Shown here piece after piece: positions 1 to 32,344 of a DNA stretch of 32,344 nt. The stretch comes from Deltaproteobacteria bacterium (GTDB taxonomy: Bacteria; Desulfobacterota; Desulfobulbia; Desulfobulbales; Desulfobulbaceae). Position 1 is the first letter of the stretch; every line of letters starts with the position of its first letter. The notes beneath the pieces were generated by a model, which saw only the letters and a program-made list of their open reading frames with translations, was not told the origin of the DNA and did no database searches. The DNA lies in NCBI GenBank assembly GCA_024280455.1, contig JAJRQC010000067.1:1-32344 (forward strand). The letters run 5' to 3'. The translations under genes were made by a program, and so were the position numbers.

Positions 1-94
1 AAGCGCAGACTTCGGTGCTCCATATTCGTTTAGATAAGCGTAGACTTCGAGCAGGCCGACGAATCAGATAAGCGCAGCGAAGCGGAGACTTCGA
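1..94. repeat. Short repeated motif AGCGyAGACTTCG
   Basis: Three direct copies of a core AAGCGyAGACTTCG lie at 1-14, about 32-50 and about 66-94. The third is expanded internally. Two copies are preceded by AGATAAGC. A fourth, inverted copy (TCGAAGTCTACGCT) is at 211-224, inside a degenerate copy of a second repeat family. The 1-331 stretch has no convincing gene; it holds these motifs, the repeat at 194-285 and the leader of the downstream cytochrome gene. Function is unknown. Confidence 0.5.
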
Positions 95-193
95 TAGCTT
101 GCCTATGTGAGGAGGCCTGATCGAACGAAGAGGGGGTGCTGGTGAACGCTTACTACTACTGTATCCTGCAGCAGCCCTCAGGGGGTAGTTCTT

Positions 194-285
194 TCAGGCT
201 ATGTTCATTATCGAAGTCTACGCTGTCTGGTTGTGGCTGCTGCCTGAAAATAGAGCCTAGCCATGCTGGTTTTTTTTGAAAAACG
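194..285 (+). repeat. Degenerate copy of the ~97-bp dispersed repeat
   Basis: The blocks TCAGGCTATgTTCAT, TGGTTGTGGCTG and AGCCATGCTGGT appear in the same order and orientation as in the unit at 32205-32301. After AGCCATGCTGG the sequence continues with a run of T and GAAAAaAC, which resembles the start of a next unit. Between the first two blocks, where other copies have about 3 bases, this copy has about 19, and those include the AGACTTCG-type motif in inverse orientation. It looks like an old copy interrupted by another short repeat. Confidence 0.6.
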
Positions 286-331
286 GTGTCCTCTATTTTG
301 TCAATGATAACAAGTATCCGGGGAGAGAAGA

Positions 332-1768
332 ATGACAACGGAGAAGAACGGTAACGAGGGCCCGCAGAACCCCTGGTTGGAAAAGGGTGGCTGGCACCAT
401 ATTATGCGAGGTATCTGGCGTACGCCCTTAGGTGTTTTTGCCATCGTCATAACCACTGTGAGTATCACCCTGATGCTCATCGGGATGGGGGCTGAATTAC
501 TGGGGTTCTTTAAAAATCCCTATGTCGGGATCTTTATCTACATGATCCTGCCCGGTGGCATGGTTCTCGGTCTGCTGCTTATTCCGGTGGCCGCATATCT
601 GCGGCGCAGGCAGTGGCGAAAAACCGGAATTACAAAAGATCATCTGCAGCTTGATCTGAGCAACCCGAAACATCGTTTATTTCTCGTTGGTTTTGTGATC
701 CTGACAGTGACCAATATGGTTATACTTGGGGTGGTCGGATATGAAGGCTATCATTTTACTGATTCGCCGTATTTTTGCGGCATGGTCTGTCATAAAGTTA
801 TGGCCCCGGAATATACCGCCTATCAACGTTCACCCCATGGCCGGGTATCCTGTGTTGAATGCCATATCGGTCCCGGTGCCGAATGGTTTGTGCGGGCCAA
901 GCTCTCCGGCCTGCGCCAGGTGTATGCCGTTTTAACCAACAGTTACAGCCGGCCGATTCCTTCTCCGGTGGAGGCGCTGCGACCGGCCCGCGATACCTGT
1001 GAGGAATGTCACTGGCCGGAAAAATTCTACGGGAAGAAGGTAAAAGAGTTTATACGATACAGTGATGCTGACCAGATCACCCCGGAAAAGACGGAAATAT
1101 CCTTGCATATTGGCGGGCATAATCCCATGACCGGTGCCTTTGAAGGCATTCACTGGCATGTCAGCAAAGATGTTGAGGTGCAATACATGGCAGCAAACGA
1201 GAAAAGAACCAGTATTGCCCGGGTTAAGGTGACGCGTCCGGATGGTTCAACCGATGAGTTTGTTAACTCGGACATCAAAATAGAAGATGGATACGTGGCC
1301 AAATGGCGGACAATGGACTGTATCGACTGTCATAACAGACCTACCCATATTATGGATATGCCGGAAGATGTGGTTGATTTCGGCCTGCTCAGTAAAAAGA
1401 TCAATCCGGATATCCAGGGCATCAGGGAAGACTCCTTGACCGCTATCGAGGTCAGCTACGCATCTCAGGATGATGCCAGGGAGAATCTGGTCAATAATCT
1501 CATGGAGCTGCAGCGGAACCGCAATCCCCTCCAGGCGGCAAAGTATGAGGGAGATATCAAGAAGGCCGGGGCATACCTGCTCGGAAGATATCTGGGCAAT
1601 GTCTGGCCCGATATGAAGGTGGCGTGGGGTACATATAAAACCCATCTCGGGCACCAGTATGCCGACGAGGGATACGGCTGCTGGCGCTGCCATGATGAAG
1701 AACATGAAAACAAAAAAGGGGAGACCATCAGCCAGGATTGTTCACTGTGTCATGATGAGCCGGAATAG
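332..1768 (+). CDS. Six-haem NapC/NirT-type membrane cytochrome c
   Basis: A 478-residue membrane-anchored multihaem cytochrome, probably passing electrons between the quinone pool and periplasmic partners. Three hydrophobic segments (about 35-55, 66-90, 115-137) precede a periplasmic haem region. Haem motifs are CX3CH at 149-154 followed by CXXCH at 174-178, 223-227, 330-334, 450-454 and 470-474. The first site sits in a Tyr-Phe-Cys-Gly...His-Lys-Val-Met context typical of the NapC/NrfH quinol-oxidising haem, but with three residues between the cysteines. NapC and NrfH usually have one N-terminal helix and four haems, so this is an enlarged form. The start is supported by GGGGAGAG just upstream. 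A terminator follows at 1826-1878, so the gene may be monocistronic. The redox partner cannot be told from sequence; the tandem small proteins downstream are candidate companions. Confidence 0.88.
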   Translation: MTTEKNGNEGPQNPWLEKGGWHHIMRGIWRTPLGVFAIVITTVSITLMLIGMGAELLGFFKNPYVGIFIYMILPGGMVLGLLLIPVAAYLRRRQWRKTGITKDHLQLDLSNPKHRLFLVGFVILTVTNMVILGVVGYEGYHFTDSPYFCGMVCHKVMAPEYTAYQRSPHGRVSCVECHIGPGAEWFVRAKLSGLRQVYAVLTNSYSRPIPSPVEALRPARDTCEECHWPEKFYGKKVKEFIRYSDADQITPEKTEISLHIGGHNPMTGAFEGIHWHVSKDVEVQYMAANEKRTSIARVKVTRPDGSTDEFVNSDIKIEDGYVAKWRTMDCIDCHNRPTHIMDMPEDVVDFGLLSKKINPDIQGIREDSLTAIEVSYASQDDARENLVNNLMELQRNRNPLQAAKYEGDIKKAGAYLLGRYLGNVWPDMKVAWGTYKTHLGHQYADEGYGCWRCHDEEHENKKGETISQDCSLCHDEPE

Positions 1769-1795
1769 AGAGTGGTTGTTGTAGGCCTGAAGGGG

Positions 1796-1878
1796 GGCAG
1801 AGAACGCTCTGCCACTGTTCTCTGTAAATCGGAGTCAGCCTGGAATGTTTCAACCGGGACGGGCTCCGATTTTTTTTA
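1796..1878 (+). terminator. Rho-independent terminator with alternative upstream hairpins
   Basis: The stem AATCGGAG (1827-1834) pairs with CTCCGATT (1864-1871) and is followed by a T run, ending transcription of the cytochrome gene. Just upstream lie two mutually exclusive perfect hairpins: GGCAGAG (1796-1802) with CTCTGCC (1807-1813), or CAGAGAAC (1798-1805) with GTTCTCTG (1817-1824). The rest of the 312-bp gap to the next gene holds the sigma-54-like site and a leader. Confidence 0.8.
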
Positions 1879-1987
1879 CCCTCCGGTCAAGTCCCTTTGT
1901 GCCATCCTGGCAGAACAGTGTGCCATTTTGACAAGGAAAAAGTCTCCTGTCTCTTTATCCTCCTTGATATTATTACGTTTTTTTAAC

Positions 1988-2003
1988 TGGCACGGTAATC
2001 GCT
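1988..2003 (+). promoter_or_regulatory. Candidate sigma-54 (RpoN) promoter
   Basis: TGGCACGGTAATCGCT keeps the invariant GG-N10-GC spacing (GG 1989-1990, GC 2001-2002) and has a perfect -24 half, TGGCACG. The -12 half, TCGCT, departs from TTGCW by one base. Transcription would start near 2014, leaving a leader of about 65 nt before the small gene at 2081. It lies after the terminator of the cytochrome gene, as a separate promoter for the small tandem genes should. Confidence 0.5.
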
Positions 2004-2080
2004 ATACAAAAGGTACAACAAGCGAAACACAGCGAGACAAAAAAGAAATACAAGTTCAAAAAAATATCAGGAGAGACGCC

Positions 2081-2296
2081 ATGACCGCTACAAACACTAT
2101 CACTAAGACCAGAGCCAATACAAAAACTTCCGTTAATACCCAGGCCGAAGTTACTAGCGGAGCCCTGGTTTCTATCAATGTAGCCGGCGCAATTATCGGG
2201 TTATGGTCCTTGGCCAGCCTGGTTGGTGGAATTGTTGCCGCCGGTGGCCCGATCTCACTTGTCAAGGCATGGTTTGGCGCAGTAGCCGGGATGTAA
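2081..2296 (+). CDS. 71-residue hydrophobic small protein, copy 1
   Basis: An unrecognised small protein. Residues 1-26 are polar and rich in Thr, Asn and Lys. Residues 27-71 are Gly/Ala-rich and hydrophobic, with Gly-Leu-Trp-Ser-Leu-Ala-Ser-Leu-Val-Gly-Gly in the middle and a Trp-Phe-Gly-Ala end, consistent with one or two membrane segments. There is no cleavable signal of the usual kind. The start at 2081 is chosen because CAGGAGAG lies 8 bases upstream and because the tandem copy starts at the same residue; an open frame extends further upstream but crosses the terminator and promoter. It is followed 73 bp later by a copy identical at 62 of 71 residues. A partner of the multihaem cytochrome is possible but only suggested by proximity. 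Confidence 0.75.
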   Translation: MTATNTITKTRANTKTSVNTQAEVTSGALVSINVAGAIIGLWSLASLVGGIVAAGGPISLVKAWFGAVAGM

Positions 2297-2369
2297 TACA
2301 ACGGGATCGAAACAAAAACGAAGAAAGAATAAAAAATAAGTTGAGTTAAAAAGAATCAGGAGATATGCC

Positions 2370-2585
2370 ATGACCGCTACAAATACCATCGCCAAGACCA
2401 GGGCCAATACAAAAACTTCCGTTGATACCCGTGCCGAAGTTGCTGGCGGTGCTTTGGTTTCGATCAATGTAGCGGGCGCGGTAATCGGTCTGTGGTCACT
2501 GGCCAGCCTGGTCGGCGGAATGGTTGCCGCCGGTGGCCCGATCTCGCTTGTTCAGGCATGGTTTGGCGCAATCGCAGGAATGTAA
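2370..2585 (+). CDS. 71-residue hydrophobic small protein, copy 2
   Basis: Tandem paralogue of the preceding gene with the same length and start context (CAGGAGATATGCC before ATG). Nine residues differ, at positions 8, 19, 21, 25, 26, 38, 51, 62 and 68, and most changes are conservative (Ile/Val, Ile/Met, Asn/Asp). The hydrophobic core and the Trp-Phe-Gly-Ala end are unchanged, so both copies appear to be under protein-level selection. A strong terminator follows, so the two genes look like one transcript. Function is unknown; two near-identical small membrane proteins could form a hetero-oligomer, which is inference. Confidence 0.75.
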   Translation: MTATNTIAKTRANTKTSVDTRAEVAGGALVSINVAGAVIGLWSLASLVGGMVAAGGPISLVQAWFGAIAGM

Positions 2586-2624
2586 AAAGCCAATAGCCGG
2601 AAAGGCAGTAAAAAATATTTTTAA

Positions 2625-2661
2625 AACAGAGGCGGGGTTTGTCCCCACCTCTGCTTTTTTA
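2625..2661 (+). terminator. Rho-independent terminator after the small tandem genes
   Basis: CAGAGGCGGGG (2627-2637) pairs with CCCCACCTCTG (2643-2653) with one mismatch and a TTTGT loop, followed by CTTTTTTATTTTT. Confidence 0.9.
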
Positions 2662-2685
2662 TTTTTCAGATGGAGCTTGCCTTGT

Positions 2686-2898
2686 TTATTTTTTGCAGAG
2701 TTGCTCAATGTTTTCAGCCTTCCTGACTTTGCTGAATTTACATAAAAATTCGTAGACGAGAGTGAGGATTCCGGGGACCATATCAAGGCTGTAGCGACCA
2801 TCCACCTTGACAGTTTTTTTGTAAGCCATCCTCAGCAAAACTGACCGATTTGCGTCGCTGATGACCGCCAATTTCATTTTACTGCACAGTTCCTCCAT
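2686..2898 (-). CDS. Small hypothetical protein (70 residues)
   Basis: A short open frame with plausible protein composition: a basic N-terminal half, then a hydrophobic stretch around Met-Val-Pro-Gly-Ile-Leu-Thr-Leu-Val-Tyr-Glu-Phe and a charged C-terminus with two further cysteines. An in-frame Met at residue 8 is an alternative start, with GGAGG 14 bases upstream. It stands alone between the convergent small-gene operon and the CNMP protein gene. I do not recognise a family; it may be spurious or a remnant. Confidence 0.3.
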   Translation of the reverse strand: MEELCSKMKLAVISDANRSVLLRMAYKKTVKVDGRYSLDMVPGILTLVYEFLCKFSKVRKAENIEQLCKK

Positions 2899-2984
2899 TC
2901 ATGCTCCATTGGCAATATTAACAGTTTTGATGAAGCCCATGCAGTAGTGTTTCTAACCACATCAAGCCTGATTATAGAGTAGGT

Positions 2985-4115
2985 TCAGGGCTCAGGAAGC
3001 AAACCCGTATCATCGTCTTCCCGGGTCTTGACCGCCCGGCTTTCGTCAAGACTCTGAACCCCTTCCATCATCATGCCCATAAAACCGCCGATGGGAGGCG
3101 CATTGTTCAAGATGTCGGGGATCCCTTTTGTATAACTGAAATGACCGTTCGTCATTCCCAGAAGCGCGTAAACCGCTTCCTTCTTGCGTAACTTCCGGTA
3201 ACCGGCGTACACGATTTCACCTTCTCTGAAAAAGACCATTCCACGTCCTTTCTCCAGGGTAATATCTATGGTCCCTGTTTTGCGGACGGCATTAATCAGC
3301 TGGAAGAGATCAACCGGTGCGATCTCGGAGAGTTCACCGGTCATGCCTGATGCAATATTTCCGGATTTTAGCGTCATTGCCTGGGCCCGGTCCACCAGCA
3401 GCTTGAATAAGAACATCTGAAGCACCGGGTATTTTTTTAGTATTTCTTTAAAGTTCTTTACACTGAGCAGTGCCAGCTGCGAGGTGTTGAGAGAAACAAT
3501 CGAATGTGTAAACGGCTCTGCCGAAAGCAGGCTCATTTCACCAAACATTTCTCCTTCTCCAAGGTCGACCAGTTTGGAGCCATCGTCGGCTCTGACCTCG
3601 ACCTGGCCCTGTAATATTATAAAGAAATTGGTGCCGGGAGAGCCTTTCTTAACCACCATCTTGCCAAAGGGAATGGTTTTAAATTCAAGGAGCACCGTCA
3701 GGTCGGTCAGGGCGTCATCTTCCAGGGGATCAAATAATTTAATTTTGCGCAGAACCCCGAAGTACCGTTCAAGATGCTTTTTTCGACGCTTTTCTTCCGC
3801 CTCATCAAGCAGTTTCATCTGCAGGGTGGCAAAATCCCGATCCTTTTTGTACTCGAAATGAATCAACCCTTCACAGCCGCCGCAATCGTACCTGGTTTTC
3901 CGGGTGGGTATTCTTGAAATACCACCAAGTTTTTCCTTTGTAGCGACAACCGCTGCCACCTGGCGGGCAAGATAGAGACAGCCCGGCTTGTAGTTTGACA
4001 GCGACAGGGCGTAGCTTTCAACTTTTATTTCCTCGCCAACGCTGTACAGGGGGCATGACTCTTCGTTGACAATGACGAAGATCGCATTACGAAATTTTTC
4101 TTCCTTTTTTTTCAT
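2985..4115 (-). CDS. Cyclic-nucleotide-binding-fold protein with C-terminal DUF4388
   Basis: A 376-residue soluble protein. Residues 1-90 carry Cys21-Pro-Leu-Tyr-Ser-Val-Gly-Glu, Cys46 and Cys78-Gly-Gly-Cys81, resembling the small Cys-containing TIGR04076-type domain. Residues 92-118 are highly charged and probably helical. Residues about 125-240 form a CNMP fold with the Gly-Glu motif Phe191-Gly-Glu-Met-Ser. Residues about 256-345 match DUF4388/PATAN, common in deltaproteobacterial signalling proteins. No DNA-binding helix-turn-helix is seen, so it is probably not a CRP-type regulator. The phosphate-binding Arg expected a few residues after Phe-Gly-Glu is absent (Pro-Phe-Thr-His-Ser), so nucleotide binding is doubtful. 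It is divergent from the MarC gene. A signalling scaffold is the best guess. Confidence 0.82.
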   Translation of the reverse strand: MKKKEEKFRNAIFVIVNEESCPLYSVGEEIKVESYALSLSNYKPGCLYLARQVAAVVATKEKLGGISRIPTRKTRYDCGGCEGLIHFEYKKDRDFATLQMKLLDEAEEKRRKKHLERYFGVLRKIKLFDPLEDDALTDLTVLLEFKTIPFGKMVVKKGSPGTNFFIILQGQVEVRADDGSKLVDLGEGEMFGEMSLLSAEPFTHSIVSLNTSQLALLSVKNFKEILKKYPVLQMFLFKLLVDRAQAMTLKSGNIASGMTGELSEIAPVDLFQLINAVRKTGTIDITLEKGRGMVFFREGEIVYAGYRKLRKKEAVYALLGMTNGHFSYTKGIPDILNNAPPIGGFMGMMMEGVQSLDESRAVKTREDDDTGLLPEP

Positions 4116-4354
4116 TTTGTACCCAAGTTGCTGAGTGCATATTGGAAAATGCTAATTTTTATCACTATGTCATCAGGTTGCCAGAAAATAAGAAAAAAAT
4201 ATATGAATTTTTAACAACATGGTCAAATATCAACCGCTGGCCTCGAATAAATTTTTGTGAAAACCACCCTGAACAGCACCATTGTTCTCCCCCATTTCTG
4301 GACAGTCGGAAAAACCTATTTAAAAAAACAAGAGGATGGATTATTCATTTTTTC

Positions 4355-4984
4355 ATGGAATATAGCCTCTACCTCAAGATCTTTGTCGGCATTCTGGCAA
4401 TTGTCAATCCACTGGGAGCAATTCCGGTTTTTCTTTCTCTCTGCGGAGATCGCACGCCTAAGGAGTCCTATGCGGTTGCACGGGTTACGGGGATTTCTGT
4501 TGCTCTGGTGTTGCTCATCTCGGCCTGGTTAGGGAAACCGCTGCTTAATTTTTTCGGCATTGGTATCCCCTCGTTTCGCACAAGCGGCGGCCTGTTGATC
4601 TTGCTCATGGCTATTGCCATGATGCATGCAAAGCAAAGTCATGCCAAACGCAGTCCTGAGGAAAAAGATGCGGACAGTGACAAGGATGATGTTGCCGTGG
4701 TGCCGCTTGCCATTCCCCTGTTGGCCGGACCGGGAGCGATCAGTCTTGTCGTTGTTGAAGGACAGCACGCAGCACATCTGACCGATCGTTTGCTGATCAG
4801 TCTCTGTATTGTTGCAGTGTCGGCAATTGTCTGGATAACGTTGCTTCTTGCTGAACCCATCGGTAAACGACTCGGAGTTACCGGCCTCAATATCGCTACC
4901 CGGATCATGGGCCTTCTGCTCTCGGCAATCGGTATCCAGATGATTGCAGAGGGGTTGCGGCAGTTGTTCCCCGGTCTATCCTGA
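4355..4984 (+). CDS. MarC-family integral membrane protein
   Basis: A 209-residue protein with about six membrane helices. Near the N-terminus is Ile-Val-Asn-Pro-Leu-Gly-Ala-Ile-Pro-Val-Phe, and the second half has Pro-Leu-Ala-Ile-Pro-Leu-Leu-Ala-Gly-Pro-Gly-Ala-Ile; both are hallmarks of the MarC/UPF0056 family. The charged loop between them (Lys/Asp/Glu-rich, before Asp-Asp-Val-Ala-Val-Val-Pro) is also typical. The frame is open upstream to 4142, but that stretch is AT-rich and unlike the family. ATG 4355 gives the usual family length. The substrate of MarC proteins is not established; the name comes from a multiple-antibiotic-resistance locus without proven role. No clear operon partner. 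Confidence 0.88.
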   Translation: MEYSLYLKIFVGILAIVNPLGAIPVFLSLCGDRTPKESYAVARVTGISVALVLLISAWLGKPLLNFFGIGIPSFRTSGGLLILLMAIAMMHAKQSHAKRSPEEKDADSDKDDVAVVPLAIPLLAGPGAISLVVVEGQHAAHLTDRLLISLCIVAVSAIVWITLLLAEPIGKRLGVTGLNIATRIMGLLLSAIGIQMIAEGLRQLFPGLS

Positions 4985-5101
4985 AAATGCAGTCACCAAG
5001 GTTTTATTTACGGGAAATAGAAGGCATGACCAGGAACCGTCATTGTCGCCGGGGCTGAGTTCCATTCCGGGTATATTTTTTCACTAAGACGGTATGATAT
5101 C

Positions 5102-5899
5102 ATGTTCCACTGGCTGCGAGATCATCGCCGGAAAAAAATTCTTCAAGAACCGTTTCCGGTCCAATGGCAGGAGATTCTTGAGGAGAAGGTCCGTCATTAC
5201 TCCTTCCTGAATCTGGAGGAGAAAGACCGTCTGCAGCAGTTAATTCAGGTGTTTGTTGGCGAGAAAAAATTTGAGGGTTGCAACGACCTGAAGGTTACCG
5301 ATGAAATACGGGTTGTTATAGCGGCAGAGGCATGCATGCTGATCCTGGGTCTGCCCAACGACTTGTATCCCGGCCTGATAACCCTGCTGGTCTATCCTTC
5401 AACCGTTGTTGTGCCTCCGCCCCAACAGAATGTTTTTACACAGAATCCATTTGTTGAACGGTCGGAAACCGCTATTTACGGGCAGGCATTCCACCGTGGT
5501 CCTGTGATTCTGGTATGGGATGAGGTCAAACGGGGGGCGCGATATCCTGAATCCGGACATAACGTGGTGTATCACGAATTTGCCCATTTGCTGGACATGG
5601 AATCCGGATCGGCAAATGGAACACCCAGGCTGCATAGCCGGGACCAGTACAGGACCTGGGCAAAGGTTTTTACAGAGGGATTCCTTCTTCTACGTCGGAA
5701 ATCGGACAAAGGTGAAAAAACCTTTCTTGATTCGTACGGCGCCCTGAATGAAGCGGAGTTTTTTGCCGTAGCAACGGAATATTTTTTTGATCGGCCCATG
5801 CAAATGGAGAAAAAACGCAAGGCACTGTACGACGTCCTTGCCGGATTTTATCAACAGGATACGGCCGGGCGTCAACGTCGTTCTAAAAATGATGACTGA
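5102..5899 (+). CDS. mtfA: MtfA-like zinc metallopeptidase (M90 family)
   Basis: A 265-residue cytosolic protein of the expected MtfA length. The zinc-binding motif His158-Glu-Phe-Ala-His162 is present. The distal Asn-Glu-Ala-Glu-Phe-Phe-Ala-Val-Ala-Thr-Glu-Tyr-Phe-Phe block (about 216-229) supplies the third ligand Glu. In E. coli MtfA is an aminopeptidase that binds the glucose repressor Mlc; whether that partner exists here is unknown. The start follows a weak ribosome site and is flanked by the palindrome ATGATATCAT. The gene is followed within about 20 bp by a strong terminator and is convergent with the SLC13 permease. Confidence 0.9.
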   Translation: MFHWLRDHRRKKILQEPFPVQWQEILEEKVRHYSFLNLEEKDRLQQLIQVFVGEKKFEGCNDLKVTDEIRVVIAAEACMLILGLPNDLYPGLITLLVYPSTVVVPPPQQNVFTQNPFVERSETAIYGQAFHRGPVILVWDEVKRGARYPESGHNVVYHEFAHLLDMESGSANGTPRLHSRDQYRTWAKVFTEGFLLLRRKSDKGEKTFLDSYGALNEAEFFAVATEYFFDRPMQMEKKRKALYDVLAGFYQQDTAGRQRRSKNDD

Positions 5900-5913
5900 C
5901 CGCTGAAAAAAAG

Positions 5914-5946
5914 AGGGCGTTTGTATTTATAAACGCCTTTTTTTTT
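5914..5946 (+). terminator. Rho-independent terminator after mtfA
   Basis: GGCGTTT (5916-5922) pairs with AAACGCC (5931-5937) around GTATTTAT, followed by a run of T. Confidence 0.9.
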
Positions 5947-6039
5947 CCTTATTGTCTCCCCGCCTCAAGATTGAGTCTGTTTTCTCTGTTGCGGTTCTGC
6001 CGCGACCACCTGACGACTCAGGGTGAACAGGTCATGGAC

Positions 6040-6141
6040 GGATAAACCAGCATGGCTGGACCAGATTTATAATGTTACAGCCACAACGAACGATGAAAAT
6101 AGCCTGATACGACATCACTTCGTGGGCTATTTTTGGATAAA
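6040..6141 (-). repeat. Dispersed ~97-bp repeat, complete copy, with terminator-like stem
   Basis: In inverse orientation this matches the unit at 32205-32301 over nearly its whole length: GGATAAACCAGCATGGCTGG, then ACAGCCACAAC, GATGAAAATAGCCTGATACG and a closing GGATAAA. AAAATAGCC (6096-6104) and GGCTATTTT (6125-6133) form a perfect 9-bp inverted repeat with a T run after it. CCAGC-ATG-GCTGG is a second small hairpin. The copy lies between the convergent mtfA and permease genes. The rest of the 5947-6227 gap shows nothing else recognisable. Confidence 0.85.
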
Positions 6142-6227
6142 GTATCAGCGGCAAACTGTTTAATAGGGCTACTTTTTGCTGTTTCATTCCGTTCCCCGGC
6201 CTGGATCACATACTGGAGCATGTCTCC

Positions 6228-8024
6228 TTATGGATGGAACGGGAAAACTATCGGGGTGAGAAGAACGGTAATCACCCCGACCAGCAGGGAGAGCGGAACC
6301 CCGATCTTGACGAAATCACCAAAGCTGTATTCTCCAGGGCCATAGACCATCAGGTTAGTCTGATAACTGACCGGAGAGATAAAACTGCAGGAGGCGCCAA
6401 CCATAACGGTAATGGCAAAGGGCATGAAACTGACTCCGAGATTTTCCGCTATGGTCAGGGCAATGGGAAACATGAACACAGCGGAGGCGACGTTGGTTAC
6501 CATGGCATCCATGGCAATACAGCCGAGGAAAACCACGGCCAGGGCAAGGTAGACGTTATCTCCACCCAGGGCTCCTAGAAAGTTGCCGATCACATCCGAC
6601 AGACCGCTGGCCGTGACTGCAGATTCCAGGCCCATGGCCGAGGCAATGACGATCAGGGTCGCAAAATCCACCGATTTTCCGGCGCTTTTCAGGTCCATGC
6701 AGCCGCTGAGCAGCATGGCACCGGCGGCAAGCAGAGCGGCGTTGAGCATGGAAAACCAGCCCAGGGTAACGGTGACTACCATGGCCATGGTTATCAGCGT
6801 CGCCAGGACCGCCTTGTCGGTCCGCTGGATGCGTGCTCCGCGCAGCTTTTTGGTCATGAAAAATTCAGTTTCATTCCGGTTGCGATAGAAAAAAGGATCA
6901 CGGACTTCAAGCAGGGCGACATCTCCAACCTGGATAACTGCATTTTCAAGGGGATAATCCATGGCCGCTCCTTCCCTGGCCATACCCACCAGCCAGACCT
7001 CAAATTCACGATCTTCCCGTTTAAGATCACCTATCCGCTGGCCAAGAAAAGTGTTTTTTTCCGAAACCGCAACTTCAACCAGATGGTGACGATAGCGGTT
7101 GGATTTTACCTTTTTGGTGGCATAGAGCGGCATCAGGCCAATAGTGGCCCAGAGTGTTTTCGCACCATCGATATCAGCGGAAAATGCTATGTAGTCCTTT
7201 GGCCGAAGAATGGTGCTCGGATCGAATTCCAGTTTGTTGCGCTTTCTGAGCAGGCAGATGATGGAGAAACCTTCCGGGGATGCCAACCCGGCCTGTTCAA
7301 TTGTCTTGCCGGCCAGGGGGCCTTTCGGGTCGACCTGAAGTTCAACGCGAAACAGGCGGCGTTCTGTTTGGGCAAGAACGCCGGTTTTGGCTGGGGATGC
7401 AGGCAGTAGCCACCTGGAAAAAAGCATCAGAAAACCGATACCGGCAATGGTGATCGGTACACCGATCCAGGAGAGATCAAACAGGCCGACCGGTTCCATA
7501 TGTATAGGGATATCCCCTCTGGCCAGCTGTTCTTCGATCAGCCCGGCAATGACCAGATTGGTTGCAGTGCCGATTAAGGTGCAGGTGCCGCCGAGGATAG
7601 AGGCGTAGGAGAGAGGGATGTACAGTTTCTTGGCATCAAGGCCGCAAGATCTGGAAAGGTCGCGGATGACCGGGATCATCATGGCTACCAGCGGGGTGTT
7701 ATTGAGAAATGCCGAGCCAAAGGCGATGCTGGGTAGAATTTTAATCTGGGCCATAATGACGGATTTGGGGCGACCGATAAGCTTTTCACTCAGGATCGAG
7801 ATCGCCCCGGTGGAGTACATGCCTGCAGCTATCATGAACAGGGCGCCGATGGTCATAACCCCGGGGTTGTTGAACCCTTTGAGTGATGCTTCAAGCGGTG
7901 CCAGTTTGAACGTAATAGTCAGGGTCAAGGCTCCGATAAAGATTGCAGCAGGCGGCAGTTTGCTGAAAATCAGCAGGCCGAAGGTGAGGGCAAGGATGGC
8001 GATGGTCAGGTAAATTTCAAGCAT
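6228..8024 (-). CDS. SLC13/DASS-type permease with two RCK_C (TrkA-C) domains
   Basis: A 598-residue membrane transporter of the ion transporter superfamily, likely taking up sulfate, a dicarboxylate or a similar anion with Na+. The two halves carry the signature turns: Leu-Asn-Asn-Thr-Pro-Leu-Val-Ala and Gly-Thr-Ala-Thr-Asn-Leu-Val in the first, Val-Thr-Asn-Val-Ala-Ser and Ser-Tyr-Gln-Thr-Asn-Leu-Met-Val-Tyr-Gly-Pro-Gly in the second. Between them, about residues 220-395, are two soluble RCK_C modules that usually bind a small regulatory ligand. This architecture is common for sulfate permeases in anaerobes. No strong ribosome site is visible before ATG 8024. The substrate cannot be fixed by sequence; it stands alone. 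Confidence 0.9.
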   Translation of the reverse strand: MLEIYLTIAILALTFGLLIFSKLPPAAIFIGALTLTITFKLAPLEASLKGFNNPGVMTIGALFMIAAGMYSTGAISILSEKLIGRPKSVIMAQIKILPSIAFGSAFLNNTPLVAMMIPVIRDLSRSCGLDAKKLYIPLSYASILGGTCTLIGTATNLVIAGLIEEQLARGDIPIHMEPVGLFDLSWIGVPITIAGIGFLMLFSRWLLPASPAKTGVLAQTERRLFRVELQVDPKGPLAGKTIEQAGLASPEGFSIICLLRKRNKLEFDPSTILRPKDYIAFSADIDGAKTLWATIGLMPLYATKKVKSNRYRHHLVEVAVSEKNTFLGQRIGDLKREDREFEVWLVGMAREGAAMDYPLENAVIQVGDVALLEVRDPFFYRNRNETEFFMTKKLRGARIQRTDKAVLATLITMAMVVTVTLGWFSMLNAALLAAGAMLLSGCMDLKSAGKSVDFATLIVIASAMGLESAVTASGLSDVIGNFLGALGGDNVYLALAVVFLGCIAMDAMVTNVASAVFMFPIALTIAENLGVSFMPFAITVMVGASCSFISPVSYQTNLMVYGPGEYSFGDFVKIGVPLSLLVGVITVLLTPIVFPFHP

Positions 8025-8312
8025 GATTATGAAGAATTCGGCTGGACTTTCGTTTGAGTTTTTGTCTATGATACTTCGGGAATTGTTAAAGAGAATTATT
8101 TATATATGTACCCGTAATTATTTTATACGACAACATTTTTAATGTTCATGTCGGGGCATAATTCCTGCCGCAACACAGGTTGGGAATATTTGCCGCCTGT
8201 CGGCTGTATCGTATCGTTTTCCGGCGGTACGGTGGAAGGCTTTCATGTGGCCGGAGGGCAGTGGCAACATTCAGATCGCCGAGATGGCGTGTTCTTCTTA
8301 ATGGTTGAAACG

Positions 8313-8328
8313 GCATAGTACACTATGC
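8313..8328. promoter_or_regulatory. Palindrome upstream of the broken mscS
   Basis: GCATAGT-AC-ACTATGC is a perfect inverted repeat with 7-bp arms, ending 42 bp before the ATG at 8371. It could be an operator or a short leader hairpin. The 8025-8370 gap otherwise shows no recognisable element except a purine-rich run ending in AAAGGAG, the ribosome site. Confidence 0.35.
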
Positions 8329-8370
8329 GTGAGAATAAAAAAGAAAGAAAAAAAAAGAAAGGAGATTGTT

Positions 8371-9187
8371 ATGCAATTGAAAATTCGGAACAATATTTTT
8401 GTATCGTCTATCTTGACAGTCTGTTGCATCTCCACCACGGCTGTAACTCTTTATGCGGCGGATGCGAAGGGGGCGGCAGCCAAGGGTGTGGAGCAGGCCT
8501 CTCAGGCTGCAGACTCGGTTAAACTGCAGGAAGCATTAAATCCTGATACCTATACCCATTACGCCCAACTCGGCAAAGACTGGCTTTTTACCAACGGCCC
8601 CGGGTTACTTGTCGCCCTGATCATTCTGGTTGTCGGTCGGTGGCTGGTAATGTGGTTGGCATCCCTCGGTAGAAAAGCGATGGCAAAAGGAGGTGTTGAT
8701 GAAACCCTGAGTCGTTTTCTGGGTAAGCTTATCTATTATGTTCTACTCACTGCTGTAGTCATTGCCGCCGCTGATCAGGCGGGTATTAAAACCACCTCTT
8801 TTATTGCCATTCTCGGTGCCGCCGGTCTTGCTATCGCTCTTGCCCTGAAAGATTCACTGGCCAACTTTGCCTCCGGGGTCATGCTGATCCTGTTTCGGCC
8901 GTTCCAGGTTGGTGATGCCGTCACTGCCGGTGGGGTCACCGGCAAAGTCCAGCAGGTCGATATTTTCAGCACCATCATTCTCTCCCCTGATAACAAGAAA
9001 TTCATCATCCCCAACAGTACCATTACCGCCGGAGTCATTACCCAACATCAATGCCGATCCGATCCATAGAGTCGATCTGGTTATCGGAATCGGTTATGAT
9101 GACGATATCCGACTGGCGAAGACGACTTTTGAAGATCTTGTCAGAGCTGATGAATGGACTCTTGATGATCCGGGGCACCGACCATAG
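8371..9187 (+). pseudogene. MscS-family mechanosensitive channel, frameshifted and truncated
   Basis: The start at 8371 has AAAGGAG upstream and opens a signal-peptide-like segment ending near Tyr-Ala-Ala-Asp-Ala. The pore helix (Gly-Ala-Ala-Gly-Leu-Ala-Ile-Ala-Leu-Ala-Leu-Lys-Asp) and the beta domain through Ile-Pro-Asn-Ser-Thr-Ile-Thr are typical MscS. At the C run 9041-9043 the frame breaks and stops at 9069. Removing one C restores Val-Ile-Thr-Asn-Ile-Asn-Ala-Asp-Pro...Arg-Val-Asp-Leu-Val-Ile-Gly, the expected family continuation, up to Asp-Asp-Pro-Gly near 9175. There a second break and a stop (9185-9187) follow, and only scraps of the C-terminal domain can be traced further. Two or more lesions make a true pseudogene likely. 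An intact larger MscS homologue lies at 16233-18629. Some 200 bp after it show nothing else. Confidence 0.8.
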
Positions 9188-9400
9188 CGTAACATCTTGC
9201 AATTCCGTGCTGTGCAAAAGGCGTTTTTGATTTTTTACGGATCCGTCAATAATGACCGTGTTGAAGAAAAATGTGAATTAGTTCTGTACTTTTTGCTGAC
9301 GATAGAGTTATTTTCCTTAAGTAGTATCATTTATCAATCTTAAATGTTTCTTTTTAAATTGTCTACACCTACAAATAAAGTTTCTGTAACCGGAGGAGAG

Positions 9401-10495
9401 ATGGTACGCGTACAAAAAACTTTTGCAGGGTCGCTGACTGTTTTGCTGGCAACAGCCTTGTTGCTGGTTGGCTGCAGTAAGGAAGAGGTGGTGGAGAAGT
9501 CGGAAGTCGTTCGTCCGGTCAAGATCATGACCGTCCAGGCTGGTACAGCCTCTTTCAGTCATGGGTTTCCCGGTAAGGTACGAGCATCCAGGCGCTCAGA
9601 ACTTTCATTCAAGGTCTCCGGTCCCCTGGTTTCCCTGCCGGTAGAAGAAGGACAGCACGTCAAGAAGGGTGATCTTGTCGCCCAGATCCAGAAGCGGGAC
9701 TTTCAGACCGCACTAGATGAGGCCAAGGCCCGTAACCTGGAAGCTGAAAAACAGTTTCGCCGTTATAAAGAGCTGTATGCCAAGAAACAGGTTTCCCGGG
9801 CCGATTATGATCGGTATCGGGCAGCCCGTGATGTTGCCAGGGCACAGCTTGAAGATGCGCGTAATGCTTTAAAGGATACTTCTCTTCTGGCTCCCTTTGA
9901 CGGGGTCATTTCCAAACGGTTTGTGGAAAATTTTCAAAAGGTGCAGGCCAATGAGCCCATTGTCAACCTGCAGGATATCACCCGTATTGAAATTCTGGTT
10001 AATGTGCCGGAACTGCTGATGGCTGAGCTCAGGGACCAAAAGAAGCTACAGATTCATGCCTCCTTCGAGACCATTCCCGGTAAAGAATTTCCCCTGACGG
10101 TCAAAGAGTTTTCAACCCAGGCCGACCCGGCAACCCAAACCTATCAGGTCGTTACGGTCATGGACCAGCCGGCAGAGGCAAATATCCTGCCCGGTATGAC
10201 GGCCATGGTCAAGGCGCAGGCAAGCCCCGCGGTTCATGACGCCGACCGGAATATACTTATTCCCGCCATTGCCGTCCTGGATGCCCCTGGCAATGAACCG
10301 TATGTCTGGCTGCTGGATAAGGAAAAATCAACGGTCCACAAGACCAGGGTAACCGTCGGTCGTCTGGAAGGATCGAAAAATATCTTTATCAAAGACGGAC
10401 TGAAAGACGGTGATATTGTCGTTATAGCGGGAATCATGCAGCTTGAAGAGGGCATGAAGGTTCGTCCCTGGGAAAAACAGCGAGAAGGAAAGTAA
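9401..10495 (+). CDS. RND efflux periplasmic adaptor lipoprotein (HlyD/MFP family)
   Basis: A 364-residue adaptor bridging an RND pump and an outer-membrane channel. The start at 9401 is preferred over an upstream in-frame ATG because GGAGG sits just before it and because it places a lipobox, Leu-Val-Gly-Cys25, correctly after a hydrophobic signal. The barrel-sandwich half (Gly-Gln-His-Val-Lys-Lys-Gly-Asp-Leu-Val-Ala-Gln-Ile) precedes an Ala/Arg-rich coiled-coil hairpin (about 80-140). The second half (Leu-Leu-Ala-Pro-Phe-Asp-Gly-Val-Ile) and beta-barrel domain follow. The length fits. It leads an operon: 9 bp separate it from the pump gene. No dedicated regulator is adjacent, so substrate and control are open. 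Confidence 0.92.
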   Translation: MVRVQKTFAGSLTVLLATALLLVGCSKEEVVEKSEVVRPVKIMTVQAGTASFSHGFPGKVRASRRSELSFKVSGPLVSLPVEEGQHVKKGDLVAQIQKRDFQTALDEAKARNLEAEKQFRRYKELYAKKQVSRADYDRYRAARDVARAQLEDARNALKDTSLLAPFDGVISKRFVENFQKVQANEPIVNLQDITRIEILVNVPELLMAELRDQKKLQIHASFETIPGKEFPLTVKEFSTQADPATQTYQVVTVMDQPAEANILPGMTAMVKAQASPAVHDADRNILIPAIAVLDAPGNEPYVWLLDKEKSTVHKTRVTVGRLEGSKNIFIKDGLKDGDIVVIAGIMQLEEGMKVRPWEKQREGK

Positions 10496-10504
10496 GGTAT
10501 TGTT

Positions 10505-13500
10505 ATGAATATCGCTGAATGGTCCATAAAAAAATCCGTTATCACCTGGACCATGACCGTGGTTATGCTGGTCCTGGGGTATTATTCCTACATGGGACTG
10601 CCCAGACTGGAAGATCCTGAATTTGCGATCAAGAATGCGGTCATTATCACCCCCTATCCCGGCGCCTCACCCAAGGAGGTCGAGGAAGAGGTCACGGAAT
10701 TGATTGAAAAGGCCTGCCAGGAACTGGGCCAGCTCAAACGGGTGGAATCCTATTCGGCCCGGGGCCTGTCCACGGTCAAAATAGAAATTAAGGACAAGTA
10801 TGACAAAAATGCCCTGCCTGCCGTCTGGGATGAGCTCCGTCGCAAGATTCTTGATGTGACGCCTCAGCTTCCTCCCGGGGCCGGTCCTCCCATTGTCAAT
10901 GACGCCTTTGGTGATGTGTTCGGCGTGTACATGGCCCTCACCGGCGAGGGCTATACCTTTGCTGAAATGAAGGATGTGGCCGAGCTGCTCAAGCGTGAAT
11001 TGCTGACCGTGCAGGACGTGAAAAAAGTTACGTTGTTCGGGGTCCAGAGCGAGGCGATTTACGTGGAGATGTCTCGTGCCAAGATGGCTGCGCTCGGCAT
11101 TACACAACAGGAGATTTTTGACGCCCTGCAGGCCAAGAATATGCCGGTGGATTCGGGCCGAATCAAGATTGGGCCGGAATACATGGCTATTAATCCCACC
11201 GGAGAGTTCAAGTCGGAAAAGGATTTCGGCGGCCTGTTTATTGCCGCCAAAGGCGGGCGGCTCGTCTATCTCAGAGACGTGGCCACCATCCGTCGTGACT
11301 ATGTAGATCCGCCGAAAAAACTGCTTCGGGTCAACGGAATTCCAGCGATCGGGATTGCCGTTTCAACGGTCCAGGGAGGAAACGCGGTCACCATGGGCAA
11401 TGGGGTACTGAAACGTATTGACGGGTTGATGGATCAGATCCCTCTGGGCATGGAACTGGTTGAGATATCCATGCAGTCCAAATCGGTAACCAAGGCGGTC
11501 AATGGTTTTATCATTAACCTGCTGGAAGCTGTTGCCATCGTGATCGTGGTTCTGCTGATCTTCATGGGGTTACGTTCCGCTCTTATTATCGGTTTTATTC
11601 TGGTGTTGACCATTGCCGCCACTTTTGTGGTCATGGGCTATTACCAGATAACTCTTGAGCGAATCTCTCTTGGTGCATTGATCATTGCGCTCGGCATGCT
11701 GGTGGATAACGCCATCGTGGTTGTGGATTCCATGAAGATGCGTATGCAGAAGGGAGAAGATGGACTTGCAGCTGCAAAAGCGGTGGTCGGTCAGAATTCC
11801 ATCCCGCTGCTTGGTGCCACCGCAGTTGCGGTGCTGGCCTTTGCCTCCATCGGCGGCATGACCAACTCCACCGGAGAGTACACCCGCTCTCTTTACTATG
11901 TCATCCTGATATCCCTCTCCCTGTCCTGGTTGACGGCAGTTACCATTACCCCGCTTATGACCAAGCAGTTTGTCCTCAGTAAAAAAGACAAACTCGTCAA
12001 AGAGGGTGACCATAAAGACCCCTATGGTAATACTTTCTATAAAGTATACCGGAGAATCCTTACCGGGGCGATCAAGGCCCGCTGGCTGACCATCGGTATA
12101 GTTGTCGGTTTGTTTGGTCTTTCTCTGTACGGGTTTGGTTTTGTGGAAAACCTGTTCTTTCCTGCGTCCACCAGCCCCATGTTCCAGGTAGAAGTTCAGT
12201 TTCGGGAAGGCAATCATATTCGGGAGACGGAAAAAGGCGTCAAGCAGATAGAAGACTACTTGATGAAAATTGACGGTGTCGAGCAGGTCGCTTCGGCCAT
12301 CGGCGGCGGCCACCCCCGCTTTATTCTCACCTATGATACCCCGGTGGAGGCAGCAGGTCAGTATGCGAATCTACTGGTAACAGTGACTGATTACCGGCTG
12401 ATCGACAAGCTCCAGCAACAGATACAGAATGATCTGGAAGAGATACTGCCTGATGCAATCGTCAATGTCAAAAAATTCAATCTGGGGCCGGCCCTGGGTG
12501 GTAAGATCCAGCTGCGGATCAACGGGCCCGATCCTGAAGTCATCCGGGCCATGGCTGAACAGGCTAAGAAGATTTTTCGAGAAGAGGGGGCAAAGGCCGT
12601 TCGTACGGAATGGGGCGATAAGGTCAAGATCCCGCAACCGGTACTGGCGGAAGATCGGGCCCGGAACCTCGGCATTACCCGGCCCATGCTGGCCACAGCC
12701 CTTCAGGCTAACTTCTCAGGAACTACCACTGGCCTCTATAGGGAGGGAATAGATCTGATCCCTATTATTGCCCGGGCTCCGCTGAATGAACGTTCCACCA
12801 TTGAGGATATGGAAGAACTGCAGGTTTACAGCCCGTCAGCCGGGCGGAATGTGCCAATCCTGCAGGTTATGAACGGCATTACAACTCAATGGGAAAATGC
12901 CAGGGTCTCCCGCTGGCACCGGCGGCCGATGATAAAAATTCATGCCGATCCGAGAACCGAGCTCCCGGCCCAGCTTTTTGCCCGGGTCAAACCGGAGATA
13001 GAACAGCTTCTAGGAGCTGATGTTGCCGCCTATCGCGGCACACCGCTTAAGGAAGGGGAACAATATACCGCCTCCACCATTTCTTTGAAATATGATGATG
13101 TCATCCCCCTCAAGGGCAAGCCCGGTTATTTTATTGCCTGGGGCGGCGAACTGGAGACATCGGCTGATTCCCAGAAGCAGCTGGCTGCAAATATTCCGGT
13201 TTATTTCGGCATGATGATTCTGGCGGTTATCTTTTTATTCAACGCCTTTCGTCAACCGCTCATTATCTGGCTGACCGTTCCCCTGTCGCTCATCGGCGTG
13301 ACTGCAGGCCTGTTACTTCTAAAGCAACCTTTCGGTTTCATGGCCCTGCTGGGGTTGATGAGCCTGTCGGGAATGCTGATAAAGAATGCCATTGTCCTTA
13401 TTGATCAGATTGATCTGAATATCAGGGAGGGAATGCCCGGGTTTGAAGCCATTGTCGATTCCGGGGTCTCAAGAATGCAACCGGTGATGATGGCGGCACT

Positions 13501-13648
13501 CACAACCATGATGGGGATGATCCCGCTGTTCACCGACGCCTTTTTCGTGGCCATGGCAGTCACCATTGTCTTCGGCCTCGGATTTGCCTCGGTTCTGACC
13601 CTTATTTTTGTCCCGGTTTTGTATGCGACTTTTTTCAAAATTAAATGA
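10505..13648 (+). CDS. RND multidrug-type efflux permease (AcrB superfamily)
   Basis: A 1047-residue inner-membrane proton-driven pump of normal RND length, with an N-terminal helix, two large periplasmic loops and two six-helix bundles. The TM4 proton-relay motif reads Leu-Gly-Met-Leu-Val-Asp-Asn-Ala-Ile-Val-Val-Val-Asp: the first Asp is kept and the second, Asp in AcrB, is Asn. The TM10 Lys is seen in Met-Leu-Ile-Lys-Asn-Ala-Ile-Val-Leu-Ile-Asp. The absence of a Gly-Ala-Val-type heavy-metal motif argues for the hydrophobe/amphiphile branch rather than CzcA. The gene sits between its adaptor and outer-membrane partner in one operon. Likely substrates are hydrophobic or amphipathic compounds, by family only. 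Confidence 0.95.
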   Translation: MNIAEWSIKKSVITWTMTVVMLVLGYYSYMGLPRLEDPEFAIKNAVIITPYPGASPKEVEEEVTELIEKACQELGQLKRVESYSARGLSTVKIEIKDKYDKNALPAVWDELRRKILDVTPQLPPGAGPPIVNDAFGDVFGVYMALTGEGYTFAEMKDVAELLKRELLTVQDVKKVTLFGVQSEAIYVEMSRAKMAALGITQQEIFDALQAKNMPVDSGRIKIGPEYMAINPTGEFKSEKDFGGLFIAAKGGRLVYLRDVATIRRDYVDPPKKLLRVNGIPAIGIAVSTVQGGNAVTMGNGVLKRIDGLMDQIPLGMELVEISMQSKSVTKAVNGFIINLLEAVAIVIVVLLIFMGLRSALIIGFILVLTIAATFVVMGYYQITLERISLGALIIALGMLVDNAIVVVDSMKMRMQKGEDGLAAAKAVVGQNSIPLLGATAVAVLAFASIGGMTNSTGEYTRSLYYVILISLSLSWLTAVTITPLMTKQFVLSKKDKLVKEGDHKDPYGNTFYKVYRRILTGAIKARWLTIGIVVGLFGLSLYGFGFVENLFFPASTSPMFQVEVQFREGNHIRETEKGVKQIEDYLMKIDGVEQVASAIGGGHPRFILTYDTPVEAAGQYANLLVTVTDYRLIDKLQQQIQNDLEEILPDAIVNVKKFNLGPALGGKIQLRINGPDPEVIRAMAEQAKKIFREEGAKAVRTEWGDKVKIPQPVLAEDRARNLGITRPMLATALQANFSGTTTGLYREGIDLIPIIARAPLNERSTIEDMEELQVYSPSAGRNVPILQVMNGITTQWENARVSRWHRRPMIKIHADPRTELPAQLFARVKPEIEQLLGADVAAYRGTPLKEGEQYTASTISLKYDDVIPLKGKPGYFIAWGGELETSADSQKQLAANIPVYFGMMILAVIFLFNAFRQPLIIWLTVPLSLIGVTAGLLLLKQPFGFMALLGLMSLSGMLIKNAIVLIDQIDLNIREGMPGFEAIVDSGVSRMQPVMMAALTTMMGMIPLFTDAFFVAMAVTIVFGLGFASVLTLIFVPVLYATFFKIK

Positions 13649-13672
13649 TTGTATTGTTATGTGGAGAAATCA

Positions 13673-16063
13673 ATGACGATTCGTCTACTTCGCCTCTGTT
13701 TATGCATTGTAGCCTTCAATACTCTGTTTCCGGCGGCCTCATTTTCCCAGTCGGAGGGGCTTCCCATTTACAATGTGGGCATTGTTACCGACGGCAGCAC
13801 GGCCGCGGATCTTGAAATTGTAGCCCTGTTTCAAAAAGAGATCCAAACTCTGGCTGAAGAAGAGTTTGTGGTCAATTTTCCGAAATCGATGGTCCTGTCC
13901 GGTGAGGATTCGGCAAAAGGGGTCAGTCGGGCCCTTGATCGTCTGTTTACCGATCCCGATACAGACCTTGTTCTTGCTCTGGGTGCCATTGCATCCAGAG
14001 AGGTGTTCCATAGAAAGCATCTGCCCAAGCCGGTGATCGCCCCCTATGTTGTGGACAGTGTTGTCCAGCAGTTGCCCCGGATTGATGACACCAGCGGCGT
14101 TACTAACCTGACCTACATCGACTCCATGTTCTATATGGACAGGGAACTCATGAGTTTTCAAAAGGTCGTTCCTTTTAAAAATCTGTCCATACTGCTTGAC
14201 CGGCGTGATGTTGCCGCCCTCCCGGAGCTTTCAAGATTTGTAAGAAAAATAGCCAATGAACACACCATGACCGTCAATCTGGTTGCGGCAGGCAGTTCGG
14301 CTCAAGAGACCCTTGCCGCCATCCCGGCCGGAACAGAGGCGGTTATGGTCGGCCCCCTGTATCATTTTTCCGATGAAGAAGACCGACGTCTGATCAAAGG
14401 ATTTATTGACCGACATCTGCCCAGCTATTCTATCTGGAGTCGTAAACAGGTGGAGAACGGACTGCTGGCCGGGGAGGTTCCAAGGGACATGCAGGAGAAT
14501 CTTGCCCGCAGGACGGCAGTTACGGTTCAGGATATTCTGCTTGGTGAGGCGGCCGAGACAATCACCGTTGCCTTTTCCCGGGGGTATGAACTCACTATTA
14601 ATATGGCCACGGCCCGGGCCCTTGACGTGTATCCAAGTCTGGCCACGATGACCGGTGCAAATCTCCTCAATGAGCAGCGCGCGGACATTCAAAGACGACT
14701 CACTCTACAGCAGGCCGTACAGGAGGCCCTGCAGGCCAATCTTGATCTGTCGTCTGCCAGGCGCCGGGTGATGGCAGGTGCTCATGCCGTTAACGAGGCC
14801 AGGTCCCCCCTGTTGCCTCAGATAGGCATTGCCACCGGTGCCAGGTCCATAGACGAGGATCGGGCCAGATTAGGTGGAGGTATGAGCCCGGAACGGGCCT
14901 GGACCGGAACTGTAGGCGGGTCTCAACAGATTTATTCGGAACGGAGCTGGGCTGCATATGCAGTGGAGCAGTATAACCAGACCGGCCGGGTAATGGATAA
15001 GGAGACCGTCCGCCTCGATGTCTTCTATGAGGCCTCTGTTGCCTATTTTAATGTCCTGCGGGCAAAGACCATTGAGCAACTGGTTAAAGATAACCTGAAG
15101 CTGACCAAGGCCAACCTGGATCGGGCCAGAATCAGGATGTCCACCGGGGTTGCCGGCCCGGATGAAGTGTATCGCTGGGAAACAAAATTTGCCACCGACA
15201 GAATCGATGTGCTGGCAAAAGAATCGGTGACCCTTGATGCTATGGAGGCATTGAACCGGATCCTGAATCGTCCTCTGCAGGAATTGTTCATTGCCGAAGA
15301 GACGGATCTCAGCGATCCGTTGCTCATTGTTGGCGATAAATTATTTTTTCAGCTGATGAACAATCCCAGGTATCTGCGTGCGTTCCGGAATTTTTCTGTT
15401 GAAGAGGCGTTGTCGTTTCGGCCTGAGCTCAAATTTATTGATGCGGCCATTGCGGCAAAGGCGCGGCAGAAAACCGCTGCCGGGCGTGAATTCTGGTTGC
15501 CCGATTTTACCGTTGAAGGTCAGGTTGAGCAGTATTTTTCAGAAGATGGCGCCGGTCAGCGCGGGGCTGTTCATGACGGACTTGATGACACCGACTGGCA
15601 GGTCGGTGTCTTTGCGCGGCTGCCGCTCTTTGAAGGCGGTCGCAAAAGTGCAGCCTTAAACAGAAACCAGGAAGAGCTGGCCCGGCTCAAGATTGATCGC
15701 CAGGCGACTGCTGAACGTGTTGCCCAGGACATGCTGAGGGCTCTGAACAGAACCAGAAGCTCGTACCCGGGCATCAGCCTTTCCCGTGAAGCTGCCGATT
15801 CTGCTGGTCGTAACCTGACATTGATTACCGATTCCTATGTTCAGGGGATCAAATCGATTATCGATCTGCTTGATGCCCAGAACCAATCCCTGGCCGCTGA
15901 TCAGGCCGCGGCCAATGCGGTGTATAATTTTCTTATCGATTTGATGGGGGTACAACGAGCCATGGGCTCATTTATTCTCTTTCAGCCCGAAAACGAACGT
16001 GATGCCTGGATGCAGCGGGCACAGCAGTATCTTCAGCACCCAGCACCGGTTGCAGCAAACTGA
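13673..16063 (+). CDS. TolC-family outer-membrane efflux protein fused to an N-terminal substrate-binding-like domain
   Basis: A 796-residue exported protein, nearly twice the length of TolC. The start at 13673 has GGAG 7 bases upstream and opens a signal peptide ending near Ala-Ala-Ser-Phe-Ser. Residues about 30-320 resemble ABC-type periplasmic substrate-binding proteins (PF04392-like): Tyr-Asn-Val-Gly-Ile-Val-Thr-Asp-Gly, then Val-Leu-Ala-Leu-Gly-Ala-Ile-Ala-Ser and Val-Met-Val-Gly-Pro-Leu-Tyr. From about residue 335 (Leu-Thr-Leu-Gln-Gln-Ala-Val-Gln-Glu-Ala-Leu) a complete TolC/OEP region with paired repeats runs to the end, including Pro-Leu-Phe-Glu-Gly-Gly-Arg. The gene starts 24 bp after the RND pump, completing a tripartite system. 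The role of the N-terminal domain is unknown; substrate sensing or docking is inference. Confidence 0.88.
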   Translation: MTIRLLRLCLCIVAFNTLFPAASFSQSEGLPIYNVGIVTDGSTAADLEIVALFQKEIQTLAEEEFVVNFPKSMVLSGEDSAKGVSRALDRLFTDPDTDLVLALGAIASREVFHRKHLPKPVIAPYVVDSVVQQLPRIDDTSGVTNLTYIDSMFYMDRELMSFQKVVPFKNLSILLDRRDVAALPELSRFVRKIANEHTMTVNLVAAGSSAQETLAAIPAGTEAVMVGPLYHFSDEEDRRLIKGFIDRHLPSYSIWSRKQVENGLLAGEVPRDMQENLARRTAVTVQDILLGEAAETITVAFSRGYELTINMATARALDVYPSLATMTGANLLNEQRADIQRRLTLQQAVQEALQANLDLSSARRRVMAGAHAVNEARSPLLPQIGIATGARSIDEDRARLGGGMSPERAWTGTVGGSQQIYSERSWAAYAVEQYNQTGRVMDKETVRLDVFYEASVAYFNVLRAKTIEQLVKDNLKLTKANLDRARIRMSTGVAGPDEVYRWETKFATDRIDVLAKESVTLDAMEALNRILNRPLQELFIAEETDLSDPLLIVGDKLFFQLMNNPRYLRAFRNFSVEEALSFRPELKFIDAAIAAKARQKTAAGREFWLPDFTVEGQVEQYFSEDGAGQRGAVHDGLDDTDWQVGVFARLPLFEGGRKSAALNRNQEELARLKIDRQATAERVAQDMLRALNRTRSSYPGISLSREAADSAGRNLTLITDSYVQGIKSIIDLLDAQNQSLAADQAAANAVYNFLIDLMGVQRAMGSFILFQPENERDAWMQRAQQYLQHPAPVAAN

Positions 16064-16232
16064 TTGCTCCGCATGCCTTCTTGCTGCACGGTTGGTTCAA
16101 TATGAGACGGCTCGTCTTTAATGCTCTCCCCGAGAACCTTCTGCAGGTTACCGGGGATTGTTTTTTGCGCTATTTGTCATGACTTGTTCCAATGTGGTTC
16201 CCTTTTCAGACTCTCTTCTCTTCAGGGCGGCT

Positions 16233-18629
16233 ATGCGTACTTTCTTTTTCATTTTGACCTGTTTTTTCTGTTTCTGTTGTTCGTCTTTTTTTTCACTGCC
16301 CTTTGCCCATGCATTGGAAGCGGCACAAGAGGTCTCTGGAGCAACAGCGGTGATAGCTCTTGATGAGGTCAGGGGAGCTGATCAGCTGGATTCAGTGCTG
16401 GCCAAGCTCAGTGATGAGCAGGTTCGTTCGCTGCTGATTGCCGAATTGCAGAGAGATGTTGTCAAAAAAGAAGATGGGCAGGATAAGAAAAAGGGCGGTT
16501 TTGTTGCCTGGGTTGCCCGGGGCCTGCATATCCTTGACGGTGAGGATGGCAATGCTTTAGGAGAAAACCTGCGACGGGCCTGGCGCCACGCACGTACTCT
16601 GCCGACAGATCTCAACTGGGTCCTCAGGCAGTTTGCAGCTGATTCTTCCGTAACTACGGCCTGGAAAAATATTGGTATCCTCTTCCTGCTTTTCTTTGCA
16701 GCCTTTCTCATTGAGTTGATGTTCAGCGGCGTCACCGGCCGGGTCAGGAAACAATTCCAGGAACAACTGACACCTGAACTCGAAGGCATGATGCGTTTCT
16801 GGGCCGCAGTGCTCCAGCAGTTGCCGGCACTGGTTCATCTGCTTATTTTTACCGGTACCTCATTCCTGCTCTATTTCTGGAGCCCTGCATCTGAACTTCA
16901 ACCTCTTCGTTTCCTCTTTCTGGCCCTGCTGTTTATTATCGCAGGTGTACGTCTGGTTCGGCGTCTGTCCTTATTTTTCTGCTCGCCTGAGCAGCCTAAG
17001 CTCCGGTTGTTGCCGATCACTGATGATGGCGCGCGTCGTTTACATAACAGCACCTTTTTTTTCTCTACCTATCTTATTTCCGTTATTTCCCTGCTGGCCC
17101 TTTTGCGTGAGGTTGGTGTGCAGAGGGAATCCGTGTCCCTTCTTGCTATTGGTTCGGCGACGGTGTTGCTCCTGTTAATCGCCCTGGTTTCTTTGCTCAA
17201 CCGGCAACAGGTCGCGGATTATATTCTTTCCGGAGAAGAGCGTCATGGCGGTGCCGGCTGGCTCATGCAGCAGTTCGCCGGGCTGTGGCATGTGCTGGTT
17301 TTTGGCTATCTGATAATGATTTGGGGCTTTCTGCTGTATAATGAATTCAGCGGCAGCGGCAGGCAGAATGGTGCCTTCCTGCTCAGCCTGTTTATTCTCC
17401 CTGTCTTTTTAATCATGGACCGCATTGCCGGCTGGGTGGTCCGTTCGGTTGTCAAAGCCTTGCGCATTTATGATCTTGTACCTGATGAGAACAGTGAGAC
17501 CTGGGAAGAAGAGTTTGCCGAACTGAAGCGCAGAGAACAGCAGCTGGTGAGTCGGGTCTGGCAAGTGGCCCGTCTGGGAATTTTTGGCGCCCTCGTGGTC
17601 TGGATGCTCAGCTTCTGGGGCTATCATATCCCCTATGCCCGCGCTATTGTCAATGCAACTTTTGACATTCTTCTGACCCTGACCCTGGCCCTTGTCTTCT
17701 GGAGAGTAGCCTCGAGCTATATTGAACGAAAGATCAGGGAGGCTACTCCGGAAGAGGAGGAAAACGAGGCCCAGGATGATGAGTGGGGCGCAGCTGCAAC
17801 CCGGGGCCGTGGATATACCCTGTATCCCATGGTCCGCAAGTTTCTGGGCACGGTGCTGGTTGTTATGGTCACCATGATTGTTCTCTCCTCCCTTGGGGTT
17901 GATATCGGGCCCCTGCTCGCCGGTGCCGGCGTGATCGGTCTGGCTATCGGTTTTGGGGCCCAGAAACTGGTTTCCGATGTTTTTTCCGGCTTTTTCTACC
18001 TGCTCGATGATGCCTTTCGGGTGGGGGAATATCTGCAGGCGGGTTCAGTGTCCGGGGCGGTGGAGGCCATAACCCTGCGCAACGTTATGCTCCGTCATCA
18101 CCGCGGTATGCTGCAGATTGTTCCCTACAGCGAACTGGGGGCAATCACCAACTTCATGCGCGGCGGCATCGTAGTGAAGTTTAATCTGGAATTTCCCTAT
18201 GATTCCGATATAGATCAGATCCGTAAGATTATTAAAAAGGTCGGCCAGGCCATGCTGGAGGATCCGGAGTTCGGCAAGGATTTTATCCGGCCGGTCAAGT
18301 CTCAGGGCGTGCGCGAGATTACCAATTCGGTGATGGTAATCCGGGTCAAGTTTACGGCCCAGCCCGGCACTCATTTTGTTATCCGCCGTGAGGCCTATCG
18401 TCGCAGTACCGAGGCCCTGGCGGCCAAGGGTATTCATTATGCCCATCGCAAGGTTATTGTCGAACTCCCTCAGGATGAGGAAGAAGATCACAAGGCGACC
18501 CCGACGGCACAACAGGTGCAGCGGGCGCTTGAAGCCGGGGGCGCCGCCGGTCAGGCAGCCATGGAGGCCGATGCGGCTAAAAAGGCGGATTCAGACGGCA
18601 GCAGCGGCCCTGCCCTGCCTGGGATGTAA
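16233..18629 (+). CDS. Large MscS-family mechanosensitive channel
   Basis: A 798-residue inner-membrane channel. The start at 16233, after AGGGCGG, opens a very hydrophobic Phe/Cys-rich signal peptide ending near Ala-His-Ala-Leu-Glu. An N-terminal periplasmic segment with a Lys/Asp/Glu-rich stretch is followed by about ten membrane helices. The MscS core comes near the C-terminus: pore helix Gly-Ala-Gly-Val-Ile-Gly-Leu-Ala-Ile-Gly-Phe-Gly-Ala-Gln, then Val-Gly-Glu-Tyr-Leu and Gln-Ile-Val-Pro-Tyr-Ser. Arg-His-His-Arg-Gly in the beta domain replaces more usual residues. The Ala/Gly-rich C-terminal tail is low in complexity. It resembles the enlarged MscK/YnaI/YbiO-type channels that open under hypo-osmotic stress. 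It is 169 bp after the efflux operon and probably transcribed separately. Confidence 0.9.
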   Translation: MRTFFFILTCFFCFCCSSFFSLPFAHALEAAQEVSGATAVIALDEVRGADQLDSVLAKLSDEQVRSLLIAELQRDVVKKEDGQDKKKGGFVAWVARGLHILDGEDGNALGENLRRAWRHARTLPTDLNWVLRQFAADSSVTTAWKNIGILFLLFFAAFLIELMFSGVTGRVRKQFQEQLTPELEGMMRFWAAVLQQLPALVHLLIFTGTSFLLYFWSPASELQPLRFLFLALLFIIAGVRLVRRLSLFFCSPEQPKLRLLPITDDGARRLHNSTFFFSTYLISVISLLALLREVGVQRESVSLLAIGSATVLLLLIALVSLLNRQQVADYILSGEERHGGAGWLMQQFAGLWHVLVFGYLIMIWGFLLYNEFSGSGRQNGAFLLSLFILPVFLIMDRIAGWVVRSVVKALRIYDLVPDENSETWEEEFAELKRREQQLVSRVWQVARLGIFGALVVWMLSFWGYHIPYARAIVNATFDILLTLTLALVFWRVASSYIERKIREATPEEEENEAQDDEWGAAATRGRGYTLYPMVRKFLGTVLVVMVTMIVLSSLGVDIGPLLAGAGVIGLAIGFGAQKLVSDVFSGFFYLLDDAFRVGEYLQAGSVSGAVEAITLRNVMLRHHRGMLQIVPYSELGAITNFMRGGIVVKFNLEFPYDSDIDQIRKIIKKVGQAMLEDPEFGKDFIRPVKSQGVREITNSVMVIRVKFTAQPGTHFVIRREAYRRSTEALAAKGIHYAHRKVIVELPQDEEEDHKATPTAQQVQRALEAGGAAGQAAMEADAAKKADSDGSSGPALPGM

Positions 18630-18648
18630 CGAGGCGGAATTGCAAATC

Positions 18649-18805
18649 GTAAATATTCGGGTTAGTACCCAATTGGTACCCAAGCCACTACGTTGTAAAT
18701 ATTTGGGTAGTGCCCCAGGTTCGCTCAAGCCCGCTTGAGAGCTATATTGGGTCATATGCGAAGAAGCGGGATCGGGCGAAGATGGGGTGCTAACCGAATA
18801 TTTAC
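18649..18805. repeat. Three-copy GTAAATATTyGGGTTAGtrCCC repeat in a gene-free gap
   Basis: Two direct copies lie at 18649-18670 (GTAAATATTCGGGTTAGTACCC) and 18694-18715 (GTAAATATTTGGGTAGTGCCCC). An inverted copy is at 18784-18805, and the flanking TGCAAATC is also mirrored. The outer pair bounds about 157 bp between a channel gene and the end of the regulator gene. The arrangement suggests a small non-autonomous mobile element or a structured RNA; no transposase is seen. The remaining part of the 18630-18968 gap shows nothing recognisable. Confidence 0.5.
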
Positions 18806-18968
18806 TGCAAATCAATACCCCTTCCTGTCAGGGATATCATCGCTTGTTCAGGCGAATTATAGAACACAATGATATGTTATGTATTCGCCGGATCCTAAAA
18901 CCCTTCGTTATTGGGCGATGGTATCCTTTGTTGCCGGTTGAAATGAACCCCTGTTCGATTCACTCTCG

Positions 18969-21900
18969 TTATGATGGCGACGCCGCGATCTGAAACAGGA
19001 GGTCGTCGATTTCTTCCTGATTATACTCCAGGTCCCGAAGCGTCTGCCGGTACTGCTGGAGTGTCTCTTTGGCCTTAAGCATTTTTCCGGAACGGATATA
19101 CAGGCCATAGAGCAGGGTAATCAGCTGATCATCCATTCGATTGATCTGCAATACCTTGTTGACAACCTCTATGGCCTCCTCGGTACAATCCGATTCCGCC
19201 AGGATGATACCGTACGTATGCCCGGTTTTGGCCAGGATCTGGAGCAGCTGGTCGTACAGATCCGCGGTCTCGCCGATGAAAAGATCACTCCCTGTTACCA
19301 TGTTGCTGTCCCATAAGTGCAATGCCCGGTAAAAGGCATTGCCGGCCTGCCAGAATTGCTCCGCCCGTGCATGGTTCAATCCTGCTCTGGCCAGCTTGGC
19401 AAAGCTGGTCCCGTCAATGCGGCAGTTGTCCAGGCAGAGGAAACCTTTCTGCATGCTCAGGTACTTTGTGACCGGGCAGGGCAGCACCTGAGCCAGAACT
19501 TTACGCAACCGCATAAGCAGAGTGTCCAGTTTGGCCCTTGCCTTTTCCGGTGAACTGTCCGGCCACAGAGTCAGCTGGATTTTTTCCTGACTGATCTTTT
19601 GATCCTTGCCGGCAAGGACCAGGGCCATGAGGCTCCGTTGCGCAGGGGTAAGCTTTTCGGCGGTGAGTATAGTCTTGCCTTCGATATTGAGGGCAAACGA
19701 ACCTAAGATGGTGATGTCGAGCAACGGATAGGCCGAACCCTTCTTGTCAAAAAAGATGCCTAGTCGTTTTCCGGCCAGCCTGTCAGCAAATTCAGGCAGG
19801 ATGCCTGCCTGGAAGGCTTCGCTCAGGAGCTCCCGCATGAAATCAGGTTCCCAACTCCAGAAATAGGTGTAGTCGTTTTTTTCCATGAAGTTGAGCCCGG
19901 CCTGCAGGTCATTGAGCATGGCTTCCCTGCAACCCTGCAGCCGGTATACCCACGCCCGCTGCAACAGGGCCGCCGCTGCCATGTAGTCCGACGGCAGACG
20001 TCCGGCCTGCCGCAGGGCCGTGGTCAGCAGTTCCTGGGCCTCATTATGGAGTCCTATTCGGGCCAGGGTCGCTCCATGGATAACTTTACAGAAGGTGTCG
20101 TAGAATGGTCCGCCTGCAACCTGGCGCAACTCGGCCGCCTCGGTGACGGCTTTTTCCGCGCCGTCTTTTTTCCCCTGCAGGGCCAGGATATACCCGTGCC
20201 ACTGCAGGAGTTGGCTGCGCATGTGAGGAGTTTCCGCGGTTGCCGAGATCTTGCCGCCCATCTCCAGTAGCCGTTCCGCTTTGTCATACTCGCCCGCTTC
20301 GACCAGACCTGCACCTGCCCAGATGTAGAGGTATGGGGCGGCAACGGTCTGTTCCACCACATGGTTGTCGATGGAGTTGCGCAACAGTTGCTGCTGGTGC
20401 TCCAGGTTGATGAAGTCGCCATGTTTGCTCAGGTAATTCAGATGGAGAACCCGCAGGGTCAGCTTGTTGGACATGCCCACTAACGGGTCATGGAGCAGGG
20501 CGTAGGAAGTTTCGATTTCTTGCAGGCAGCTCTTGTAGTTGCCGATCAGTGATTCGATATACCCGCAGGTGAAGCGGGTGGAGGCAATGCCGTTACGGAT
20601 ATCATTTCTGGTTGCCAGATCCCTGGCAATTGTTGCATAGGCCTTGGCCTGTTTCATCCGCGAGATAAAAAAGCAGTAACCCGCTCCCAGATTTCGGGCG
20701 ATCACTATCTGTGCATGCAGGGGGAGGTCGTTTTGGTTTTTGGAAAACAGTTCTTCGGTTCGGGGCAGCAGCAGAGCTCCGGTATGATACAGGCCGGAAA
20801 CAACAAAGTGGTAATAAATGAGATAGGAAAGAGCAAGGAGCTCGCCTGTTTCTTCTTCTGTGATGATGAATCTGTTGCGGGCAATTTCCAGTAGGGATTG
20901 TGTTTTTTTTGGGTGAAAGTCGGAGTAAAGCATACCGGTAAAGAGGGTCAGCCAGGCATAGCTGACGAGCTTGTCTTCCGGGATGGATTTGAGCAGGGTC
21001 AGCAGGGTGATGACTCTGTTCTTTGCCATCATGTGCAAACCTTCCCGGCGAAGAATGTCTTCCATGACCTGAAAGTTTTCCTCTTTACGATAACAGAGCA
21101 GAGCCTGCTCCAGGGCTCCTTTTTCCAGGTAATATGAGGCGGCAATGCTGTAAATGGATTTGATTTCATCCTTGCTCAGGTATTTGTTGGCCCGTTCCTG
21201 GAGAAATTACTGAAAGAGATGGTGAAAACGAAATACGGTCTGCTGCTCATCAAGCGGATAGATGAAAAAGTTATCAAGCATCAGGTCGGTCAGGATGGCA
21301 CCTGTATCTTCCCGGGCGGTTATTGTGGCGGCAAGGTCAACCGGGATTTCACTGAGCAGGGAAAGACGCATCAGGATGGTATGCAGATCCTCCGGGACGT
21401 GGCCGAGTATTTCATGACGGAAGTAGGTCAGAATCTGATCTGAGGAAAGGTCGGCGGGCAGCCGGGTTCCGGTATTTGATGATATGGAAGGCCTCTGATG
21501 CCTGTCCGCATGTGCGGCCAGCAGGATGCCCATGATCCATCCGCTGGTCTGCTGTCGAATCAGCTCGGCATCACTTCTGGATATCTGTTGTTTGAGTACA
21601 CGGCTGAAAAGCATTTCCACTTCCTGCAGGGACAGGCTGAGATCCTGGTTCTGCAGCATACAGACATCGGTCCCGTAACGGAGCGTTCTGGCGGTCAGGG
21701 ACAGCGCTTTGCGGCTGATCAGGATGAAATGCAGGCGTGGGGGAGAGGTGTCGATAATGTGGCTGAGCAGGTTGTTGAGCAACGGTGCCTGTTCACCAAG
21801 ATGGAGGTCATCAAAGACAATGTAGAAATCACCGGCAAGATGTCGGTCAAGATCGGTGAGGAGAATATTGGCGCAACGGGTTACATCCAGAGGGCCGATT

Positions 21901-22286
21901 TCACCCTGATGCATGATAAGGGCGAGCTGGGGTGACTTGAAACCCGGCAGTTTCTGCTGCAGGTTGTCCAGCAGGGCGGAAAGAAGCAGGACCGGGTCGG
22001 CATCTTCAGGCCCGATCTGGTACCAGGCAAAGCGGAGGTTGAAGTGGTGCAGAAACTGTGCCGCCAGGGTGGATTTTCCCTGGCCTGCCTGGGCTTCGAT
22101 GATAACGGCTTTTTTTGTGCAGGCGGTCTTGCCGAGCAGTTTGGTGATCAAGGATGAACGAAACAGACTTGATTCCGGGTCGACCTGGGGCGGATAAAAC
22201 TTGTTGGAAGAAATTTCCTGCTGCAGGTTAAGAGTTGGTTGCATGGCCAAGAATAGAGTGCTTTGGCAGGGTATCGGAAGAAGCAC
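18969..22286 (-). pseudogene. MalT-like STAND ATPase regulator with C-terminal SARP/BTAD module, split by an in-frame TAA
   Basis: Two open pieces (22286-21207 and 21065-18969) lie in one reading frame, separated by a single TAA at 21209-21207. The 47 codons between are open and continue the family sequence: Phe-His-His-Leu-Phe-Gln, stop, Phe-Leu-Gln-Glu-Arg. Together they would make 1105 residues. The N-terminal ATPase has Walker A (Ala-Gly-Gln-Gly-Lys-Ser-Thr, about 67-73) and Walker B (Phe-Tyr-Ile-Val-Phe-Asp-Asp, 154-160). A helical TPR-like region follows, then about residues 850-960 a winged-helix domain (Leu-Thr-Pro-Ala-Gln-Arg-Ser-Leu-Met) and a BTAD-type helical domain. The start is uncertain: GTG 22286 or ATG 22244, neither with a clear ribosome site. 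Only this one lesion is seen, so the break is recent, or a sequencing error. Targets are unknown; it lies just downstream of the secreted protein gene in the same direction, past a terminator. Confidence 0.82.
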
Positions 22287-22371
22287 GGGAGGACTGCTTC
22301 ACAAGCTGCCGACGGATTCTTTTTTTTATTCAGCAGCTTGTTGATTACAGGGTTTTTATGGATGTGTCAAA

Positions 22372-22403
22372 GAAAAACCCGGAGGCCGGACCGGCCTCCG
22401 GGG
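22372..22403 (-). terminator. Rho-independent terminator of the secreted protein gene
   Basis: CCCGGAGGCCGG (22378-22389) and CCGGCCTCCGGG (22391-22402) form a perfect 12-bp inverted repeat. Read on the minus strand it is followed by TTTTTC, 26 bp past the stop codon. Confidence 0.9.
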
Positions 22404-22428
22404 CTGGGTTCTTCTTCCTGATCAGTGC

Positions 22429-25400
22429 TTATTCTGAAAGGATGGCGATAAAACCGGCGACTTCCGTTGTATGTGCAACTTTCGAGTCTTTGGACTGCTC
22501 TTCTTCCACCAGGACCTGAAGGCCTGCAGCTTCATTGCTGATGGTTCTCAAGGTCGAGGTGTCTCCGCCATCGGTGGTCTGCATGTCGGTGTAGAGCAGG
22601 GGCCTGGTGTTGAACCCGGCTGCGTAGCTCAGAGTTTTTGTCGCATGGGTCACGGTGTCTGCGCTGCGGCCGACTTCATATCGAAGACCGTTTTCACTGC
22701 CGCTGGAGGGCTCCCAGGCGATATAGGCCAGAGATTCGATCAGGTGGCTTTTAGTGTTTATCTCCTGTTCCTGGAGCTTGCATTCAAAGCCGTTGGTATT
22801 GATATTTCGGATTCTGGCCGTAACCGTGTCCGCCTCGTTGGAGCTGTCGACCGAGGTGATGACTACCGGAGTCTGCGAAAAGGTCTGGTTAAATGACCGG
22901 CTGTCATAGGTGCTGGTGGCGCTGGTTGAAAAAGTCCCGGCTTCGACCTGCGTTCCATCGGCCAGGGTATAATGTCCTGCTTCCATAACCAGGTAACTGA
23001 CCTGTTCCACGGTATGGGTACCATCAAGATATTCGTATTCCTGCAGGCGGAGGTCAAAGCCGGTAGCTGTTACATTGTCGATCCGAACCACGCATGGGTC
23101 ACCGCCGTTCTTACTGACCAGGCGGGCAATGATCACCGGGTTGGTGAAGGTGGTGGTGAAGTTCACCCTAACCCATGTGGAGTCCACATCAACCTCGCCA
23201 CCATCCATAATCGGAAAGCCCGGGACCGAGGCTGGGTCGGCGGGATCAAACCCGGCGGCAATTTCCGAACCATCAGCCATGCCGTCGTTATCGGAATCCT
23301 GGTCAAGGAGGTTGATCAGACCGTCATTGTCAAGGTCGGCATACCAGGAGCTTCCCTGTTCCTGCCAGTAGGTTATTTCGGCCCCATCATCAATGCCGTC
23401 ATGATCGGTGTCGGCAACCCCGGGATGGGTGTTGTAGATACTTTCTTCGTCGCTTGTAGAAAGAGTATCTCCGTCTGGATCGCCGGCCGGGTCATAGGCG
23501 GCAATGGAAATATATCCGCCCCGTTCCGTGGTATGGGCGAGCTCGGAATCCCGGGACTGCTCTTCACTGACAAACACGTCTATACCCTCAATCGTACTGG
23601 TGTTGATGCGGGGGGTCGCCGTGTCGCCGCCATCGGTGGTCTGCATTGCTGCAAGAACCATGGGCAGTTCGATGAACCTGCTGGTGTATTTGATCGGATA
23701 GGCATTGGCCGTAATCTGATCCCCGGTAACGGCAACTTCATACTGCATGTTGCCGAATCTACCGGTTGACGGCTCCCAGGCAAGGTAACAGGCGGTTTCC
23801 TCGGCATGGGTGGTGGCGTTTATTTCCTGCTCACGCATCATGAATTCAAAACCGTTGGTTGTAATATTTCTGACTCTTGTCGTAACGGCATCTGTTTCAT
23901 TGACCGTATTGACGGCGGTCATGACAACCGGAGGCGTCGACATGGGCTGGAGAAAGGAGAGTGCGGAAAAGGTTGATGCACCGGAGGTGGAAAAACAGCC
24001 GGCTTCAATCAGAGTCCCGTCATCCAGGGTGAAGGTTCCGGCTTCGGCCACCATTAAGGTGATGGTCTCAACGGGATGCTGACCATCCAGGCTGTCCCAT
24101 TCCTGGAAACGAAGTTCCAGGCCGTTGGATGTTACATTCTTGACCCGGATAACACCGGTTTCACTACTGGTGAAACTTGAGGCTCCGGCGATAACCACCG
24201 GGTTTGTAAAGGGGCTGTCATAACTGACCGCTTGCCAGTTGGAATCCACCTGCAGCTCATGGAGTTCAAAACGAAATCCTGTTGTGCTTTCAGTGAGTGT
24301 GATTGCAACTGTTGCAATGTTGGAGCCACTGCTGCCGTCATTTGCCGTAAAGGTGAAACTATCAGTGCCTGCAGCATCCTGACGGGCAGTATAGGTAAAG
24401 GTACCGTCGGCATTGATGCTGACATCCCCTTGGGCGGCAGCTGAAGCCACGGCAAAGGTCAGGTTGTCTCCATCCGGATCTGCTGCAGTCAACAGGCCGC
24501 TTGTCGTGCTTCCGGCAACAACCGAGAGGGACTGGTTGTCGGCTGTGGGTGTATCGTTGACCGGGTTGACGGTAATGGTGATAGTTGCAATGCTTGAATC
24601 TGCGGTTCCGTCGTTGACCTTAAAGGTAAAGGTGTCGGTTCCGTTTGCGTTTCCAGTTGGGGTGTAGGTGAATGTTCCATTTGCGTTGACGGTCACCGTA
24701 CCGCTGCCCGGCTGGGCAACCAGTGCGTAACTCAGAGTGTCCCCGTCAATATCAGAGGCGTTGAGCTGCCCACTGAGCGCGGTATCCTCATCCGTGGCAA
24801 GGCTTGCCGCCTGTGCGACCGGCGGATCATTAACCGGATTGACCGTGATGCTAATGGTTGCTGTGTTTGAGTCGGCGGTTCCATCACTAACCTTAAAGGT
24901 AAAGGTGTCGGTTCCGTTTGCGTTTCCAGTTGGGGTGTAGGTGAACGTTCGATTTGCGTTGACGGTCACTGTGCCGCTGCCCGGCTGGGCAACCAGTGCG
25001 TAATTCAGAGTATCGCCGTCAATGTCAGAGGCGTTGAGCTGTCCACTGAGCGCGGTATCCTCATCCGTGGCAAAGCTTGCCGTCTGTGCAACCGGCGGAT
25101 CGTTGAGCGGATTGACGGTGATGGTAATGGTTGCGGTGTTTGAAATACCGTTATCGTTGGTGGCCGTGAATGAAAAACTATCCCGGCCATTGAAATCGGG
25201 CAGCGGATGATAGGTGAACTGTCCGGTGGCATTCTCGATAGTCAGTGTTCCGTGGACAGGATTGGTTGGAACTGCATATTGCAGCGGCAGCCCGCTTGGA
25301 TTGTCTACTGAAAGAGCACCGGTAACTGGAGTATCTTCATTGCCGCTGACGGAGCTGTTGGCGGCGGCTGGAGGGGTAGTGCTGCTGTTGATGGTATAGG

Positions 25401-26334
25401 TTATAACCAGTTTGGGGCGGATATCGGTATTGCTGTTTTCCGACGCTGCAAACGTTCGGCCGGTTTCCGTTGCCATTTCACTCTGGCCATTGACCAGCAG
25501 GCCGTAATTGCTTTGCGGGTCGGCAACCCAGTCGCGAACCATGGAGGTGATCAGCCAGGAGCGATAGCCGTTGGTGTTGTCAAGGGTGGCGGTGTCTTCC
25601 GCCGGAGCGATATCGGCCAGTCCAAGCGGAATGTCGTTGTAGGTGGTTCCGGCAGGAACACTGTTCCAGGCAGTCCCTGCGGCTGCATTGGTGCCGGAAA
25701 CCTCACCGATTACCGGATTATGTCCGGTTATTTTATGGACCGTGTTGCTGTAGCTTGTTTCTCCCTGGGTAGCTGTCTGGTAGAGATAAAGTCGTGCTTC
25801 AACGATAGTAGCACTTGCAGGAATGGTACTGAGGTTGGTTTTCAGTATAATAGTATTGGCTACCTTATGCGGCGAGGGTGAAGACCAGGACCATGTAGAC
25901 AGGGTTTCGGAGCCGTCGAGAACCTGGTCGTTGATATTGGTGAAGGTATCGGCAAGGGTGCCGGGGTAATCGGCTCCCGGTGTATTGCCGAATATCTTGG
26001 TAATACTGTCAACTGCGGCGGGGACAGTATGAATAATTTCAATAGAATAATCACTTTCCAGGCCGTTACTGTCGTACGCTGTGGCGGCAAAGTAGTAGGT
26101 TTCCCCTTCGATAAGATTATCAACAGTGGCCTGGATTCTGCCGTTTACCGGGGCGGGCAGCCCGGCATCAATTACGTTTGTGTAATTACGAGACGAGATT
26201 CCGTAATAAACTTTGTAACCTGCCAGATTTGTTTCACTATTTGGCAGCCAGCTGAACGTAGCCTGTGCGGCCATGACTGGAACTGAAAGGGAACAAAAGA
26301 AAAAAAGACTGAGTAAAAAACGCTGCAGAAACAT
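22429..26334 (-). CDS. Large secreted multidomain protein: FN3, DNRLRE, four cadherin-like repeats, two lectin-like triplets
   Basis: A 1301-residue exported protein, probably a cell-surface or matrix adhesin. Order: signal peptide 1-23 (Val-Met-Ala-Ala-Gln); fibronectin-III-like 24-105; DNRLRE/CBM96-type region 110-315; four cadherin/VCBS-like repeats 325-410, 411-501, 502-592 and 593-682 with Asp-Glu-Asp-Thr and Asp-Xaa-Asp-Gly-Asp motifs; lectin-like module 685-946; Asp-rich thrombospondin-3-like Ca2+ segment 950-1035; second lectin-like module 1043-1299. Each module holds three subrepeats of about 90 residues marked by Pro-Val-Val, Arg-Xaa-Xaa-Asn and Gln-Glu, reminiscent of H-type lectin. 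AAGGAGG lies 6 bases before the ATG. No cell-wall anchor or type I secretion repeat is seen. Expression is expected to follow cyclic-di-GMP through the riboswitch upstream. Confidence 0.88.
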   Translation of the reverse strand: MFLQRFLLSLFFFCSLSVPVMAAQATFSWLPNSETNLAGYKVYYGISSRNYTNVIDAGLPAPVNGRIQATVDNLIEGETYYFAATAYDSNGLESDYSIEIIHTVPAAVDSITKIFGNTPGADYPGTLADTFTNINDQVLDGSETLSTWSWSSPSPHKVANTIILKTNLSTIPASATIVEARLYLYQTATQGETSYSNTVHKITGHNPVIGEVSGTNAAAGTAWNSVPAGTTYNDIPLGLADIAPAEDTATLDNTNGYRSWLITSMVRDWVADPQSNYGLLVNGQSEMATETGRTFAASENSNTDIRPKLVITYTINSSTTPPAAANSSVSGNEDTPVTGALSVDNPSGLPLQYAVPTNPVHGTLTIENATGQFTYHPLPDFNGRDSFSFTATNDNGISNTATITITVNPLNDPPVAQTASFATDEDTALSGQLNASDIDGDTLNYALVAQPGSGTVTVNANRTFTYTPTGNANGTDTFTFKVSDGTADSNTATISITVNPVNDPPVAQAASLATDEDTALSGQLNASDIDGDTLSYALVAQPGSGTVTVNANGTFTYTPTGNANGTDTFTFKVNDGTADSSIATITITVNPVNDTPTADNQSLSVVAGSTTSGLLTAADPDGDNLTFAVASAAAQGDVSINADGTFTYTARQDAAGTDSFTFTANDGSSGSNIATVAITLTESTTGFRFELHELQVDSNWQAVSYDSPFTNPVVIAGASSFTSSETGVIRVKNVTSNGLELRFQEWDSLDGQHPVETITLMVAEAGTFTLDDGTLIEAGCFSTSGASTFSALSFLQPMSTPPVVMTAVNTVNETDAVTTRVRNITTNGFEFMMREQEINATTHAEETACYLAWEPSTGRFGNMQYEVAVTGDQITANAYPIKYTSRFIELPMVLAAMQTTDGGDTATPRINTSTIEGIDVFVSEEQSRDSELAHTTERGGYISIAAYDPAGDPDGDTLSTSDEESIYNTHPGVADTDHDGIDDGAEITYWQEQGSSWYADLDNDGLINLLDQDSDNDGMADGSEIAAGFDPADPASVPGFPIMDGGEVDVDSTWVRVNFTTTFTNPVIIARLVSKNGGDPCVVRIDNVTATGFDLRLQEYEYLDGTHTVEQVSYLVMEAGHYTLADGTQVEAGTFSTSATSTYDSRSFNQTFSQTPVVITSVDSSNEADTVTARIRNINTNGFECKLQEQEINTKSHLIESLAYIAWEPSSGSENGLRYEVGRSADTVTHATKTLSYAAGFNTRPLLYTDMQTTDGGDTSTLRTISNEAAGLQVLVEEEQSKDSKVAHTTEVAGFIAILSE
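24559..25104 (-). repeat. Tandem 273-bp near-identical coding repeat
   Basis: Units 24832-25104 and 24559-24831 encode cadherin-like repeats 2 and 3 of the secreted protein. The two 91-residue units differ at only a handful of positions and are also very similar at DNA level, unlike repeats 1 and 4. This points to recent duplication or gene conversion. Confidence 0.85.
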
Positions 26335-26386
26335 GGTTCGCCTCCTTCGGCGGCTCCGCTGCCATATCTCTGCGTACTGCGGGTCT

Positions 26387-26444
26387 GGTGGTTGCCGATA
26401 ACCGATCGGTTATGGCCGGGCACGGGTGTCCGGTTCCGGCAACC
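26387..26444 (-). promoter_or_regulatory. Likely riboswitch expression platform (alternative pairing)
   Basis: On the minus strand, GGTTGCCG at the 3' end of the aptamer (26444-26437) is exactly complementary to CGGCAACC downstream (26397-26390). Between them lie CCGGACAC/GTGCCCGG and the palindrome ATAACCGATCGGTTAT. The downstream element copies the aptamer's own 5' GGCAAACC, so the two would compete for GGTTGCC. No T run follows, so control is more likely by translation or Rho. A further GCCGCC-GAA-GGAGGC hairpin could mask the ribosome site. Confidence 0.6.
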
Positions 26445-26527
26445 CCGCTACCTTATTACAGTAACACTGAAACGTAGGCCGGTGGCTTTGCGTCCCGTTT
26501 TTTCAAACGGTTTGCCTTTATCGGGAT
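26436..26527 (-). ncRNA. Cyclic-di-GMP-I (GEMM-I) riboswitch aptamer
   Basis: On the minus strand the aptamer reads GGCAAACC, a stem CCGTTT-GAAA-AAACGG with its GNRA tetraloop, GGACGCAAAGCC, CCGGCCTA, a variable second stem and GGTAGCGGGGTTGCC. All are diagnostic GEMM-I blocks in the right order and spacing. The ligand-contact base equivalent to G20 of the Vc2 aptamer is G (complement of C26516) and the base equivalent to C92 is kept. This predicts cyclic-di-GMP rather than the cGAMP specificity linked to A20 variants in Geobacter relatives. It lies about 100 nt before the secreted protein's start. Confidence 0.94.
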
Positions 26528-26711
26528 AGATACAATGACCGTCAGGTCATTTCGCTACACAATTTGTATTTTGGTTTTGTCATAACATGGCTCATACCTC
26601 TTGAGAATACGCTACAAGTTACTGCACAAAGGATGCCAATTGAGAATGAGAATGTTGGCTGAAAAGTCTAAAAATGGTTTGGGGGCAATGGCTTGAAGGA
26701 AGGGGGATGGG

Positions 26712-26735
26712 CGGAGGGCAGTGGGCTGCCCTCCG
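26712..26735. terminator. Strong hairpin after the DUF2892 gene, no T run
   Basis: CGGAGGGCAG (26712-26721) and CTGCCCTCCG (26726-26735) form a perfect 10-bp stem with a four-base loop, just past the minus-strand stop of the DUF2892 gene. Neither side has a clear T run. It may be a Rho-assisted end or a 3' stabilising hairpin. The 26536-26711 stretch presumably holds the riboswitch promoter, which I could not locate with confidence. Confidence 0.45.
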
Positions 26736-26759
26736 GTGAGGCTGTTTGTTACAGGGGAA

Positions 26760-26975
26760 TTACCTGGTCTCGGGTACGCCCAGTTTTTTTAGAATGAGTC
26801 CCAGTGGACAGAATTTAGTGAAGCCGAACTGGAACAGATTGGCCCCGACAAAGAGGGTGAAAAAAAGGAAATATTTATGGACAAAGATCGGGTTAAAGCC
26901 GCAGTCAACCCCGAGGGCGAGACTGAGCATTATAAAGAATCCGGCTAAAGTGTGTATCCAGTCGTTGATAACCAT
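26760..26975 (-). CDS. DUF2892 / YgaP-like small membrane protein
   Basis: A 71-residue protein with two membrane helices (about 8-28 and 32-52). It ends in Phe-Thr-Lys-Phe-Cys-Pro-Leu-Gly-Leu-Ile-Leu-Lys-Lys-Leu-Gly, matching the Gly-Phe-Cys-Pro-Leu...Leu-Gly end of DUF2892 domains. In E. coli YgaP the same type of domain is joined to a rhodanese; here it stands without one. AGGAG lies 7 bases before the ATG. It is the last gene of the minus-strand series led by the ArsR-type regulator, after an 80-bp gap holding a small hairpin, so co-transcription is likely but unproven. DUF2892 genes often accompany sulfur-handling operons. Confidence 0.78.
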   Translation of the reverse strand: MVINDWIHTLAGFFIMLSLALGVDCGFNPIFVHKYFLFFTLFVGANLFQFGFTKFCPLGLILKKLGVPETR

Positions 26976-27033
26976 GGTGTTTCTCCTGTTGAATCGAGTT
27001 TTGAGGTTTGAATTTTCGTTGTTATATTTATAA

Positions 27034-27051
27034 TCCTGAGCAGGGTCAGGA
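27034..27051 (-). terminator. Weak hairpin between barrel and DUF2892 genes
   Basis: TCCTGA and TCAGGA form a 6-bp stem with a six-base loop directly after the barrel protein's stop codon. On the minus strand it is followed by TTATAAATATAAC, an imperfect T tract. It could attenuate transcription into the DUF2892 gene. Confidence 0.4.
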
Positions 27052-27054
27052 GTG

Positions 27055-28341
27055 TCAGAAACTGTACCTTAAGCCTGCATATATGTTGCTGTTATCCTGA
27101 AACTGTCCCCAGAAGGTGTATTCATCCTCTCCCCAGAACAGGTTGAACCCGCCGTCGAGCTGCCATTGATCCGTCAATTTGTAACTGAATTTCGGCCGCG
27201 CATACCCATCGTTTCTGTCCGGTGAGTAATAGATGAACAGAGAGAGATTGAGATTTTGCTCCAGCAGCAGCTTTGTCAGTCGCAGGGTCAGGGTGCCGGT
27301 ATTTTGGTCGCGGGCATGGGCCTCTGCGGGCAATGCCTGCCGGTAGTTGTCGTAATGGCGAATGGATTCAACGTAGTATTGAAAACCGCCGGTCAGCTCA
27401 TGGGCCAGTTCCCTCTCAAACCCGACCAGCAGACGAATTTCACCGGGGCGGGCAAAGGGATTGTCGGAGTCCGGATTGTCGATTGAATCATAATAGCCCG
27501 CCTCTATATTGCCGATGCCGCCAAGCAGTGCCGATCGAATGGAGCCGCCCCAGACGTTGAGCCGGGGATAATAGCCGGTCCGCAGCTCAGGCAGATATCC
27601 CTCAGGTTCCTGCCAGAATCCTGAGTACCCATAGAGGGCAACTTCCATCCCGCCGATGTTTTTTGACAGGCGGCCGTGTATCTCGCCATCAGCAAACAGG
27701 GTATCCGGTTCCGCCGGATCCATTTTCATGTCGCGGCCGACGATCTTTACGGCCGCGGGATTAAAATAGGACAAGCGCTCGCCGCCGACAAAACGGGAAC
27801 CTTCAAAAAGCGGGGAATAGATAATGTCCATGTTCACCGTGTCGAAAAACAAGCTGAGCTTCAACGCATTGGATGGATATTTCAGATACTGTTCATCGCG
27901 GCCGATAAAAAAAGACTGCCAGTCCTTGGCAAAGGTGTCGTTGATAAACAGCATGTCGCCGGTGCCCCAGGTAAAGACCGAACGCCCAATCTTAATATCC
28001 ACGTTGTCCAGGGGAGAGGCGACCAGGCTGAGTTCGCGAAGTTCAACTTCTACATCCTCAGTAACGCCGTCGGCCACCAGCTCTCCCTTGAAGGTGAACA
28101 GGGTCTCACCGAAATAAGTGTTGGCATCAAGGCGGAACCGGGTCTCTCCCAGACTTGTCTGTTTTTCATTGGGATCGGTCTGCAGGCGGGATCCGCCTCT
28201 GAGGTCGGCAAAGCCATTGAGTTCCACCCCGTATTTATCATAGATCTCATCGATCAGGCTGCCCGCTAAAGCAGTCGTCGGCAACAGGGCTGCCAGAAAA
28301 AAAACAGCAAGGTTCCCGCTGTGAAATCTACAGGTAATCAT
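27055..28341 (-). CDS. Outer-membrane beta-barrel protein of the exporter operon
   Basis: A 428-residue exported protein with a signal peptide ending at about residue 26 (Thr-Thr-Ala-Leu-Ala). Alternating hydrophobic strands with many aromatic residues and a C-terminal Gly-Leu-Arg-Tyr-Ser-Phe mark a BAM-inserted barrel. It resembles the DUF1302-like barrels that often accompany COG1033 RND exporters and LolA-like proteins. The gene begins 3 bases after the LolA-like gene's stop, which suggests translational coupling. It may form the outer-membrane exit or receive lipids delivered by its neighbours; the substrate is unknown. Naming beyond barrel protein is not justified by sequence alone. Confidence 0.85.
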   Translation of the reverse strand: MITCRFHSGNLAVFFLAALLPTTALAGSLIDEIYDKYGVELNGFADLRGGSRLQTDPNEKQTSLGETRFRLDANTYFGETLFTFKGELVADGVTEDVEVELRELSLVASPLDNVDIKIGRSVFTWGTGDMLFINDTFAKDWQSFFIGRDEQYLKYPSNALKLSLFFDTVNMDIIYSPLFEGSRFVGGERLSYFNPAAVKIVGRDMKMDPAEPDTLFADGEIHGRLSKNIGGMEVALYGYSGFWQEPEGYLPELRTGYYPRLNVWGGSIRSALLGGIGNIEAGYYDSIDNPDSDNPFARPGEIRLLVGFERELAHELTGGFQYYVESIRHYDNYRQALPAEAHARDQNTGTLTLRLTKLLLEQNLNLSLFIYYSPDRNDGYARPKFSYKLTDQWQLDGGFNLFWGEDEYTFWGQFQDNSNIYAGLRYSF

Positions 28342-28344
28342 AGC

Positions 28345-29136
28345 TCATTTACGCACTTCCCGTGGCGGTCTGCGCAGGTAGCGTTCGGTAAAAATGTTAT
28401 CCTTAAGGCCGATATCATATTTAATGGACGTGAATTTGGACAGGGTTGAACTGCCGCTGTCAAGATCGGTTGCTTTGGAAACCGTTACCGTCGGATGGCC
28501 GTCGATCTCCCGCACTTCCAAAGCCTCAACGATTCGGTACTTTATATTATTTTTATCCAGATATTCGGTCTTCATCGGGATGAAGGTGTTTTTATCTATC
28601 CAGACGGTGTAGCTGGAAAATTCAACCTCGCCGGGATTTTTCGGGATATTTTTTACAACATAATACTCATCATCGGTTGCAACAAGTTCATGGGTGTCGG
28701 CATTGACACCTCGACCGGAGACATCTTCATAGAGATAATTTGAACCGACAAAGGAGGTTCGCTTATCGGCGGCTGCAATACGTTTAACCAGATCCAGGGC
28801 CGGCAGGTACAGCCAGCGGTCATCATCGCGGTCCAGATGCTTGTGGACCATGAACACCATTTTGCGGACATCGCTGGGTTTCTTGAAGTACACGTAAAAG
28901 AGCTGCTCTCCTCCCACTTTTTTATTTTTTCGCAAGAGGATAAACCGGCGCAGACGTTCTCGGCCCTGGCTGTCGGTGATCGTCATTGTGACCTCGGCCC
29001 GTCCGTCATCGCCTGCATCATACGCAGCCAGATTGGCCTTGTTGACGATTTTCTCGGCATTCAACTCTTCAGCCCCGGCCTGAACCGACAGGGCCAGCAG
29101 GGGGAGCAGACCAAAAATAAGGATCTTCCATTTCAT
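28345..29136 (-). CDS. LolA-like outer-membrane lipoprotein-sorting protein
   Basis: A 263-residue periplasmic protein with a signal peptide (cleaved near Val-Gln-Ala-Gly-Ala, about 19-23). The body is the PF17131-type LolA-like fold: Met-Thr-Ile-Thr-Asp-Ser-Gln-Gly, Phe-Lys-Lys-Pro-Ser-Asp-Val-Arg, Trp-Leu-Tyr-Leu-Pro-Ala-Leu-Asp and Tyr-Glu-Asp are family hallmarks. It overlaps the exporter gene's stop by four bases (ATGA), and AAAGGA lies 8 bases before the ATG. Such proteins travel with COG1033-type RND exporters and are thought to carry a hydrophobic substrate through the periplasm; the cargo is not known here. Confidence 0.9.
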   Translation of the reverse strand: MKWKILIFGLLPLLALSVQAGAEELNAEKIVNKANLAAYDAGDDGRAEVTMTITDSQGRERLRRFILLRKNKKVGGEQLFYVYFKKPSDVRKMVFMVHKHLDRDDDRWLYLPALDLVKRIAAADKRTSFVGSNYLYEDVSGRGVNADTHELVATDDEYYVVKNIPKNPGEVEFSSYTVWIDKNTFIPMKTEYLDKNNIKYRIVEALEVREIDGHPTVTVSKATDLDSGSSTLSKFTSIKYDIGLKDNIFTERYLRRPPREVRK

Positions 29137-31756
29137 GATAATGTTCCTTTACGTTCTTTTTTAAAGAGTTGTTTCTGCATGACCGTCAGCAGGGCCGGCA
29201 GGATCCACAGGGTTGCCAGGCCCGAGTAGAGCATGATTACAGCCAGAAAAACACCCACGGTCTGGTAGGGGATAAGGGGTGCAAAGAGCAGCGGCGTAAA
29301 ACCGATCGAAATGACGATGGTATTTCGGGCAATGGCCCGGGCCGGTTCCTCAAACATTTCCTGTACGCTCTTGCTCCAGTCGCCAAGGCGGGCCATGGTC
29401 GCTCGGGAACGCTGGAGAAAATGGATGGCAAAGTCTACTGCCAGGCCAAGGGTCAGGGAAGAGAGCACCGCCACCGGCATGTCGTAGTCTTTGCCGATCA
29501 GCCCGATTACCCCGTAAATAATGCCGATGGTAAAGGTCAACGGGATCATGGCCAGCAGGCCCCAGAGAGGAGAGCGGAACAGGATGGCCATCATAATAAA
29601 GACAACCACGAAGCTGGACAGGAACGATTTAAGCATGCCGGTGACCATCTTGTTCTGCCAGGCCACATTGATATAGGTCAATCCGGCCCACTCCGCCTCC
29701 AGTTGTATGGGCGGTGGTGTGTCGGTCAGATACTTATCGACATCGGCAATAACCCGTTCCATGTCCATGTTGTCACCGCTTTCAGCTGCAGCCACAGGTT
29801 GGCTCGGGTGTAATCGGGGGTCACCAGATGCCAGAGATCGTCGGGTTTATGACTGTTCTGGTAGGACATCAGGGTCTGAGCCACACCGTTTATCGTTTTG
29901 GGAATGGTAAAATGATCGGGATCGCTTTCAAAAAGCTCCTGGTGAACCTTTTGCACTACATCGGCAATGGAGTTGCTTTTTCCTACGTCGCCCTGCCCGT
30001 CAAGGTACTTCTGCAGACCGATAATATAGTTCAGGATATCGGGTCGTTTGAAGATTTGTTTCTGATTGCGCACCCGGTCGAGGGCGTCCAGGGCCAGTGA
30101 CCAGTCATCGTAGCCCGCGTCATCCTCGGGGGCGAGATTGTCGATCTCTTTCTGCCAGGAAAGGCTGAGTCGTTGAAACAGTTTTTCTGCAGAGCCGCCT
30201 TCGGCCATTGCTTCGGAGAGTTCGGACTGGACCTTCTCCCGGACAACCGGCGACTCTTTCAGGCTTTTCTCGAGTGTATCACTCAGCCATCTGGCCGACT
30301 CGGCGGCGGTTTTCTCCGGTGCATTGCTGGAAAGCACCAGATAGGCCTCATAGGTGCCGCCGAAATGCTCGTTCAGGACCCGGTCGGCAATACGGATCTC
30401 ATGGGATTTGTGAAACCATTTGACCGGATTGTCGTTGACCTGGATCATCAGTATGCCGACGACGCCGATGGCCATGATCAGCAGGTTGAACCCTATGACC
30501 CACCATGGCCTGGATACGGTCGTTCTGCCGATCCATCGCAGGTGGCGGTTGATGAGAGATTTGTCTGAGGCCTTGTCCTGCTGTTTACCGGCTCCGAAAT
30601 TTTTAAGACTGTCCTCCTTCATCAGCATGATATAGGCCGGGATAAACAGGACGGTCAGCAGCCAGGCGAGCATGATGCCGAAGGCCACAAAGAGACCAAA
30701 GGCCTGAACCGGAGGAATCGGGGTCAGGGCCAGGGAGGCAAATCCGGCAGATGAGGTGAGTGAGGTAAACAGCATCGGTTTAAACAGGTGGTGCATGACC
30801 TGCTCGATGGTTTTGCGCCGGTCCTTTGTCTTCTGGTATTCATCAAAAAATTCGGAGAGAATATGGATGGAGTCCACCACCGCAATCGGCATGATGAAAA
30901 TGGGGATCATGGAACTCATGATGTGCAGGGTGTTGCCGGTGCCGATCAGCAGGCCCATGGTGGAGATGACCGTGCAGACGGCAATAATCATCGGCGAGAT
31001 GATCAGTTGAAATTTTTTGAAAAAAACCAGCATTAAAAGGAAAATCACCAGCATAGCCAGGGGCGCGGATATGGCCATCTGGACAAACATCTCCTTGCCG
31101 AAGGTGTCTTCGGCAACCGGCAGGCCGGTGATATAAAACTGCTCGTCTCCGGGGCCAAATTCTGCGATTTTTTCCTTGAGCTCTTTGCTGACCTGGTGGG
31201 CAAAATCTTTCTGGCTGATCGGCAGATAGATGGCAAGAGCCCGTCCGTCTTCAGAGACCATGGTGCCCTTGAGCAGTGGGTTTGACAGGGCCTTGTCCCG
31301 GATTTTCAGGGCCTCTTCCCGGCTGGTCGGCGGTTCCTTCATCAGCCATTGAAACTTGACCTGGCCGAGTCCGGCCTGTTCAATGGTGTCGACATTGTCC
31401 GGGGCAATAATATCACGGGCAATGACCCTGCGTTCCGGATTCTTCGGATCAGCCAGGGTTGCGGCAAATTTGCTGAGCTCGTAGATTTTTTTCAGGCTGC
31501 CGGGGTTAAAGACGCCGTCTCTATTTTTTTCATTGACCACCCCCAGTACGACAACATCATGCAGATTGAATTCCTTTTTTGTCTGGTCATGAAAGACTCG
31601 AACAAGCTCATCTTTTGAGAGCATGTTCTCCGGATCGGTATCCACATGTACCCGGACGATCAATGTGCCCAGGGCCAGGGTCATGAGCACCATCAGGGCG
31701 GTCAACAGTCCGGGCCTGTTCATTGAAAATTGTATCATTGTACGATCAAACTGCAT
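29133..31756 (-). pseudogene. COG1033/MMPL-type RND exporter with a one-base frameshift
   Basis: An RND exporter of about 874 residues when joined. The first piece (31756-29726) has a start helix, a periplasmic domain, an SSD-type helix bundle (Pro-Ile-Ala-Val-Val-Asp-Ser-Ile-His-Ile) and most of the second periplasmic domain. It runs out of frame at 29780-29782, where the minus strand reads CTGAAAGCGGTGAC. One more A gives Leu-Lys-Ser-Gly-Asp-Asn-Met-Asp-Met, which joins smoothly with the second piece (to 29133) holding the last bundle (Gly-Leu-Ala-Val-Asp-Phe-Ala-Ile-His-Phe). The rest is intact and the downstream genes are coupled. The lesion in an A run may be a recent mutation, a phase-variable site or a sequencing error. 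ACGGAG precedes the start. Confidence 0.85.
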
Positions 31757-31777
31757 TATTTTCTCCGTGAAAGAATT

Positions 31778-32089
31778 CTATGGCTCTTCCGTTTCAGCCT
31801 TGCAGAAAATCTGCTGCATGGTCTGGATCAGGGTAATGACTCGTTCATCACTGATCCGGTTATAGATAAAGTTGGCATCTTTACGGTAGTCTATGATGTT
31901 CTGGTTACGTAAGATGTTGAGGTGCTGCGTTATGTTTGCTCCTGTTGTTTCCACCGACTCCCGTATTTCGCTGACGGAGAGTTCCTGATCCTGCAGCAGG
32001 CAGAGTATTTTTAATCGAATGGGGTGCGACATGGATTTGAGCAGGCCGGCAAGATCTTCAACTTGATTGCTCTCAACATGATCATCCAT
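31778..32089 (-). CDS. ArsR-family repressor with SqrR/BigR-like cysteine pair
   Basis: A 103-residue winged-helix regulator: Leu-Lys-Ser-Met-Ser-His-Pro-Ile-Arg-Leu-Lys-Ile-Leu-Cys then the recognition helix Thr-Gly-Ala-Asn-Ile-Thr-Gln-His-Leu-Asn-Ile-Leu. Its only cysteines are Cys30 and Cys96. The gap of 66 residues and their places (helix after His-Pro-Ile-Arg, and the last helix) match the sensing pair of SqrR and BigR, which form a tetrasulfide bridge with persulfides. No ArsR-type Cys-Val-Cys metal site is present. It is 21 bp upstream of the exporter gene, the first gene of that operon, and probably represses it. GAGGGAAGAG lies just before the ATG. Persulfide sensing is inference from residue spacing. 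Confidence 0.85.
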   Translation of the reverse strand: MDDHVESNQVEDLAGLLKSMSHPIRLKILCLLQDQELSVSEIRESVETTGANITQHLNILRNQNIIDYRKDANFIYNRISDERVITLIQTMQQIFCKAETEEP

Positions 32090-32114
32090 AGTACTCTTCC
32101 CTCTACTCTATTTT

Positions 32115-32157
32115 AGTATTAAACAAATTAATTAAATACTGTTGCTTCGTTTGTCAA
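32115..32157 (-). promoter_or_regulatory. Promoter and palindromic operator of the ArsR-led operon
   Basis: On the minus strand a perfect -35 hexamer TTGACA (32157-32152) is followed after 15 bases by TTTAAT as a -10. This overlaps the AT-rich inverted repeat AGTATT (32115-32120) / AATACT (32135-32140). A dimeric regulator bound there would cover the -10, as expected for autorepression. Confidence 0.55.
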
Positions 32158-32204
32158 GGAATATTTACAACAGGCATCATGGTTAGAGGCAGCTGTTTAT
32201 GGTG

Positions 32205-32344
32205 TTTATCCGAAAATAACCCACGAAGTGATGTCGTATCAGGCTATTTTCATCCTTGGTTGTGGCTGTGACGTTAAAAAATCTTGGTCCAGCCATGCTG
32301 GTTTATCCGAAAATAACCCACGAAGTGATGTCGTATCAGGCTAT
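32205..32344 (+). repeat. Dispersed ~97-bp repeat in exact tandem, cut by the window edge
   Basis: A full unit at 32205-32301 is followed by the first 43 bases of a second at 32302-32344. The two are identical over those 43 bases, and the period is 97 bp. Other copies lie at 6040-6141 (inverted) and 194-285 (degenerate). Read on the minus strand, AAAATAGCC and GGTTATTTT form the same stem as in the 6040 copy with one G-T wobble. It sits upstream of the ArsR promoter, and more units may continue beyond the window. Confidence 0.88.

Follow-up and report, generated by a model that had tools for sequence, protein, structure and literature searches.

The window, that is, the whole stretch of 32,344 nucleotides analysed here, carries on its minus strand a c-di-GMP-I (GEMM-I) aptamer, a long gene for a predicted exported protein whose ATG at 26334 lies about 100 nt downstream of the aptamer, and a hairpin past the gene that resembles an intrinsic terminator. 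Because of this hairpin at its 3' side, the gene is probably monocistronic, with a unit made up of riboswitch, gene, and terminator. The features of the locus are as follows, with nucleotide positions counted along the window and residues along the protein:

26434..26525, minus strand: c-di-GMP-I (GEMM-I) aptamer with canonical pocket bases G20/A47/C92 and a GAAA tetraloop on P2 (cmscan and RF01051)
22429..26334, minus strand: open reading frame of the 1301-residue exported protein (ORF and Pfam)
Residues 19-100 of the protein: fn3 (Pfam, 24.7 against 25 bits, just under the cut-off)
Residues 163-311 of the protein: Disaggr_repeat region (Pfam, 24.9 against 33.9 bits, under the cut-off)
Residues about 320-685 of the protein: cadherin-like/Big_9 domains (Pfam)
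23503..24279, minus strand: lectin module A (residues 686-944), three H-type-lectin-like repeats
22432..23214, minus strand: lectin module B (residues 1041-1301), three H-type-lectin-like repeats
22378..22402, minus strand: intrinsic-terminator-like hairpin past the gene, 11 bp of which 10 are G-C, with a T tail

In the whole window, cmscan returned one above-threshold Rfam match, a full-length match to RF03167 (c-di-GMP-I-GGC) at 26434-26525 on the minus strand with 72.5 bits (E 1.5e-15), above the family's gathering score of 59; cmscan drops one lower-scoring match of the same clan. The lack of a hit to RF01051, the c-di-GMP-I riboswitch family of clan CL00126, had been named beforehand as a refutation of the initial annotation; a search of the window's own genome with this model gave 82.7 bits at this site against a gathering score of 35. 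The GEMM-I aptamer with all diagnostic blocks that the initial annotation had described is thus confirmed as complete; the span given there, 26334-26527, comprises the aptamer plus the linker, with 26334 being the A of the ATG. In the cmscan alignment, the GNRA tetraloop capping P2 sits between the two P2 arms. Judged by its sequence, this is a real c-di-GMP-I riboswitch before the gene of a lectin/cadherin-type exported protein. In the own genome, which spans 4.15 Mb in 173 contigs, three aptamers score above the RF01051 cut-off, the window aptamer highest, and a fourth, weak one is matched by RF03167 (28 bits). Elsewhere in this genome, the aptamer L003 (G000:C110) precedes a secreted-looking protein, and the weak aptamer L004 (G000:C73) precedes another ORF, the product of which presumably resembles a relative of the formylglycine-generating enzyme.

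ORF length and Pfam matches agree with the earlier description of the gene product as an exported protein of 1301 residues with cadherin-like and lectin-like parts, and its signal peptide, MFLQRFLLSLFFFCSLSVPVMAAQA, was judged by eye. The Pfam models above cut-off are Big_9, Cadherin_4, and Cadherin_5 (four stretches each), Cadherin_3, a PKD model, and H_lectin (PF09458), the last in a single stretch at residues 1147-1191 (58.6 bits against 24, E 7e-16). We take residues 163-311 to be DNRLRE-like, and an Asp-rich linker, presumably thrombospondin-3-like, lies between the two C-terminal H-type-lectin modules. The protein is probably located at the surface or in the matrix, and would carry two heads of three lectin repeats each on a stalk of cadherin and fn3 domains, with which it may bind glycans in biofilm or on particles.

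The three repeats of each lectin module can be aligned with one another in sequence, and the two-module part measures 615 or 616 residues in all seven sequences compared, including that of the window. AlphaFold2 models were obtained with a pLDDT of 90.9 and pTM of 0.90 for module A and with 92.8 and 0.91, respectively, for module B. Four of the six modelled repeats (B1, B2, B3, and A2) directly match H-type lectins in structure. Repeat 1 of module B matches Helix pomatia agglutinin 2ccv (Z 9.3, 2.1 A over 75 residues), with which the phage tailspike domain 4ru4 ties (Z 9.8); repeat 2 matches 4q56 of the Helix agglutinins (Z 5.0, 2.1 A over 80), repeat 3 matches discoidin I 2w94 (Z 5.8, 2.0 A over 82), and repeat 2 of module A matches pyocin-fibre tips at Z about 6 and then the same H-type lectins at Z about 5, where a Z of 5-6 can mean a mere common arrangement. 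Repeats 1 and 3 of module A gave no direct structural match to H-type lectins and are linked to them through sequence alignment with the four matching repeats. A Foldseek search with module B returned no match at E <= 0.001, and the best PDB match of the module sequence profile was an endolysin (E 0.025), with the Helix agglutinins at E 0.85-0.91. Whole modules match the C-terminal domain of PCSK9 weakly (Z 2-5); we take this domain to be a three-part single-chain ring, and the match, as far as the models go, fits a pseudo-trimer module. Phage tailspike and pyocin-fibre tips match the repeats as well as lectins do, and the predicted fold speaks for a carbohydrate-facing head rather than for one given sugar. 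The modelled fold of single repeats is like that of Helix pomatia agglutinin, the C-terminal domain of discoidin I/II, and SLL-2 (Pfam H_lectin). These lectins have one such domain per chain and reach their assembly by oligomerization; unlike them, the window protein fuses three repeats per module, twice.

The pairing of aptamer and lectin gene recurs in related bacteria. RF01051 is present in 39 of 57 relatives, and long-P3 aptamers of the window type precede orthologs in G003, G011, G027, and G008, the last being Desulfogranum mediterraneum. Relatives of the lectin module are encoded at 46 loci in the genome collection, 38 of which were counted after exclusion of eight that are open at the 5' side. 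With a covariance model built from 32 aptamers of the order, strong aptamers were detected at 10 of the 16 Desulfobacterota-type loci (12 aptamers) versus none of the 22 others, and three weak matches (E 0.13-0.39; L188, L151) were set aside. The 16 loci are those labelled Desulfo- or Deltaproteobacteria plus L153, labelled Gracilibacteria; among the 38, L158 and L159, both lacking an aptamer, are masked or broken toward the 5' end, and in L152, L156, and L160, which have one, a gap or frame break lies between the aptamer and the lectin part. All 12 aptamers precede a lectin-type gene or an adjacent secreted-protein gene. This recurrence in relatives argues that the riboswitch belongs to the window gene. 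Among named organisms, the lectin module has its nearest relatives in Desulfobulbus, Desulfobulbaceae, and Desulfogranum mediterraneum, in line with the deltaproteobacterial host proposed earlier. At L152 (4401-8282) and L160 (5997-8234), adjoining secreted-protein genes each have their own c-di-GMP-I aptamer upstream. The Candidatus Gracilibacteria contig at L153 carries a Desulfobacterota-type aptamer and lectin gene, and its label is probably a binning error.

Across the order, we compared 115 aptamers from 36 genomes, consisting of the best 114 of the RF01051 matches listed plus one from the own genome, with weaker matches left out. A downstream ORF of at least 60 aa was available for 104 of the 115, chosen mechanically and in many cases cut by contig ends. 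Proteins resembling parts of the window protein follow 9 of the 17 long aptamers (at least 84 nt) with a downstream ORF, the window included, versus 3 of the 87 short ones; a Fisher test on all 18 long and 97 short aptamers gave 1.2e-6, uncorrected for kinship. Among the 100 ORFs of at least 80 aa that were scanned with Pfam, cadherin-like/Big_9 domains occur in 10, cytochrome c7 in 8, fn3 in 6, and H_lectin in 2.

Between the aptamer and the gene, the window leader contains the following elements:

26437..26444, minus strand: aptamer 3' strand GGUUGCCG, which includes C92 and some of the P1 3' strand and would pair with the anti-aptamer
26390..26397, minus strand: anti-aptamer CGGCAACC, complementary to the aptamer 3' strand over 8 bp without mismatch
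26362..26373, minus strand: GCAGAGAUAUGG, 5' arm of a 12-bp start-codon-occluding stem (folding)
26349..26354, minus strand: GCCGCC, a possible anti-Shine-Dalgarno (folding)
26341..26345, minus strand: Shine-Dalgarno GGAGG (sequence)
26325..26336, minus strand: CCAUGUUUCUGC, 3' arm of the 12-bp stem, with the AUG inside (folding)

In the free fold of the window leader, the aptamer 3' strand pairs with the downstream anti-aptamer, and the AUG lies inside the 12-bp stem. The cost of opening the region from the Shine-Dalgarno to the AUG is 11.9 kcal/mol, compared with 6.7 (sd 1.4) for linker shuffles, none of 100 being as high. The 8-bp anti-aptamer match is equalled by 7 of 300 linker shuffles. 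As a general rule, however, complementarity between the aptamer end (last 16 bases) and the linker was rejected, since it is clear in the window only; in the other 14 leaders, 25 to 300 of 300 shuffles are as good. An anti-Shine-Dalgarno hairpin was rejected for the window, where the Shine-Dalgarno is not hidden beyond chance (66 of 100 shuffles do as well). A platform based on intrinsic transcription termination was likewise rejected, as no terminator-like hairpin was found on the gene's strand in the window leader. In 8 of the 13 leaders with a linker, all eight from relatives in the genome collection, the Shine-Dalgarno is hidden beyond chance (at most 5 of 100 shuffles as good); the exceptions are the window, G003, G011, and the two L160 leaders. 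This count omits G027 and G008, where a linker is absent: the Shine-Dalgarno directly follows the aptamer, with the ATG 11 nt on. In an alignment of eight linkers, the Shine-Dalgarno sequences are out of register. Taken together, the lack of a terminator in the leader, the start-codon stem, the 8-bp anti-aptamer, and the hidden or aptamer-abutting Shine-Dalgarno sequences in relatives point to translational rather than transcriptional control.

Overall, we hold it to be quite probable that the locus has a monocistronic gene for an exported lectin-like protein whose leader contains a canonical class I riboswitch, and that this riboswitch acts on translation initiation, with the sign left aside. 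In the proposed mechanism, binding of c-di-GMP would lock GGUUGCCG into the aptamer and prevent its pairing with the anti-aptamer, upon which the downstream structure around the AUG and the Shine-Dalgarno would be altered. The start-site cost of the window at equilibrium differs little with binding (10.5 in the free model, 11.9 in the bound one), and therefore the coupling of the aptamer to the start site stays a proposal.

As to the sign, we lean modestly toward a switch that the ligand turns ON, by analogy with adhesin-like targets, whose expression c-di-GMP usually induces. The same riboswitch may instead be turned OFF by its ligand, with the bound aptamer sparing the start-site hairpin that the free aptamer strand disrupts. 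This reading seems to us the less probable of the two signs, though a substantial contender; it differs from the best explanation in sign, and the probability we give it overlaps with that of the explanation that leaves the sign aside. When each free leader was compared with its own downstream part alone, against aptamer shuffles, the free-minus-bound opening cost fell under the shuffle mean in 12 of 15 leaders, as OFF would have it, and shuffles reached as low in 0/60 cases for L152, 3/60 each for G011 and L157, and 6/60 for the window. By contrast, the values for G027, L160a, and L163 exceed the shuffle mean, and ViennaRNA takes no account of tertiary contacts or co-transcriptional folding. 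The folding energies lean to OFF but are not decisive given that the leaders are mutually related. The precedent of Vc1, the class I riboswitch before gbpA of Vibrio cholerae, also stands against OFF, as this adhesin-like target is positively regulated by c-di-GMP according to the accessible portion of the report (PMC4744006).

The initial annotation had read a G at the G20-equivalent and predicted c-di-GMP over cGAMP as the ligand. In Vc2 numbering, the cmscan alignment gives G20, A47, and C92 for the window aptamer, A48 can also be read from its sequence, and these four are named as key recognition bases in the available part of PMC3764141. With G20, A47, and C92 in place, the call therefore stands as a prediction, and c-di-GMP is the best ligand prediction for the window aptamer. 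Bases 20/47/92 are G/A/C in 111 of the 115 order aptamers, A/A/C in two, and G/A/U in two. A20 is the mark of cGAMP (GEMM-Ib) riboswitches. That a single pocket base marks c-AMP-GMP variants is stated in the accessible text of PMC9481103. The A20 variants said earlier to occur in such hosts are thus found here, one of the two preceding an ortholog of the window gene: G20 is present in 11 of the 12 locus aptamers, and the exception is the A20 aptamer of D. mediterraneum (L154:4917-5009; G008:C4:299941-300033), which is abutted by the Shine-Dalgarno.

This A20 ortholog lends some weight to the view that the window aptamer senses 3',3'-cGAMP in its own host, as does one of the 22 GGDEF matches in the own genome, a REC-GGDEF protein with the Hypr serine (L225/L243, where L243 is G000:C116:25900-27600). 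Its signature reads GHLNGS with a GGDEF motif, and the nearby Asn place is occupied by Val. Over the GGDEF part alone, 6d9m, which we take to be the Hypr enzyme GacA, is the best solved chain for L243 with 98 bits, followed by the next such chain with 82, among 60 matches listed. The available text of PMC6456294 describes a lysozyme fusion consistent with this identity; it further treats that serine as the signature of Hypr enzymes and names Asn339 as a contact. Given this one Hypr-serine GGDEF protein, cGAMP may be present in the cell, and the G20 prediction is therefore worth testing. Nevertheless, the window aptamer has G20 rather than A20, and the Hypr serine is absent from the other 21 of the 22 matches, so we regard cGAMP sensing by the window aptamer as improbable. 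In D. mediterraneum itself, none of the 33 GGDEF matches read (of 34, with C11:86674 left out) has a Hypr serine at the signature place, and hence Hypr-made cGAMP is unsupported there.

It is still less probable that the window aptamer is Rfam's c-di-GMP-I-GGC variant with altered ligand behaviour, for which speaks that cmscan ranks RF03167 as the best clan member. We infer from the RF03167 consensus line that "GGC" names positions 20/47/92. That consensus has G at the A47 place, where the window has A, and the variant was rejected on this base; moreover, a G at position 47 occurs in none of the 115 aptamers, and RF01051 gives the higher score (82.7 vs 72.5 bits). The least probable reading is that the aptamer has decayed and no longer regulates the gene, as the short P1 of the window might suggest, because P2, P3, and the bases of the pocket are preserved, a near-identical aptamer exists in G003, and the aptamer recurs in other genera.

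GbpA is a chitin/GlcNAc binder, unlike the window protein, which is of the H-type-lectin/cadherin type. The preferred translational c-di-GMP riboswitch resembles Vc1-gbpA in that a class I aptamer occupies the leader of a gene for a secreted colonisation protein and no terminator is apparent in this leader; unlike in Vc1-gbpA, where the accessible part of PMC4744006 gives no anti-Shine-Dalgarno, Shine-Dalgarno hairpins are predicted in several relatives and a start-codon stem in the window. The Cd1 (c-di-GMP, OFF) and pilM (cGAMP, ON) riboswitches share the aptamer class, and the mutually exclusive aptamer and terminator folds of pilM compare with the proposed anti-aptamer and aptamer of the window; unlike the window leader with no terminator-like site, both act on transcription via terminators, according to the available portion of PMC9262584. 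Similarly, the CD2831 adhesin of Clostridioides difficile is a surface colonisation factor under the control of a c-di-GMP riboswitch, although, unlike the window protein, it is a Gram-positive sortase substrate (PMC6447587, in its accessible part). In the open-access literature searched, we found no paper combining Desulfobulb, riboswitch, and c-di-GMP, and the present riboswitch-lectin pairing was not found in titles or abstract beginnings of the papers listed; the two mentions of "riboswitch" in PMC11224092 are one reference on C. difficile pili. The finding is of a known kind and an expected type; what is new is the family of the target protein, the lineage, and the one ortholog with A20. 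It offers a testable c-di-GMP link to a lectin-like exported protein in largely uncultured sulfur-metabolising bacteria of sediments and vents.

More speculatively, Desulfobulbales might share one orthologous surface lectin of six H-type-lectin repeats, arranged as two single-chain pseudo-trimers, which would be wired through its leader mostly to c-di-GMP (G20) but in Desulfogranum mediterraneum to cGAMP (A20), and whose expression platform would have been rebuilt, being either a linker of 100 nt or a Shine-Dalgarno that abuts the aptamer; we consider this whole picture doubtful at present. These orthologs show two leader architectures and, in one case, a change to A20 upstream of one and the same gene, and thereby offer a natural experiment on the evolution of riboswitch specificity and expression platforms.

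The order MMPL, riboswitch-lectin, AAA/TPR regulator, and MscS channel is common to the window and G011 (L246, G011:C41:18000-37000), and was not seen within 19 kb around the G008 ortholog. In the window, the MMPL-family gene (29133-31756, minus strand) is broken in two by a frame change when compared with its G011 homolog, reflecting either assembly error or decay, and the AAA/TPR/BTAD regulator-like gene (18969-22286, minus strand) has an in-frame stop where G011 encodes one protein of 1091 aa.
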